Source: Burkholderiales bacterium
GTDB taxonomy: Bacteria > Pseudomonadota > Gammaproteobacteria > Burkholderiales > SG8-41
Length of the DNA stretch: 64,000 nucleotides
Assembly: GCA_019635015.1 (NCBI GenBank)
Contig: JAHCAG010000013.1
Span: 1-64,000 of the forward strand
Direction: 5' to 3'
The position numbers and the translations under genes were made by a program. The notes beneath the pieces were generated by a model that was given only the letters and a program-made list of their open reading frames with translations, was not told the DNA's origin and ran no database searches. Every line of letters starts with the position of its first letter. Within the stretch, counting starts at the first letter, position 1. Positions 1-64,000 of the stretch are shown one piece after another.

Positions 1-1185
1 GGCGCGCATCCGCGGATCCCGCCGTGCCGCCGGGTTGATGCGGCGGCGGGCGCGCCACAGTGCGCGCAGGGTCACTGCACCGATGCCCTTGATGTCGTGG
101 TGCTGCTGGAGCAGCGAAAAGGCTTCAAGAATCGCGCAGGGATCACGTTCGAAGATGGTTTCGTCCGGCGCTGACAACAGCTCTCCGCGCACCACGAACC
201 GCGGATTTAGCGGCGTGATCACCGAGCGGTTGGCCGGAGGAGCGATCCGCAGCGCAAGGTTCTGCAGCAGGATCGTGTTGAGCTGCGACACGGATTTTGC
301 AGTCTGGTAATAACGCTGCATCAGCCGTTCGCTGGCCCGGCGTCCGCCGCGGTTGGCGAAGCCCAGCTGGGTGGCCAGCGCGGTCTGGTGATCGAAAAGC
401 AGGCGGTCTTCGCGGCGTCCCGCGAGGTAATGCAGGCGGATGCGCAGGATTTCCAGCGTGCGTTCGTGCCGGCTGATCGCGCGTGCCTCGTCCCTGGTGA
501 TGAAGCCGCGCCGTGCCAGTTCCAGCCAGGTTCGCCCCAGTCCGGCAGCCCTGGATATCCACAGTATGGTGTTGAGGTCGCGCAGGCCGCCCGGACTTTC
601 CTTGAGGTTGGGCTCAAGGTTGGTCGACTGGTGACGGGAGTGACGCTCCTGCTGCTCGATGCGTTTGGCGTCGAGGAAAGCAGCGGGATCGATGGACTGC
701 AGCAGGCGGCGCGTGAATTTCCGATAGAGATTACGGTTGCCGCCGAGAAGACGGGATTCGAGCAGGTTGGTCTGCACCGTGACGTCACCGGCCGCGACTT
801 CGAAGCACTCGTCCAGCGTGCGTACGCTGTGCCCGACGTCGAGCCCGATGTCCCAGAAAGCTCCGACCAGGGTTTCGAGTTTTTCACGGAGTGCGGCATC
901 CGGCGCTCCGGGCAGCAGGATCAGGATGTCGACGTCGGAATGCGGAAACAGCAGGCCTCGGCCGTAACCGCCGACGGCAATCAGCGCGATGTCGTCCGGC
1001 ATGTCGCGCGCTTTCCAGGCCAGGCGAAGGTGACGGTCAGTGAGAAGAGAGAGCTGTCGCAGCACTTCTCGCCCCGTTTGCCCTGCTTCAAATTGTTGTT
1101 GCAGCGCCATGCGGTCTTCGGCGAGTGCCGTGCGCTGCGCATCCTGCGGAACAGGGCGGTGCCGGATGGCCGGACTGGTACGCAT
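1..1185 (-). CDS. glnD: Bifunctional uridylyltransferase/uridylyl-removing enzyme GlnD, N-terminal part
   Basis: GlnD attaches UMP to PII signalling proteins when nitrogen is scarce and removes it when glutamine is high, so it is the cell's glutamine sensor. The frame runs open from an ATG at 1185 to the window edge, giving about 395 residues of a protein usually near 850-900; the HD and ACT domains lie outside. The nucleotidyltransferase signature GGYGRG (residues 72-77) is followed by DVD (84-86), the metal-binding aspartates. Downstream is the helical GlnE/GlnD linker region, with ESPGGLRDLNTILW readable. The start lies 22 bases after the map stop on the same strand, so the two are probably co-transcribed. 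No clear Shine-Dalgarno precedes the ATG, so the exact start is less certain than the identity. Confidence 0.93.
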   Translation of the reverse strand, partial: MRTSPAIRHRPVPQDAQRTALAEDRMALQQQFEAGQTGREVLRQLSLLTDRHLRLAWKARDMPDDIALIAVGGYGRGLLFPHSDVDILILLPGAPDAALREKLETLVGAFWDIGLDVGHSVRTLDECFEVAAGDVTVQTNLLESRLLGGNRNLYRKFTRRLLQSIDPAAFLDAKRIEQQERHSRHQSTNLEPNLKESPGGLRDLNTILWISRAAGLGRTWLELARRGFITRDEARAISRHERTLEILRIRLHYLAGRREDRLLFDHQTALATQLGFANRGGRRASERLMQRYYQTAKSVSQLNTILLQNLALRIAPPANRSVITPLNPRFVVRGELLSAPDETIFERDPCAILEAFSLLQQHHDIKGIGAVTLRALWRARRRINPAARRDPRMRA

Positions 1186-1207
1186 GCGAGGTAGCTGCCG
1201 GTCCGGG

Positions 1208-1999
1208 TCAGGCGGGTGGTGCCGGAGTTCCTGCGGAAACCGTGAGCACCTCGTAGCCGTTTTCGGTCACCAGCACGGTGTGCTCCCATTGTGCCGACAG
1301 GCTGTGGTCCTTGGTGACGATGGTCCAGCCGTCGGCCATCTGGCGGATATCCGGCTTGCCGGCGTTGATCATCGGTTCGACGGTGAAGATCATGCCTGCT
1401 TCGAGGCGCATGCCCATGCCGGGCCGGCCATAGTGCAGGATCTGCGGCTCTTCATGGAAATTCCTGCCGATGCCGTGGCCGCAGAATTCGCGGACCACGC
1501 TGCAGCCGTTCTGCTCGGCGTGCACCTGGATTGCATGGCCGATGTCGCCGAGGGTGTTGCCCGGGCGGACGGCGCGTATGCCGCGCCACATGCATTCGTA
1601 GGTCAGATCGACCAGGCGGCGCGCCTGTATCGATGGCTGGCCGACGCAGAACATGCGGCTGGTATCGCCATGGAAGCCGTTCTTGATCACCGTGATGTCG
1701 ATGTTGATCACATCGCCGCCGCGGAGTTTTTTTTCGCCCGGCACGCCGTGACAGACCACGTGATTGACCGAGGTGCAGATGGATTTCGGATAGGGCGTGT
1801 AGCCGGGAGGCGTGTAGTTCAGCGGCGCCGGGATGGTCTGCTGCACGTTGACCATGTAGTCATGGCACAGGCGGTCGAGTTCGCCGGTGGTGACTCCCGG
1901 CTTGACGTGGGGGGTGATGAAATCGAGGACTTCGGCGGCCAGCCGGCCGGCGATGCGCATCTGGTCGATTTCTTCGCTGTTTTTGAGATTTACGGCCAT
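1208..1999 (-). CDS. map: Methionine aminopeptidase, type I
   Basis: This cytosolic metalloprotease removes the initiator methionine from nascent proteins. At 263 residues it has the usual length for type Ia bacterial MetAP. The expected metal ligands are all present: D101, D112, H175, E208 and E239. H84, in the segment CHGVPG, is the substrate-binding histidine. It lies head-to-head with rpsB, as in many proteobacteria, and is followed by glnD on the same strand. A TAGAAT hexamer on the minus strand (2068-2063) is a possible -10 element. The proline/alanine-rich last five residues are unremarkable. Confidence 0.97.
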   Translation of the reverse strand: MAVNLKNSEEIDQMRIAGRLAAEVLDFITPHVKPGVTTGELDRLCHDYMVNVQQTIPAPLNYTPPGYTPYPKSICTSVNHVVCHGVPGEKKLRGGDVINIDITVIKNGFHGDTSRMFCVGQPSIQARRLVDLTYECMWRGIRAVRPGNTLGDIGHAIQVHAEQNGCSVVREFCGHGIGRNFHEEPQILHYGRPGMGMRLEAGMIFTVEPMINAGKPDIRQMADGWTIVTKDHSLSAQWEHTVLVTENGYEVLTVSAGTPAPPA

Positions 2000-2339
2000 C
2001 AGGGAACGGGCATTGTGCGCCGGGCGGCAATGCGAAGGGTTGCGTTGTTGCGGGGACGGGCGATTCTAACAGGTTGTAACCATTCGAAAAATTCGGATTT
2101 CCCGGTAATCTTCACGGAGCCGCGCATGACGGCAATTGGCGGCGCCGGGCGGCTTGAGGGGGGCTGTCTTTGCGTGTTAAAATAACGAGTTAGCTCGATT
2201 CCTGTCGGCATCCGTATTCACCTGGTGAACGGGGGGCGGATCGGGCGACAACCCCACACACCTGCCGTCGTTAAGGGTGCCCGGATTTCCGGGTCGCAAT
2301 GGGCAGGTGGCGGATTAACCCTAACTGGAGATTCAGATC
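2000..2339. promoter_or_regulatory. Divergent map / rpsB intergenic leader region
   Basis: This 340-base gap holds the start signals of both map (minus strand) and the rpsB operon (plus strand). I see no credible gene in it; a short minus-strand open frame that would extend map upstream has no family resemblance. After the rpsB promoter there is about 150 bases of leader, starting with a small palindrome, CGAG-TTAG-CTCG, at 2186-2197. Long rpsB leaders are known sites of S2 autoregulation in other proteobacteria. Whether this one acts the same way is inference. Confidence 0.5.
2154..2183 (+). promoter_or_regulatory. Predicted sigma-70 promoter of rpsB-tsf
   Basis: TTGAGG (2154-2159) and TAAAAT (2178-2183) are separated by 18 bases. 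This is the best -35/-10 pair in the gap and would give a leader of roughly 150 bases before rpsB. It is prediction by eye only. Confidence 0.5.
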
Positions 2340-3092
2340 ATGTCAGTCACCATGCGCGAAATGCTCGAGGCCGGCGTCCATTTTGGCCACCAGACGCGTT
2401 ACTGGAATCCGAAAATGGCGCCTTACATTTTCGGTCACCGCAACAAGATTCACATCGTCAACCTCGAAAAGACGATGGCCATGTACCAGGATGCGATCAA
2501 GTTCGTGCGCCAGCTGGCGTCGAACAAGGGCACCATCCTGTTTGTCGGCACCAAGCGCCAGGCGCGCGAAATCGTGCGCGAGGAAGCGCAACGCTGCGGT
2601 TCCCCTTATGTCGATTATCGCTGGCTGGGCGGCATGCTCACCAACTACAAGACCGTCAAGGGATCGATCCAGCGGCTGAAGGACATGATGGCGATGCGTG
2701 AGGACGGCTCCTTCGAGAAGCTGTCCAAGAAGGAGGCGCTGCAGTATGAGCGCGAAATCGCCAAACTCGACCGCAGCCTGGGCGGCATCAAGGACATGAA
2801 CAGCCTGCCGGATGCGCTGTTTGTCATTGATGTCGGTTACCAGAAAGGCGCCATTTCCGAAGCGAAGAAGCTCGGCATTCCGGTCATCGGCATTGTCGAT
2901 ACCAATCACTCACCCGAAGGCGTGGATTACATCATTCCCGGCAACGACGATTCCAACCGCGCGATCAAGCTTTATGCGCGCGGCATGGCGGACGCCGTGC
3001 TCGAAGGGCGCAGCACCAGCATCAAGGAGATCGTCAGCGGCGGTTCCGACGAGTTTGTCGAGGTCGAGGACGCCGAAACCGCGGCGTCCTGA
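2340..3092 (+). CDS. rpsB: 30S ribosomal protein S2
   Basis: S2 joins the small subunit late and helps recruit S1. The protein is 250 residues, typical of the family. It opens with the universal [16 protein letters not shown] segment (residues 5-20) and carries the conserved [18 protein letters not shown] and [20 protein letters not shown] stretches. A GGAG Shine-Dalgarno lies about 9 bases before the ATG. tsf follows after a 72-base gap containing a terminator-like hairpin, the same arrangement as in Escherichia coli. Confidence 0.99.
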
Positions 3093-3112
3093 GACGGCTC
3101 CACGATACATTC

Positions 3113-3138
3113 AAGGGGCTGCTCAGCCCCTTTTTTTT
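3113..3138 (+). terminator. Intrinsic terminator/attenuator between rpsB and tsf
   Basis: A GGGGCT/AGCCCC stem with a short GCTC loop is followed directly by eight T residues. This is a textbook Rho-independent shape. Because tsf has no obvious separate promoter in the short gap, it probably acts as a partial terminator that makes EF-Ts less abundant than S2. That role is inference. Confidence 0.8.
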
Positions 3139-3164
3139 AAATTGGCGTAAGAGGAATGGCAGCA

Positions 3165-4073
3165 ATGGCGGAAATAACGGCGGGCATGGTGCGGGAACTG
3201 CGGGAAAAAACCGATGCCCCGATGATGGAATGCAAAAAGGCGCTGACCGAGGCCGGTGGCGATCTGGGCAAGGCGGAGGAAATCCTGCGGGTCAAACTGG
3301 GCAACAAGGCCAGCAAGGCGGCTTCACGTGTTGCGGCTGAAGGTGTGGTTGCGACCCATGTTGCGGCTGACGGCCGGCTGGGGGCCATCATTGAAGTGAA
3401 CTGCGAAACCGATTTTGTCGCCAAGAACGAGGATTTCCTCGCATTGACGGGTACGCTGGCCAGGCTGGTGGCGGAGCAGAAGCCCGCCGATGTTGCCGCG
3501 CTGTCGGCGTTGACGCTGGATGGCGTCACGGTGGAAGAGCGGCGCAAGGCGCTGGTCGGCAAAATCGGTGAAAACCTGTCGATCCGCCGCTTCGAGCGCA
3601 TGGAGGCCAAAGGCCGGCTGGCGACTTACATCCACGGTGGCGCCAAGATCGGCGTGATGCTCGACCTTGTCGGCGGCGACGAAGCCATGGGCAAGGACAT
3701 TGCAATGCACATTGCCGCGAGCAAACCCAAGTCGCTGGATGCTTCCGGTGTGCCGGCAGAGGCGATCGAGGCGGAGCGGCGCGTGGCTGCAGAAAAGGCG
3801 GCCGAGGATGCGGCCAAATCCGGCAAGACCATCCCGCCGGAAATCATGGCCAAGCGTGTCGAGGGATCGGTGCAGAAATTCCTCAAGGAAGTGACCCTGC
3901 TCGGCCAGCCATTTGTCAAAAACGACAAGCAGACTGTCGAGCAGTTGCTCAAGTCGGCGAATGCCGGCGTTGCACGCTTTGAACTTTACGTGGTCGGTGA
4001 AGGCATCGAGAAGAAGAAGGATGACTTTGCCGCTGAAGTGATGGCACAGGTCGGCCAAGCAAAGCAAAAATAA
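3165..4073 (+). CDS. tsf: Translation elongation factor Ts
   Basis: EF-Ts is the guanine nucleotide exchange factor that recharges EF-Tu. I use the ATG at 3165 (302 residues) rather than the in-frame ATG at 3156: the family begins MAEIT, and the AAGAGG Shine-Dalgarno is too close to 3156. The N-terminal [12 protein letters not shown] (residues 16-27) that contacts EF-Tu and the core [13 protein letters not shown] (79-91) are intact. The gene lies between rpsB and pyrH as usual. Confidence 0.98.
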
Positions 4074-4096
4074 TTAGTAAAAACAAGGACTTATAA

Positions 4097-4816
4097 ATGC
4101 CCGTTTCCCCGGCCTACAAGCGTATCCTGCTCAAGCTGAGCGGCGAGGCCCTGATGGGTGATGACAGTTATGGCATCAATCGCGACACCATCAACCGCAT
4201 CGTCGCCGAAATCGCGGAAGTGGCGCGACTGGGGGTGGAAGTTGCGGTGGTCATCGGGGGCGGCAATATATTCCGCGGGGTGGCACCCGGCGCCGCCCAC
4301 ATGGACCGGGCCACGGCGGATTACATGGGCATGCTGGCGACGGTCATGAACGCGCTGGCGATCCAGGATGCGATGCGCCAGGTCGGCCTGCTGAGCCGGG
4401 TGCAGTCCGCGCTCAACATAGAGCAGGTGGTAGAGCCGTACATCCGCGGCAAAGCCATGCGTTACCTGGAAGAGGGCAAGATCGTGATCTTTGCGGCGGG
4501 CACCGGCAACCCCTTTTTCACCACGGATACCGCCGCGGCGCTGCGCGGAATGGAGATGAACGTCGATCTCGTGCTCAAGGCAACCAAGGTGGACGGCGTA
4601 TACACCGATGACCCCAAGACACATCCGGACGCGATGCGTTACCAGCGGCTGACGTTCGACGAGGCGATCATCAAGAACCTGAAAGTGATGGACGCAACGG
4701 CGCTTACGCTCTGTCGCGACCAGAAGCTGCCGATCAACGTTTTCAGCATTTTCAAGCCGCAGGCGTTGAAACGGGTGGTGATGGGCGAAGACGAGGGAAC
4801 GATGGTACATGTCTGA
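4097..4816 (+). CDS. pyrH: UMP kinase (uridylate kinase)
   Basis: PyrH phosphorylates UMP to UDP in pyrimidine nucleotide synthesis. It belongs to the amino-acid-kinase fold and is a hexamer controlled by GTP and UTP in characterised bacteria. The 239-residue protein has the phosphate-binding [10 protein letters not shown] (12-21), the GGGNIFRG loop (54-61) and [10 protein letters not shown] (135-144), all family hallmarks. An AAGGA Shine-Dalgarno precedes the ATG. frr follows after 12 bases. Confidence 0.98.
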
Positions 4817-4828
4817 CTGGAGACGGCG

Positions 4829-5386
4829 ATGATTGCTGACGTTAAGAAAAACGCTGAACAGAAAATGAAAAAGACGGTCGAAGCGCTGAAGCTTGACCTG
4901 GGCAAGATCCGGACGGGGCGGGCGCATACCGGCCTGCTGGATCACGTGATGGTGGACTACTACGGCAATCCCACGCCGCTGCCGCAGGTGGCCAACGTCA
5001 CGCTGCTCGACGGCCGGACCATCGGAGTCAGTCCCTGGGAGAAGAAGATGGTCATCGCGGTGGAAAAGGCCATTCGCGATTCCGATCTGGGGCTTAATCC
5101 GGCTACCCAGGGCGACATCGTCAGGGTGCCGATGCCTGCATTGACCGAGGAGCGGCGCAGGGACCTGATCAAGGTCGTGCGGCACGAGGGGGAAAACGCG
5201 AAGGTGGCCGTGCGCAACGTACGCCGCGACGCCAACAACCAGCTGAAGGATTTGCTGAAGAAAAAGGAAGTCGCGGAAGACGACGAGCGGCGGGCGCAGG
5301 ATGACATCCAGAAACTGACCGACCGCTCGATCGCCGAAATCGACAAGGCGCTGGAGGTCAAGGAAGCAGACCTCATGGCGATCTGA
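4829..5386 (+). CDS. frr: Ribosome recycling factor
   Basis: RRF splits post-termination ribosomes together with EF-G. The 185-residue length and the conserved segments [30 protein letters not shown] and [20 protein letters not shown] are diagnostic. It sits in its standard place between pyrH and uppS, with 9 bases to the next start. Confidence 0.99.
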
Positions 5387-5395
5387 AGCGCCGAC

Positions 5396-6163
5396 GTGTC
5401 CAGTTCGACACAGGCGATACCCGGAGTCGATGCGGTTCCGCGCCATGTCGCCATCATCATGGACGGCAACGGGCGCTGGGCAAAACAGCGTTTTCTGCCC
5501 CGGGTGGCGGGACACCGCCGCGGCGTCGAGGCGGTGCGCAACACGGTGCGTGCCTGTGCGGAGCGGGGTATCGGTGCCCTGACGCTGTTTGCGTTCAGCA
5601 GCGAAAACTGGCGGCGTCCGGCCGAGGAAATTTCCCTGCTGATGCAATTGTTCGTCAGCGCGCTGCAGCAGGAGGTGGATAAGCTGCACCAGAACCACGT
5701 CAGGTTCCGTGTCATCGGCGACCTTTCGCGCTTTGATCCGCTGCTCATCGACCTCATTGACAACGCGCAGCGCCTGACCGCAGGCAATGGCGGGCTGGTG
5801 CTGACGGTGGCTGCCAACTATGGCGGGCGCTGGGACATCATGCAGGCGGTCAACCGCCTGCGCCAGTCCGCGGGAGGCAGCGTTGCGCCTTGGACGGAAA
5901 ACGATCTGCTGCAACACCTTTCTCTGGGGGATCTGCCGGAACCCGACCTGTTCATACGCACCGGGGGCGAGCAGCGTATCAGCAATTTCCTGCTCTGGCA
6001 GCTGGCCTATACCGAGCTTTATTTCACCGATACCCTGTGGCCCGATTTTGACGCGGGAGCGCTGGACCAGGCGATCCTTTCCTACCGCGGACGGGAGCGC
6101 CGGTTCGGCCGCACCAGCGAACAGCTGGCTGCCGGGACCGCCGGGCGCAGTGCTCTCGGCTGA
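5396..6163 (+). CDS. uppS: Undecaprenyl diphosphate synthase (di-trans,poly-cis)
   Basis: UppS adds eight isopentenyl units to farnesyl diphosphate to make the lipid carrier for peptidoglycan and O-antigen synthesis. The 255-residue protein starts at a GTG and shows the catalytic MDGNGRWA motif (22-29, with D23 as the key acid), the FAFSSENW segment (65-72) and [15 protein letters not shown] towards the C-terminus. It begins the lipid block uppS-cdsA-dxr-rseP. The GTG has no strong Shine-Dalgarno, so it may depend on ribosomes finishing frr. Confidence 0.97.
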
Positions 6164-6186
6164 GGCGCCGCGGGTCTGAACCAGCG

Positions 6187-6999
6187 ATGCTGCGCGCCAG
6201 GATCATCACTGTTGCCATACTGCTGCCACTGTTCGTCGGCGGCATGTTCCTGCTTTCACCATTCTGGTGGGCCCTGCTGCTGCTGCCGCTGCTGCTGGCA
6301 GGGGGCTGGGAGTGGGCGGCACTTGCCGGGCTCGGACCCGCGGGGCGCGGCATCTTCTGCGCTTCGTTGCTGGCAACCGCAATCGTGATGCTGGCCGTGC
6401 CGGCGGGAAATTCCACGGTTCTTGACCTTGCAAGCTTCGGCGCGGCCATCGCATTCTGGCTACTGCTGGCACCGGTGTGGCTTTGGCGGGGCTGGCACGT
6501 GCGCGACTGGCGCGTCCTTGCAGTAACCGGCTGGATACTGATCGTGCCGACATGGCTGGCCCTCGTGCGGCTGCAACAGTGGCCCTGGGTGCTGCTGGCC
6601 GTTCTGGGCGTGGTCTGGGTGGCAGATATCGCCGCCTATTTTTCCGGACACATGTGGGGGCGCCGCAAACTTGCACCTGCAATCAGTCCGGGAAAAACCT
6701 GGGAGGGCGTGGCCGGGGCCGCTCTCGGTGTCGCGGTGTATCATGCCCTGGTATGGCGTTTCGGTTTTTCCGATGTGGCACCGCAGACTGCAACCGCGGC
6801 CATCCTCCTGGTGGCCTGCCTGTTGCCGCTCAGCATTCTCGGCGACCTGTTCGAGTCCTGGATCAAGCGCAAGGCGGGGGTCAAGGACAGCGGCAGGCTG
6901 TTGCCGGGCCATGGCGGTGTGCTGGATCGCATCGACGCGCTGACGGCAACGCTCCCGCTCGCCGCCCTGGTTGTTCCGTGGCTGCTGCAGCGGATGTAA
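6187..6999 (+). CDS. cdsA: Phosphatidate cytidylyltransferase (CDP-diglyceride synthase)
   Basis: CdsA makes CDP-diacylglycerol, the precursor of all phospholipids, at the inner membrane. The 270-residue sequence has about eight hydrophobic segments and the C-terminal family signature [20 protein letters not shown]. It follows uppS by 23 bases and precedes dxr by 4 bases, the usual betaproteobacterial order. Confidence 0.97.
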
Positions 7000-7003
7000 A
7001 GAC

Positions 7004-8206
7004 ATGAAATATCTGACGATACTTGGATCCACCGGCAGCATCGGCGCGAGCACGCTGGACGTGGTGGCAAGGCATCCCCGGCTTTTCAGCGTGCTTGCGC
7101 TGACGGCGCGCTCACAGGTCGACTTGCTGTACCAGCAGTGTTGCCGTTTCGAGCCCCGTTATGCCGTCTTGCTTGACGAGGCATCGGCCGGACGGCTGCA
7201 GTCCCGGCTGCGTGCGGGAGGCATCGGCACCGAAGTGCTCAGCGGCGTGTCGGCGCTCGAAAAAGTCGCGGCGCTCGCGGAAGCCGATATCGTGGTCGCA
7301 GCCATTGTCGGCGTCGCCGGACTGCGTGCCACGTTGTCAGCTGCGCGTGCAGGCAAGAAAATCCTGCTGGCCAACAAGGAATCCCTGGTGACTGCGGGTG
7401 CCCTGTTCATGTCCGCAGTCCGTGCCAGCGGGGCGGAACTGCTGCCGATAGACAGCGAACACAATGCAATTTTCCAGTCGCTGCCGCCTTCCGGTGGCCG
7501 GTCGCTTGCCGAATGCGGTGTGCGGCGCATCCTGTTGACCGCTTCCGGAGGACCGTTCAGGACGCTGGCGCCGGCGAGGCTGGCGGCGGTGACGCCCGAG
7601 GAGGCCGTTGCGCACCCGAACTGGGTGATGGGGCGAAAGATTTCAGTGGATTCCGCGACGATGATGAACAAGGGGCTCGAGGTGATCGAGGCGCACTGGT
7701 TGTTCTCGGCACCGCCCGAGGTCATCGAGGTCGTGATTCATCCGCAGAGCGTCGTGCACTCGCTGGTTGAGTATTGCGACGGTTCGGTGATTGCGCAACT
7801 GGGCAATCCGGACATGCGCACGCCGATTGCGCACGCGCTGGGCCATCCGCAGCGCATCACTTCCGGGGCGGATTTCCTGGATCTGGCCCGCGTCGGCAAC
7901 CTGAGTTTCGAAACCCCGGACCTGGCGCGTTTTCCCTGTTTGCGCCTTGCCTACGATGCACTGCGGGCAGGGGATTCGGCAGTGGTTGCGCTGAATGCGG
8001 CCAATGAGGTCGCAGTGGCCGAATTCCTGGAGCGCAGGATTGCGTATACCGCGATTCCGGCATTGATCGAGCAGGTGGTCTCGAAGATGCCGGCACAGGC
8101 GGTGGATTCGATTGAAGATGTCGAGCGAATCGACATGGAGGCGCGGGCCGGGGCAATTGCCGCCTGTGCCGTGCGGGGCATCGGGCGTTCGGCCCATGCC
8201 GGTTGA
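7004..8206 (+). CDS. dxr: 1-deoxy-D-xylulose 5-phosphate reductoisomerase
   Basis: Dxr performs the first committed step of the MEP isoprenoid pathway, which feeds UppS upstream. I take the ATG at 7004 (400 residues), giving the expected [14 protein letters not shown] opening with the NADPH loop GSTGSIG at residues 8-14; an upstream in-frame start would overlap cdsA. Other hallmarks are [11 protein letters not shown], the metal-site segment [32 protein letters not shown] and [16 protein letters not shown]. Confidence 0.98.
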
Positions 8207-8218
8207 GGAAGGATTCCG

Positions 8219-9577
8219 ATGCTGACAATCATTGCATTCATCGTGGCGCTCAGCGTGCTGGTCGTGGTGCACGAGTTCGGCCATTACTGGGTTGCCCGCC
8301 GCTGCGGCGTGAAAGTGCTCCGCTTTTCGGTCGGCTTCGGCAAGCCCCTGTGGTCGAAGGTGATGGGACGCGACGGAACCGAATGGGTTGTCGCTGCAAT
8401 TCCGCTGGGCGGCTACGTCAAGATGCTCGACGAGCGGGAAGGGGATGTTCCCGAAAGCGAGTTGCACCGCGCATTCAACCGCAAGTCGGTGTGGCAGCGC
8501 TTTGCCATTGTCCTTGCCGGGCCGGCTGCGAATTTTGTCGCCGCAGTCTTGCTTTACTGGGTGCTTTTTCTGCACGGCATACCGGGATTGATACCCGTGG
8601 TGGCCGAGCCACCTCCGGCCAGCATTGCCGCACGTGCGGGATTCACCGCTGACGAAACCGTGCTCGCAGTCGATGGGGTGCGGGTGAAAACATGGCAGGA
8701 TTTCCGCTGGGTGGTTTTGCAGCGCGCGCTTGATCGCAGGGCGGTTCCGGTTGAATTGCAGACACCGCAGGGAGGGACGGTGGCACGCGAACTGCGATTT
8801 GACGAACTGGCGCCGCGGGACATCGAGGGTGATGTGCTGGGTGCGCTGGGGCTTTTGCGCCAGAGGCTGGTGCTGCCCCCTGTCATCGGCGAAGTGAGCG
8901 GGAATGGCGCCGGTGCACGGGCCGGCCTGCGGAGCGGGGATCGCATCGTGGCGATCGACGGCGAGCGGCCGGAAACCTGGGATGCGGTTGTGCAGAAGGT
9001 GCGTGCGGCTGCAGGCCAGCCCCTGCAGTTTCGCGTGCAGCGCGGTGAAATTGACCTGCCGCCGCTGGCGGTGACGCCCGACACGATAGAAGAAGGCGGT
9101 CTCCGCTTCGGACGCATCGGCGCCTCTCCGCGGATGGATCCCGCGTTGATGAAAGGCATGATCGCGGATGTCAGTTACGGACCGCTTGAAAGCGTCTCCC
9201 GTGCCGTTGCCAAGACCTGGGAGACGGCGCTGTTCAGCCTGCGCATGCTCGGCAAGATGGTGACCGGGGAAGTGTCCGTGAAGAACCTCAGCGGACCGAT
9301 CACCATTGCCGACTATGCGGGGCAATCCGCGCAGAATGGCTGGATTTCCTACCTCCTGTTTCTGGCGCTGATCAGCATCAGCCTCGGCGTCCTGAATTTG
9401 TTGCCGATCCCGTTATTGGACGGAGGGCACTTGATGTATTATTCGGTCGAGATTTTTACCGGAAAACCGGTGTCCGACAGGATCATGGAGGTCGGGCAGC
9501 AAGTCGGCATGACCTTGTTGTTCGTCTTGATGGCCTTTGCTCTCTTTAACGATATCAACCGCCTGATCGGCAGTTAA
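8219..9577 (+). CDS. rseP: RIP metalloprotease RseP (site-2 protease of the sigma-E pathway)
   Basis: RseP cuts the membrane-anchored anti-sigma factor RseA inside the bilayer after an initial periplasmic cut, releasing sigma-E. The 452-residue protein has the zinc motif HEFGH (18-22) in its first membrane segment and the partner NLLPIPLLDGGHL near the C-terminus (D401). Two PDZ regions lie between, as in the E. coli protein. It stands directly before bamA. Its presumed substrate and sigma factor are encoded at 35.6-36.8 kb in this window. Confidence 0.97.
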   Translation: MLTIIAFIVALSVLVVVHEFGHYWVARRCGVKVLRFSVGFGKPLWSKVMGRDGTEWVVAAIPLGGYVKMLDEREGDVPESELHRAFNRKSVWQRFAIVLAGPAANFVAAVLLYWVLFLHGIPGLIPVVAEPPPASIAARAGFTADETVLAVDGVRVKTWQDFRWVVLQRALDRRAVPVELQTPQGGTVARELRFDELAPRDIEGDVLGALGLLRQRLVLPPVIGEVSGNGAGARAGLRSGDRIVAIDGERPETWDAVVQKVRAAAGQPLQFRVQRGEIDLPPLAVTPDTIEEGGLRFGRIGASPRMDPALMKGMIADVSYGPLESVSRAVAKTWETALFSLRMLGKMVTGEVSVKNLSGPITIADYAGQSAQNGWISYLLFLALISISLGVLNLLPIPLLDGGHLMYYSVEIFTGKPVSDRIMEVGQQVGMTLLFVLMAFALFNDINRLIGS

Positions 9578-9579
9578 CT

Positions 9580-11847
9580 ATGGCACTTCCGCGTTGGTTG
9601 TTTGTGACTCTGGCGTTCCTGGCGACCCCGTCACTGGCGATTGAGCCTTTTGTCATCAAGGATATCCGTGTGGAGGGTATCCAGCGCATTGAGGCCGGGA
9701 CGGTGTTCAGTTACCTGCCGGTCAAGGTTGGAGAGACGATGACCGACGAAAAGGCGGCACAGGCCATACGCGCGCTTTTCGGCACCGGGTTCTTCAAGGA
9801 TGTGTCGATCGAGGCCGAGGGTAATGTGCTTGTCGTCGCCCTGCAGGAGCGACCGTCGATTGCCCAGATCGATTTTGTCGGCGTGAAGGAATTTGACAAG
9901 GATGCGCTGATCAAGAGCCTGCGCCAGATCGGCCTGGGCGATGGGCGCATTTTTGACCGCTCGCTGCTCGACCGGGCGGAACAGGAGCTCAAGCGCCAGT
10001 ACCTCAGCAGGGGCCGTTACGCGGTTGCCGTGACGACCACCATTACGCCGCTCGAGAGAAACCGGGTATCGATCAACTTCAGCGTTGATGAAGGCGAGGT
10101 GGCGAAGATCCGGCAGATCAGCATCGTAGGTGCCAAGGCGTTCCGGGAAAAGGACCTTGTCGATTTATTCATCCTGCGTACGCCGGGATGGATGACATGG
10201 TGGAGCAAGCATGACCAGTATTCCAGGCAGAAGCTTTCGGCCGACCTGGAGGCGTTGCGCTCACATTACCTTGATCGCGGTTACCTCGAGTTCAGCGTCG
10301 ATTCCACGCAGGTGACCATCTCACCGGACAAGAAGGACATTTTCATCAGTGTCAGCATTTCCGAGGGGCCGAAGTACACGGTATCGGATGTCAAGGTTGC
10401 CGGAGAACTCCTGCTGCCCGAGGCTGAAATACTGAAACTGATCACGGTCAAGCCGGGTGAAACCTATTCGCGGACACGCATAGCCGAATCGACCAAGAAC
10501 ATCAGCGATCGTCTCGGCAATGATGGTTATGCGTTTGCCAACGTCAATGCCGCACCCGATCTCGACCGTGCCAAAAACCAGGCCGCCTTCACGTTTTTCA
10601 TTGATCCCGGCCGGCGGGTTTACGTGCGCCGAATCAATATTGCCGGCAACAACCGTACCCGCGACGAGGTGATCCGTCGCGAGATGCGCCAGCTCGAAAG
10701 CGGCTGGTATTCCGGAGAAAAAATCAATCTGTCGCGCAGCAGGGTGGACAGGCTTGGTTATTTCACGGAGGTCAATGTCGAGACGCCGTCGGTGACCGGC
10801 ACCACCGACCAGGTGGACGTGAATTTCTCGGTGGTGGAAAGACCCACCGGCAATATACTTCTCGGTGCCGGATTCGGCAGCGGTGAAGGTGTGACGTTAT
10901 CTGGCGCCATTTCTCAGCAGAATATTTTTGGTTCGGGCAAGCATGTGTCGCTGCAACTGAATTCCGGCAGGATCAACACGGTGTATGCCGTGTCCTATAC
11001 TGATCCGTATTTCACCGTGGATGGCATCAGCCAGGGTTTCGACGTGTATTCGCGCAAGCTGGATGCTTTTCAAGGCGGGATCGGCAGATATGCGTCGAAG
11101 TCAACGGGGATTGGCGCCCGTTTCGGCGTGCCGGTGACGGAACGTGACACGATCAATTTTGGCCTGTCCTACGAAGGAACCGAGATCACTATTTTTCCGG
11201 ACAGCCCGCTGTTCTACCGTGACTATGTCGCAACCTTCGGAAACCAGACCGATGCAGTGCTTGCCACTGCTGGTTGGGTGCGCGACGGCAGGGACAGCCT
11301 GATTTATCCGACCAAAGGGACGTTGCAGCGCGCGTCAGCCGAGATTGCCGTTCCCGGCGGTTCGCTGAAGTATTTCAAGAGTACTTATCAATATCAGCGG
11401 TATTTTCCATTGACCCGCCATTACACGCTGATGCTCAACGGCGAGGCGGGATATGGCGAAGGGCTGGATGACAGGCCGTTACCTTTTTTCAAGAACTTTT
11501 TTGCCGGCGGTGTAAACTCTGTCCGTGGTTTCCGGAATTCGACCATTGGTCCCAAGGATCAGAACGGTGATCCCAGGGGCGGTAGCCACCGGCTGGTGGG
11601 GAATGCGGAGTTCCTGTTCCCGTTTCCCGGACTCCAGAACGACAAGTCGGTTCGCATCAGCGGTTTTGTCGATGCCGGTATGATTGCGGAGAAATTCGAT
11701 GCCGGTGAATTCCGCTATTCGACAGGATTGTCGCTGTTCTGGTCTTCGCCGATGGGGCCGCTGAAGATCAGCGTCGCTGCGCCGCTCAACGCGCAGGGCA
11801 ATGACAGGAAGCAGGCGTTCCAGTTCACGTTTGGCGGTGCTTTTTAG
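9580..11847 (+). CDS. bamA: Outer membrane protein assembly factor BamA
   Basis: BamA inserts beta-barrel proteins into the outer membrane. The 755-residue precursor begins with a signal peptide (about residues 1-20, ending PSLA). Five POTRA domains follow to roughly residue 420, then a 16-strand barrel. The essential loop-6 motif VRGF is at 648-651, and the chain ends in phenylalanine (FTFGGAF), the usual barrel signal. The start codon lies 2 bases after the rseP stop. The chaperone gene skp follows. Confidence 0.98.
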   Translation: MALPRWLFVTLAFLATPSLAIEPFVIKDIRVEGIQRIEAGTVFSYLPVKVGETMTDEKAAQAIRALFGTGFFKDVSIEAEGNVLVVALQERPSIAQIDFVGVKEFDKDALIKSLRQIGLGDGRIFDRSLLDRAEQELKRQYLSRGRYAVAVTTTITPLERNRVSINFSVDEGEVAKIRQISIVGAKAFREKDLVDLFILRTPGWMTWWSKHDQYSRQKLSADLEALRSHYLDRGYLEFSVDSTQVTISPDKKDIFISVSISEGPKYTVSDVKVAGELLLPEAEILKLITVKPGETYSRTRIAESTKNISDRLGNDGYAFANVNAAPDLDRAKNQAAFTFFIDPGRRVYVRRINIAGNNRTRDEVIRREMRQLESGWYSGEKINLSRSRVDRLGYFTEVNVETPSVTGTTDQVDVNFSVVERPTGNILLGAGFGSGEGVTLSGAISQQNIFGSGKHVSLQLNSGRINTVYAVSYTDPYFTVDGISQGFDVYSRKLDAFQGGIGRYASKSTGIGARFGVPVTERDTINFGLSYEGTEITIFPDSPLFYRDYVATFGNQTDAVLATAGWVRDGRDSLIYPTKGTLQRASAEIAVPGGSLKYFKSTYQYQRYFPLTRHYTLMLNGEAGYGEGLDDRPLPFFKNFFAGGVNSVRGFRNSTIGPKDQNGDPRGGSHRLVGNAEFLFPFPGLQNDKSVRISGFVDAGMIAEKFDAGEFRYSTGLSLFWSSPMGPLKISVAAPLNAQGNDRKQAFQFTFGGAF

Positions 11848-11879
11848 GTTGTACGGCAGCAAAGAGTTTCAAGGAGAGC

Positions 11880-12386
11880 ATGTTGAAGACATTACTGCAC
11901 TGTGGATTGGCCGGCATGATGTTATGCCTTGCGGCAGCGGCGACAGCTGCCGATCTCAAAATCGGATTCATCGACCAGGAGCGGATCACCCGCGAGAGCG
12001 CTCCGGCAGAGCGGGCGAGCAAGCAACTGGAAAAGGAGTTCGCGCCGAGGGCGCAGGAACTGCAGCGGCGGGAGTCGCAGATCAAAACCCTGCAGGGGCA
12101 GATCGAGAAGGATGCTCTGACCATGGGAGAGGGAGAGCGGCGCACCAAGGAGCAGGAGCTCGGGCGCCTGACGCTGGATTTCCAGCGCATGCAGCGGGAA
12201 TACCGTGAGGACCTGAATCTCCGGCGCAACCAGGAACTGGGTTCCTTGTTCGAGCGCGCCAATCGCATCATCAGGCAGATCGCGGAGACCGAGAAGTACG
12301 ACATTATTTTCCAGGAAGCGGTGTACCGCAATCCGAAAATCGACATCACCGACAAGGTCCTGAAGGCGCTGGCAGACGGCAAGTAG
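11880..12386 (+). CDS. skp: Periplasmic chaperone Skp/OmpH
   Basis: Skp is a trimeric, jellyfish-shaped periplasmic chaperone that carries unfolded outer-membrane proteins to BamA, its immediate upstream neighbour. The 168-residue precursor has a signal peptide (about 1-23), then the IGFIDQERI strand and a long charged helical segment (about residues 45-115) that would form the tentacles. An AAGGAG Shine-Dalgarno precedes the ATG. Confidence 0.95.
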   Translation: MLKTLLHCGLAGMMLCLAAAATAADLKIGFIDQERITRESAPAERASKQLEKEFAPRAQELQRRESQIKTLQGQIEKDALTMGEGERRTKEQELGRLTLDFQRMQREYREDLNLRRNQELGSLFERANRIIRQIAETEKYDIIFQEAVYRNPKIDITDKVLKALADGK

Positions 12387-12435
12387 CCGTTTTCAGCATC
12401 GTCCCGCGATGCCGACTTCCGATGCTGTGTGACCG

Positions 12436-13488
12436 ATGCAAAATCAGCTGCCTGCGCCGCTCAATCTCGGCGAAATAGTCAACCGCCTCGGCGGGGAACT
12501 GATCGGCGACCCCGGTCTCGGGGTGCGGCAGGTCGCTACCCTCGAGAGTGCCACTCCCGACACGATTGCCTTCCTTGCCAACGAACGCTACCTAGCCCAG
12601 CTGAAGGCGACGCGGGCCGGTGCGGTGATCGTCGGATCGCCCCTGCGCGGCACGCTGGACATGCCGCATATCGTTGCCGCAAACCCCTATGCCTACTTTG
12701 CCAGGGTGTCCGCCCTGTTCAATCCCCTGCCTGCTCCGGCGCCGGGATTGCATCCGGCCGCGGTCATCGATCCGAGCGCAAGACTGGGTGCGGGTGTGCA
12801 TGTCGGGCCGCATGCCGTGATCGGGGCGGGTGCCGAGATTGGCGGCGGCTGCAGCATAGGCGCGGGCAGCTATATAGGGGATGGCGCATCGATAGGGGCT
12901 GACGGGTTGATCTGCCCGAACGTCACGGTTTACCGCAACTGTATCCTTGGCGACCGCGTCATCGTTCATTCCGGTGCCGTGATCGGTGCCGACGGCTTCG
13001 GCATCGCGATGGAAGGCGAACGCTGGCTCAAGGTGCCGCAGATCGGCCGTGTGAGGATAGGCAGCGATGTCGAGATCGGAGCCAATACGACCATAGATCG
13101 CGGTGCGATTGACGATACGGTTATCGAGGACGGCGTCAAGCTCGACAACCAGATCCAGGTCGGGCACAACGTGCGCATTGGCGCGCATACCGCGATCGCC
13201 GCCTGTGTCGGCATCGCCGGAAGTTCGCGAATCGGCCGCTTCTGCCGCATCGGCGGCGCATCAGGCATAGCGGGGCACCTGTCGATCGCGGATCATGTCG
13301 AAATCTCCGCGCACACCCTGGTCACCAAGTCGATCACGGAAGCCGGCACCTATACCGGTGCCTATCCCTTCGAGAGCAATCGTGACTGGCGCCGCAACGC
13401 CGCCAGCCTGCGCAAGCTCGGCGAGCTGACCTCCCGGGTTCGCGCAATCGAACAGCAATTGCAGTTGCGCAAGAAAGGAAAATCATGA
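12436..13488 (+). CDS. lpxD: UDP-3-O-(3-hydroxyacyl)glucosamine N-acyltransferase
   Basis: LpxD adds the second acyl chain (N-linked) in lipid A synthesis. The 350-residue protein has the N-terminal uridine-binding domain (about 1-100), then many hexapeptide repeats forming a left-handed beta helix, and a C-terminal helical tail. [11 protein letters not shown] and [17 protein letters not shown] (with the catalytic histidine) are visible. Its stop overlaps the start of fabZ in ATGA, so the two are probably translationally coupled. Confidence 0.97.
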
Positions 13489-13943
13489 ACAGCATGGACA
13501 TTGCCGAGGTCCTGCGCTACCTGCCGCACCGTTATCCCTTCCTGCTGATCGACAGGGTGCTTTCGTACGAACCGGGGAAGGACATCGTCGCGCTGAAAAA
13601 CGTCACCATCAACGAGCCTTTTTTCAACGGTCATTTCCCGCATCACCCGGTGATGCCCGGGGTGCTGATCATCGAGGCGATGGCGCAGGCGGCGGCAATC
13701 CTTTCCTTTGTCACGATGGGTGCAAAGGCCGACGACAAGTCGATTTACTATTTTGTCGGCATCGACAATGCCCGTTTCAAAAGGCCGGTCTCCGCAGGGG
13801 ATGCGCTGCACCTGCATGTCAGGCTGACGAGGCATGTCCGAGGCATCTGGAAGTTTGCTGCGGAAGCAAGGGTCGGCGACGCGGTGGCGGCAGAGGCTGA
13901 ATTGATGTGCACAGTGCGCGATCTTCCGGAAAACGCCGCCTGA
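13485..13943 (+). CDS. fabZ: 3-hydroxyacyl-ACP dehydratase FabZ
   Basis: FabZ dehydrates 3-hydroxyacyl-ACP in fatty acid elongation and competes with LpxA and LpxD for the same substrate, which may explain its place between their genes. The 152-residue hot-dog-fold protein shows [20 protein letters not shown] (49-68) with catalytic H50 and E64. Its start overlaps the lpxD stop by four bases. Confidence 0.98.
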
Positions 13944-13953
13944 GGGAAACCTG

Positions 13954-14733
13954 ATGGCTCCGCGCATTCATCCCACTGCGATCGTTGATCCGGAGGCCCG
14001 GCTTGCCGCCGATGTGTCGGTGGGGCCGTATTCAGTGATCGGTCCCGGCGTCGAGATCGGAGAGGCGACGCGCATCGGTCCGCATGTCATGATCGGAGAA
14101 TACACCCGGATCGGCAAACGCAACGTGATTTTCCAGTTCTGCTCAATCGGCGGAGCGCCCCAGGACAAGAAATACGCAGGTGAGCCCACCCGGCTTGAAA
14201 TCGGAGACGACAACACCATCCGCGAATTCTGCACCCTGAACCGCGGTACGACGCAGGATGCCGGCGTAACCCGCATTGGCAGCCATAACTGGATCATGGC
14301 CTATGTGCATCTGGCGCATGATTGCCAGGTTGGCAGCCACACGATTTTTGCCAACAATGCGCAGCTTGCGGGGCATGTGCATGTCGGCGATCACGCGATT
14401 CTCGGTGGATTCACGGTGGTGCACCAGTTCTGCCGCATTGGTGCGCACAGCATCACCGCGATGGGAACGATACTGCTGCAGGATCTGCCGCCCTACGTCA
14501 TGGCCTCGGGCAATACTGCGGAGCCTCACGGCATCAATGCAGAGGGCCTGAAACGCCGGGGCCATTCCGCGGAGTCGATTTCCGCGGTCAAACGCGCCTA
14601 CAAGACGCTGTACAAATCCGGCCTGTCATTTGATGATGCCCGCGCACGAATCGCAGCGGAAAGCGCAATCCTGCCGGTATTGCTTCCGCTCGCTGAATTC
14701 CTGGCGACGCCGGGCCGCGGCATCATCCGCTGA
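13954..14733 (+). CDS. lpxA: UDP-N-acetylglucosamine acyltransferase
   Basis: LpxA transfers a 3-hydroxyacyl chain to UDP-GlcNAc, the first step of lipid A synthesis. The 259-residue protein is built of hexapeptide repeats and has the catalytic histidine H122 in [12 protein letters not shown]-terminal helical domain follows, with [13 protein letters not shown] readable. It lies between fabZ and lpxB as in E. coli. Confidence 0.98.
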
Positions 14734-14738
14734 TTCCC

Positions 14739-15911
14739 GTGCCGCCAGAGCGTACACCGGCGGGTCCGCTGATCGGCATCGTTGCGGGCGAACCATCGGG
14801 AGACCTGCTGGGCTGCGCGCTGGTGCGTGCCTTGATGAAACGGTCGCCCGGCGCGCGGTTTGTCGGCATCGGTGGTCCGCAGATGACTGCCGCCGGCGTG
14901 CAGTCGCTGTTTCCGATGGAGAAGCTCTCGGTGCGCGGTTATGTCGAGGTGTTGCGGCATTACCGGGAAATCATCGGCATCCGCCGCAGCCTGAAGAAAC
15001 ACTTCCTCGCCGAACGGCCAGCCGTGTTCATCGGCATCGACGCCCCTGATTTCAATCTCGACCTGGAGGCGGATCTGAAGGCGGCCGGCATTCCGGCGGT
15101 GCATTACGTGAGTCCCTCCATCTGGGCCTGGCGGGGCGGGCGCATCCGCAAAATCCGCAGATCCGTGTCGCGGATGCTGACTGTGTTTCCCTTCGAGACG
15201 GAGATTTACGAAAAAGCCGGGGTGCCGGTGAGTTATGTCGGCCATCCGCTGGCCGACATGCTTGCCGGCGTGCCGTCACGGGACGAGGCGCGGGCGGGAT
15301 TGCAGATCCCGGCGGGTGCGCCGGTGGTTGCGTTGCTGCCCGGAAGCCGGGTCAGCGAACTTGAAAGTCTCGCTGACGTGTTTGTTGCCGCGGCCGAAAA
15401 AATTGCCACGGCCGTCAACGGTGTCCATCTGCTGGTGCCGCTGGTCAATCGCCGCACCCGTGACCTGTTCGAGGCTGCGCTTTACCGCCGGAAAAGCGGT
15501 GAACTCGAGATCAAGCTGCTGTTCGGCCACGCCCATGATGCGATGGCTGCAGCCGACGTCGTGCTGGTGGCCTCGGGTACCGCGACCCTTGAGGCGGCGC
15601 TGCTGCAGCGGGCGATGGTGATCACCTATCGCATGCCGCGATTAAGCTGGTGGATCATGAACAGCCGGCGCTACCAGCCCTGGGTTGGTTTGCCCAATAT
15701 CCTTGCCGGCGAATTCGTGGTGCCGGAGCTGCTGCAGGATGCCGCCACGCCAGAGGCGCTGTCAGCGGCGGTCATCGACCTGCTGCGCGACAGGGACAAA
15801 CGCATGGCCATCGAGCAGCGCTTTGCGCGGATGGCCACCGAACTGAAGCATGATGCCGCGGAACGTGCGGCTGAGGCGATACTGCCTTATCTGGGTGGTA
15901 AACCGCGTTGA
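14739..15911 (+). CDS. lpxB: Lipid-A-disaccharide synthase
   Basis: LpxB joins UDP-2,3-diacylglucosamine and lipid X into the disaccharide core of lipid A at the inner membrane surface. The 390-residue GT19 protein begins at a GTG 5 bases after the lpxA stop and shows [25 protein letters not shown] and LLPGSRVSE. Its TGA overlaps the TTG start of rnhB. Confidence 0.97.
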
Positions 15912-16474
15912 GTGCAGTGATCTGCGGCGTCGATGAAGCGGGGCGCGGGCCGCTGGCCGGCCCGGTTTTCGCCGCCGCGGTGATCCTTGATGATCCGCCA
16001 CGAATCAAGGGGCTGGCAGACTCAAAAAAACTCTCGGCCAAACGCCGTGATGCCTTGTTTGAGGAAATCAAATCCGGTGCCATTGCCTGGGCCGTGGCCA
16101 GCGCCAGCGTCGAGGAAATCGACGACATCAACATCCTGCAGGCCAGCCTTCTGGCGATGCGCCGCGCGGTGCTGGCGCTGAATCCGCAGCCGGCAACGAT
16201 ACTGGTGGATGGTCTGCATGTGCCCAGGGTGACAATGCCGGCGCGCGCCATCGTGCAGGGCGACGCCACGGTGCCGGCGATTTCCGCGGCATCGATCCTC
16301 GCCAAGGTGGCGCGTGATGCCGCGATGCTGGAACTTCATAATGCCTATCCCGATTATGGTTTTGACCGGCACAAGGGTTACGGCACGGCACTGCACATGG
16401 CGGCATTGCAACGCCTGGGTGCGACACCGGCGCATCGGAAGAGTTTTGCACCGGTGCGTGCGATTATAAAATAA
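15908..16474 (+). CDS. rnhB: Ribonuclease HII
   Basis: RNase HII cuts RNA in RNA-DNA hybrids and starts the removal of single ribonucleotides from DNA. The catalytic [12 protein letters not shown] is at residues 9-20 (D9 and E10 are metal ligands). The conserved [12 protein letters not shown] and HKGYGT blocks are also present. The frame allows a TTG start at 15908 (overlapping the lpxB stop) or a GTG at 15917, three codons in; I give the former. The gene ends in the AT-rich stretch described separately. Confidence 0.96.
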
Positions 16475-16505
16475 ACAATAAAATCAAATACTTATTAAAC
16501 ATCCC
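16475..16505. other. AT-rich spacer between convergent rnhB and senB
   Basis: These 31 bases are almost wholly A and T in a GC-rich region and separate two genes that converge. No strong hairpin is visible. It probably marks the transcript ends of both, and it is also the left edge of the accessory senB/senA insert. Confidence 0.4.
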
Positions 16506-17450
16506 TCACAGGCCCAGCAAGAGCTTGCGCAAGCCACGCCTTTCCTGTGAGGCACTGATCAGCTTGCGGCGTTCCGCGCACTGCGAGCGCAGCAGCGCAA
16601 GGAATTCAGCTTTCATTTCAATTCTGCGCATCAGTCTTGCCAGAGCGCGCGCATCACTGAGCGGGTAATAACCGCGGTAACTGCGTCCGAGCATGCCGAT
16701 ATTGCCGGAGATTTTCGAGGCGATCACCGGCACCCGCGCCATCAACGCTTCGCTGATGACATTGGCGCCACCCTCCATTCTTGAGCTGAGCAGCATCGCC
16801 CGCGCACGGGCCAGCGTCGCCAGCGCCTGCGGTCGCGCCAGTTCGCCGAGCCAGACATAACGCGGTTCACGCTTCATCCAGCGCCGTGCTTCGGCCGCCA
16901 TGGCCGGTTCGCGCGCGCTACCGATGTGGGTGAGGCGGATGCGGCTGTCAGCGGGCAGATGCTGCAGTGCCGCCGCGCCGCAGAACGGATCCTTTTCCTC
17001 GCGCAGGTGGCCGCTGAGGATGATTTCAAAGCAGGATTTGATCGGGGGCTGGCGCGGAATGGGTTCGCAGGACTGGTAGATGACCTGTGTCTTGCGCCGC
17101 AGCCGGGGTGCCAGTTCGCGCAGGCCCATGTCCTGCAGCACGACCATGTGATTTGCCAGTTCCAGCGATTCCTGGGCGTTGGCGTCGTGGTGAATGTCAC
17201 GATAGAGATCGGTGCCGGTCAAAGCGAGGATGAGCGGCCGTTCCGGGTAGCGTTCGGCGAAACGCACGATCGAGTCATGGCTGCGCCGCGCGTGCAGGGC
17301 CAGCAGCAGGTCTGCACTGCGTCCGTTCCACTGCTGCTGTATGCCGACCTCGTGCCCCAGTTCACGCAGCAACTGCGCCCAGCGCACGGCGGTATTGCGG
17401 TTGCCGTAACGCGAAGCCGCGGCGGCGGGGGTGACCAGCGCAATTTTCAT
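16506..17450 (-). CDS. senB: SenB-type glycosyltransferase (predicted selenosugar synthase)
   Basis: The 314-residue protein is a GT4-like glycosyltransferase: an N-terminal Rossmann-like half (MKIALVTPAAA) and a C-terminal donor-binding half with MEGGANVISEALMARVPVIA, the usual spaced-glutamate motif. It stands head to head with an EgtB/SenA-like gene, with 62 bases between the starts. In the characterised Variovorax pathway, SenB makes a selenosugar from a UDP-sugar and selenophosphate, and SenA joins it to hercynine to form selenoneine. The assignment rests on this pairing plus overall resemblance to that family. No selenophosphate synthetase (senC/selD) gene is in the window. Alternative: a glycosyltransferase of unrelated function beside an ergothioneine enzyme. 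Confidence 0.7.
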   Translation of the reverse strand: MKIALVTPAAAASRYGNRNTAVRWAQLLRELGHEVGIQQQWNGRSADLLLALHARRSHDSIVRFAERYPERPLILALTGTDLYRDIHHDANAQESLELANHMVVLQDMGLRELAPRLRRKTQVIYQSCEPIPRQPPIKSCFEIILSGHLREEKDPFCGAAALQHLPADSRIRLTHIGSAREPAMAAEARRWMKREPRYVWLGELARPQALATLARARAMLLSSRMEGGANVISEALMARVPVIASKISGNIGMLGRSYRGYYPLSDARALARLMRRIEMKAEFLALLRSQCAERRKLISASQERRGLRKLLLGL

Positions 17451-17512
17451 CAGCGGGTTTATCCGGATACACTCCGGGACGAATATAACAAACCGCTGAA
17501 CCTCTCATTGCG

Positions 17513-18802
17513 ATGAATTCTGTTGCGTCCCAGGCTGTTTCCGCGGCCGCCATGCTGGATGCTGCGCGCACGCGCACGCTGGCGCTGGTGGACGGCCTGT
17601 CCGGCGCGCAGTGGCTGGGCCCCAGGCTGGCCATCGTCAATCCGCCATTGTGGGAACTGGGGCATCTGGGCTGGTTCCAGGAATACTGGTGTCTGCGCCG
17701 CCGGCCGGATGGCACTGTTTCAGGGAGTCTGCTGCCGCAGGCCGATGCGCTGTATGACTCGGCCAGGGTGGCGCATGACTCGCGCTGGGACCTGCCGCTG
17801 CCGGATGCGGCGGCCACCCTGCGTTACCTGGGCGACGTGCGTGCCGCCGTGGATGAGCGCCTGATGCACAAGCGCGGCGATCCGGGGCTGCACTATTTTG
17901 CGCAGCTCAGCGCCTTGCATGAGGAAATGCATGCCGAGGCGCTGACCTATACACGGCAGACGCTGGCTTATCCGGGACCTGCGGGCGTGACGCATGGGAT
18001 CCAGGGCGGTTCCTGCCCTGGCGACGCGGAGATTGCCGGCGGGCCGTTCCAGCTGGGCGCAAAGGATGACGGCCAATTCGTCTTCGATAACGAAAAATGG
18101 GAGCATGCCGTGGATGTGCAGCCTTTCCGCATGGCGCGCGCCGCGGTGACCAATGCGCAGTTCGCCGAATTCGTCGATGCCGGTGGTTACGGAGAGCAGC
18201 GCTGGTGGGATGAGCCGGGCTGGGCCTGGCGCAGCGGCGAGGGCGCGACGGCGCCCTTGTACTGGCGGCGCGAGGCCGGTGTCTGGCTAAGGCGGCATTT
18301 TGATCGCGAAGAAATCCTCGCGGCTGACGAGCCGGTGATTCATGTCAACTGGCATGAAGCGGCGGCCTGGTGCCGCTGGGCAAGGCGGCGTCTGCCGACC
18401 GAAGCGGAATGGGAGTTTGCCGCGGCGACCATGCCCGGCATGCCCGGCGTCAAGCGGCCTTATCCCTGGGGCGACGCTGCGCCGGACACGCCGATCGCAA
18501 ACCTGTACGGAAACGCAGGGCGTTGTGTGCCGGTCGGTGCCCTGGCCTTGGGTGACAGTGCCTGGGGGATACGCCAGATGATCGGCAATGTCTGGGAATG
18601 GACCGCGGACTGGTTCCGGCCCTATCCGGGTTTTGTGCGCGATCCCTATGCCGAATATTCCGAACCCTGGTTCGGCAACCACAAGGTGCTGCGTGGTGGT
18701 TGCCATGCGACGGGTCCCGGCCTGATCCGCAACACCTGGCGCAACTTCTACACGCCGGACCGGCGTGACGTGTTTGCCGGCTTCAGGACCTGTGCCCTGT
18801 GA
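17513..18802 (+). CDS. senA: SenA/EgtB-type nonheme-iron sulfoxide/selenoxide synthase (predicted selenoneine synthase)
   Basis: The 429-residue protein has the EgtB architecture. A DinB-like helical domain (about 10-150) holds three putative iron-binding histidines, H51 in WELGHLGWF and H136 and H140 in ALHEEMHAEAL. A formylglycine-generating-enzyme-like domain (about 170-427) carries RLPTEAEWEFAA, GNVWEWTADWF and KVLRGGCHAT. Such enzymes use O2 to bond sulfur or selenium to hercynine. The adjacent SenB-type gene favours selenium over sulfur. Its stop overlaps the GTG start of the next gene. A TATAAC hexamer (17484-17489) may be part of its promoter. EgtD, needed to supply hercynine, is not in the window. 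Confidence 0.75.
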   Translation: MNSVASQAVSAAAMLDAARTRTLALVDGLSGAQWLGPRLAIVNPPLWELGHLGWFQEYWCLRRRPDGTVSGSLLPQADALYDSARVAHDSRWDLPLPDAAATLRYLGDVRAAVDERLMHKRGDPGLHYFAQLSALHEEMHAEALTYTRQTLAYPGPAGVTHGIQGGSCPGDAEIAGGPFQLGAKDDGQFVFDNEKWEHAVDVQPFRMARAAVTNAQFAEFVDAGGYGEQRWWDEPGWAWRSGEGATAPLYWRREAGVWLRRHFDREEILAADEPVIHVNWHEAAAWCRWARRRLPTEAEWEFAAATMPGMPGVKRPYPWGDAAPDTPIANLYGNAGRCVPVGALALGDSAWGIRQMIGNVWEWTADWFRPYPGFVRDPYAEYSEPWFGNHKVLRGGCHATGPGLIRNTWRNFYTPDRRDVFAGFRTCAL

Positions 18803-19581
18803 AAAACATCACTTCTTCCGACAATCCGCGTTTCCGCGCGCTGCTGAAACTGGCGCAGTCGTCGCGCGAACGCCGCAATGCAGGCCTGTCTCTGCTGGAC
18901 GGCATCCATCTGGTTGCCGCTTATGCCGAACATGCCGGGCCGCCGGACGAAATCGTGCTCAGCCGCAGCGGCGCGGAAAGTGCAGAAGTGCGCGGGCTTC
19001 TGGCAAGGCAGGGCGTCGATGATGTGCTGCTGCTTTCCGATGCACTGTTCCGCCAACTGTCGTCGGTAGCCACACCCACCGGCATCATTGCGGTGGTGCC
19101 GACGCCGCGGGTGGCCATGCCTGAGCGGCTCTCGGGCTCCAGTGTCTGGCTGGAGGACATCCAGGATCCTGGCAACGTCGGTTCGATCCTGAGGTCGGCA
19201 GCAGCCGCCGGCATCGAGACGGTATGCCTGTCGAGGCATTCGGTGCATGCCTGGTCGCCGCGGGTGCTGCGCGCCGGCATGGGCGCCCATTTCGCACTGC
19301 AAATCATCGAGGGTGTGGATCTGCAGGTGCTGGCGGGTGTCTACTCGGGAAGCATTGTGGCCACGGCGGTGAATGATGGTGTTGCGGTGTTTGATGCCGA
19401 CCTGAAGGGCGACGTGGCTTTTTTGTTCGGCAACGAGGGTGCCGGGCTGACGCCGGCGCTGGCTGCGCTGGCCCGGCAGACGGTGCACATTCCGATGCCG
19501 GGCAATGCGGAGTCGCTGAATGTCGGCGCAGCTGCAGCTGTTTGCCTGTTCGAGCGGGTGCGACAGCTGCGGGCTCAGTAA
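18799..19581 (+). CDS. TrmH/SpoU-family RNA 2'-O-methyltransferase
   Basis: This 260-residue protein is a SPOUT (alpha/beta-knot) methyltransferase with an N-terminal substrate-binding domain. The three family motifs are clear: [12 protein letters not shown] (123-134), [10 protein letters not shown] (208-217) and [18 protein letters not shown] (231-248). The target could be 23S rRNA or tRNA; RlmB-like is a reasonable guess but not proven. The GTG start overlaps the senA stop, so it may be translated by coupling to senA. It converges on ppsR with a 7-base overlap. Confidence 0.9.
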
Positions 19582-20399
19582 ATCCGCCGCTCCAGCTTCG
19601 CCTCCTGCAGGATCGTGGTGGCGAGTTCCTCGACCGATTTGCTGGTGGCGTCGAGATAGGGGATGCCTTCCTGGCGCATCAGTGCCTCGGCTTCACGGAT
19701 CTCGAATTCGCAGTTGGCCAGTGTGGCGTATTTGCTGCCCGGCCGGCGCTCGTTGCGGATCTGCTGCAGCCGGGCAGGCTTGATGGTCAGTCCGTAGAGC
19801 CTGTTTCGCAACGATTTGATCTGAGCCGGCAGCTGCATGGTGCTGAAATCCTCCGGGATCAGCGGATAGTTCGCGGCACGGATGCCGAATTGCATTGCAA
19901 GGTAGAGACAAGTAGGTGTTTTCCCGCAGCGTGAAACTCCGACGAGGATGATGTCGGCCTCGGTCAGATCCCGCTTCGAGACGCCGTCGTCGTGGGACAA
20001 GGCGTAGTTCACCGCCTCGATCCGGTGATGGTAGTTGACGAAGTCTTCGGTGCTGTGGGAGCGGCCGATGGCGTGGGATGCCTTGACGCCAAGTTCCTTT
20101 TCCAGCGGGGCGATAAAAATCTCAAAGGAATCAAGGAACAAGGCGTTGGCTGTGGCGACGATGCCGGCGATTTCCGTGTTGACCAGCGTGCTGATGACGA
20201 TGGGGCGCACGCCGTCCGCAGCCCCGGTGGCATTGATCTGCCGCACGAAGCCGTGGGCCTTGTCCACGGTATCGATGAAGGGGACGGTCACTTCCTTCAG
20301 CCGAACCCCGTCAAACTGGGTCAGAAGGCTGTGACCGAGCATTTCGGCGGTGATGCCGGTGCGATCTGAAACAAAAAAAGCAGTGCGGGAGGAATTCAT
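19575..20399 (-). CDS. ppsR: Phosphoenolpyruvate synthase regulatory protein (kinase/pyrophosphorylase, DUF299)
   Basis: PpsR switches PEP synthase off by ADP-dependent phosphorylation of a threonine and back on by Pi-dependent removal. The 274-residue protein begins [19 protein letters not shown] and has the P-loop-like GVSRCGKT (154-161), both diagnostic of the family. It is divergent from its target gene ppsA, with 68 bases between the starts. Confidence 0.95.
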
Positions 20400-20467
20400 T
20401 CTCGGAACCGGTGGGGGGTTTCGGTAAAATATCGCCTTTTGACGCAGCTTACATCAAGGACACGGGC

Positions 20468-22852
20468 ATGGGCGGCAAGGAACTGGTGGTTGAACTCGGC
20501 GCGTTGCGAATGAGCGATGTCGGGCGGGTGGGCGGCAAGAACGCGTCCTTGGGGGAAATGATCAGCCAGCTGGCCGGGGCCGGGGTGCGCGTTCCCGGCG
20601 GTTTTGCGACGACTTCGGATGCCTATCGCCTGTTTCTTGCGCAGAACGGGCTCGCCGACAGGATATCGAAACGCCTTTCCACGCTTGATGCCGATGACGT
20701 CAATGCCCTGACCGCGGCGGGTGGTGAAATCCGCGGCTGGATCGTTGCGCAGGAATTCAGCCCCGATTTCCGCAAGGCGATCGAAACGGCCTACACGGAA
20801 CTGGTTGCCGATTCGGGTGCCGACGTGTCGTTTGCAGTGCGCTCGTCGGCGACTGCGGAAGATCTGCCGGATGCCTCTTTTGCGGGCCAGCAGGAAACCT
20901 ATCTCAACGTGCACGGCCTTGACAACCTGTTCGAGGCGATCCGGCATGTGTTTGCGTCGCTCTACAACGACCGCGCGATTTCCTACCGCGTGCACAAGGG
21001 CTTCACCCACGACGAGGTGGCGCTGTCGGCTGCGGTGCAGCGCATGGTGCGCAGTGACAAGGGATCGAGCGGCGTGATGTTCACGCTCGACACCGAATCC
21101 GGTTTCGACCAGGTGGTGTTCATCACGTCGGCCTACGGGCTTGGTGAGACGGTGGTGCAGGGGCAGGTCAATCCGGACGAGTTTTATGTCTACAAGCGTG
21201 GCCTCAAGGAAGGCCGGGATGCGATCCTGCGCAGGGGGCTGGGCTCGAAGGCGTTGCGCATGGTGTTTACAGATGATCGTGCGGCCGGCAAGTCGGTGCG
21301 GACCATCGATGTGCCCGAGGCGGAGCGGCGCAGGTTTTCGATTACTGACGCCGAAGTCAGCGAGCTGGCGCGTTATGCCGTGATCATCGAATCGCACTAC
21401 CAGCGGCCGATGGACATCGAATGGGGCAAGGACGGCAACGACGGCAAACTCTACATCCTGCAGGCGCGGCCGGAGACCGTAAAGGCCAGCGAAAAGGTCG
21501 ACACCCTGCGCCGCTACCGGCTGAAGGAGCGTTCAGAGGTGCTGGCCACCGGCCGCGCCATCGGCCAGCGCATCGGCAGCGGCCCGGTGCGGCTGATCAA
21601 AAGCGCGGCGGAGATGGATCGTGTCAAGCCCGGCGACGTGCTGGTGACCGACATGACCGACCCGGACTGGGAGCCGGTGATGAAACGGGCGGCAGCCATC
21701 GTCACCAATCGTGGTGGCCGCACCTGCCATGCGGCGATCATTGCGCGCGAACTGGGTATCCCGGCTGTCGTTGGCTGCGGCGACGCCACCCAGGTGCTGA
21801 AGGACGGCAAACCGGTCACCGTGTCCTGTGCGGAGGGTGATACCGGATTCGTCTACCGCGGCGAGCTGCAGACCGAGGTCATTGACCTGTCGCTTTCGAG
21901 CATGCCGAAATGCCCGGTCAAGATCACGATGAACGTCGGCAATCCGGAACTGGCCTTCGAGTTCCAGCGCCTGCCCAACGAAGGCGTCGGCCTGGCGCGG
22001 CTGGAGTTCATCATCGCCCGCATGATCGGGGTGCATCCCAAGGCGGTGCTGGCCTATCCCGATCTCAGCGCGGACCTCAAGCTGGCGGTGGAGGAGCACA
22101 GTGCCGGTTACGCCGATCCGGTAAGTTTTTATGTCGACAAGCTGGCCGAGGGCGTGGCTACGCTGGGTGCGGCCTTCTGGCCGAAGCCCGTGATCGTGCG
22201 CCTGTCCGACTTCAAGTCCAACGAGTATTCGAGCCTGACCGGCGGCTCGCGCTTCGAGCCGCACGAGGAAAATCCGATGCTCGGCTTCCGCGGCGCCTCG
22301 CGTTACGTGTCGCCCGTTTTCAGGGATTGTTTCGAGCTCGAGTGCCGGGCGATGAAAAAAGTGCGTGACGTGATGGGCCTGACCAATATCGAGATCATGG
22401 TGCCGTTTGTGCGGACCGTTGACGAGGGCAAGCGGGTGCTGAAGCTGCTGGCCGAGAACGGCCTCGAGCGCGGCAAAAACGGCCTGCGCATCATCATGAT
22501 GTGCGAGATTCCCTCGAATGCGATCCTTGCCGACCAGTTCCTCGAGCACTTCGACGGATTCTCCATCGGTTCCAACGACATGACGCAGATGACACTGGCG
22601 CTGGATCGCGATTCGGGCATCATCGCCGATGCCTTCGATGAGCGTGATCCGGCGGTCAAACACATGCTGCATCTGGCGATCGCGGCCTGCCGCAAGGCCG
22701 GCAAGTACGTGGGCATCTGCGGGCAGGGCCCGTCCGACCATCCGGATCTTGCGGAGTGGCTGGTGAAGGAGGGCATCGAGAGCCTGTCACTGAACCCCGA
22801 TACCGTGGTCGAAACCTGGCTCTATCTGGCGCGGGGCGGCAAGCCCGCGTGA
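20468..22852 (+). CDS. ppsA: Phosphoenolpyruvate synthase
   Basis: PpsA converts pyruvate and ATP to PEP, AMP and phosphate for gluconeogenesis. I choose the ATG at 20468 (794 residues): it has an AAGGA Shine-Dalgarno and matches the family length, whereas the frame open further upstream does not align with the family. Domains are the N-terminal ATP-binding region, the swivelling phosphohistidine domain with H421 in [10 protein letters not shown], and the C-terminal PEP-binding barrel ending [22 protein letters not shown] at 20425-20430 is a possible -10, with only a poor -35 partner. Confidence 0.97.
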
Positions 22853-24588
<1,736 letters not shown>

Positions 24589-24607
24589 GAGCATCCCGGA
24601 GCGGCCC

Positions 24608-25441
24608 ATGAAACTCTGCGGATTCGAAGCCGGACTCGACCGGCCGCTGTTCCTGATCGCCGGACCTGATACCCTCGAAAACGAGCAGATGTGCCTTGAT
24701 GTTGCGGGCCATCTGAAAGAGCAGGCCGGCCGGCTGCAAATGCCCTACGTGTTCAAGGGCTCTTTCGACAAGGCCAACCGCACCTCGGGCAAAAGCTACC
24801 GCGGTCCCGGCGTCGAAGAAGGACTGCGCATACTCGAAGCGGTGAAGCGGCAGATCGGCGTGCCGGTGCTGACCGACGTGCACGAAGACACGCCGCTCTC
24901 CGAAGTCGCGGCGGTGGTGGACGTCATCCAGACCCCGGCCTTCCTCTGCCGGCAGACCAATTTCATCCGCAGCGTGGCCAGCCAGCGCAAGCCGGTGAAC
25001 ATCAAGAAGGGCCAGTTCCTCTCGCCCTGGGAAATGGCCAATGTTGTCGACAAGGCGCGCAGCACAGGCAACGAGCAGATCATGGTCTGTGAGCGCGGCT
25101 TCAGCTTCGGCTACAACAACCTGGTCGTCGACATGCGGGGGCTGGCGGTGATGCGCGGCACCGGCTGTCCGGTGGTGTTCGACGCGACCCATTCGGTGCA
25201 GCTGCCGGGCGGACAGGGCAGTGCCAGCGGCGGCCAGCGCGAGCATATTCCGGTGCTGGCGCGCGCTGCGGTGGCTGCCGGCGTCTCCGGCGTGTTCATG
25301 GAAACCCATCCGAAGCCGGACGAGGCGCTTTGCGATGGCCCGAATTCCTGGCCGCTCGCATTGATGGGTGAATTGCTGGATACCCTTCACGCTCTCGACG
25401 CAACGGTCAAAAGCCGCCGTTTCGTGGAACAGCATGTATAA
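24608..25441 (+). CDS. kdsA: 3-deoxy-8-phosphooctulonate synthase (KDO-8-P synthase)
   Basis: KdsA condenses PEP with arabinose 5-phosphate to make KDO-8-P for the LPS inner core. The 277-residue protein carries [18 protein letters not shown] and [12 protein letters not shown], matching the DAHP/KDO8P synthase barrel. pyrG-kdsA-eno is a common proteobacterial order. It links CTP (needed to activate KDO), KDO itself, and PEP metabolism. Confidence 0.98.
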
Positions 25442-26746
<1,305 letters not shown>

Positions 26747-26784
26747 GCCTTCACCGCGGGTTGTCCGCGTGTCTTCCTGAAGCC

Positions 26785-27093
26785 ATGCGACTGCTTGCCA
26801 TCACGCTGACCGGGCTGCTGTTGTTGATCCAGTATCCCCTTTGGCTGGGCAAGGGCGGCCTGCTGCGGGTATGGGAGATGGAGAGGCAGATCGAGGCGCA
26901 ACGCGAATCCAACGCGCGGCTGCGCGCGCGCAATGCAGTGCTGGATGCCGAGGTCCGTGACCTCAAGCAGGGGCTGGAGGCTGCGGAAGAGCGCGCGCGC
27001 AACGAACTGGGGATGATCCGCCGGGATGAGGTGTTTTTCCAGGTGCTCGAGGGGGTGCCCGGCAACGGGCCGGCGGCGCCAACGGGCAAATAG
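26785..27093 (+). CDS. ftsB: Cell division protein FtsB (DivIC-like septum protein)
   Basis: FtsB is a small bitopic inner-membrane protein that joins FtsL and FtsQ at the septum. Starting at the ATG at 26785 gives 102 residues: one membrane segment (about 3-20) and then a charged coiled coil (about 28-75), the standard FtsB layout. Its place directly after eno is conserved in proteobacteria. An in-frame TTG at 26761 would add eight residues without precedent. Confidence 0.93.
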
Positions 27094-27140
27094 CGGCAGG
27101 CCCGGTCTGCCCGGTCAATCGGCAAGGAAAGCGGAAACAG

Positions 27141-27992
27141 ATGGGTGCAATCATCATCGACGGCGCTGCGATGGCGCGGCAGGTGCTGGAAGAACAGAAA
27201 TCGGCTGCCGGGCTGCTGGCGCAGCGGGGTTGCGTGCCGGGCCTTGCTGTCGTGCTTGTCGGCGATGATCCTGCTTCCGCTGTGTACGTCCGCAGCAAGG
27301 AGCGCGCCTGCCGCGAGGCCGGTGTAAGCACCTTTGATACCCGCCTGCCGGCGGCGACAACGACGGCGGAGATGCTGGAGAAAATTGACGCGCTGAACAA
27401 TGATGTCCGGGTGCACGGCATCCTGGTGCAGCTGCCATTGCCGGCGCACATCGATGCAGTGACAGTCCTGCAGCACATTGATCCCGCAAAGGATGTCGAC
27501 GGCTTCACCTGGCGCAGCCTGGGGGCGCTGCTCGACGGCCATGCCCTGCTGGCGCCTTGCACACCGTCGGGCTGCATGCTGATGCTTGAGCGCGCGGGCG
27601 TGCCGGTGGCCGGCCGCCAGGCGGTGGTGATCGGGCGCAGCAGCATTGTCGGCAAACCGGCGGCCCTGATGCTGCTCCAGCGCAACGCGACGGTCACGAT
27701 CTGCCATTCCCGCACTCCGGAACTGGCGGCGATCACGCGCGCAGCGGACATCCTGATCTGTGCGGCAGGAAAGCCGCGGATGGTCACCGCGGACATGGTC
27801 AAGCCCGGCGCCGCGGTGATCGATGTCGGCATCAACCGCCTGCCTGACGGCAAATTGTGCGGGGACGTGGATTACGATGCCGTGCAGGAACGGGCCGGGT
27901 GGATCACGCCGGTTCCGGGCGGTGTCGGCCCGATGACGGTGGCGATGGTGATTGCCAATGTCATCGCCGCGGCAGGGCGCCTGACGAGCTGA
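27141..27992 (+). CDS. folD: Bifunctional methylenetetrahydrofolate dehydrogenase/cyclohydrolase
   Basis: FolD interconverts methylene-THF and formyl-THF in one-carbon metabolism, using NADP. The 283-residue protein shows VGDDPASAVYVRSKERACRE (with the catalytic lysine), the nucleotide-binding GRSSIVGKPAALML and the C-terminal PVPGGVGPMTVAM. No operon partner is evident; a short membrane-peptide gene converges on it. Confidence 0.98.
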   Translation: MGAIIIDGAAMARQVLEEQKSAAGLLAQRGCVPGLAVVLVGDDPASAVYVRSKERACREAGVSTFDTRLPAATTTAEMLEKIDALNNDVRVHGILVQLPLPAHIDAVTVLQHIDPAKDVDGFTWRSLGALLDGHALLAPCTPSGCMLMLERAGVPVAGRQAVVIGRSSIVGKPAALMLLQRNATVTICHSRTPELAAITRAADILICAAGKPRMVTADMVKPGAAVIDVGINRLPDGKLCGDVDYDAVQERAGWITPVPGGVGPMTVAMVIANVIAAAGRLTS

Positions 27993-28030
27993 AAACATGC
28001 CCACGCTTCATATTGCCTGGGAGCAAGTCA

Positions 28031-28165
28031 TCAACAGGAAAAGCTGTTGGCAAACCCCAGCAGCAATTCCGGGCTGAAATAACCTTGAAACACGGCATAA
28101 CTCAGCGATGCCGCAAGGATGGACAGCAGTATCCAAACCAGCATTTTTTTTTGTGCGACACTCAT
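28031..28165 (-). CDS. Small single-span membrane peptide, 44 residues
   Basis: This short frame encodes a basic start (MSVAQKKM), a hydrophobic helix (about residues 9-26) and a short tail rich in aromatic and aliphatic residues ending in cysteine. The pattern of positive residues followed by one membrane span is that of a real small membrane protein. It is the only coding-like content of the folD / flavoprotein gap. The Shine-Dalgarno is weak, and a run of nine A residues sits in codons 5-8, where slippage is possible. I do not recognise a function. Confidence 0.5.
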   Translation of the reverse strand: MSVAQKKMLVWILLSILAASLSYAVFQGYFSPELLLGFANSFSC

Positions 28166-28291
28166 CGCGGTAACTGGACGGACAAGGGTGGCGACGGATT
28201 TTGATTATGGCATGGCGCACGGCGGCGGATCGATATTTCCGGGAACGATGAACATATAACCAGTGACTCCAAGGCACGGACAGGCGGTTGA

Positions 28292-28297
28292 TATAAT
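28292..28297 (+). promoter_or_regulatory. Perfect TATAAT -10 element ahead of the large flavoprotein gene
   Basis: A consensus TATAAT lies 20 bases before the GTG start. No good -35 hexamer stands 16-18 bases upstream, so an activator or another -35-like contact may be needed. The transcript leader would be only about 12-15 bases. Confidence 0.45.
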
Positions 28298-28317
28298 CGC
28301 GGTTTTCTGCATCTGCC

Positions 28318-31300
28318 GTGACCATCTTGAGCTCCGCTTCCGAACTGTCGCTCCCGTCCGGTTTTTCGTTCGCTGATCTTTATGCGCGGGACGGACTGAT
28401 ACGCATTGACCGCAGGTTTCTTGAGGTCATCGCCATTGCCGATACAGGGCTGCACGAAAGGCTGCTGGCCGCGCGCGCGGGAGCAGCAGCCCTCACGGCC
28501 AAGGCGGAGTCGGAGCTGCTGCTGGCGCTGGCGCCGCATCTGGATGATTTCATCGCGCAGCTTTTCGGCATTGAAGCCGAAGTCAATGTGCTGTCGGCGC
28601 AACATCATGAGCTGGCACCCCTGTACCGGGTCAAGCGCCTGTTCGTGCAGCGCAAGGCCATGCACAAATACAAGGCGGAGACGGCCGCGGGCATCGACGG
28701 GGATGCGGTGGCCGCGCAACTGGCTGCGTTGTTCGGCGAGCCTCTGACCGAACTGGCTTTTGCCCGCCATGTCGAAAAATGGCAGCAGGACGAACAGGAG
28801 CATGCCGCAAAGCTCGAACTGGCGCTGCAGTACGCCGCCTGGGCGGCGCATATCGGAACCGGCCATGCCCGCCACCATGCCGGGGTGCTGTTCAGGTCGC
28901 CGCACAAGCTCGACGTGCAGAACCTGGTGCCGGTGCAGACTGGCAGTGGCGGGGGTTATACCGAGCACCGTTTCGACGTGTCCAGGCTGCGGCTGCGCGA
29001 GGGATTCAAGCTGACCGACCGCGGCACCGACCTTGCCGGCGCGTTAGACGAGGCCAACTACTGCATCTGGTGCCACGAGCAGGGCAAGGATTCCTGTTCC
29101 AAGGGGCTGCTGCAGAAAGGCGCCAGCGGCCGCGGTGCAGCGTCTTTCAAGAAGTCACCGTTCGGCATCACGCTGGCCGGCTGCCCGCTGGAAGAGAAGA
29201 TTTCCGAGTTCCACAAGGCCAAGACCGAGGGACTGGTGATCGGTGCGCTGGCGATCATCACCATCGACAATCCGATGGTCGCGGCGACCGGCCACCGCAT
29301 CTGCAACGATTGCATGAAAGCCTGCATCTACCAGAAGCAGGAGCCGGTCAACATTCCGCAGGCCGAGACACGGACGCTGAAGGATGTGCTCGAACTGCCC
29401 TGGGGATTCGAGATATACAGCCTGCTGACACGCTGGAATCCGCTGAACCTGCGCAACCCCCTGCCGAAAGCGCCGACCGGCAGGCGGGTGCTGGTGGTGG
29501 GCATGGGGCCGGCCGGATTCTCGCTGTCGCATTTCCTGATGAACGACGGCCACACGGTGGTCGGCATCGACGGCCTGAAAATCGAGCCTTTGCCGCCGGA
29601 ACTGTCCGGCATCGATGTGGCAGGCGCGCGTGTTCCTTTCAGGCCGGTCCGGGATGTGCATGAACTGTATGAATCGCTCGATGAACGGGCGATGGCAGGT
29701 TTCGGCGGTGTCGCCGAATACGGCATCACCGTGCGCTGGGACAAGAATTTCCTGAAAATCATCCGCCTGCTGCTGGAGCGGCGAGCGCAGTTTGCGCTGT
29801 TCGGCGGCGTGCGTTTTGGCGGCACGGTCACCGCGGAAGATGCCTTCGCGCTGGGCTTCGATCATGTCGCACTGGCGATCGGCGCCGGCCGGCCCACGGT
29901 GCCCGACATGCCCAACGGGCTGGCACGCGGCGTGCGCACCGCTTCGGATTTCCTGATGGCGCTGCAGCTGACCGGCGCGGCAAAGGCCGGGTCGATTGCC
30001 AACATGCAGCTGCGGCTGCCGGTGGTGGTGATCGGCGGCGGTCTCACCGCGGTTGATACCGCGACCGAATCGCTTGCCTATTACCCGCTGCAGGTCGAGA
30101 AATTCCTGCAGCGCCACGAAATCCTCGTGCGTGAACGCGGCGAGGATGCCGTGCAGAAGGCCTGGGGTGCGGAGGAGCGCGAAATTGCCGCCGAGTTCAT
30201 TGCCCATGCGCGGGCGATCCGCGCCGAGCGCGCCGCTGCATTGAAAGAAGGGCGCGCGCCGCGCATCCTGCAGCTGCTGCAGTCCTGGGGCGGCGCGACG
30301 ATTGCCTATCGCAAGAGGCTGGTCGACAGCCCCTCGTACACGCTGAACCACGAGGAAGTGCACAAGGCACTGGAGGAGGGCATAACCTTCGCCGAAGGCC
30401 TCACGCCGCTGGCCATCGAAACCGACCGCCATGGCCATGCCAGCGCGCTGAAAGCCGGCGTGCAGGTCAGGGGTGATGACGGAGCCTGGCAGGACGCGGG
30501 ACAGGTGATGCTGCCGGCGCGTGCGATCCTGATCGCTGCCGGCACCCAGCCCAATACCGTGCTTGCCCGCGAGGACGCGGAGACCTTCATGCTCGACGGC
30601 CGTTATTTTCGCGCCGTCGATGCCGATGGCAATCCGGTGGCGGCGGAGAAGTCGATTTCCAAGCCGGACGCGGTCAACGTGCTGCTGGCGAAACGCGCCG
30701 ACGGCCGCTTCATCAGTTATTTCGGTGACGTGCATCCATCGTTCTTCGGCAACGTGGTCAAGGCCATCGGCAGCGCGAAGCAGGGGTATCCGGTGGTCAG
30801 CAGCGTGCTCGAACGTGTCGGCCCGGCAGTTGCGACAGACGATGCGGCTTTCCTTGGAGCCTTGCAGCGCGATCTCCGCGCCACCGTGCATGAGGTCAGG
30901 CGCCTGACGCCGACCATTGTCGAAGTGATACTGCATGCCCCGCTGGCAGCAAGGCGTTTCCAGCCGGGACAGTTTTACCGGCTGCAGAATTTTGAATCGC
31001 AGGCGGCGCAGAGTTGCGGCAGCACCCTCGCCATGGAAGGCCTTGCGCTGACCGGCGCGTGGGTGGACGCCGGCAAGGGGCTGCTGTCGACGATCGTGCT
31101 CGAAATGGGCGGCTCCAGCGACCTCTGTGCCGTGTTGAAAGCGGGTGAACCGGTGATTTTGATGGGACCCACCGGCACACCCACTGAAATTCCCTCCGGC
31201 GAGACCGTGGTTCTGGTCGGCGGCGGACTCGGCAACGCGGTGCTGTTCTCGATCGGGCAGGCGATGCGCAAGTCCGGTTGCAAGGTGCTGTATTTCGCCG

Positions 31301-31839
31301 GTTACAAGGGTATGGCAGACCGTTATCACGTCGAGAACATCGAGGCGGCGAGCGACGTCATCATCTGGTGCTGCGACGAAAAGCCCGGCTTCACGCCGTC
31401 GCGCCCGGACGACCGCAGTTTCGTCGGCAATATCGTGCAGGCGATGCATGCCTATGCCTCGGGCGAACTCGGTGCCCAGGCCATCCCGTTCCGCGACGCC
31501 GACCGTGTCATTGCCATCGGTTCGGACAGGATGATGGCGGCGGTGGCGCGGGCGCGCCATGAAGTGCTGAAGCCGTACCTGAAAGCGCAGCATCACGCGA
31601 TCGGTTCGATCAACTCGCCGATGCAGTGCATGATGAAGGAGGTTTGCGCGCAGTGCCTGCAGCCGCATGTCGACCCGCAGACCGGCAGGACAAGTTATGT
31701 GTTTTCCTGCTTCAACCAGGACCAGCCGCTCGATTGCGTCGACTGGAAGGCGCTCGACCAGCGGCTGAAACAGAACTCGACCCAGGAAAAACTGACTGCG
31801 CAGTGGCTGGATCACTGCCTGACTGCACTCAAGGCTTGA
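28318..31839 (+). CDS. Three-module FeS flavoprotein: unknown N-domain, GltD-like FAD oxidoreductase, PyrK/FNR-like C-domain
   Basis: The 1173-residue protein starts at a GTG. Residues 1-245 form a mainly helical region I do not recognise. Cysteines C249, C252, C260, C289, C329, C332 and C336 could hold two [4Fe-4S] clusters, as in the GltD N-terminus. A GltD-like pair of nucleotide sites follows: GMGPAG (395-400, FAD) and IGGG (572-575, NAD(P)H). From about 860 a ferredoxin-reductase/PyrK-like module has QPGQFYRLQN, VGGGLGN (967-973) and a C-x4-C-x2-C-x18-C set (C1104, C1109, C1112, C1131) typical of the PyrK [2Fe-2S] site. It could move electrons between two pyridine nucleotides or a ferredoxin, perhaps by bifurcation. 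The real partner and role are unknown. Confidence 0.75.
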   Translation: MTILSSASELSLPSGFSFADLYARDGLIRIDRRFLEVIAIADTGLHERLLAARAGAAALTAKAESELLLALAPHLDDFIAQLFGIEAEVNVLSAQHHELAPLYRVKRLFVQRKAMHKYKAETAAGIDGDAVAAQLAALFGEPLTELAFARHVEKWQQDEQEHAAKLELALQYAAWAAHIGTGHARHHAGVLFRSPHKLDVQNLVPVQTGSGGGYTEHRFDVSRLRLREGFKLTDRGTDLAGALDEANYCIWCHEQGKDSCSKGLLQKGASGRGAASFKKSPFGITLAGCPLEEKISEFHKAKTEGLVIGALAIITIDNPMVAATGHRICNDCMKACIYQKQEPVNIPQAETRTLKDVLELPWGFEIYSLLTRWNPLNLRNPLPKAPTGRRVLVVGMGPAGFSLSHFLMNDGHTVVGIDGLKIEPLPPELSGIDVAGARVPFRPVRDVHELYESLDERAMAGFGGVAEYGITVRWDKNFLKIIRLLLERRAQFALFGGVRFGGTVTAEDAFALGFDHVALAIGAGRPTVPDMPNGLARGVRTASDFLMALQLTGAAKAGSIANMQLRLPVVVIGGGLTAVDTATESLAYYPLQVEKFLQRHEILVRERGEDAVQKAWGAEEREIAAEFIAHARAIRAERAAALKEGRAPRILQLLQSWGGATIAYRKRLVDSPSYTLNHEEVHKALEEGITFAEGLTPLAIETDRHGHASALKAGVQVRGDDGAWQDAGQVMLPARAILIAAGTQPNTVLAREDAETFMLDGRYFRAVDADGNPVAAEKSISKPDAVNVLLAKRADGRFISYFGDVHPSFFGNVVKAIGSAKQGYPVVSSVLERVGPAVATDDAAFLGALQRDLRATVHEVRRLTPTIVEVILHAPLAARRFQPGQFYRLQNFESQAAQSCGSTLAMEGLALTGAWVDAGKGLLSTIVLEMGGSSDLCAVLKAGEPVILMGPTGTPTEIPSGETVVLVGGGLGNAVLFSIGQAMRKSGCKVLYFAGYKGMADRYHVENIEAASDVIIWCCDEKPGFTPSRPDDRSFVGNIVQAMHAYASGELGAQAIPFRDADRVIAIGSDRMMAAVARARHEVLKPYLKAQHHAIGSINSPMQCMMKEVCAQCLQPHVDPQTGRTSYVFSCFNQDQPLDCVDWKALDQRLKQNSTQEKLTAQWLDHCLTALKA

Positions 31840-31859
31840 TCGGTATTTTATAACTTATT

Positions 31860-31883
31860 GATTATAAACAACTTTTTATAATC
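31860..31883. terminator. AT-rich hairpin between convergent genes
   Basis: GATTATAAA and TTTATAATC form a perfect 9-bp stem around a 6-base loop, immediately between the flavoprotein stop and the stop of the minus-strand unknown gene. It is weak in GC but flanked by A/T runs, so it may act as a bidirectional terminator. Confidence 0.45.
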
Positions 31884-32465
31884 TTACCCAGGATCTTCGA
31901 CGCGCCAGAGGCTGCGTTCGAGGCGTGCGCCCAATGCACTCAATCCCGCGGCAACCGGCGCCGGATCCCCGCAGACGATGAACCGCGGCACGTCCTTGCC
32001 GCCCGACTGGTAGTCCAGTGCAGACAGGCCGGCGTCGGCGAGGATTTCACTTACGGCGGGGCAGGCCGATTCAGCGCAGAAGATGCCGGACCACGCATAT
32101 ACGTCGCCGCGGCGCAACGGGTTGCCGGAGTCTTCACCGCCCGCATAAAGAGGGCGCTCGAAACGCCGGTAGAGCTTGCGCATGCCGAGCCGGATCGCTT
32201 CGAAATCCGGACTGGCCGCGCGTGCGGCCATGTCGGTGTGCTGGCCGGCCATGTCCGGAAAATCCAGGCGCCAAAGCGTGTCGGGCCAGTCATCGCCGCC
32301 TTCGATTTTCGCGCAGACCTGTCCACGCGGCAGGCCAAGGGCCGAGCGCACATCGCAGGCCCTGATGCGCTGGCGCAGCACCGCGGCTTCCTTGCCGGGG
32401 TGCGCGTAGTAGAAGTTCAGCGAAACGATCAAATCGCGGACATCAGGGGTTGCGTCCGACCTCAC
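31884..32465 (-). CDS. Uncharacterised 193-residue protein, possibly ABM-like N-terminal domain
   Basis: I do not recognise this family. The first half (LIVSLNFYYAHPGKEAAVLR, then a WRLDF strand) resembles the dimeric alpha/beta-barrel (ABM-like) fold in its strand-helix-strand order. The second half contains YAWSGIFCAESACPAV and a strand FIVCGD. There is no signal peptide or membrane span. Its start lies inside the 3' end of the aminotransferase gene on the same strand (23-base overlap), so the two are almost certainly co-transcribed and perhaps functionally linked. The start codon is uncertain; a later start would remove the overlap. Confidence 0.6.
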   Translation of the reverse strand: MRSDATPDVRDLIVSLNFYYAHPGKEAAVLRQRIRACDVRSALGLPRGQVCAKIEGGDDWPDTLWRLDFPDMAGQHTDMAARAASPDFEAIRLGMRKLYRRFERPLYAGGEDSGNPLRRGDVYAWSGIFCAESACPAVSEILADAGLSALDYQSGGKDVPRFIVCGDPAPVAAGLSALGARLERSLWRVEDPG

Positions 32466-33774
32466 GCAACGCGTCGCCGAGCTTGCCCACCAGTTCGTCG
32501 ATCTGGGCCTTGCTGATGATCAGGGGCGGGGACAGCGCGATGATGTCGCCGGTGGTGCGGATCAATGCGCCTTTTTCGTAGCACTTGAGAAAAGTCTCGA
32601 AGGCACGCGCGGTCGGCGCGCCAGGCCGCGGTTCGAGCTCGATGCCTGCGACCAGTCCCATGTTGCGCACATCGATGACATTGGGCATCTCGCGCAGGGA
32701 CTGCACGGCCTCTTCAAAATAGGGCGCCAGTTCCTGCGCGCGCTGGAACAGACCTTCTTCCTCGAAGGTGTCGAGGCTGGCCAGCGCGGCGGCGGTGGCC
32801 AGCGGGTGGCCGGAATAGGTGTAGCCGTGGAACAGTTCGATTGTTCCCGGCGGGGCGTTGTTGACCACGGCGTCGTAGATGCCGCGGCGGGCGATCACCG
32901 CGCCCATCGGCACCGTGCCGTTGGTCAGTCCCTTGGCCACGATCATCATGTCCGGCACCACGCCCACGGCATCGGCGCCGAAGCAGGGGCCGGTGCGACC
33001 GAAACCGGTGATGACCTCGTCGAATATCAGCAGCAGGCCGTGTTTGTCGCAGATCCGGCGCAGGCGCTCGAGGTAGCCTTTCGGCGGCACCAGCACGCCG
33101 GTGGAGCCGGCGAGCGGTTCGACGATGACGGCGGCGATGTTGCTGGCGTCGTGCAGCGGGATGATGCGCTGCTCGAGTTCATCGGCGAGGTGCGCACCCC
33201 AGGCCGGCTGGCCGCGGCTGAAGGCGTTTTCCCCGAGGTTGTGTGTGTGGGCCAGGTGGTCGACACGGAACAGCATGTTGCCGAAGGCCTTGCGGTTGGC
33301 CGGAATGCCGCCGACCGAAATGCCGCCGAAGCCGGCGCCGTGATAGCCGCGTTCGCGGCCGACCAGCACGTTGCGCTGGCCTTCACCGCGGGCACGGTGA
33401 TAGGCCAGCGCGATCTTCAGCGCGGTGTCGACACCTTCCGAGCCGGAGTTGCAGTAGAACACGTGATCGAGATCGCCGGGTGCCAGTGCCGCCAGCCGTT
33501 CGGCGACGCGGAAGGCATCCGGGTGGCCGAGCTGGAAGGCGGGGCTGTAGTCCATCGTGGCCACCTGTTTCTGTATGGCCTCGACGATCTTTGGCCGGCA
33601 GTGGCCGGCGTTGACGCACCAAAGTCCCGCGGTGCCGTCGAGCACCTGCCGGCCGTCGTCGGTGGTGTAATGCATGTCCTTCGCGGCGACCAGCATGCGC
33701 GGCGACTGCTTGAAGGCGCGGTTGGCGGTGAATGGCATCCAGAATGATTCGAGATCGGCGGGACGGGCAGTCAT
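32443..33774 (-). CDS. Class III omega-amino acid:pyruvate aminotransferase
   Basis: This PLP enzyme of 443 residues has the class III hallmarks: CNSGSEGVDTALK (108-120), FDEVITGFGRTG (251-262) with D252 contacting the PLP nitrogen, and the Schiff-base lysine K281 in VAKGLTNG. The segment ELFHGYTYSGHPLATAAAL is close to beta-alanine:pyruvate transaminases. Likely substrates are beta-alanine, taurine or other omega-amino acids, with pyruvate as acceptor; the exact donor cannot be read from sequence. It is divergent from an osmoprotectant transporter gene. Confidence 0.88.
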   Translation of the reverse strand: MTARPADLESFWMPFTANRAFKQSPRMLVAAKDMHYTTDDGRQVLDGTAGLWCVNAGHCRPKIVEAIQKQVATMDYSPAFQLGHPDAFRVAERLAALAPGDLDHVFYCNSGSEGVDTALKIALAYHRARGEGQRNVLVGRERGYHGAGFGGISVGGIPANRKAFGNMLFRVDHLAHTHNLGENAFSRGQPAWGAHLADELEQRIIPLHDASNIAAVIVEPLAGSTGVLVPPKGYLERLRRICDKHGLLLIFDEVITGFGRTGPCFGADAVGVVPDMMIVAKGLTNGTVPMGAVIARRGIYDAVVNNAPPGTIELFHGYTYSGHPLATAAALASLDTFEEEGLFQRAQELAPYFEEAVQSLREMPNVIDVRNMGLVAGIELEPRPGAPTARAFETFLKCYEKGALIRTTGDIIALSPPLIISKAQIDELVGKLGDALREVGRNP

Positions 33775-33914
33775 GGTTTGGGGGTTTTTACAGGTTTTAT
33801 CGTTGACGGATTCGGCAGCGCGGGGCGCCTGATTTCATCGGCCTTGTGGCGCCTGCATGCTACCATTTTCGAGCGATGGAACGATATCGATACTGTTGTG
33901 CAGGCGGTTTCGCC

Positions 33915-35423
33915 ATGACGTTTCTGCGGCGGGTTCATCTGCTTTTTTTCGCCGTTTTCCTCGTTTCTGCGGCAGGTGCAGCCGCCGGTGATGTGCTGAA
34001 GGTCGGCTCCAAACGGTTCACCGAATCCTATGTCCTCGGTGAAGTGATCGCGCAGACCGCGCGCGCGACCGGCGCAAGCGTCGAGCACCGGCCGGGGCTG
34101 GGCAACACGGCAATCCTTTTTGCCGCGCTCAAAAGCGGTGCCATCGATGTCTATCCGGATTACACCGGCACCATCGCTTTCGAATTGCTGGGTCTGCCGG
34201 GAGTGCCGTTGCTGAGCGAACTCAACCGGCAGCTGTCCGCGCACGGGCTGGCCGCGGGCGTGTTTCCGGGCTTCAGCAATGCCTATGCGCTGGCGATGCG
34301 GGAGGCGGATGCGGTGGGGCGCGGCATCCGGCGCATTTCCGAACTCCGGGATTTCCTCGATGCGCGCCTCGGCCTGTCGCCGGAGTTTCTCAACCGGCGG
34401 GATGGCTGGCCGGCGCTGAGCGACACCTACGAAATCGGCGGCCTGGCAGTTCGCGGACTGGAGCACGGTCTGGCCTATGCGGCGCTGGAGAGGGGGGAAA
34501 TCGATGTCATCGATGTCTATACCACCGATCCGCAGATCCGGCGGCTGGGGCTGCGCGTGCTGGAGGATGATCGGCGCTTTTTTCCGGAGTACGAAGCCGT
34601 GCTGCTGTACCGGCTCGACCTGCCGTCACGGCATCCGGTGGCCTGGGCCGCCATCGAAAGACTGCAGGGCACGATTCCGGCTGCCGCGATGCTGGAGATG
34701 AATGCCGCCGTCGAGCTGGGACGGAGGGATTTTCCGGAGGTGGCGCGGGACTGGCTGGAAAAACGCCCGCCCGAGGCGGTCGCGGGGCAGCGGTCCCTGA
34801 TGAGCGCCGTGTTTGCGCCCGACCTGCTGCGCCTGACCCTGGAGCACCTGCAACTGGTGTTGGCCTCCCTGCTGCTCAGCATTTCGGCAGGCATCCCGCT
34901 GGGCATCCTGGCGCAGCGGGTGCCGCAGGCGGGGCGCTGGATACTGGCCGGAGCCGGGGTTCTGCAGACGGTCCCCAGCCTGGCCTTGCTGGCATTCCTG
35001 ATCGTCCTGCTGGATCGCATCGGCGCGTTGCCCGCGGTGCTTGCGCTGTCGTTGTATGCGCTGCTGCCGGTGATACGCGGCACCGAGGTGGCGCTGGCCG
35101 GCGTTGGTGACCGCATGCGCGATGCCGGACTGGCGCTGGGCCTGAGCCGCGGGCAACTGCTGTGGGTGGTCGAATTGCCGCTGGCTGTTCCCGGCGTGCT
35201 GGCAGGCATCAGGACTGCGGCAGTCATTAACGTCGGAACGGCGACGATCGCGGCCTTTGTCGGTGCCGGGGGTTATGGCGAACGGATTGTCGCCGGGCTG
35301 GCTGTAAACGACCATGTGGTGATGTTGTCCGGCGCGCTGCCGGCGGCTGTTCTTGCGGTGCTGATTGAATGGGGGTTCCGGCTGTGCGAGCGGTGGCTGC
35401 GCCCGGATTGCGGAAAATCATGA
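33915..35423 (+). CDS. Osmoprotectant/glycine-betaine ABC transporter, fused receptor and permease
   Basis: From the ATG at 33915 the protein has 502 residues. A signal-like hydrophobic start (ending AAAG) leads into an OpuAC/YehZ-type receptor (about 25-290, with VGSKRFTESYVLGEVI and DVYPDYTGTIAFELLG). A ProW-type permease follows (about 310-500) with five to six spans and the EAA-like loop DAGLALGLSRGQLLWV. Receptor-permease fusions are known in this family. The ATPase subunit is absent from both flanks, so it must be encoded elsewhere. In-frame ATGs at 33846 and 33876 would put extra polar residues before the signal and are less likely. Confidence 0.85.
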   Translation: MTFLRRVHLLFFAVFLVSAAGAAAGDVLKVGSKRFTESYVLGEVIAQTARATGASVEHRPGLGNTAILFAALKSGAIDVYPDYTGTIAFELLGLPGVPLLSELNRQLSAHGLAAGVFPGFSNAYALAMREADAVGRGIRRISELRDFLDARLGLSPEFLNRRDGWPALSDTYEIGGLAVRGLEHGLAYAALERGEIDVIDVYTTDPQIRRLGLRVLEDDRRFFPEYEAVLLYRLDLPSRHPVAWAAIERLQGTIPAAAMLEMNAAVELGRRDFPEVARDWLEKRPPEAVAGQRSLMSAVFAPDLLRLTLEHLQLVLASLLLSISAGIPLGILAQRVPQAGRWILAGAGVLQTVPSLALLAFLIVLLDRIGALPAVLALSLYALLPVIRGTEVALAGVGDRMRDAGLALGLSRGQLLWVVELPLAVPGVLAGIRTAAVINVGTATIAAFVGAGGYGERIVAGLAVNDHVVMLSGALPAAVLAVLIEWGFRLCERWLRPDCGKS

Positions 35424-35495
35424 AAATGCAGGGCAAAACGGCTGCCCGGGCGGTCATATATTGGAATGTCACTGCCGTTTTTTGTGTCTCCGGCT

Positions 35496-35523
35496 TGAAC
35501 TTACGTGCTTGTCGCCGGTCACT
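35496..35523 (+). promoter_or_regulatory. Candidate sigma-E promoter of rpoE
   Basis: TGAACTT (35496-35502), a 15-base spacer and GTCACT (35518-35523) resemble the sigma-E consensus (GGAACTT, 15-16 bases, GTCTAA). rpoE operons are typically autoregulated, which supports the call. Transcription would start about 115 bases before rpoE. Confidence 0.45.
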
Positions 35524-35645
35524 GCAGGCGACGCCCGGAACGGATGTTTCATGCGGTCGTTCAGGCAGTTATACTGCGCGGCGCCTGTCGGGACGGCGGT
35601 TTTGCCGGCCGGATTCAGTGCGGCAGTATCAGGGACCGGATAATA

Positions 35646-36245
35646 ATGAGTGATCGCGAAGTCGATCAGCAGCTGGTGGAGCGCGTGCAGAGCGGAGACA
35701 AGCGCGCATTCGACCTGCTGGTGAGCAAATACCAGCGCAAGCTGGGCCGGTTGCTGTCGCGGTTCATCCGGGATCCCAGCGAGGTCGAGGATGTGACGCA
35801 GGAGGCGTTCATCAAGGCTTACCGGGCGCTGCCGGGATTCCGCGGCGACAGCGCCTTTTATACATGGCTGTACCGTATCGGCATCAATACGGCGAAGAAC
35901 CATCTGGTGGCCATGGGACGGCGGGCGCCGACCAGCACCGAACTCGACGCCGAAGAGGCGGAAGGGGTGGAAGCCGGGGATCAGCTGCGGGACCTGAACA
36001 CGCCGGAGAACCAGATGATGAGCCGGCAGGTCGGGGACACAGTGAACCAAACCCTGCAGGAGTTGCCTGAGGAGTTGAGAACGGCGATTACCCTTCGCGA
36101 AATCGAGGGGCTGAGTTACGAGGAAATTGCGGCGGTGATGCAGTGTCCGGTGGGTACGGTGCGTTCCCGGATTTTCCGGGCACGCGAGGCGGTGGCGGAG
36201 AAATTACGGCCCTTGCTCGGCACGGGCAAGGACAGGAGATGGTGA
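35646..36245 (+). CDS. rpoE: RNA polymerase sigma factor RpoE (ECF, sigma-E/AlgU)
   Basis: This ECF sigma factor drives the envelope-stress regulon when RseA is destroyed. The ATG at 35646 gives 199 residues, the standard size, starting MSDREVDQQLVERV; an open frame reaching further upstream has no family match. Region 2 (SEVEDVTQEAFIKAYRAL) and region 4 (LSYEEIAAVMQCPVGTVRSR) are typical. It is followed by rseA, rseB and mucD, with 1 base between rpoE and rseA. Confidence 0.97.
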   Translation: MSDREVDQQLVERVQSGDKRAFDLLVSKYQRKLGRLLSRFIRDPSEVEDVTQEAFIKAYRALPGFRGDSAFYTWLYRIGINTAKNHLVAMGRRAPTSTELDAEEAEGVEAGDQLRDLNTPENQMMSRQVGDTVNQTLQELPEELRTAITLREIEGLSYEEIAAVMQCPVGTVRSRIFRAREAVAEKLRPLLGTGKDRRW

Positions 36246-36246
36246 G

Positions 36247-36762
36247 ATGGAACATGTATCGGCGTTGATGGACGGCGAAGCGGACGGGCAGGAAGCGCAC
36301 CAGGCATTGCTGCGCCTCGGTGATACTGCCGAGGCGCGGGAGTCTTGGGACATGTACCACCTGGTCGGTGATGTCATGCGGGGTGAGGCGGTTCACAGTG
36401 TTGATGTGTCCCGGCGTGTCTCTGCCGCATTGTCCCTGGAGCCGACCGTTCTGGCTCCTGCCCGGTCCCGCAGGGCCGGCAAACCGTTCGCGTTTGCGCT
36501 GTCCGCGGCGGCATCAGTTTCCGCCGTGGCAGTGGTCGGCTGGATGGCATTCTCCTCGAGCAACGTGGCGAATCCGCCTGCTGAAATCGCGCGCGCGACA
36601 GTGCCTGCTGCAGTGCAAGAACAGCCGCTGGTCAGCGTACCCAACGACGGCCAGATGAACGAATATCTGCTTGCTCACCAGGGCATATCGCCGAGCACCA
36701 GCCTGCAGGGCGTGGCGCCTTATATCCGCACCATTTCGATAGCCCCTGCCGCCGACCGGTAA
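36247..36762 (+). CDS. rseA: Anti-sigma-E factor RseA
   Basis: RseA holds sigma-E at the membrane. The 171-residue protein has the cytoplasmic sigma-binding domain (SALMDGEADGQEA and WDMYHLVGDVMRGE), one membrane span (about 79-101) and a periplasmic tail. It should be cut first by a DegS-like protease and then by RseP, which is encoded at 8.2 kb in this window. A GGAGATGGTG Shine-Dalgarno overlaps the rpoE end. Confidence 0.92.
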   Translation: MEHVSALMDGEADGQEAHQALLRLGDTAEARESWDMYHLVGDVMRGEAVHSVDVSRRVSAALSLEPTVLAPARSRRAGKPFAFALSAAASVSAVAVVGWMAFSSSNVANPPAEIARATVPAAVQEQPLVSVPNDGQMNEYLLAHQGISPSTSLQGVAPYIRTISIAPAADR

Positions 36763-36768
36763 TATCCC

Positions 36769-37749
36769 ATGAAATTCTGGTGGATCCTAGTTCTTGGTTT
36801 TGCGCCGGGTGCCGTTGCGGCAAGCGGGGAATCACGCGAAGCCCTGGCCATGCTCGAGAAAATGGCCGAAGCAGGCCGGAAAGTGAATTACACCGGAACA
36901 TTCATGTTCCAGCATGGCAAGCAGGTCGAAACCTCCAGCATTGCCCATTTCGTCAATCCGGCCGGGGGCGTGCTGGAACGTCTGGAAACGCTGGATGGAC
37001 CTGCCCGTGAAATCATCCGCAACAATGACCAGGTGACTTGCTACATCCCGGGCAGCAAGGTCGTGCTGATCGATCCCAGGGGCTCCCGCCAGTTTCCGAT
37101 CCGTGTCGAGCAGATCCAGGAGATCGTCCAGCATTACAGCGTGGTGAAAGGCGGGCTGGACCGGGTAGCCGGCATGCAGTGCCAGTGGGTGACCCTGGTG
37201 CCGGCCGACACCCTGCGTTATACCCGGCGGTTCTGCGCCGAGCTGAACACCGGTCTGCCGCTGCAGGCGCGTACCCTGAATGAGAAAAACGAGACGCTGG
37301 AAGCATTTGCGTTCTCAACACTGGAAATTGGCGGCTCATTCCGCCGCGAGCTGGTGCAGTCCAAATACGCGGCGATGAGCGTCAAGCAGAACTGGCGCGT
37401 CGACCGCTCCGCGCTGACGGCCGGCGACAGCGGCGACTCCGGCTGGGTGGTGCAGTCGCTGCCGGCGGGATTCCGCAAGCTGATGGAACTGCGCCGCTCC
37501 ATGGTCGGCAAAAAGGGCACGGCCTCGCACCTGGTGTTTTCCGACGGCCTTGCCGCAGTGTCGATATTCATCGAACCCGGAGTCCGGCCGGACAGAAAGC
37601 AGACGCTCAGGCACCAGGGCGCGATGCACATCTACAGTCAGCCGGTTGCAGGTCATACCGTGACGATTCTCGGTGAAACACCCGCGGAAACCGTGATGCA
37701 GTTTGCGCGCGCGCTGGAACCGAAGGCGTCCGCCACGGTTCAGCGCTGA
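36769..37749 (+). CDS. rseB: Sigma-E regulatory protein RseB/MucB
   Basis: RseB is a periplasmic protein that binds RseA and shields it until it senses LPS intermediates. The 326-residue precursor has a signal peptide (about 1-19) and the MucB/RseB domains with VNYTGTFMFQHG, FVNPAGGVLERLETLDG and an N-terminal LolA-like fold. It lies 6 bases after rseA. Confidence 0.93.
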   Translation: MKFWWILVLGFAPGAVAASGESREALAMLEKMAEAGRKVNYTGTFMFQHGKQVETSSIAHFVNPAGGVLERLETLDGPAREIIRNNDQVTCYIPGSKVVLIDPRGSRQFPIRVEQIQEIVQHYSVVKGGLDRVAGMQCQWVTLVPADTLRYTRRFCAELNTGLPLQARTLNEKNETLEAFAFSTLEIGGSFRRELVQSKYAAMSVKQNWRVDRSALTAGDSGDSGWVVQSLPAGFRKLMELRRSMVGKKGTASHLVFSDGLAAVSIFIEPGVRPDRKQTLRHQGAMHIYSQPVAGHTVTILGETPAETVMQFARALEPKASATVQR

Positions 37750-37754
37750 GCTCA

Positions 37755-37775
37755 TCTTTTTCTTTTTTATTTTTT
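37755..37775 (+). other. T-rich tract between rseB and mucD
   Basis: Nearly all of these 21 bases are T on the plus strand, with no stem upstream strong enough for a terminator. In the mRNA it would be a U-rich stretch just after the rseB stop. Its role, if any, is unknown. Confidence 0.35.
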
Positions 37776-37807
37776 ACAGACCCGTGCGTTATCAGGAAAG
37801 GCTGAAC

Positions 37808-39211
37808 ATGTTCAGGTATTTCTTTCTGGCCCTGTGCCTGTTTGTACCGTTGCAGTCCGCCGCCCAGCTTCCTGACTTCACGGAACTCGTGGAGAAACAG
37901 GGTGCGGCCGTGGTCAACATCAGCACCACCCAGTCTGCGCAGCGCAATCCGCTGTCGCGGCAACTGCCGCAACTGGACGAGAACGATCCGTTCTATGAGT
38001 TCTTCCGCCGCTTCATGCCGAACAATCCGAATCCCGGCCAGCAGGGTCCGCGCGGATTCCAGGCGCAGTCGCTGGGCTCCGGATTCATCATCAGCGCTGA
38101 CGGTTACATCCTGACCAACGCGCATGTCGTAGATGGCGCGGAAGAAGTCAACGTCAAGCTCACCGACAAGCGCGAATTCAAGGCCAAGGTCGTCGGCACG
38201 GACCGCCGCACCGATGTCGCCCTGATCAAGATTGACGCGAGCGGATTGCAGACGGTCCGTTTCGGCGATGCCAACCGCCTCAAGGTCGGTGAATGGGTCG
38301 TCGCCATCGGCTCGCCGTTCGGATTCGAAAACACGGTGACCGCGGGCATAGTCAGCGCCAAGGGGCGTTCGCTGCCGCAGGAGAACTTCGTGCCTTTCAT
38401 CCAGACCGATGTTGCCGTCAATCCCGGCAATTCCGGCGGGCCACTGTTCAACCTCAGGGGTGAGGTTGTCGGCATCAATTCGCAGATCTACAGCCGCACC
38501 GGCGGGTTCATGGGGCTGTCTTTCGCGATTCCGATTGATGTCGCCAACGACATTGCACAGCAGTTGCGGACCACCGGCAAGGTGACGCGCGGCCGCATCG
38601 GCGTGGTGATCCAGCCGGTGACCCGGGAACTCGCCGATGGTTTTGGCCTGCCCAAACCACAGGGCGCGCTGGTCAATTCGGTTGAAAAGGGCGGTCCTGC
38701 GGAAAAGGCCGGCATCGAGGCCGGCGATGTCATCCTGCGTTTCGACGGCAAGCCGGTGACTTCGTCGGAGGACCTGCCGCGGATCGTCGGCGGTACCAAG
38801 CCGGGGAGCAGTATCGCGGTCCAGGTCTGGCGCAACAAGTCGACACGGGACATGCAGGTGGTCGTGGCCGAACTCTCCGACGAGCGTGCGACGCGCCAGG
38901 CGCGCGGCGGCAAGCCGCAGCCGCCGGCGGGCAGCAGGTTCGGCATGGCGCTGGCCGATCTCAGTGATGCGCAGCGCAAGGAGCTCAAAATCGAGGGCGG
39001 CGTGCTGGTTGATGGCGTGCAGGGTGCTGCCGCGCAGGCCGGGCTGCGCCGCGGCGACGTGATCCTTGCGGTGAACAACCAGGACGTCAAATCGGTTGAG
39101 CAGTTCCAGCAGTTGATGGGTGGATTTGACAAGGGGCGCATCGTGGCCCTGCTGGTGCGGCGCGGAGGCAATTCGCTGTACATTCCGTTCCGCATCGACG
39201 GGAATGGGTGA
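37808..39211 (+). CDS. mucD: Periplasmic serine protease of the Do/DegP family (MucD)
   Basis: This HtrA-type protease/chaperone clears misfolded envelope proteins and is the usual fourth gene of the rpoE operon in beta- and gammaproteobacteria. The ATG at 37808 (467 residues) follows an AGGAAAG Shine-Dalgarno and starts a signal peptide (about 1-20, ending SAAQ). The catalytic triad is H106 (TNAHVV), D136 (DVALIKID) and S209 (NPGNSGGPLF). Two PDZ domains follow (about 265-350 and 380-465). Confidence 0.96.
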   Translation: MFRYFFLALCLFVPLQSAAQLPDFTELVEKQGAAVVNISTTQSAQRNPLSRQLPQLDENDPFYEFFRRFMPNNPNPGQQGPRGFQAQSLGSGFIISADGYILTNAHVVDGAEEVNVKLTDKREFKAKVVGTDRRTDVALIKIDASGLQTVRFGDANRLKVGEWVVAIGSPFGFENTVTAGIVSAKGRSLPQENFVPFIQTDVAVNPGNSGGPLFNLRGEVVGINSQIYSRTGGFMGLSFAIPIDVANDIAQQLRTTGKVTRGRIGVVIQPVTRELADGFGLPKPQGALVNSVEKGGPAEKAGIEAGDVILRFDGKPVTSSEDLPRIVGGTKPGSSIAVQVWRNKSTRDMQVVVAELSDERATRQARGGKPQPPAGSRFGMALADLSDAQRKELKIEGGVLVDGVQGAAAQAGLRRGDVILAVNNQDVKSVEQFQQLMGGFDKGRIVALLVRRGGNSLYIPFRIDGNG

Positions 39212-39461
39212 TTCACCGCAGCTTGAACTGGTCCTCTACGGCCGCTCATGGTGCCACCTCTGTGACGACATGCTGGCCGGCTTGCGTGCGCTGCCGGCCG
39301 GCCGGCCGTTCCAGGTTTCAGTTGTCGATGTCGATACCGATGCTGCGCTGGAGCGGCGCTTCGGGGACAAGGTGCCGGTGCTGATGCACGGCGAACGGGA
39401 ACTCTGTCATTACCACCTGGATGTTGCCGCCGTTACTGAATACTTGCTGAATTTCCGCTAA
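39204..39461 (+). CDS. Glutaredoxin-like protein (DUF836/GrxA-type small thioredoxin fold)
   Basis: The 85-residue protein has a thioredoxin-like strand-helix start (LELVLYGRSWCHLCDDML) with a C17-x2-C20 redox pair, and the cis-proline motif KVPVLM. Such proteins commonly follow mucD in Betaproteobacteria. The start overlaps the mucD stop by eight bases. The redox partner is unknown. Confidence 0.85.
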   Translation: MGDSPQLELVLYGRSWCHLCDDMLAGLRALPAGRPFQVSVVDVDTDAALERRFGDKVPVLMHGERELCHYHLDVAAVTEYLLNFR

Positions 39462-39487
39462 AATACGGGGCCTTGTGAACCGAACTT

Positions 39488-39519
39488 GGGCACGCCGGGG
39501 AAGTCCGGGTGCCCTTTTT
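39488..39519 (+). terminator. Rho-independent terminator/attenuator in the lepA leader
   Basis: GGGCAC and GTGCCC pair, with an inner CCGG/CCGG extension, and a run of five T residues follows at once, then more T-rich sequence. It lies 26 bases upstream of the lepA start, so it would end transcripts from the rpoE operon or limit read-through into lepA. Confidence 0.7.
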
Positions 39520-39545
39520 GTTGTTTTGTCCGGCGGCCGGAACTG

Positions 39546-41336
39546 ATGCAGCACATCCGCAATTTCTCCATCATCGCGCACATTGACCACGGAAAGTCGA
39601 CGCTGGCCGACCGTTTCATCCAGCTTTGCGGCGGCCTGTCCGACCGTGAAATGGAATCGCAGGTGCTCGACTCGATGGAACTCGAGCGCGAACGCGGCAT
39701 CACCATCAAGGCGCAGACTGCGGCGCTGACCTACAAGGCAAAAGACGGACAGATCTACCGCCTGAACCTGATCGACACGCCGGGGCACGTCGACTTTTCC
39801 TACGAGGTGTCGCGTTCGCTGGCGGCCTGCGAGGGGGCGCTGCTGGTCGTGGATGCATCGCAGGGTGTCGAGGCGCAGACCGTTGCCAACTGCTACACCG
39901 CCATCGAGCAGGGCGTCGAGGTGGTGCCGGTGCTCAACAAGATGGATCTGCCCCAGGTCGAGCCCGAACGGGTTGCAGCCGAGATCGAGGACATCATCGG
40001 CATTCCCGCCAAAGACGCGGTCAGGGTCAGTGCCAAGACCGGCGAGGGCATTGCCGAGGTGCTCGAGGCGGTGGTCAGCCTGATGCCTCCCCCGAAAGGG
40101 GACCCGGGGGCGCCGCTGAAAGCCCTGATCATTGATTCCTGGTTCGACAATTATGTCGGCGTGGTGATGCTGGTGCGGGTCGTGGATGGTGCGCTGAAAC
40201 CCAAAGACCGCATCCTGCTGATGTCGACCGGCAGCAACCATCTTTGCGAACAGGTCGGTGTCTTCACTCCCAAGTCACAGGCCCGTGAAAGCCTTTCCGC
40301 GGGCGAGGTCGGTTTCGTGATTGCCGGCATCAAGGAACTGCAGGCAGCCAAGGTCGGCGACACAATGACGCTCGCGACCAATCCGGCAACGGAAGCGCTG
40401 CCCGGATTCAAGGAGATCAAGCCGCAGGTGTTTGCCGGGCTCTATCCGGTGGAGTCGAACGAATACGAGGCGCTGCGCGATGCGCTGGAGAAACTGCACC
40501 TGAACGACTCCTCGCTGCGTTTCGAGCCCGAGTCCTCACAGGCACTGGGTTTCGGCTTCCGTTGCGGCTTTCTCGGGCTTTTGCACATGGACATCGTGCA
40601 GGAGCGCCTGGAGCGCGAATACGGCATGTCGCTGATCACCACGGCGCCCACGGTGGTTTATGAAGTGGCACTGCGGGACGGTACCGTGCTCGAGATCGAG
40701 AATCCGTCGCGCCTGCCGGAGGTTTCGCAGATCGAGGAAATCCGCGAACCGATGATCAAGGCCTCAATCCTCGTGCCAAGCGACTATGTCGGACCGGTGA
40801 TGACGCTGTGCACCGAAAAACGCGGCGTGCAGAAAAACATGCAGTACCTCGGACGGCAGGTGATGCTTACTTACGAGCTGCCGCTGAACGAGGTGGTGAT
40901 GGATTTCTTCGATCGCCTGAAATCGGTCTCCCGGGGATACGCTTCGCTGGATTACGATTTCATCGAGTACCGCGCCGGGGACCTGGTGCGCCTGGACATC
41001 CTGATCAACAATGAACGGGTCGATGCCCTGTCGCTGATCGTGCACCGCGCCAACGCCCAGTACCGCGGCCGCGACGTGGCGGAGCGGATGCGCAAGCTGA
41101 TCCCGCGGCAGATGTTCGACATTGCCATCCAGGCGGCGATCGGCGCGCACATCATCGCGCGCGAGACGGTCAAGGCGCTGCGCAAGAACGTGCTGGCCAA
41201 GTGTTACGGCGGTGACATTTCGCGAAAGAAGAAGCTGCTGGAAAAACAGAAAGCCGGCAAGAAGCGAATGAAGCAGGTCGGCACCGTCGAGATTCCGCAG
41301 GAGGCATTTCTTGCCATCCTGCAGGTCGGCAAATAG
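39546..41336 (+). CDS. lepA: Elongation factor 4 (LepA, back-translocating GTPase)
   Basis: LepA is a ribosome-binding GTPase that acts on stalled or initiating ribosomes. The ATG at 39546 gives 596 residues and the standard [19 protein letters not shown] start (G1 at 11-19). G3 ([11 protein letters not shown]) and G4 (NKMD) are present, as is the C-terminal LepA-specific domain ([20 protein letters not shown]). It is followed by lepB in 12 bases. Confidence 0.98.
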
Positions 41337-41348
41337 GGGATTCCTGCC

Positions 41349-42152
41349 ATGAATTTTGCGCTGATCATGCTGGTCCTGCTGCTGGTCACCGGCGCAGTCT
41401 GGCTGGCGGAAGTGCTGTATTTCCGCAAGCGCCGGGTGGCGGGCATGCCGCAGCCGTGGTGGATAGAATATCCGGCAAGTTTCTTTCCGGTCATCCTGGT
41501 GGTGTTCGTGCTGCGTTCCTTCCTGGTGGAACCGTTCAAGATTCCCTCCGGTTCGATGCTGCCGACGCTGCTGGTCGGGGATTTCATCCTGGTCAACAAG
41601 TTCACCTACGGCATACGCCTGCCGGTCCTGAACACGCGGCTGGTCGAGGTCAACGAGCCTCAGCGCGGGGAGGTGATGGTGTTCCGGTACCCCGAGAATC
41701 CTTCGCTGGATTACATCAAACGCGTGGTTGCCCTGCCCGGGGACGACATCGTCTATGCGGACAAGCGACTGAGCATCAACGGCAGGGAAGTGCCGCTGAA
41801 GCCGGATGGCGACTACAGTTATGTCGAGGGCGGACTCAATTTCGTTTCGGCAAAACGCTTCGAGGAGCGGCTGGGCGAACATGCGCATGCCGTCCTGCTG
41901 CAGCAGGACGTACCGCCGGTGCAACTGAGCGGCGTGCAGCGCTTTCCCTATCGCGACAATTGTGCGTACAATGAGTCCGGGTTCCGCTGCAAAGTCCCTG
42001 CCGGGCATTATTTCCTGATGGGGGATAACCGGGACAGCAGCAGCGACAGCCGTTACTGGGGATTTGTGCCGGAGCGCAACATTGTCGGCAGGGCGTTTCT
42101 GATCTGGTGGAATTTCGACAACCTGAAACGCATCGGGCAGTCGATCAACTGA
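41349..42152 (+). CDS. lepB: Signal peptidase I
   Basis: LepB removes signal peptides from exported proteins at the periplasmic face of the inner membrane. The 267-residue protein has two N-terminal membrane spans (about 3-23 and 43-60), the catalytic serine S69 in IPSGSMLPTLLVGD and the general-base lysine K124 in YIKRVVALPGDD. The C-terminal GHYFLMGDNRDSSSDSR block is conserved. It lies in the lepA-lepB-rnc-era order. Confidence 0.97.
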   Translation: MNFALIMLVLLLVTGAVWLAEVLYFRKRRVAGMPQPWWIEYPASFFPVILVVFVLRSFLVEPFKIPSGSMLPTLLVGDFILVNKFTYGIRLPVLNTRLVEVNEPQRGEVMVFRYPENPSLDYIKRVVALPGDDIVYADKRLSINGREVPLKPDGDYSYVEGGLNFVSAKRFEERLGEHAHAVLLQQDVPPVQLSGVQRFPYRDNCAYNESGFRCKVPAGHYFLMGDNRDSSSDSRYWGFVPERNIVGRAFLIWWNFDNLKRIGQSIN

Positions 42153-42170
42153 CATACTCGGGAGGCATCA

Positions 42171-42527
42171 ATGAATTCGCAGCGCGGCATCACGATCACC
42201 GGTTTTCTGGTATTTGCGGTACTGCTGATATCGGCACTGCTGCTGGGCTTCAAGATCGGCCCGGCGTACATGGAATACCACACCATCCAGAAGATGTTCC
42301 GCACGATGGCCAGCGATCCGTCCATCAAGAATGCAACCCGCGGCGAATTCAACAGCGCGTTCAACGCGCGTGCCGGCGTCGACAATGTCAAGGCCATCAC
42401 TTATGACGACGTGCAGATCGAGAAAGACGGCGACGGCATCGTGATCAGCGCGGAATACACGGTGCGCGTGCCGCTGTTCAGCAATCTCAGCGCGTTCATG
42501 GAGTTCCGGCCGACGTCCCGGCAGTAA
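42171..42527 (+). CDS. DUF4845 membrane-anchored protein
   Basis: The 118-residue protein has one N-terminal membrane span (about 8-27) resembling a type IV pilin-like start (MNSQRGITITGFLVFAVLLI), and a small soluble domain. DUF4845 proteins are usually found between lepB and rnc in Betaproteobacteria. Function is unknown. A strong GGGAGG Shine-Dalgarno is present. Confidence 0.85.
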   Translation: MNSQRGITITGFLVFAVLLISALLLGFKIGPAYMEYHTIQKMFRTMASDPSIKNATRGEFNSAFNARAGVDNVKAITYDDVQIEKDGDGIVISAEYTVRVPLFSNLSAFMEFRPTSRQ

Positions 42528-42557
42528 CGGCCGGATGACGCGGTTTTCTGGCTTGCG

Positions 42558-43229
42558 GTGGATTACGGCCTGATCAGCGGCAGGATCGGTTACGCCTTCC
42601 GCGAGCCGGCATTGCTGCGGCGCGCACTGACCCACCGTTCTTTCGGTGCCGACCACAACGAGCGCCTGGAATACCTTGGCGACAGTGTCGTCAACTGCCT
42701 GGTCGCCCTGGAACTCTATGAGCGTTTTCCGCAGCTCAGTGAAGGCGAGTTGTCACGCCTCCGTGCCAACCTGGTGAACCAGCAGGCGCTGCAGGGTATA
42801 GCCATCAACATGGGGTTGGGGGAACAATTGCTGCTCGGTGAGGGCGAACTGAAAAGCGGAGGGGCGGCGCGGCCGTCCATCCTGGCCGATGCGGTCGAGG
42901 CGGTTGTCGGCGCTGTGCTCATCGACGGGGGATTCCAGGCTGCCCAGCAGGCCGTGCGCCGGCTGTTTGGCGAAAATCTTGCCGCAGTCAATCCCGGAGC
43001 CAGTGGCAAGGATGCGAAAACACGGCTGCAGGAGTTTGCGCAGGGCAGGGGGCTGCCGCTGCCCGTTTACACGCTCCTTGGCACGCGCGGGCAGGCGCAT
43101 GCGCAGTCCTTCGAAGTGCAGTGTGCCATTGCCGGTCTCGGGATCCGTACCGAGGGACGTGGCGGGAGCCGGCGCGCTGCGGAACAGGATGCGGCCGGCA
43201 AGGCCATGGCACTGGTGGAGAATCAATGA
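42558..43229 (+). CDS. rnc: Ribonuclease III
   Basis: RNase III cleaves double-stranded RNA, including the rRNA precursor. The 223-residue protein starts at a GTG. The signature NERLEYLGDSVVN (34-46) contains E38 and D42, and D111 and E114 complete the metal site. The C-terminal half (about 150-220) is a dsRNA-binding domain ending GGSRRAAEQDAAGKAM. Its stop overlaps the era start in ATGA, so the two are translationally coupled as in E. coli. Confidence 0.97.
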   Translation: MDYGLISGRIGYAFREPALLRRALTHRSFGADHNERLEYLGDSVVNCLVALELYERFPQLSEGELSRLRANLVNQQALQGIAINMGLGEQLLLGEGELKSGGAARPSILADAVEAVVGAVLIDGGFQAAQQAVRRLFGENLAAVNPGASGKDAKTRLQEFAQGRGLPLPVYTLLGTRGQAHAQSFEVQCAIAGLGIRTEGRGGSRRAAEQDAAGKAMALVENQ

Positions 43230-44116
43230 CCGATGCCGCACACCGTGCCGGACATCTTGCCATCATCGGCAGGCCGAATGTCGGCAAATCGACGCTGCTC
43301 AATCGCCTGGTGGGCCAGAAAATCAGCATCACCTCCAGACGTCCCCAGACAACGCGGCAACGGATCATCGGGATCGTCACCCGCTCCGACGCGCAGTACG
43401 TTTTTGTCGACACTCCCGGGTTCCAGACGCACCACGGCAGCACGATGAACCGCCTTATGAACCGCAGCGTGTCGCGCAGCGTATCGGATGTCGACGCCGT
43501 GGTCTGGGTGGTGGAGGCGCCGCGGCTGACGGCGGAGGACAAGGCGGTGTTTGGACTGCTGCAACCGGGAACGCAGTTCGTGGTTGCGCTGAACAAGATC
43601 GATGGCGTGGGCAACAAGAATGAACTGCTGCCGCTGATGCAGGAGATCCACGCGCTGGCGCAGCCGGCGGCTATTGTCCCCGTGTCGGCAAAAACGGGCA
43701 GCGGAACCGATGATTTGCTTGCGGCGCTGAAGCCGTTGCTGCCCGTGCAGGAAGCCATGTACGGGGAGGACGAGATCACCACGGCCAGCGAACGCACCCT
43801 GGCGGCCGAACTGCTGCGCGAGAAACTGTTCCGGCTGCTCGGCGAGGAGTTGCCGTATTCGGCGCTGGTCGAGATCGAGAAATTCGAAACCGTGGACGGA
43901 CTGCGCCGCATCCATGCCGGCATACTGGTCGACAAGCCCGGTCACAAGGGCATCGTCATCGGCAAGGGCGGTGCCAAGCTGAAGGACATCGCAAGCCAGG
44001 CCCGCGCCGACATGGAGCGTCTGTTCGGCGGCAGGGTTTTTCTCGAAGTCTGGGTCAAGGTGAAGTCCGGCTGGGCCGATGATCTGGGCCTGTTGCGACG
44101 CTCAGGGATTGAATAA
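43226..44116 (+). CDS. era: GTPase Era
   Basis: Era is an essential GTPase that binds 16S rRNA during 30S assembly. The ATG at 43226 gives 296 residues. G1 is GRPNVGKST (15-23), followed by FVDTPGF and NKID. The C-terminal KH domain has GKGGAKLKDIASQAR. The TAA stop lies within the left arm of a long AT-rich palindrome described separately. Confidence 0.98.
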   Translation: MTDAAHRAGHLAIIGRPNVGKSTLLNRLVGQKISITSRRPQTTRQRIIGIVTRSDAQYVFVDTPGFQTHHGSTMNRLMNRSVSRSVSDVDAVVWVVEAPRLTAEDKAVFGLLQPGTQFVVALNKIDGVGNKNELLPLMQEIHALAQPAAIVPVSAKTGSGTDDLLAALKPLLPVQEAMYGEDEITTASERTLAAELLREKLFRLLGEELPYSALVEIEKFETVDGLRRIHAGILVDKPGHKGIVIGKGGAKLKDIASQARADMERLFGGRVFLEVWVKVKSGWADDLGLLRRSGIE

Positions 44117-44155
44117 AAATATATTAAAAACAATATGTTATATATTTTTATTCAA
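44109..44155. terminator. Perfect 16-bp AT-rich inverted repeat overlapping the era stop
   Basis: TTGAATAAAAATATAT (44109-44124) is exactly inverted at 44140-44155 around a 15-base A/T loop. Stem and loop together contain only a few G or C bases in a GC-rich genome. It includes the era stop codon and separates era from recO. It may end or stabilise the era transcript, or mark a protein-binding site near the recO promoter. Confidence 0.6.
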
Positions 44156-44189
44156 GTAAACTCTGAATTATGGCGGGGGTTCCGGCGGC

Positions 44190-44915
44190 ATGGCTGAGCG
44201 GGCACGGCGGGACGGGCAATCGGCCTACCTCCTGCACACCTATGCCTACCGTGAAACCAGCCTGATTGCCGAGTTCTACAGCCGCGAATCAGGCCGGGTT
44301 GCGGTCATTGCCCGCGGTGCGCGACGGCCGCGCTCAGCGCTGCGCGGCGTGTTGATGGCATTCCAGCCGCTGCTGATCGGCTGGTCGGGAAAATCGGAAT
44401 TGAAAGTCCTGCACAAGGCCGAGTGGCAGGGCGGGTATGCGCCCCTGCGCGGACTCGGCCTGATCTGCGGCTTCTACCTGAACGAACTGCTGCTGAAGCT
44501 GCTGCCGCGGGAGGATCCCCACGAGCAGCTGTTCGAGGCCTATGCCGCGGCGCTGGCGCAATTGCCAGGCACCTTGGATCATGCCGCGGTACTGCGCCGC
44601 TTCGAGCGCGTACTGCTGCGCGAACTGGGTTACGGCCTGATACTGGAGCGCGAAGCCGGTGCCGGCACGCCGATCCGGGCCGAAGGACTGTACCGTTACG
44701 TGCCTGAACGCGGACCCGTGCCGGCAATCGAGAGCGATGGCCAAAGCGGCGTAGAATTGGCGGGGCAGACGCTGATCGACATGGCGGAGGACCGTTATGC
44801 CGACCCGCGGACAGTGCAGCAAAGCAAGGCGCTGATGCGGGCGCTGATCAATCACTGCCTTGGCGCGCAGGCCCTGCACACACGGCAGCTGCTGCGCGAC
44901 CTGCAGCAGTTATAG
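44190..44915 (+). CDS. recO: DNA repair protein RecO
   Basis: RecO helps load RecA on gaps in the RecFOR pathway. The 241-residue protein has the N-terminal OB fold (YLLHTYAYRETSLIAEFYSR, then ARGARRPRSALRG) and a helical C-terminal domain. The era-recO-pdxJ-acpS order is standard. There is no strong Shine-Dalgarno, so the first ATG is a best guess. Confidence 0.95.
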   Translation: MAERARRDGQSAYLLHTYAYRETSLIAEFYSRESGRVAVIARGARRPRSALRGVLMAFQPLLIGWSGKSELKVLHKAEWQGGYAPLRGLGLICGFYLNELLLKLLPREDPHEQLFEAYAAALAQLPGTLDHAAVLRRFERVLLRELGYGLILEREAGAGTPIRAEGLYRYVPERGPVPAIESDGQSGVELAGQTLIDMAEDRYADPRTVQQSKALMRALINHCLGAQALHTRQLLRDLQQL

Positions 44916-44966
44916 TTTTAGAACCGTTTACAGCCGATTGACCCGTCACGACCCTGCAGCAATGCA

Positions 44967-45707
44967 ATGACCCGCCTCAGTGTCAATGTCAACAAGGTTG
45001 CGCTGCTGCGCAATTCGCGCAGCCTCGGCATTCCGAGTGTGCTGCGCGCAGCGACACTCGCATTGGATGCCGGGGCGCATGGCATCACCGTGCATCCGCG
45101 TCCCGATGCGCGCCATATCCGGCCCGATGACGTGCACGAACTGGCCGGCCTGCTGCGTGGCCGTCCGGATGCCGAATTCAACATCGAGGGCAATCCTTTC
45201 GAGCCGCCGCTGATGGAACTGGCGCAGGCAGTCAGGCCGCAGCAATGCACGCTGGTGCCGGATACGCCCGGGGCCTTCACTTCCGATCATGGCTGGGATC
45301 TTGCCCGGGATGGCGCACGGCTGCAGCCCGTGGTGGCCAGCCTGAAAGCATGGGGCATCCGTGTCAGCCTGTTCATGGATGCCGATCCGGCGGCGATGAC
45401 CGCTGCTGCGGCTACCGGCGCTGATCGTGTCGAACTGTACACCGAGCCCTATGCCGCGGCTTTCGGCACGACGGGCGAGCGGGCAATGCTCGAGCGTTAC
45501 TCCGCGGCATCCCGCAGCGCGCAGGCTGCCGGACTCGGCGTCAATGCCGGCCATGACCTGAACCGCGACAACCTGCCGCGATTCCTGGAGGCGGTGCCCG
45601 GCGTGGCCGAGGTATCCATAGGACATGCGCTGGTGGCCGATGCGCTGGAGTGGGGGCTGGCGGAAACAGTGAAGGAATACCTGCGGGCGATGGGGGGGCG
45701 GTTTTGA
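44967..45707 (+). CDS. pdxJ: Pyridoxine 5'-phosphate synthase
   Basis: PdxJ closes the pyridine ring in the DXP-dependent vitamin B6 pathway, using DXP and 1-amino-3-hydroxyacetone phosphate. The 246-residue TIM-barrel protein has LSVNVNKVALLRNSR, ITVHPRPDARHI, NIEGNP and SIGHALVADAL. Its TGA overlaps the TTG start of acpS. Confidence 0.97.
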   Translation: MTRLSVNVNKVALLRNSRSLGIPSVLRAATLALDAGAHGITVHPRPDARHIRPDDVHELAGLLRGRPDAEFNIEGNPFEPPLMELAQAVRPQQCTLVPDTPGAFTSDHGWDLARDGARLQPVVASLKAWGIRVSLFMDADPAAMTAAAATGADRVELYTEPYAAAFGTTGERAMLERYSAASRSAQAAGLGVNAGHDLNRDNLPRFLEAVPGVAEVSIGHALVADALEWGLAETVKEYLRAMGGRF

Positions 45708-46081
45708 TCTACGGCATAGGCATCGACGTCATTCAGCCGCACCGCGTGGCGCGGTTGCTGGAAAAATACGGCCAGCGTTTTGTGAATCGTGTGCTGACCC
45801 CGGTCGAACAGGAGCGTTATGCGAGGACCGGACAGCGGGTCCTGTTTCTTGCCAACCGGTTCGCCGCGAAGGAGGCATTCTCGAAGGCGATGGGAACGGG
45901 CTTCCGCTATCCGGTGACCCTGCAGTGCATCAGCGTGGTGCAGAACAGCGCGGGCAAGCCGGGTTTCGCTTTCAACGGGGTTCTGGAGGCGCTGGTGCGG
46001 CAACGCGGCATCACCAGCCATCACCTGACCATCAGCGACGAATCGAATCTGGCCTGCGCCTGCGTCGTGCTCGAGATCTGA
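45704..46081 (+). CDS. acpS: Holo-[acyl-carrier-protein] synthase
   Basis: AcpS attaches phosphopantetheine from CoA to acyl carrier protein. I take the TTG at 45704 (125 residues), which gives the family start IYGIGIDV with the magnesium ligand D8 and overlaps the pdxJ stop; the open frame reaching further upstream would lie inside pdxJ. The second signature [14 protein letters not shown] holds the catalytic glutamate. Confidence 0.96.
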
Positions 46082-46091
46082 ACGGAGTGCC

Positions 46092-47138
46092 ATGAACAAA
46101 GCCCTGCCCCTGGGACCGGTCATGCTGGATGTTGCCGGCACCGTGCTGACCGATGACGACCGGCGGCGGCTGCTGCATCCGCTGACCGGCGGCGTGATCC
46201 TGTTCTCGCGCAACTTCGAATCCTGCGCCCAGCTTGATGCGCTGACCGCGGAGATCCATGCCTTGCGCGACCCGCCCCTGATCATTGCTGTTGACCACGA
46301 AGGGGGGCGTGTGCAGCGTTTCCGCGAGGGTTTCACGCAGCTTCCGCCAATGCGGAAGTTCGGCTTGATCTGGGATCGCGACCGCAGTGCCGCGGCATCG
46401 CTGGCGCACTCCGCCGGCTTTGTGCTTGCCGCGGAATTGCGCGTTCACGGTGTTGATCTTTCGTTTGCACCCGTGCTTGATGTCGACTACGGCAACAGCG
46501 GAGTCATCGGTGATCGCGCGTTCCACGCGAGGCCCGAAGCCATTGCCGAACTCGCGTCGGCAGTCATGCGCGGCCTGCGCGCGGGGGGGATGGCCGCGGT
46601 GGGCAAGCATTTTCCGGGACATGGCCATGTCCGCGCCGATTCCCACCATGAAGTGCCGGTCGACGGCCGCGGGCTGGCGGAGATCCGTGCCGAAGACCTG
46701 CTGCCGTTCCGCCGCCTTGCCGCAGAGGGTATGGAGGGGATAATGCCGGCACACGTGATTTACCCCGAGGTTGATGCTGCGCCAGCCGGGTTTTCGGCAA
46801 CATGGCTGCAGCAGATACTGCGCGGCGAGCTGGGTTTTGACGGTGTGATTTTCAGCGATGATCTCAGCATGGAGGGCGCCAGCGTGGCCGGTGGCGTAAT
46901 TGAGCGGGCGCAGGCCGCGCTCGGTGCCGGTTGCGACATGGTGCTGGTCTGCAATGCGCCGGCTGCTGCCGACGAACTGCTCGCGGGCCTGCGTCATGAC
47001 ATGCCCGCGGTGTCTCGCGCGCGCCTGCAGCGCATCTGCGCCTATCCGTCCCCGGCGGACGCCGCAAGCCTGCATGCCGATGCACGGTATGCCGCGGCCT
47101 GCAGGGCGCTTGCCGGGGTCACCCGGACGGGGCACTGA
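46092..47138 (+). CDS. nagZ: Beta-N-acetylhexosaminidase NagZ (GH3)
   Basis: NagZ removes GlcNAc from muropeptides in cytoplasmic peptidoglycan recycling and so influences AmpC-type beta-lactamase signals where present. The 348-residue protein has KHFPGHG (172-178), the conserved histidine motif DSHHEVPVD, and [10 protein letters not shown] (254-263), which holds the nucleophilic aspartate. It lies 10 bases after acpS. Confidence 0.96.
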
Positions 47139-47194
47139 TGTGGCCGGTAGCAGATTTCTTTACACCTGCCTGCCAATGGTGTTAGAAGGCAGCC

Positions 47195-47539
47195 ATGGGT
47201 CCCGCTGATCAGAAAGATTTCAGTTTCGAGGAATGGGCGGCGCTCGCGCGTGAAGACGGCGAGGCTTTCGAACGCCGTCGCCAGCAACTGATCGAGAGCA
47301 TGCTGGCAGCCGCACCCGAGCGCATGCAGCGTCGCCTGCGCGGGCTGCAGTTCCAGATTGACCTGGAGCGCGAGCGTGCCGGCACGCCGCTGGGTGTCGC
47401 AGTGCGCCTGAACTCCATGATGTGGTCCAGTTTTGCCGACTTGCGGGATGCACTGGCTGGTGTCGGCGAGAGTGTTCCGCAGCAGCCGCGGATGCCGGAA
47501 GCCGGCGCGCAGCTGATTCCGTTTCCCAAGCGTTCCTGA
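47195..47539 (+). CDS. DUF3135-type protein
   Basis: The 114-residue protein is soluble and mainly helical, with FSFEEWAALAREDGEAFERR followed by RMQRRLRGLQFQIDLERERA. This matches the DUF3135 pattern as I recall it; function is unknown. It sits 3 bases before the uracil-DNA glycosylase gene, so they are probably co-transcribed. Confidence 0.7.
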   Translation: MGPADQKDFSFEEWAALAREDGEAFERRRQQLIESMLAAAPERMQRRLRGLQFQIDLERERAGTPLGVAVRLNSMMWSSFADLRDALAGVGESVPQQPRMPEAGAQLIPFPKRS

Positions 47540-47542
47540 ACG

Positions 47543-48223
47543 ATGGAAAGAGCGGTGGCGCGGCGCAGCGGCAGGCTGCCGTCGCCCGGCGGGGAGTTTT
47601 CCGTGGACTGCCGGCTTTGCCCGCGGCTCGCCGCCCATCTGGCTGATGTCCGCCGTGATCATCCCGCCTACCATGCGCGTCCGGTGCCTGCTTTCGGTGA
47701 TCCGCATCCCGGGCTGCTGATTGTCGGTCTGGCGCCGGGCATGCACGGTGCCAACCGCACCGGCCGGCCGTTCACGGGCGACCATGCCGGCATCCTGCTC
47801 TACGACACGCTGCACCGTTATGGTTTCGGCAGCCAGGCCGTGGCACTGTCACCAGATGACGGTCTGGTGTTGAAGGGCTGCCGCATCACCAATGCCGTCA
47901 AATGCCTGCCGCCGGAAAACAAGCCTTTGCCGGCCGAAATCAGGACCTGCAACAGTTATCTGCGCACTGAACTGCAGGTACTGGCGCCGCCGGTGGTGCT
48001 GGCATTGGGTACGGTCGCCCATCAGGCGGTGCTGCGCGCCCTGGACTGCCGGATTGCCGATTTTCCGTTTGCTCACGGAGCATGTCACCGGCTGCGGCCG
48101 GATCTGCTGCTGTTCGACAGTTACCACTGCAGCCGATACAACACCCAGACCCGGCGCCTGACACCGGAAATGTTCCGGGAGATTTTTGCGGGCATCCGGA
48201 ACCATCTGGACGGAGTTGGCTGA
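47543..48223 (+). CDS. Uracil-DNA glycosylase, family 5 (UdgB-like)
   Basis: This 226-residue protein has the family 5 UDG motif 1, GLAPGMHGANRTGRPFTGD, and the motif 2 region DSYHCSRYNTQTRRLT. The N-terminal cysteines C23 and C26 and further cysteines could bind an FeS cluster, as in related UDGs. It excises uracil (and perhaps other deaminated bases) from DNA. Its stop overlaps the uvrC start by one base, putting two DNA-repair genes under one message. Confidence 0.88.
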   Translation: MERAVARRSGRLPSPGGEFSVDCRLCPRLAAHLADVRRDHPAYHARPVPAFGDPHPGLLIVGLAPGMHGANRTGRPFTGDHAGILLYDTLHRYGFGSQAVALSPDDGLVLKGCRITNAVKCLPPENKPLPAEIRTCNSYLRTELQVLAPPVVLALGTVAHQAVLRALDCRIADFPFAHGACHRLRPDLLLFDSYHCSRYNTQTRRLTPEMFREIFAGIRNHLDGVG

Positions 48224-50022
48224 TGACTCCGCTGGAGATTGCCGCGGGGCTGCCGCATCTGCCCGGGGTCTACCGCATGCTTGGCCGCGAGGGCGATGTG
48301 CTCTACGTCGGCAAGGCCATTGACCTGCGCAAGCGGGTCAGTTCCTACTTCCAGCGCAGCGAAACGTTGTCGCCGCGCATCCGCCTGATGGTGGCGCAGG
48401 TCTGCGGCATCGAGACCACGGTGACGCGTTCGGAGTCGGAAGCGCTGCTGCTCGAAAACAACCTGATCAAGTCCCTGTCGCCGCGCTACAACATCCTGTT
48501 CAGGGACGACAAATCGTATCCCTACCTGATGCTCAGCGGCCATGCCTTCCCGCGTCTCGGATTCTTCCGCGGCAATCCGGACCGCCGCCACCGTCATTTC
48601 GGGCCGTTTCCCAATGCCGGTGCAGTGCGGGAAAGCATGCAGTTGCTGCAGAAGGTTTTCCGGCTGCGCACCTGTGAAGACAGCGTGTTTGCGCATCGCT
48701 CGCGGCCCTGCCTGCTGCACCAGATCCATCGCTGCACGGCGCCCTGCGTCGGGCTGATCAGTGGTGATGCCTATGCCGAGGACGTGCGCAGCGCGGAACT
48801 GTTTCTCGACGGCGAGGAGGACGCGGTGTTCGAACGCCTGGACCGCCGCATGGCGGATGCCGCTGCCGCGCTGCGTTACGAGGATGCGGCGGGTTATCGC
48901 GACCAGATCAGCGCGCTGCGCAAGGTGCGCGAGCGCCAGTATGTCAGCGATGAGTCGGGAAGGGATGCTGACGTGATTGCTTTCGGCTTCGCAGGCGGGA
49001 TCGAATGCGTCAACCTGGTGATGATCCGCGGTGGACATCATCTCGGTGACAAGAATTTTTTTCCGCAGAATGCCGACGGGGCGGAACCGGCCCAGGTGCT
49101 GGAGGCCTTTCTCGCGCAGCACTACCTGCTGCATCCGGTCCCGCCCCAGATCATTGTCGGTGAATCCGTTGCGACGGAGGGGCTGCAGGAGATGCTGTCA
49201 CAGCGTGCCGGACGGCGTGTGCAGATCAGCACTAATCCGATCGGCGATCGCAGGGTGTGGCTGCAGATGGCAGCGAAAAACGCCGGCCTCGGCGCCAGCC
49301 AGCGCCAGGCGCGGAAGACCGGGGATGCCAGCAGGCTGCAGGCCCTGCAGCAGGGCCTGGGTCTGCCGGAGTCGGTCCAGCGCATTGAATGTTTCGACAT
49401 CAGTCATACCCAGGGCGAAGCCACGGTGGCTTCCTGCGTGGTTTACGACCGGGGAGACATGCAGAACGGGGAATACCGGCGCTTCAATATCCGTGATGCG
49501 GCACCGGGTGACGACTACGGCGCGATGCGCGAGGCCCTGGCACGGCGTTACCGCAGGGTGGTGTCGGGAGAGGGTAAGATGCCGGACCTCGTGATGATCG
49601 ACGGCGGAGCGGGGCAATTGGGCGTGGCTGCGGAAGTGCTCGCGGAACTGGGGCTGAGCGAAGTTTCCCTGCTGGGCGTGGCCAAGGGCGTTTCGCGCAA
49701 ACCCGGCATGGAGCAACTGCTGATGCCCGGACGGGAGCAGTCTTTCCGGCTGGCGGCGGATGACCCCGGTTTGCACCTGATCCAGCAGATCCGGGATGAG
49801 GCGCACCGCTTTGCGATCGAGGGGCATCGGGCCCGTCGCGGCCGGACGCGGAACACCTCGCCGCTGGAGGGCATTCCGGGTGTGGGCGCCAGACGGCGCC
49901 AGCGCCTGCTGGCCCGGTTTGGCGGTCTGCGCGGGCTGGTCGCGGCAGGTGTCGACGAGCTTGCGCAGGTTGACGGCATCAGCCGGGCGCTGGCGGAGCG
50001 CATTTATTCGGAACTGCATTAA
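48223..50022 (+). CDS. uvrC: UvrABC excinuclease subunit C
   Basis: UvrC makes both incisions around bulky lesions in nucleotide excision repair. The ATG at 48223 (599 residues) gives the family start. Domains are GIY-YIG nuclease (GVY 15-17, YVG 28-30, R36), the UVR motif (about 200-235) that binds UvrB, an RNase H-like nuclease with DISHTQGEATVASCV, and a tandem helix-hairpin-helix at the C-terminus (GIPGVGARRRQRLLARFG). pgsA follows, as in many proteobacteria. Confidence 0.97.
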   Translation: MTPLEIAAGLPHLPGVYRMLGREGDVLYVGKAIDLRKRVSSYFQRSETLSPRIRLMVAQVCGIETTVTRSESEALLLENNLIKSLSPRYNILFRDDKSYPYLMLSGHAFPRLGFFRGNPDRRHRHFGPFPNAGAVRESMQLLQKVFRLRTCEDSVFAHRSRPCLLHQIHRCTAPCVGLISGDAYAEDVRSAELFLDGEEDAVFERLDRRMADAAAALRYEDAAGYRDQISALRKVRERQYVSDESGRDADVIAFGFAGGIECVNLVMIRGGHHLGDKNFFPQNADGAEPAQVLEAFLAQHYLLHPVPPQIIVGESVATEGLQEMLSQRAGRRVQISTNPIGDRRVWLQMAAKNAGLGASQRQARKTGDASRLQALQQGLGLPESVQRIECFDISHTQGEATVASCVVYDRGDMQNGEYRRFNIRDAAPGDDYGAMREALARRYRRVVSGEGKMPDLVMIDGGAGQLGVAAEVLAELGLSEVSLLGVAKGVSRKPGMEQLLMPGREQSFRLAADDPGLHLIQQIRDEAHRFAIEGHRARRGRTRNTSPLEGIPGVGARRRQRLLARFGGLRGLVAAGVDELAQVDGISRALAERIYSELH

Positions 50023-50040
50023 CAAGCTGACTGGACGGAC

Positions 50041-50610
50041 ATGCAATTGAACTGGCCCAACCTGCTGACCTGGCTGCGGATCGTGATGATCCCGCTGTTT
50101 GTCGGTGTTTTCTATTTCGAACAGGGCTGGATGTCCCATGCCACCCAGAATCTGGTTGCGACCGTCATTTTTACCGCGGCTGCCATCACCGACTGGCTGG
50201 ACGGCTGGCTGGCACGGCGCCTGAACCAGACCTCGGCTTTCGGGGCCTTTCTCGACCCGGTCGCGGACAAGCTGATGGTTGCCGCAGCGCTGGTCATCCT
50301 GGTGCAGCTGGGCCGCATTGACGCCGTCATTGCACTGATCATCATTGGCCGTGAAATCGCGATTTCCGCATTGCGTGAATGGATGGCGTCGATCGGGCAC
50401 GGGAAAAGCGTGGCGGTGTCGATGGCCGGCAAAATCAAGACTGTTGCGCAGATGGTCGCCATCCCGATGCTGCTGTACCACGACCCGATTGGCGGTTTTG
50501 ACCCCGATTACTGGGGCACCTGGCTGATCTGGGCCGCGGCGCTGCTGACCCTGGTTTCAATGGGGTATTACCTCAGGATGGCCTGGCGGGCGGCGAAGGA
50601 GCACGGCTAG
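50041..50610 (+). CDS. pgsA: CDP-diacylglycerol-glycerol-3-phosphate 3-phosphatidyltransferase
   Basis: PgsA makes phosphatidylglycerol phosphate, consuming the CdsA product. The 189-residue inner-membrane protein has the CDP-alcohol phosphotransferase motif, D-x2-DG-x2-AR-x8-G-x3-D-x3-D, complete in the stretch from DWLDGWLARR to FLDPVADKL. It has about five spans. Confidence 0.97.
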   Translation: MQLNWPNLLTWLRIVMIPLFVGVFYFEQGWMSHATQNLVATVIFTAAAITDWLDGWLARRLNQTSAFGAFLDPVADKLMVAAALVILVQLGRIDAVIALIIIGREIAISALREWMASIGHGKSVAVSMAGKIKTVAQMVAIPMLLYHDPIGGFDPDYWGTWLIWAAALLTLVSMGYYLRMAWRAAKEHG

Positions 50611-50614
50611 CGGC

Positions 50615-50643
50615 TTGCGGCACGGGGGCGGGTTGAATATAAT
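50615..50643 (+). promoter_or_regulatory. Predicted promoter of the tRNA-Gly-Cys-Leu cluster
   Basis: TTGCGG (50615-50620), a 17-base spacer and a perfect TATAAT (50638-50643) are followed by a GC-rich discriminator (GCGCGGC), as expected for a stable-RNA promoter under stringent control. Confidence 0.7.
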
Positions 50644-50667
50644 GCGCGGCTTGAAAGCAGCAGCGAT

Positions 50668-50743
50668 GCGGGAATAGCTCAGTTGGTAGAGCGCAACCTT
50701 GCCAAGGTTGAGGTCGGGAGTTCGAGCCTCCTTTCCCGCTCCA
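50668..50743 (+). tRNA. tRNA-Gly (anticodon GCC)
   Basis: The acceptor stem GCGGGAA/TTCCCGC, D-loop AGCTCAGTTGG, anticodon GCC at 50701-50703 in a CAACC/GGTTG stem, T-loop TTCGAGC and encoded CCA give a complete 76-base tRNA. Confidence 0.97.
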
Positions 50744-50801
50744 GATCCCCGGGGAAAACGGTTGAAACAGAAACCAGCCGTTTTCCCCTTTTAGTTCCAG
50801 C

Positions 50802-50875
50802 GGCGGGGTGGCAGAGTGGTCATGCAGCGGCCTGCAAAGCCGTGTACGCCGGTTCGATTCCGACCCCCGCCTCCA
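50802..50875 (+). tRNA. tRNA-Cys (anticodon GCA)
   Basis: The acceptor stem GGCGGGG/CCCCGCC, anticodon GCA at 50834-50836, T-arm GGTTCGATTCC and encoded CCA give a 74-base tRNA. Confidence 0.96.
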
Positions 50876-50934
50876 GACATGCGGCAGTTGCCAATTGCAG
50901 CGAGGCCCGGTCCCGGCGGCGAGCGACTCTCACG

Positions 50935-51019
50935 GGGCGAGTGGTGAAATTGGTATACACAAGGGACTTAAAATCCCTCGGCGCAAGCCATACCGGTTCG
51001 AGTCCGGTCTCGCCCACCA
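50935..51019 (+). tRNA. tRNA-Leu (anticodon TAA)
   Basis: The acceptor stem GGGCGAG/CTCGCCC, anticodon TAA at 50969-50971 between AGGGA and TCCCT, a long variable arm (class II) and encoded CCA give an 85-base tRNA-Leu. Confidence 0.96.
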
Positions 51020-51056
51020 TCCCGTCCGGCAATGAACACGTTTTTCCGGCCTTTTC

Positions 51057-51512
51057 ATGATTGTTTTTGATCTGGGTTGTGACAATGAGCACCGCTTCGA
51101 GGGCTGGTTTTCCTCGACCGCGGAGTTCGAGCGGCAGCAGAACGAGCATCTGCTGAGCTGCCCACTTTGCGGCAGCACCAGGATCAATCGCCTGATGACT
51201 GCGGTGCGGGTCAATACCGGCCGGGCTGCGCCGCCGGTGTCCGGGATGCCGGAACCGGCAGCCGGAAATCCCGCGCAGTACGCCAACTTCGACGCTGCGC
51301 GCATGCTCAAGCTGATCACCCATATCGTCGAGAACACCGAGGACGTGGGCCGTTCGTTTCCGGAGGAGGCGCGCAAGATCCATTACAGGGAATCCCCGGA
51401 GCGGCGCATCCGCGGTTCTGCATCCGCACAGGAGGTTGATGCGCTGCGAGAGGAGGGCATCGAGGTCGTCGCCCTGCCGCTGCCTCCGCATCTCGCGAAC
51501 AAGCCGCACTGA
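51057..51512 (+). CDS. DUF1178 family protein
   Basis: The 151-residue protein opens MIVFDLGCDNEHRFEGWF and has a zinc-ribbon-like C35-x2-C38 (SCPLCGS) after C8. A helical segment follows (MLKLITHIVENTEDVGRSF). DUF1178 proteins are widespread in Alpha- and Betaproteobacteria and have no assigned function. It starts 37 bases after tRNA-Leu and may be read with the tRNA transcript. Confidence 0.85.
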   Translation: MIVFDLGCDNEHRFEGWFSSTAEFERQQNEHLLSCPLCGSTRINRLMTAVRVNTGRAAPPVSGMPEPAAGNPAQYANFDAARMLKLITHIVENTEDVGRSFPEEARKIHYRESPERRIRGSASAQEVDALREEGIEVVALPLPPHLANKPH

Positions 51513-51583
51513 AGCGTTTTTCCTTTCCGGTAGCTTGTTCTGAAAATTGTCATCCCCCGCTCCGTCGAAGCAGCGGTCGCTCT

Positions 51584-51624
51584 TTGACCAGGATCAAGGA
51601 CGCCCCTTTCCTGCGTGATATTCT
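51584..51624 (+). promoter_or_regulatory. FNR/ANR-type box and -10 element ahead of the universal stress protein
   Basis: TTGACCAGGATCAA (51584-51597) differs by one base from the FNR/ANR palindrome TTGAT-N4-ATCAA. A TATTCT hexamer at 51619-51624 puts the likely start near 51631, so the box would be centred about -41, a class II activation geometry. This suggests induction under low oxygen. Confidence 0.65.
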
Positions 51625-51685
51625 GGCGGAACGGGGTTGATGCGTTCCGCAGCAGCCGGCACGACGACTGACGGGAGGGATGAGC

Positions 51686-52132
51686 ATGTTCAAGCACCTG
51701 TTGTTGCCTACAGACGGATCCGCGCTCGCGGGCAAGGCGGTGGCCAAGGGTTTTGGTCTGGCAAAGTCGCTGGGCGCCAGAATTACGCTGCTGAGCGTAG
51801 TGCCGGAATTCCGCATGGTTGCCGACGAAAGTTTCGCCGTGCCGATGAGTGCGCAGCTGAAGAGCCGCTATGAAAAGGAAGCGGCGACCCGGGCCGGCGG
51901 GATGCTGAAGAAGCTGCAACAGAAAGCCGCCAAAGCCGGGCTCAAGGCAGATGTCGTGGTGCTGGTCGGCGATCTGCCGTACCGCCAGATCATCGCTTCC
52001 GCAAAAAAACGCAAATGTGATGCCGTGGTCATGGCCTCCCACGGCCGCCGCGGACTGACCGGGCTGCTGCTGGGCAGCGAAACGGTCAAGGTGCTGACGC
52101 ACAGCAAGATCCCGGTGCTCGTCGTGCGCTGA
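51686..52132 (+). CDS. Universal stress protein, UspA family
   Basis: The 148-residue protein begins MFKHLLLPTDGS and has the ATP-binding pattern G-x2-G-x9-G-S near the C-terminus (HGRRGLTGLLLGSETVKV). I choose the ATG at 51686 rather than 51680 because the GGGAGGG Shine-Dalgarno is then seven bases away instead of one. The FNR/ANR-type box upstream suggests oxygen-dependent control. Confidence 0.93.
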   Translation: MFKHLLLPTDGSALAGKAVAKGFGLAKSLGARITLLSVVPEFRMVADESFAVPMSAQLKSRYEKEAATRAGGMLKKLQQKAAKAGLKADVVVLVGDLPYRQIIASAKKRKCDAVVMASHGRRGLTGLLLGSETVKVLTHSKIPVLVVR

Positions 52133-52145
52133 TCGCGGTCGGGCG

Positions 52146-54056
52146 GTGGGTGATACTGCATCCGGCCGGGAAGGCGACAGGGTCGCGGCCACCGCGCTGC
52201 ACTTCCTCCGTCTCCATCTGCCTTTTGCACAGATGGAGACGGAAGCGCTCGAATTTCTCGTGCGCCACCTCGAACTCGGCTATTACGCGGAAGGCGCCGT
52301 GATCCTTGATCCGGCGCAGGCGGAGCCGAAAACCTTTTTCATCATCCAGCGCGGCAATGTCCAGGTCCTGCCGCCTGATGACGCGCAGGGCCGCAGCCCG
52401 CAGGCGGTCAATCTGGGGCCCGGCGAGTGTTTTTCGGTGGGTGCGACGCTCGAAAGACGCGCGGTGATGTCGCCGTACCGGGCAACAGCCGACACGTTCT
52501 GCTATGAGCTGCCTGCCGCGCATTTTCCGGAACTGCTGGAGCGCAGCCCCGTGTTCGGCGCATTTGCGACCCGCTACCTTGCCAGCATGCTGCGCGAATC
52601 GCGCAAACAAGTCCGCATCAGCACGGCCTCGGCGGCGGTCGAACAACAGGCGATGGGGCGACCGCTGGCTTCGCTGATCGGGCGCAGCGCAGTAACCTGT
52701 CCGCCGCAGGCGCCGATCGGTGACGTGCTGCGGACCATGCAGGAGCGCAAGATTGGTTCGATGCTGGTGGTGGATGAGGCGGGACAACTTGCCGGCATCT
52801 TCACCCGCCACGATGTGCTGGACCGGGTTGCGCTCGCCCAGTGCAGCCTGGCGCGTCCGGTCAGCGAGGTGATGACTCCGCGGCCGCTGACATTGCCGGC
52901 GGAAGCCAGTGCCTGGGAGGCGGCGCTGCTGATTGCCCACCGCGGCATCCGCCATATTCCGGTGCACGACGGGGCGAAGGTGATCGGCGTGGTTACCGAG
53001 CGCGACCTGTTTGCCCTGCAGCGCGTCAGCGTCAGGGCGATCAACCGCACGATTGCCGGTGCCGCCTCGGTGGAAGAACTGGCGCGTGCCGCCGGCGACA
53101 TCCGCCGGCTGGCGCGCAGTCTGGTCGGGCAGGGTATCGCCGCGGAGCAGCTGATCCTTATTATTTCCGCGCTGAACGACGAGTTGACGCGCCGCATCCT
53201 GGATATCGAAGCCGGGCGTTTCGACCTTGCCGGCCTGCGCTGGTGCTGGCTTTCCTTCGGCAGCGAAGGGCGCTACGAGCAGACCATCAGCACCGATCAG
53301 GACAACGGCCTTCTTTTCGAGGGTGACGAAGCGCCGGAAGTCCTGAGGCAGCGCCTGTTGCCTTTCGCCCTTGCGGTCAACCGGGCGCTGGATGCCTGCG
53401 GGTTCCCCCTTTGCAAGGGCAACATCATGGCCGGCAATCCGCAGTGGTGCCTGAGCCTCGGGGAGTGGCGGCAGCAGTTCGGGCGCTGGGTTGCAGACAC
53501 CGATCCGCAGGCGCTGCTGCATGCCGTGATTTTTTTCGACTTCCGCGCATTGTACGGGCAGGAAGACCTCGCACAGGTTCTGCGCATGCACCTGACCGGA
53601 CTGACACGGGACAACAGCCGCTTCCAGCGCCAGCTTGCCCAGTATGCCCTGGAGACATCGCCCCCGCTGGGGCGAATCAGCGATTTCGTCACTGAGGACG
53701 ACGGCGAATTTCGTGGCACCATCGACCTCAAGAAATCAGGTGCCCGGCTGTTTACCGACGCCGCGCGCGTGCTGGCCCTAGCCGCGGGAGTCGCGCACAC
53801 CAGCACCGCACAACGCCTGCGCCAGGCAGGGCCGCTGCTGAACATGGCGCCGGTGGAGATTGCATCGGCGGTGGACGGGTTCTTTTTTGTGCAGGGATTG
53901 CGTCTGCGCACGCAAATGGCGATGGATTCGGCGGCGCCGGCCGTCAACCGGATATGTCCGGATCTGCTCAACGAAGTCGATCGCCGCATCCTCAAGGAAA
54001 GCCTGCGCCAGGCACGCAAGCTGCAGCACAGGCTGGAACTGGATTACCGCCTGTGA
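52146..54056 (+). CDS. cNMP-binding/CBS-pair/DUF294 nucleotidyltransferase-like protein
   Basis: The 636-residue protein has a cNMP-binding-like domain (about 15-145), a CBS pair (about 170-290), a GlnD-like nucleotidyltransferase core with GSEGRYEQ (372-379) and D384/D386 in STDQDNG, and a C-terminal helical domain. This is the DUF294 layout, proposed to be a signal-responsive nucleotidyltransferase; substrates are unknown. It starts at a GTG 13 bases after the Usp gene, so it may share the FNR/ANR-type promoter. An exonuclease gene follows with a 1-base gap. Confidence 0.85.
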   Translation: MGDTASGREGDRVAATALHFLRLHLPFAQMETEALEFLVRHLELGYYAEGAVILDPAQAEPKTFFIIQRGNVQVLPPDDAQGRSPQAVNLGPGECFSVGATLERRAVMSPYRATADTFCYELPAAHFPELLERSPVFGAFATRYLASMLRESRKQVRISTASAAVEQQAMGRPLASLIGRSAVTCPPQAPIGDVLRTMQERKIGSMLVVDEAGQLAGIFTRHDVLDRVALAQCSLARPVSEVMTPRPLTLPAEASAWEAALLIAHRGIRHIPVHDGAKVIGVVTERDLFALQRVSVRAINRTIAGAASVEELARAAGDIRRLARSLVGQGIAAEQLILIISALNDELTRRILDIEAGRFDLAGLRWCWLSFGSEGRYEQTISTDQDNGLLFEGDEAPEVLRQRLLPFALAVNRALDACGFPLCKGNIMAGNPQWCLSLGEWRQQFGRWVADTDPQALLHAVIFFDFRALYGQEDLAQVLRMHLTGLTRDNSRFQRQLAQYALETSPPLGRISDFVTEDDGEFRGTIDLKKSGARLFTDAARVLALAAGVAHTSTAQRLRQAGPLLNMAPVEIASAVDGFFFVQGLRLRTQMAMDSAAPAVNRICPDLLNEVDRRILKESLRQARKLQHRLELDYRL

Positions 54057-54057
54057 G

Positions 54058-54774
54058 GTGCCGGTCTTGAACTGGCTGGGCCGCTGGTTCCGGCGACGCC
54101 CCGCGCTGTCACCGGAGCAGCAACTGGCGCTGTCCGCGCATCGCGCGCTGCCAGCGGTTCCGGCGTCAGCACCGCTGGCCAGTCTGCGCTGGGTGGTCCT
54201 GGACGTCGAGACCACGGGCCTTGATCCATTCACCGACCGCCTGATTTCAATCGGCGCCGTCGAAGTTCTTGGCGACAAAATACCCCTTGATTCGGGCTTC
54301 GAAGCCGTGCTCCGCCAGCCGCAGGCCAGCACCCGCGACAATATCCTGGTTCACGGCATCGGCGGCAGTGCGCAGCGGTCCGGCATGGCGCCCGCTGCGG
54401 CGCTGCTGGATTTCCTCCGCTACGCGGGCAAGGCACCCCTTCTGGGCTTTCACAGCGATTTCGACCGCATCATGATCGAGCGGGCTGCCCGCGAAGCGCT
54501 GGGCATGATTCCTGACAATCCCTGGCTCGATCTCGCCTTGCTTGCACCGGCGCTGCTGGGGAAGCCCGGCGAATCCTTGCCGCAGGGCCTGGACGGATGG
54601 ACTGCGCGCGCGGGGATCGACAACAGGTTCCGCCACAACGCGCTCGCCGATGCGCTGGCTACGGCGCAACTGCTGCAGGTGGCGCTGGCGCGGGCGAGAA
54701 CAGGCGGGGTGCGCACGCTGGGAGAGTTGGTGCAAATCGGGAAGGACAGGCGCTGGCTGGAACGGCATACCTGA
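54058..54774 (+). CDS. DEDDh-type 3'-5' exonuclease (DnaQ-like)
   Basis: The 238-residue protein starts at a GTG and has the exonuclease I motif VVLDVETTGLDP (D49, E51), the motif II region GFHSDFDR (D134/D136) and motif III H193-x4-D198. It lies 1 base after the CBS/DUF294 gene; the two families often travel together in proteobacteria, which suggests joint action on nucleotides or RNA. The precise substrate is unknown. Confidence 0.88.
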   Translation: MPVLNWLGRWFRRRPALSPEQQLALSAHRALPAVPASAPLASLRWVVLDVETTGLDPFTDRLISIGAVEVLGDKIPLDSGFEAVLRQPQASTRDNILVHGIGGSAQRSGMAPAAALLDFLRYAGKAPLLGFHSDFDRIMIERAAREALGMIPDNPWLDLALLAPALLGKPGESLPQGLDGWTARAGIDNRFRHNALADALATAQLLQVALARARTGGVRTLGELVQIGKDRRWLERHT

Positions 54775-54872
54775 GCGGACGAGGGGATGCGAGCCCGCTC
54801 CCCGGTTGTGGTGTAATCCGGAAAAGAACGCACCGGACCCGGTGCAACGCCGCAATCTCACCTATTGAACTC

Positions 54873-56960
54873 ATGAACGAACTCCAGGCGCTGCTCAGCC
54901 CGCGGTCGATTGCCATACTCGGCGCCTCCGCGGATCTCAACAAGGTCAATGGCCGGGCGCTGCGGTTCCTGCTGGAGAAGGGATATGACGGCAAGATATT
55001 TCCGGTCAACCCGAAGTATCAGGCCATAGCGGGACTGCGTTGTTATCCCGACGTCGGCGCGTTGCCTGAAGCACCCGACCTCGCAGTGATTGCCGTACCG
55101 GCGGCACAGGTCCTCGCGGTGGTGCGCGAACTGGGGCAACGCGGGGCGCGCAGCGCCGTGATTTTCAGTTCCGGGTTTGCCGAAATGGGCGAACCGGGGC
55201 GGATGCTTGAGCAGGAACTGGCGGCAACGGCCAGCCGCAGCGGTATGCGGCTGTGCGGACCGAATTGCCTGGGACTGATCAATGCCTTCGACCGGGTGAT
55301 CGCCACTTTCGGCCAGTTTGCCGAGGGCGACACGCCGCCGGGGCCGGTGGCTTTTGTCACCCAGTCCGGCGCCTTCGGCACCGCAATTGCGGCGCTGGCG
55401 CGGCGGCGGTCGCTGGGGCTGGGGTATTTCGTCAACACCGGCAATGAATGCGATGCTGATTTTGTCCAGATCATGCGCGCGGTGCTCGACGATACGCGCA
55501 TCCGTGTCGGTGCCGGGTATCTCGAAGGCGTGCGCGATGGCCGCGGCCTGCGGGCGCTGGCCGAGCATGCGCTCGACACCGGCAAGCCGCTGACGCTGAC
55601 CAAGGTCGGACGCACGGCGGCGGGCGCCAAGGCAGCAGCGTCGCATACCGGTGCGCTGGCCGGTGCAGACGAGGTGTTCGAGGGCGTGATCCGCGGCCTC
55701 GGCGTCACGCGCGCCCGCAACGAGGAGCACATGCTCGACATGGTCGAGGTGCTGGGGCGTTGTGTTTTGCCCGGGGGACGGGGACTCGGCATCGTCACAC
55801 AGTCGGGCGGCGCCGGTGTGCTGATGGCGGATCGTGCCGAGGAAACCGGTCTGCAGGTGACGCAGCTGGCACTGCAGACGCGCGAAGCGCTGGCACGGGT
55901 CATCCCGGGCTTCGGCACCACCGGCAATCCGGTCGATGTCACCGGACAGTTCGTGTCCGATCCCGACCTGCTGTTCGACAGTGTCCGGATCGTGATGGCT
56001 GATCCCGGGGTGCATATCGGTGTGGTGTGGCTGCAATTGATGGATGCCCATGTCGATAAATTGGTAAAAATATTCAATAAAATCAATGAGATAATAGATA
56101 AACCTTGGGTCGTTTGCTGGGTGGCGGCACCCGAGGATGCGTTGCGGCAACTGCGTGCAGCAGGTATTCCGGTGTTGCGGGGCGCCGAGCCCGCGGTGGA
56201 CGCGGTGGCGGCGCTGGCGCGTTATGCGGAGGCACGGCGCAACTGGCTGGCCGATGCGCCGGCGCGCGCGGCGCTGGCGCTACCGCCGCCGGCCTTGCCG
56301 GCCGGTCCCGGCGCGGTCGGCAGCCTCGAAGGCCAGGCCCTGCTGCAGTCCTGCGGCGTGGCCACCGCCGCCGCAAAACTGGTGAAGTCCGCCGACGAGG
56401 CCGTCGCCGCCGCCGAAGCCCTGGGCTACCCGGTGGTGCTGAAAATCGAATCGCCGGACATCCTGCACAAGACCGAAGCAAAGGGTGTGGCGCTGAACCT
56501 GAAGGACGCCGCAGCGGTGCGCGGCGCTTATGAACAACTCCTTGCCAATGCTAGGACCTACAAGGCCGGTGCCCGGATAGCCGGCGTGCTGGTGCAGGCG
56601 ATGGCACAGGGCGATGTGGAACTGGTGATCGGCTTGAAGCGCGACCCGACCTTCGGCCCGGTGGTGATGGTGGGGCTGGGCGGGGTGCTGATCGAGGTGT
56701 TCAAGGACGTGGTGTTTCGCGCCGCGCCGGTGACCGAAGCAGAAGCGCTGCGGATGCTGGATGAACTCAAGAGCCGCGCGGTGCTCGACGGGGTGCGCGG
56801 CAAGCCGCCGGTGGACCGGGCGGCGCTGGCGCGGATGGTCAGTGCGGTGTCGCGCTTCGGTGCCGCCGCAGGTCCGCGGCTGGCGGAGCTGGACCTCAAC
56901 CCGGTGCTCGCCGGGACGCAGGGCGCCACCGCCGTCGACTGGCTGATGCTGCTGGACTGA
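54873..56960 (+). CDS. ADP-forming acyl-CoA synthetase (acetate-CoA ligase type)
   Basis: The ATG at 54873 gives 695 residues. A CoA-binding domain (AILGASADLNKVNGRAL), succinyl-CoA ligase-like domains with the phosphohistidine candidate H258 in SHTGALAG, and a C-terminal ATP-grasp domain (about 460-695) make a complete single-chain enzyme. It interconverts acyl-CoA, ADP and Pi with free acid, CoA and ATP; the acyl group is not clear. There is no GNAT domain, unlike Pat-type proteins. A local AT-rich codon stretch (56052-56105) lies mid-gene. Confidence 0.88.
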   Translation: MNELQALLSPRSIAILGASADLNKVNGRALRFLLEKGYDGKIFPVNPKYQAIAGLRCYPDVGALPEAPDLAVIAVPAAQVLAVVRELGQRGARSAVIFSSGFAEMGEPGRMLEQELAATASRSGMRLCGPNCLGLINAFDRVIATFGQFAEGDTPPGPVAFVTQSGAFGTAIAALARRRSLGLGYFVNTGNECDADFVQIMRAVLDDTRIRVGAGYLEGVRDGRGLRALAEHALDTGKPLTLTKVGRTAAGAKAAASHTGALAGADEVFEGVIRGLGVTRARNEEHMLDMVEVLGRCVLPGGRGLGIVTQSGGAGVLMADRAEETGLQVTQLALQTREALARVIPGFGTTGNPVDVTGQFVSDPDLLFDSVRIVMADPGVHIGVVWLQLMDAHVDKLVKIFNKINEIIDKPWVVCWVAAPEDALRQLRAAGIPVLRGAEPAVDAVAALARYAEARRNWLADAPARAALALPPPALPAGPGAVGSLEGQALLQSCGVATAAAKLVKSADEAVAAAEALGYPVVLKIESPDILHKTEAKGVALNLKDAAAVRGAYEQLLANARTYKAGARIAGVLVQAMAQGDVELVIGLKRDPTFGPVVMVGLGGVLIEVFKDVVFRAAPVTEAEALRMLDELKSRAVLDGVRGKPPVDRAALARMVSAVSRFGAAAGPRLAELDLNPVLAGTQGATAVDWLMLLD

Positions 56961-56964
56961 AACC

Positions 56965-58218
56965 ATGACGGGAGCAACACGGGTTTCGGCGCTGGCGCCG
57001 TTCCGGATCCGCAGTTTCCGTTTCCAGTGGCCGGCCGATCTGGCCACGTCCTGGGCCTTCGAAATGGAGATGCTGATCCTCGGCTGGTACGTGCTGGTCG
57101 AGACCCGGTCGGTGCTGATGCTGACGGTGTTTGCCTCGCTGCAGTACATCGGCACGCTGCTGTCGCCGATGTTCGGCGTGATGGGCGATCGCGTCGGCCA
57201 CCGCAATGTGCTGTGCGCGATGCGCGCGTTCTACGCGGTGCTGGCTTCGCTGCTGATGGTGCTGGCATTCATGGATGCGGTGACGCCGGCGGTGGTCCTG
57301 GTGATTGCCGCGCTGCTCGGCCTGGTGCGTCCCTCGGACATCGGCATGCGTACGGCGCTGGTCGGTGAAAGCATGCCGCCCTCGCAGCTGATGGGGGCGA
57401 TGAGCATCCAGCGCACCACCCAGGATTCGGCGCGGATTGCCGGCGCGCTGACCGGCGCCGGGCTGGTGGCGCTGCTGGGCATGGCGCTGGCCTATGCGGC
57501 GGTGGTCGCCTTTTATGTGATCAGCTTCGTGCTGACCTGGCAGGCCGGCAGCGGGCAGCCGTCGCGCAAAAGTGATGCCGCGGCAGCCAAAGTGTCGCCG
57601 TGGCGGGAGTTGCGCGAGGGCGCGGTCTACGTCTGGCGTGCGCCGCAACTGCGCGCGACGATGCTGTTTGCGTTTCTGCTGAACCTGACGGCATTCCCGC
57701 TGTTCAACGGACTGATGCCGTACGTGGCGAAAGAGGTTTACGGCGCCGACCAGACCACGCTGGGCACTATGGTCGCCGCCGCGGCGAGCGGCGCTTTGGC
57801 CGGATCGATCATCATGACGCGTTATGGCGGCCTGTTCAGGCCGGCCCGTGCCATGCTGGGGTTCGGCGCAGCGTGGCTGGTTGCGCTGCTGCTGTTCGCG
57901 CAGACCACTCATCCGGCCGCAGGAATTCCGATCCTGGTCCTCGGCGGCATGATGCAGACCATGGGGCTGATCCCGATCAATGCGCTGCTGCTGCGCACCT
58001 CGGATGAACGTTACCGGGGACGCATCATGGGCATCCGGATGATGGCAATCTACGGCAACCTGCCCGGGCTGCTGCTGGCAGGGCCACTGATCGCCGCATG
58101 GGGTTATTCCGTCATGGCCAGCCTCTATTGCCTGTTCGGCATTGCGGTCATCGTATTGATCGGCTGGTTCTGGCGCCGGCACCTGTGGTTCGGGGAGGCG
58201 GAGGCCAACCGGCGCTGA
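56965..58218 (+). CDS. MFS transporter (MFS_3/EntS-like)
   Basis: The 417-residue protein has about 12 membrane spans and the MFS loop motif GDRVGHRNVL after span 2. Overall it resembles the MFS_3 group that includes the enterobactin exporter EntS. The substrate cannot be inferred. It begins 4 bases after the acyl-CoA synthetase stop, so the two are probably co-transcribed. Confidence 0.85.
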   Translation: MTGATRVSALAPFRIRSFRFQWPADLATSWAFEMEMLILGWYVLVETRSVLMLTVFASLQYIGTLLSPMFGVMGDRVGHRNVLCAMRAFYAVLASLLMVLAFMDAVTPAVVLVIAALLGLVRPSDIGMRTALVGESMPPSQLMGAMSIQRTTQDSARIAGALTGAGLVALLGMALAYAAVVAFYVISFVLTWQAGSGQPSRKSDAAAAKVSPWRELREGAVYVWRAPQLRATMLFAFLLNLTAFPLFNGLMPYVAKEVYGADQTTLGTMVAAAASGALAGSIIMTRYGGLFRPARAMLGFGAAWLVALLLFAQTTHPAAGIPILVLGGMMQTMGLIPINALLLRTSDERYRGRIMGIRMMAIYGNLPGLLLAGPLIAAWGYSVMASLYCLFGIAVIVLIGWFWRRHLWFGEAEANRR

Positions 58219-58276
58219 CTTGGGGCTTCTGCGGCGGTATGATTCCGGCACAACAATTCATCGGGAGGGGAAAATC

Positions 58277-59245
58277 ATGATCGGCAAATGGTGTGCGGCA
58301 ATCCTGCCGATGGCGCTGGTGGCGGCACCGGCCGCGTATGCACAGACCGCAAAATATCCGGATCGGCCGATCCGGCTGGTGGCGCCGTTCCCGCCCGGAG
58401 GAACGGTCGATGTCGTGGGACGGCTGGTCGGTCCGCTGGCCGCCAAGCAGCTTGGCCAGCAGATGATCATCGAAAACCGTGTGGGCGCTTCGGGCATCAT
58501 CGGCACCGGGTATGTTGCACAGGCCAAACCCGACGGCTATACGCTGCTGATCAACACCACGCCGCTGGTCACCAACACCCTGATGTACAGCAAGATCTCA
58601 TACAATGTCCTGAACGATTTCGAGGCGATTTCCAACATTGCATCGACCCCGTCCTTTGTCAGCGTGCATCCTTCGGTTCCGGCGCGATCGGTCAAGGAAC
58701 TGATCAGCCTGGCCAGATCACGTCCCGGCATGCTGAACTATGGCGGAGCGGGCACCGGCACCAATCCGCACATCGCCGGTGAACTGTTCAATTACCTCGC
58801 CAAGACCGAAATCGCCGTGGTGCAGTACAAGGGCGGTGGCCCCGCGCTGACTGCAGCCCTGAGCGGCGAAGTCGGCGTGTCCTTCTCCGGAGTAGCCGGC
58901 GCCACGGGCTTCGTGAAGTCAGGCCGCCTGCGCGCGCTGGGTGTCACCAGTCTCAAGCCGGTGGCTGCATTGCCCGGCGTGCCGACGATTGCCAGTGTGC
59001 TGCCCGGTTATGAATTTGCCGCCTGGTTTGTGGTGGCTGCGCCGAAAGGCACGCCGCGGGAGATCGTCAGCCTGCTCAACCAGCATTTCAACGCGGCGGT
59101 CAAATCCCCCGAACTGGCGGGCCGTTTTGGCAGCGAGGGCATCGATGCCATCGGTACCACGCCGGAGCAGACGGCAACACACCTGGAAAACGAACTGAAG
59201 AAATTCGAGCGCGTGATCCGGGAACGCAAAATGAAGGCGGAATAG
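58277..59245 (+). CDS. TctC/Bug-family periplasmic solute-binding protein
   Basis: The 322-residue precursor (ATG 58277 after a GGGAGGGG Shine-Dalgarno) has a signal peptide ending AAYAQ at about residue 23. YPDRPIRLVAPFPPGGTVDV is the typical Bug start, and GASGIIGTGYVAQAKPDGYT follows. Bug receptors are hugely expanded in Burkholderiales; no TctA/TctB carrier is nearby, so this is an orphan. The ligand is unknown. Confidence 0.92.
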   Translation: MIGKWCAAILPMALVAAPAAYAQTAKYPDRPIRLVAPFPPGGTVDVVGRLVGPLAAKQLGQQMIIENRVGASGIIGTGYVAQAKPDGYTLLINTTPLVTNTLMYSKISYNVLNDFEAISNIASTPSFVSVHPSVPARSVKELISLARSRPGMLNYGGAGTGTNPHIAGELFNYLAKTEIAVVQYKGGGPALTAALSGEVGVSFSGVAGATGFVKSGRLRALGVTSLKPVAALPGVPTIASVLPGYEFAAWFVVAAPKGTPREIVSLLNQHFNAAVKSPELAGRFGSEGIDAIGTTPEQTATHLENELKKFERVIRERKMKAE

Positions 59246-59253
59246 GACTCTGC

Positions 59254-60144
59254 TCAAGGGCGGCCCGAATTCAGCCAGGCCATCGGCAGCATCACCGCAT
59301 CACCATCGCCCAGACCGTTGCGCGCCGCCTGGTCGAAACACTCCAGTGCGCGTGCAGTTACTGGTAATTCACCGTAACCGAGGGCATGTGCTTCCTCAAT
59401 CATCGTCTCCATGTCCTTGCGGATGGAGTCGATGTTGAAGGTTGTGCTTGCAGGCGGCTTGCCGCGCATTGCATCAGCGAGCATGCCGCCGCGCGTTTTC
59501 AGGACATTGGGGCCGCCCGAAGTGTCGGCAAAGATGCTGAGCAGCCGTTCCGGCTCGAGTTCCAGTGGCCGGCACAATGCAAGTGCTTCTCCGACGGCCT
59601 GCCAGTAAACCAGCAGCGGCAGGTTGATCGCCAGCTTCAGGCTGGCTCCGGCGCCCACCGGGCCGACATGCTCGATGCGGCGGCAGAGTTGCTCCAGAAT
59701 CGGACGTGCACGTTCGAGGTCCGCGGTTTCCCCGCCGACAAAGCCCAGCAGCTTGCCGTCGCGTGCCGGGCCGGTGGTGCCGCCGACGGGGCAGTCAATC
59801 ATCGCTGCGCCCCTGGCCCGGATGCGCCCGGCAAGCGCGCGCTCGGTTTCCGGGCGTACGGTGCTCATTTCGACGAACAGCTTGCCGCGGATATCACCGG
59901 AAAGCAGGCCGTCTGCGGCATCATAGGCGGCGCTGATCGCTGCGGCGTCCGTGAGTAGCGACAGGATGATGTCGGCAGATGCTGCGAGTTTCGCCGGCGA
60001 CCCGGCCAGCTGCGCGCCGTGGGGCACCAGTGCCCGGGCCTTGGCTGCGGTGCGGTTCCACACGCTTACCCGATGGCCATGTTTGAGCAGCCGTTCCGCG
60101 ATTGCCGCTCCCATCCTGCCGATGCCTGCAATGCCGATGTCCAT
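59254..60144 (-). CDS. NAD(P)-dependent 3-hydroxyisobutyrate/6-phosphogluconate-type dehydrogenase
   Basis: The 296-residue protein belongs to the beta-hydroxyacid dehydrogenase family. The Rossmann motif is GIGRMG (7-12), the substrate site is DCPVGG (117-122) and the catalytic lysine is K170 with N174 (GASLKLAINL). The substrate is unknown; tartronate semialdehyde or hydroxyisobutyrate are typical. It converges on the Bug gene with an 8-base gap. Confidence 0.88.
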   Translation of the reverse strand: MDIGIAGIGRMGAAIAERLLKHGHRVSVWNRTAAKARALVPHGAQLAGSPAKLAASADIILSLLTDAAAISAAYDAADGLLSGDIRGKLFVEMSTVRPETERALAGRIRARGAAMIDCPVGGTTGPARDGKLLGFVGGETADLERARPILEQLCRRIEHVGPVGAGASLKLAINLPLLVYWQAVGEALALCRPLELEPERLLSIFADTSGGPNVLKTRGGMLADAMRGKPPASTTFNIDSIRKDMETMIEEAHALGYGELPVTARALECFDQAARNGLGDGDAVMLPMAWLNSGRP

Positions 60145-60224
60145 GCCGTCGCTCCCTGCGGATCCGAGGGCTGCATGCTATCAAAGGTCCGCGCCGCAAC
60201 GGCTGCAGGCCCTGAAAAATGGAC

Positions 60225-60254
60225 TTGGGACGCCGCAAATGTTTTTGTTATAAT
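60225..60254 (+). promoter_or_regulatory. Predicted promoter of tRNA-Arg
   Basis: TTGGGA (60225-60230), an 18-base spacer and a perfect TATAAT (60249-60254) lie 12 bases before the tRNA. Confidence 0.65.
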
Positions 60255-60266
60255 CCGCCCCCTTAA

Positions 60267-60343
60267 GCGGCCGTAGCTCATCTGGATAGAGTACTTGGCT
60301 ACGAACCAAGGGGTAGGGGGTTCGAATCCCTCCGGCCGCGCCA
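60267..60343 (+). tRNA. tRNA-Arg (anticodon ACG)
   Basis: The acceptor stem GCGGCCG/CGGCCGC, D-loop AGCTCATCTGG, anticodon ACG at 60301-60303 in a CTTGG/CCAAG stem, T-arm GGTTCGAATCC and encoded CCA give a 77-base tRNA. Confidence 0.97.
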
Positions 60344-60653
60344 GTCAATCAAGGACTTGGGGCATTCTCGACAGCCCGGGTTTTTTCTCCGCAACGCGTT
60401 TGCCGTTGCATAATTCCCCGGGAACGGGTGCCGCGCATCGCGGCCTGCGCCGGAGTCGATGTGTGACCATCGGCCAGGTTCCCGCATCGCGCAATAATTC
60501 GCATCTTGGATTTGATGGGTGTCGCAGGACTGCAGGTCCGTGGCGAAGCCGGGCAAGCACGCAGGGTGTTACGACATAAGAATATTGATGACTGCATTCC
60601 GTTCTGAAATGCAGCCACTGGTGATTCATTGATAACGCCAGGAAGAGAAGTCG
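60344..60653. other. Non-coding gap after tRNA-Arg
   Basis: I see no credible gene in these 310 bases. A weak GGGC/GCCC stem (60360-60377) followed by six T residues (60381-60386) may terminate the tRNA transcript. CTGCATT (60592-60598) and AATGCAG (60608-60614) form a 7-bp hairpin in the leader of the following TctC gene. No direct repeat of the tRNA 3' end was found, so there is no sign of an integrated element. Confidence 0.4.
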
Positions 60654-61631
60654 ATGACAAAGCTGATGTTGTGTGCGATTGCGGTGGCCTTCGCGGGGGC
60701 GGCAGGCACGGCCGGAGCGCAGGCGTGGTCACCGCAGAAAAACGTCGAAATTGTTGCCGGTTCGGCGCCCGGCGGCAGCAACGACAAAACTGCGCGGACC
60801 ATGGAGCGCATTTTCACCGCAAACAAGCTCGCTCCGGTTCCGCTGATCGTGATCAACAAGCCGGGCGGTGGCGGGAGCATCGCCTACACCTATGTCAGCC
60901 AGAAACCGGGGGATGCCCATTCGCTGTACATCGCGAGCAGCGGCCTGCTGTCGAACAACATCCTCGGCTCCAGCAAGCTGGGCCATCGCGATTTCACGCC
61001 GGTGGCTTCACTGTATGAGGATTATGCGGTGTTCATGGTCAGGACCGAGTCGCCGATCAAAAGCGGGCGCGAGCTTGCCGAGCGCCTGAAAAAGGATCCG
61101 CGTTCAGTCGTGGTGGGTTTCGCCAATGCCTTTGGCAGCAGCCGCCACGTTGCCTCGGGGCTGCTGATCAAATCCCTCGGTGGCAATGCCCGTGACCTGA
61201 AACCCGTGGTGTTCAAGGGGTCTGCAGAGGCGATTACCGCCATGCTGGGTGGCCATATTGATGTGGCCGTCGCCGGTGCCGTGAATGCCGTTGCGCATGT
61301 CAACAACGGCACCGTGCGTGTCATTGGTGTGGCTGCCCCCGAACGGCTGACCGGCACTCTGGCCGGCACGCCGACCTGGAAGGAGCAGGGTGCGGATTTT
61401 GTCTACGGCAACTGGCGGGCGACTTTCGGTCCGAGGGGGCTTACCGCCGCGCAGGTCAGCTTCTGGGAAGACGCGTTGCGCAAAATGGCGCAGGCCCCGG
61501 AATGGAAGGACGACCTGGAGAAAAATTACTGGAGTGACAACTTTGCCGGCAGTGCGCAACTCGCCAAAGATCTCGAAACCGACTACGCGTACCTGAAAAC
61601 GGTGCTGCAGGATCTCGGGTTGGCGCGCTGA
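60654..61631 (+). CDS. TctC/Bug-family periplasmic solute-binding protein (second copy)
   Basis: The 325-residue precursor has a signal peptide (about 1-22, ending AGA) and the TctC fold, with VEIVAGSAPGGSNDKTAR and VINKPGGGGSIAYTYV. It is only distantly like the copy at 58.3 kb, so this is not a recent duplication. An AGGAAGAG Shine-Dalgarno is present. No membrane subunits are adjacent; the ligand is unknown. Confidence 0.9.
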   Translation: MTKLMLCAIAVAFAGAAGTAGAQAWSPQKNVEIVAGSAPGGSNDKTARTMERIFTANKLAPVPLIVINKPGGGGSIAYTYVSQKPGDAHSLYIASSGLLSNNILGSSKLGHRDFTPVASLYEDYAVFMVRTESPIKSGRELAERLKKDPRSVVVGFANAFGSSRHVASGLLIKSLGGNARDLKPVVFKGSAEAITAMLGGHIDVAVAGAVNAVAHVNNGTVRVIGVAAPERLTGTLAGTPTWKEQGADFVYGNWRATFGPRGLTAAQVSFWEDALRKMAQAPEWKDDLEKNYWSDNFAGSAQLAKDLETDYAYLKTVLQDLGLAR

Positions 61632-61668
61632 AGGCAGATGCGCCGGGAATGGGTGCGCGGATGCATGA

Positions 61669-62739
61669 TCAGGCCACGCGGTTGAACCAGAGCATCGAGC
61701 ACAGCGCGGATATCGCCAGCAGCAGTGCGCCGAAGATGGCAAAAAAGGCGGTTACTTCGACAGTTCTTGCGCCGCTGATGGCCATGCGCGCGCCGAGCTG
61801 ATCGTAGATGCGCCGCAGGTCCTGCGCGGAGCCGGCGGCGTAATACTCCCCGAGCGTGGTTTCCGCTATTTTGCGCAGGGTTTCTTCGTCCAGGCTGACA
61901 CGCATCGAGGAGCCGCCGACGGTGAGTGCGATCCCTTCGCTGCTGCCGATCCCGACGGTATAGACGCGCACACCGTGTTCCGCAGCCAGGGTCGCCGCCT
62001 TCAGGGGGTCGGGGCCGAAGTTGTTTTCACCATCGGAGAGAAGCACGATTGCGGCCGAGCGGTTTGAGCCCGGCGCCACCGGTTTTTGTTCCTTGTTTGC
62101 GCCATCGGGCGCGGGTGGCCACAACGTGCGGAAATCCGGCCGGCCATGCACCAGTTGGTCGATATTGATGCCTGCATCCGGAAGCAGTGTGGCTAGCGAG
62201 ATGTAGATGCCGCTGCCGATGGCCGAGCCGCGCTCCAACTGGACACGGTCGAGCGCCTCCAACAGGTCTTCACGGTTGTCAGTGGGGGACTGAATGATCG
62301 TTGCGTTTCCGGCCACGGTGATGATCCCTGCACGGGTGCGCGGCGGCAGACGCTCGATGAAGGTCCGGGCGGCTTTTTTTGCGGCAGCGAGCCGGTCCGG
62401 CTGGACATCGGTGGCGCGCATGCTGCCCGAGACGTCCAGCGCGAGGATGACGTCCCTGTGTGCCGATGGCAGGGTCAGGATCGCCTGCGGGCGCGCAACC
62501 GCCCCCAGAAGCAGGAGCAGACCGAGCAGCAGCAGAACCGGCGGAAGGGTGCGTCGCAGTCTGTCGCCCTTGGTCTGCGGCGTGACCGGGTGTCCCAGCC
62601 CCGGAAGCTGCGCGAGCGCGCCGCCTCTGCGCGCCCCGAGCCGGAAATACAGCACGGCCGGAACCGGCAACAGCGCGAGCAGCCACAACAGGCGTGGCCA
62701 CAGCACCGAGAAGCCCGTCAATGACTCGAATATGTCCAT
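61669..62739 (-). CDS. VWA-domain membrane protein (BatA-like)
   Basis: The 356-residue protein has two N-terminal spans (about 13-33 and 65-85), a von Willebrand factor A domain with the MIDAS motif DVSGSM (102-107), and a C-terminal span (about 332-352), which places the VWA domain in the periplasm or cytoplasm between anchors. With the MoxR and DUF58 genes it forms the common MoxR-DUF58-VWA set linked to metal-dependent chaperone roles and stress tolerance. Confidence 0.9.
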   Translation of the reverse strand: MDIFESLTGFSVLWPRLLWLLALLPVPAVLYFRLGARRGGALAQLPGLGHPVTPQTKGDRLRRTLPPVLLLLGLLLLLGAVARPQAILTLPSAHRDVILALDVSGSMRATDVQPDRLAAAKKAARTFIERLPPRTRAGIITVAGNATIIQSPTDNREDLLEALDRVQLERGSAIGSGIYISLATLLPDAGINIDQLVHGRPDFRTLWPPAPDGANKEQKPVAPGSNRSAAIVLLSDGENNFGPDPLKAATLAAEHGVRVYTVGIGSSEGIALTVGGSSMRVSLDEETLRKIAETTLGEYYAAGSAQDLRRIYDQLGARMAISGARTVEVTAFFAIFGALLLAISALCSMLWFNRVA

Positions 62740-62749
62740 TCAGTGATGA

Positions 62750-63697
62750 TCATTCCATCAGCGCAGCGGGGACGCCGCCGCTAGCCATCTGGGCGCGCCG
62801 TTTCCGGAGCCGGGCGAAGCGCACCAGGGTGTTGGCGAGGTCGTCGCTGGCCGAGAGCTCGATGCAGTCGGCACCGGCCGCGGCCAGTGCTGCGCGCAAA
62901 TCAGCCTCGCGCTGTGCGGCGAGGGTTGCGAAACGCCTGCGGAAACCGGCATCGTGGGTGTCCACGAAAAGCTGCTGGCCGGTCTCCGCATCTTCCATGG
63001 TCAACATGCCAAGGTCGGGCAGCTCCATTTCAACGGCATCAAGCAGCCGCACGGCGATGACTTCATGGCGCTGTCCGAGGGAAGCGAGTGCGTGCGCCCA
63101 GCCGGCTTCACTGATGAAATCAGACACCGCGAATACCAGCGAACGGCGCTTGATGACACCTGCCGCGCGGGCAAACAGGTCACCGAGCTGTGTCGGTTTG
63201 CCGTGACCGCGCGCAGTTCCGCTTGCGGCAACACGGTCGATGAGATGCACAACGTGCCGGCGTCCCCCGCGGGCTGGCAGCACCGTGTCGATCCCGTCGG
63301 TGTAGAGAACCGCGCCGGCCCGGTTGCCATGACGGGTGAGCAGCCGCGACATCACCGCGATGAAATCCACGGCAAGGCTGCGCTTGCTGATCATGCCGGA
63401 GCCGAAATTCACCGATCCACTGAGATCCACCAGGAACCAGGCCGCCACTTCGCGGTCTTCGTTGTGCTGCCGCACATGGGGCAGACCGAAGCGGGCCGTG
63501 GCATTCCAGTCAATCGTTCGCGCGTCATCGCCGTGCTGGTACTCCCGCAGATCCGCGAGGTCGATGCCGAAACCCCGGATCAGCATGCGGTAGTCGCCCT
63601 GCAGTGCGCCATCGAGCCGGCGCAGCACGGTCCATTCGATCCGCTGCAGCAGATTCTCGGCAGCTTGCGCAGGGGAGGCCGGACGGCCGATCTTCAA
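62750..63697 (-). CDS. DUF58 family protein
   Basis: The 315-residue protein shows the DUF58 signature DLREYQHGDDARTIDWNATA (49-68) and a VWA-like DLSGS (91-95). It starts at a TTG one base after the MoxR stop. These proteins work with MoxR ATPases; the target here is unknown. Confidence 0.9.
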   Translation of the reverse strand: MKIGRPASPAQAAENLLQRIEWTVLRRLDGALQGDYRMLIRGFGIDLADLREYQHGDDARTIDWNATARFGLPHVRQHNEDREVAAWFLVDLSGSVNFGSGMISKRSLAVDFIAVMSRLLTRHGNRAGAVLYTDGIDTVLPARGGRRHVVHLIDRVAASGTARGHGKPTQLGDLFARAAGVIKRRSLVFAVSDFISEAGWAHALASLGQRHEVIAVRLLDAVEMELPDLGMLTMEDAETGQQLFVDTHDAGFRRRFATLAAQREADLRAALAAAGADCIELSASDDLANTLVRFARLRKRRAQMASGGVPAALME

Positions 63698-63698
63698 T

Positions 63699-64000
63699 TC
63701 ACCCTCCAGCGCGGATGCGGTTCTCGAGCGGCTTGTCCGGCAGCGGCACGGCCTGCATAACGCTGCTGATCAGTTCATCCGCGCTGCGGCCCTCGGACAT
63801 CGCTTCGTAGGAAAGCACGAGCCGGTGGCGCAGCACATCGGGGGCGATATCGGATATGTCTTCCGGCAATACGTAGCTGCGCCCGCGCAGGAACGCGAGC
63901 GCCCGCGCGCCTTCGACGAGCCAGATGGTCGCGCGGGGGCTGGCACCGAAAGTGATGAACCGGCTCAGCCCGGCGAGGCCGTAACTTTCGCAGCGCCGGG
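63699..64000 (-). CDS. MoxR-family AAA+ ATPase, C-terminal part
   Basis: The last 100 or so residues are readable to the stop at 63699. They include FITFGASPRATIWLVEGARA, YVLPEDISDIAPDVLRHRL and LSYEAMSEGRSADELISS, the lid region of MoxR ATPases. The Walker motifs lie beyond the window edge. It is the first gene of the MoxR-DUF58-VWA operon. Confidence 0.88.
   Translation of the reverse strand, partial: RRCESYGLAGLSRFITFGASPRATIWLVEGARALAFLRGRSYVLPEDISDIAPDVLRHRLVLSYEAMSEGRSADELISSVMQAVPLPDKPLENRIRAGG

Follow-up and report, generated by a model that had tools for sequence, protein, structure and literature searches.

A class II FNR-dependent promoter very probably drives, as judged from sequence, the expression of genes for a UspA-type universal stress protein (usp), a cNMP/CBS/DUF294 nucleotidyltransferase, a DEDDh exonuclease and, probably, an acyl-CoA synthetase in a Burkholderiales genome. 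The window, here the whole analysed stretch of 64,000 nucleotides, carries the following features at this locus.

51057..51512, + strand: DUF1178 gene (PF06676, 160.5 bits), the upstream neighbour, with synteny kept in relatives.
51584-51597, + strand: FNR box TTGACCAGGATCAA, read from the sequence and kept in relatives.
51616-51624, + strand: extended -10 TGATATTCT, 18 bases behind the box.
51631-51632, + strand: predicted transcription start, placed by the distance rule from the -10 on the sequence reading.
51686..52132, + strand: gene for the UspA-type protein (PF00582, 106.5 bits, cut-off 24).
52146..54056, + strand: gene for a cNMP-binding, two-CBS, DUF294 nucleotidyltransferase, DUF294_C protein (by Pfam; GTG start uncertain).
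54067..54774, + strand: gene for a DEDDh-type 3'-5' exonuclease (RNase_T-type; PF00929, 48.9 bits; TTG start uncertain).
54873..56960, + strand: gene for an ADP-forming acyl-CoA synthetase homologue (CoA_binding_2, Succ_CoA_lig, Ligase_CoA_2 and ATP-grasp_5).

The promoter elements lie in the gap between the DUF1178 gene and usp. Thirteen of the 14 letters of the box are those allowed by TTGAT-N4-ATCAA, the single deviation being a C for T at position 5, and it is the only exact TTGAY-N4-ATCAA match in the window, in which 92 matches (54 expected) were found when up to 2 mismatches were allowed. This agrees with the sequence-only reading, which had described an FNR/ANR-type box one base off the consensus and centred about -41; we place its centre at -40.5 or -41.5 relative to the start predicted from the -10. 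The same reading took TATTCT (51619-51624) for the -10, which stands, but overlooked the TG at 51616-51617, which makes it an extended -10. A palindrome of or near TTGAT-N4-ATCAA, a centre near -41.5, the presence of a -10 and the lack of a proper -35, all measured against the predicted -10, would assign the site to class II. Structured RNA leaders were rejected, as no such leader was found by the Rfam scan, with nearby matches limited to three tRNAs. These tRNA genes (Gly-GCC, Cys-GCA and Leu-TAA; 50668-51019) are directly upstream of the DUF1178 gene.

Pfam confirmed the UspA-type, cNMP/CBS/nucleotidyltransferase and DEDDh exonuclease identities that had been assigned to the first three genes from the letters. 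The Usp passes the PF00582 cut-off but falls below every NCBIfam Usp subfamily cut-off listed; since GGGAGGG (51673-51679) abuts 51680, the ATG at 51686 is the more likely start, rather than 51680. In the nucleotidyltransferase, PF03445 (150.6 bits), PF10335 (122.7 bits) and CBS (94.3 bits) scored above their cut-offs, with cNMP_binding just above (28.4 bits, cut-off 27.5). Its motif GSEGRxE...TDQDN resembles an active site for the putative nucleotidyl transfer, and residues G372, S373, E374, G375, R376, E378, D384, Q385, D386 and N387 are invariant in 19 nucleotidyltransferase sequences. The HxAxxDA motif is present in the exonuclease relatives. For the synthetase homologue, the closest solved chain is 8wzu, a 4-hydroxybutyrate--CoA ligase [ADP-forming], and the phospho-histidine motif SHTG is present as SHTGALAG; it was also detected in 15 of the 34 synthetase matches scanned in relatives, the other 19 ending before that part. 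The protein did not reach the cut-offs of the NCBIfam equivalogs for ADP-forming acetate--CoA ligase (best 423.4 bits vs 1300, NF045493; TIGR02717 391.3 bits, cut-off 567), and it is therefore filed only as an ADP-forming superfamily homologue.

The first three genes are separated by gaps of 13 and 10 nt, bearing out the tight spacing reported earlier, and the synthetase gene begins on the same strand 98 nt after the exonuclease stop and is probably the fourth gene of the unit. No terminator-like sites were found on the + strand across 51400-55000. A separate FNR box for the synthetase was rejected, none being found in the gaps scanned; the 98-nt gap has no box, and the gene behind it may have its own promoter. 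The description of the genes as a signalling and nucleic-acid module missed the acyl-CoA synthetase, and elsewhere the nucleotidyltransferase/exonuclease pair stands mostly near acetate or acyl-CoA genes.

Behind usp, most loci of the genus show the order nucleotidyltransferase, exonuclease, synthetase. The synthetase follows without an intervening nucleotidyltransferase at L196, L208, L209, L210, L213, L214 and L218, and the remaining family loci have other DNA behind usp. Usp looks like the ancestral target of the promoter, and the pair like variable cargo. At four loci (L230-L233, in genomes G018, G004, G020 and G006) the usp orthologue is absent and the box and extended -10 are still 5′ of the nucleotidyltransferase gene, evidence that genes further along are also served by the promoter. 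It is fairly unlikely that FNR control would reach usp alone, with the nucleotidyltransferase, exonuclease and synthetase driven separately: usp and the box are indeed the constant part in the family while the genes after them vary, and the last gap is the widest at 98 nt, but the narrow gaps within the first three genes, the lack of a terminator-like site and the promoter kept before the nucleotidyltransferase in the four usp-less genomes all argue against such a split. At the place of usp, L233 (2387-2452), L232 (2385-2459) and L230 (2403-2474) hold frames of 21-24 codons with a Shine-Dalgarno-like stretch, of which only that of L233 (MFHRILPLV...) resembles a Usp start; these may be decayed usp genes or leader peptides.

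Conservation of the promoter was examined in a family set of 57 loci, comprising all 43 Usp matches and 14 nucleotidyltransferase loci without usp; five genomes are present twice, and the set omits nine shorter nucleotidyltransferase matches lacking the N-terminal part. Contig ends truncate two loci (L026 and L193), so that 55 are readable. We searched for TTGA-N6-TCAA within 350 nt and for TGnTAnnnT exactly 18 bases behind it. The box was found in 36/55 readable loci, and 28 of these 36 had the extended -10 at 18 bases, while the other 8 had no -10 at that distance. Within the genus, box and extended -10 at the same spacing were present in 15 of 18 readable loci, that is, at all 15 of its box-bearing loci, which supports the proposed class II geometry. 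In 100 rounds of dinucleotide shuffling, a mean of 0.23 loci had the box (maximum 2) and the composite never appeared. In a hand-picked alignment of 29 box-bearing loci, TGnTAnnnT was invariant in 28 rows; L032, L038, L221 and L222 were left out of it, and none of them has TGnTAnnnT at 18.

As the family loci share descent, the 36/55 are not independent events, and a better argument than this count is how little the bases around the elements are conserved. Across the 15 genus box loci, rows selected for the box and not for the -10, each fixed box and TG/TA/T position carries 1.9 bits; the mean information in the genus is 0.09 bits in the 40 bases upstream, 0.52 in the spacer and 0.24 downstream. 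Eight of the 9 genus genomes searched contain the composite TTGAY-N4-RTCAA-N18-TGNTANNNT exactly once, always at the usp promoter locus, the ninth (G006) having a C instead of R, and the reversed composite, used as a control, gave zero matches in the genus genomes searched. The box also follows the layout of the locus: it is present in 27 of 31 loci with usp at least 120 nt behind DUF1178 and in 2 of 12 with a gap below 120 nt, counts in which a few rows have the nucleotidyltransferase as first gene. A plain reading of the short gaps is that usp rides on the upstream transcript.

The host genome, a draft of 2.89 Mb that is about 80% complete, encodes four Crp/Fnr family members above the PF13545 cut-off. 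One of them (L006) is FNR, with the cysteines C-X2-C-X5-C plus a fourth Cys and a score of 260.5 bits on NCBIfam NF008365 (Fnr; cut-off 228), and thus the homologue on which the proposed regulation depends is present. Exact boxes stand ahead of ccoN and in the gap from fnr to hemN, which are usual FNR targets, and therefore the genome-wide check near anaerobic genes turned out as predicted. In total, 17 places in the host genome match TTGAY-N4-ATCAA exactly. The one ahead of ccoN (L048:4182-4195; G000:C19:7881-7894) has on its other side a radical SAM/SPASM gene, whose reading frame contains another exact box (L048:3587); yet another (L048:2536) adjoins a gene of the Crp/Fnr family whose product is closest to FtrB. 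Another (L055:2520-2533; G000:C4:45719-45732) is between the divergent genes for phasin and the polyhydroxyalkanoate repressor PhaR, hinting at a possible oxygen control of the storage polymer, and a further one (L050:2544-2557; G000:C39:86943-86956) directly precedes a small reading frame that encodes a DksA/TraR-type zinc finger.

Of the 20 other genomes of the genus examined, 15 have an FNR orthologue (82-98% identity), and none was found in G002, G003, G009, G017 and G018. Three of these five keep the box (G002 and G018, 93% and 96% complete, and G003, 74%), and the missing FNR there perhaps reflects assembly gaps. Conversely, L029, L030 and L031 of the genus have neither box nor usp, though FNR is encoded in their genomes; thus, the idea that box loss tracks FNR loss was rejected. 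G017, which is 99% complete, has no FNR match and no usp or nucleotidyltransferase orthologue.

Another Crp/Fnr activator, for example one of the nitric-oxide-responsive DNR/NnrR type, could be the one that chiefly binds the box in answer to a different signal. FNR and DNR boxes are near-identical, the host has four members of the family, and the box persists in some genomes in which no FNR was detected. We consider this unlikely, since L006 alone combines the FNR cysteines with a score above the NF008365 cut-off, whereas the other three members have no cysteine cluster, the second member tested (L008) comes closest to FtrB and stays under all cut-offs, and the boxes at ccoN and fnr/hemN fit FNR. 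It is extremely improbable that the box is a chance palindrome or the site a plain sigma-70 promoter with TTGACC as its -35, for although TTGACC resembles a -35 and one-mismatch relatives of the box are many in the host genome (180 forward and 181 reverse matches with at most 1 mismatch), TTGACC was rejected as a -35 with a distance of 29 bases to TATTCT, far from 16-18, and no match here in the promoter scan, the pattern read backwards gave only 31 forward and 23 reverse matches, and both half-sites and the -10 are kept across genera while the rest drifts.

We also surveyed the nucleotidyltransferase/exonuclease pair in named loci, taking the best 80 of the 584 found. An exonuclease match accompanies the nucleotidyltransferase in 77/80, and an SSF symporter or acyl-CoA synthetase match is nearby in 54/80 (SSF symporter 44, AMP-forming acetyl-CoA synthetase 12, ADP-forming synthetase 4), counting neighbours on any strand and at any distance within the DNA covered around each locus, and with some SSF matches only 27-35% identical. 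Among these best 80, the pair thus usually stands in the company of acetate or acyl-CoA genes. Only 5 of the 80 (L056, L057, L059, L060 and L130) have an FNR box in the 350 nt upstream, against a mean of 0.5 and at most 3 in shuffles, and for three of them (L056, L057 and L059) the family counts above already include the genome (G014, G006 and G026). A general association between box and nucleotidyltransferase was rejected on this count, and the predicted FNR control of the pair is, among the loci surveyed, peculiar to the window's family. Long ORFs beside the pair at L064, L067, L085 (minus strand), L114 and L122 had no Pfam match and were discarded as probably not genes. The nearest named record among the matches listed is a Burkholderiales MAG (JALHND010000181.1), with a nucleotidyltransferase 89% identical.

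From the observed elements, their fixed spacing and conservation, and the presence of FNR, we infer where transcription starts, that FNR binds and activates when oxygen is low, and that co-transcription extends to the fourth gene. When oxygen is scarce, FNR would retain its iron-sulphur cluster and form a dimer; bound to TTGACCAGGATCAA, at about -41, it would contact RNA polymerase and so recruit it to the extended -10 TGATATTCT, a promoter with no -35 of its own. Usp, the cNMP/CBS/DUF294 nucleotidyltransferase and the DEDDh exonuclease would then be switched on, probably together with the acyl-CoA synthetase. The physiological outcome may be Usp-assisted survival of energy shortage combined with an ATP-yielding acyl-CoA/acetate metabolism, which the nucleotide-sensing nucleotidyltransferase would tune.

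A bolder and tentative possibility, which we hold to be less probable than not, is that in this betaproteobacterial family an FNR/usp promoter captured the acetate-linked pair, which was joined to an ADP-forming acyl-CoA synthetase; in the resulting oxygen-gated unit, the nucleotide-sensing nucleotidyltransferase would tune how energy is conserved through acyl-CoA/acetate when oxygen runs short. The cargo itself would then be the selected target, since the promoter stayed for it where usp decayed. The class II FNR promoter would name low oxygen as a physiological condition for the widespread DUF294 nucleotidyltransferase/exonuclease pair, and would give, besides the CrbS/R acetate regulon, a second and independent regulatory direction tying the pair to acyl-CoA metabolism. 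The series of loci with the promoter kept and the first gene present or lost is useful for dating regulon rewiring.

Activation of uspA by FNR has already been published in Betaproteobacteria. Herbaspirillum seropedicae, itself a betaproteobacterium, resembles the window in its Fnr-activated universal stress protein promoters: Fnr activates uspA_1 and uspA_2, which rank with the genes of highest expression once oxygen is switched, while the accessible part of the report does not mention any nucleotidyltransferase, exonuclease or acyl-CoA synthetase gene downstream of them (PMC5934665). In Candidatus Accumulibacter, a predicted FNR motif for uspA, as here, goes with an anaerobic transcript pattern, and uspA shares the positively controlled group with cco, hemN and pta in the part of the report available (PMC6446978). 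The nucleotidyltransferase loci of Accumulibacter (L110, L111 and L115) differ in having no box within 350 nt. An alphaproteobacterial regulon reconstruction, in its accessible part, places the UspA RSP0697 on the FNR list; as here, a UspA is in the FNR regulon, but in another class, and accession numbers suggest a place beside fnr/hemN, unlike usp in the window (PMC2908626). Low-oxygen usp genes are also described for Burkholderia cenocepacia, as far as the available part of that report goes (PMC9104464).

For the partner genes, the closest counterpart is Pflu5625 of Pseudomonas fluorescens, a cAMP-binding/CBS/nucleotidyltransferase protein with, by description, the same three kinds of domain and an acetate connection; according to the available part of the source it belongs to the CrbS/R acetate regulon, under CrbR and not FNR, and its deletion had no clear growth effect on acetate (PMC5715377). 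No report of DUF294 proteins under FNR, or of such a gene unit, was found in the open-licence PMC literature. Since FNR-to-uspA control is established, the promoter alone is ordinary, and the partner gene set is the newer and unusual part: an acetate-linked regulator/exonuclease pair with an acyl-CoA synthetase behind an FNR-type promoter is less expected.
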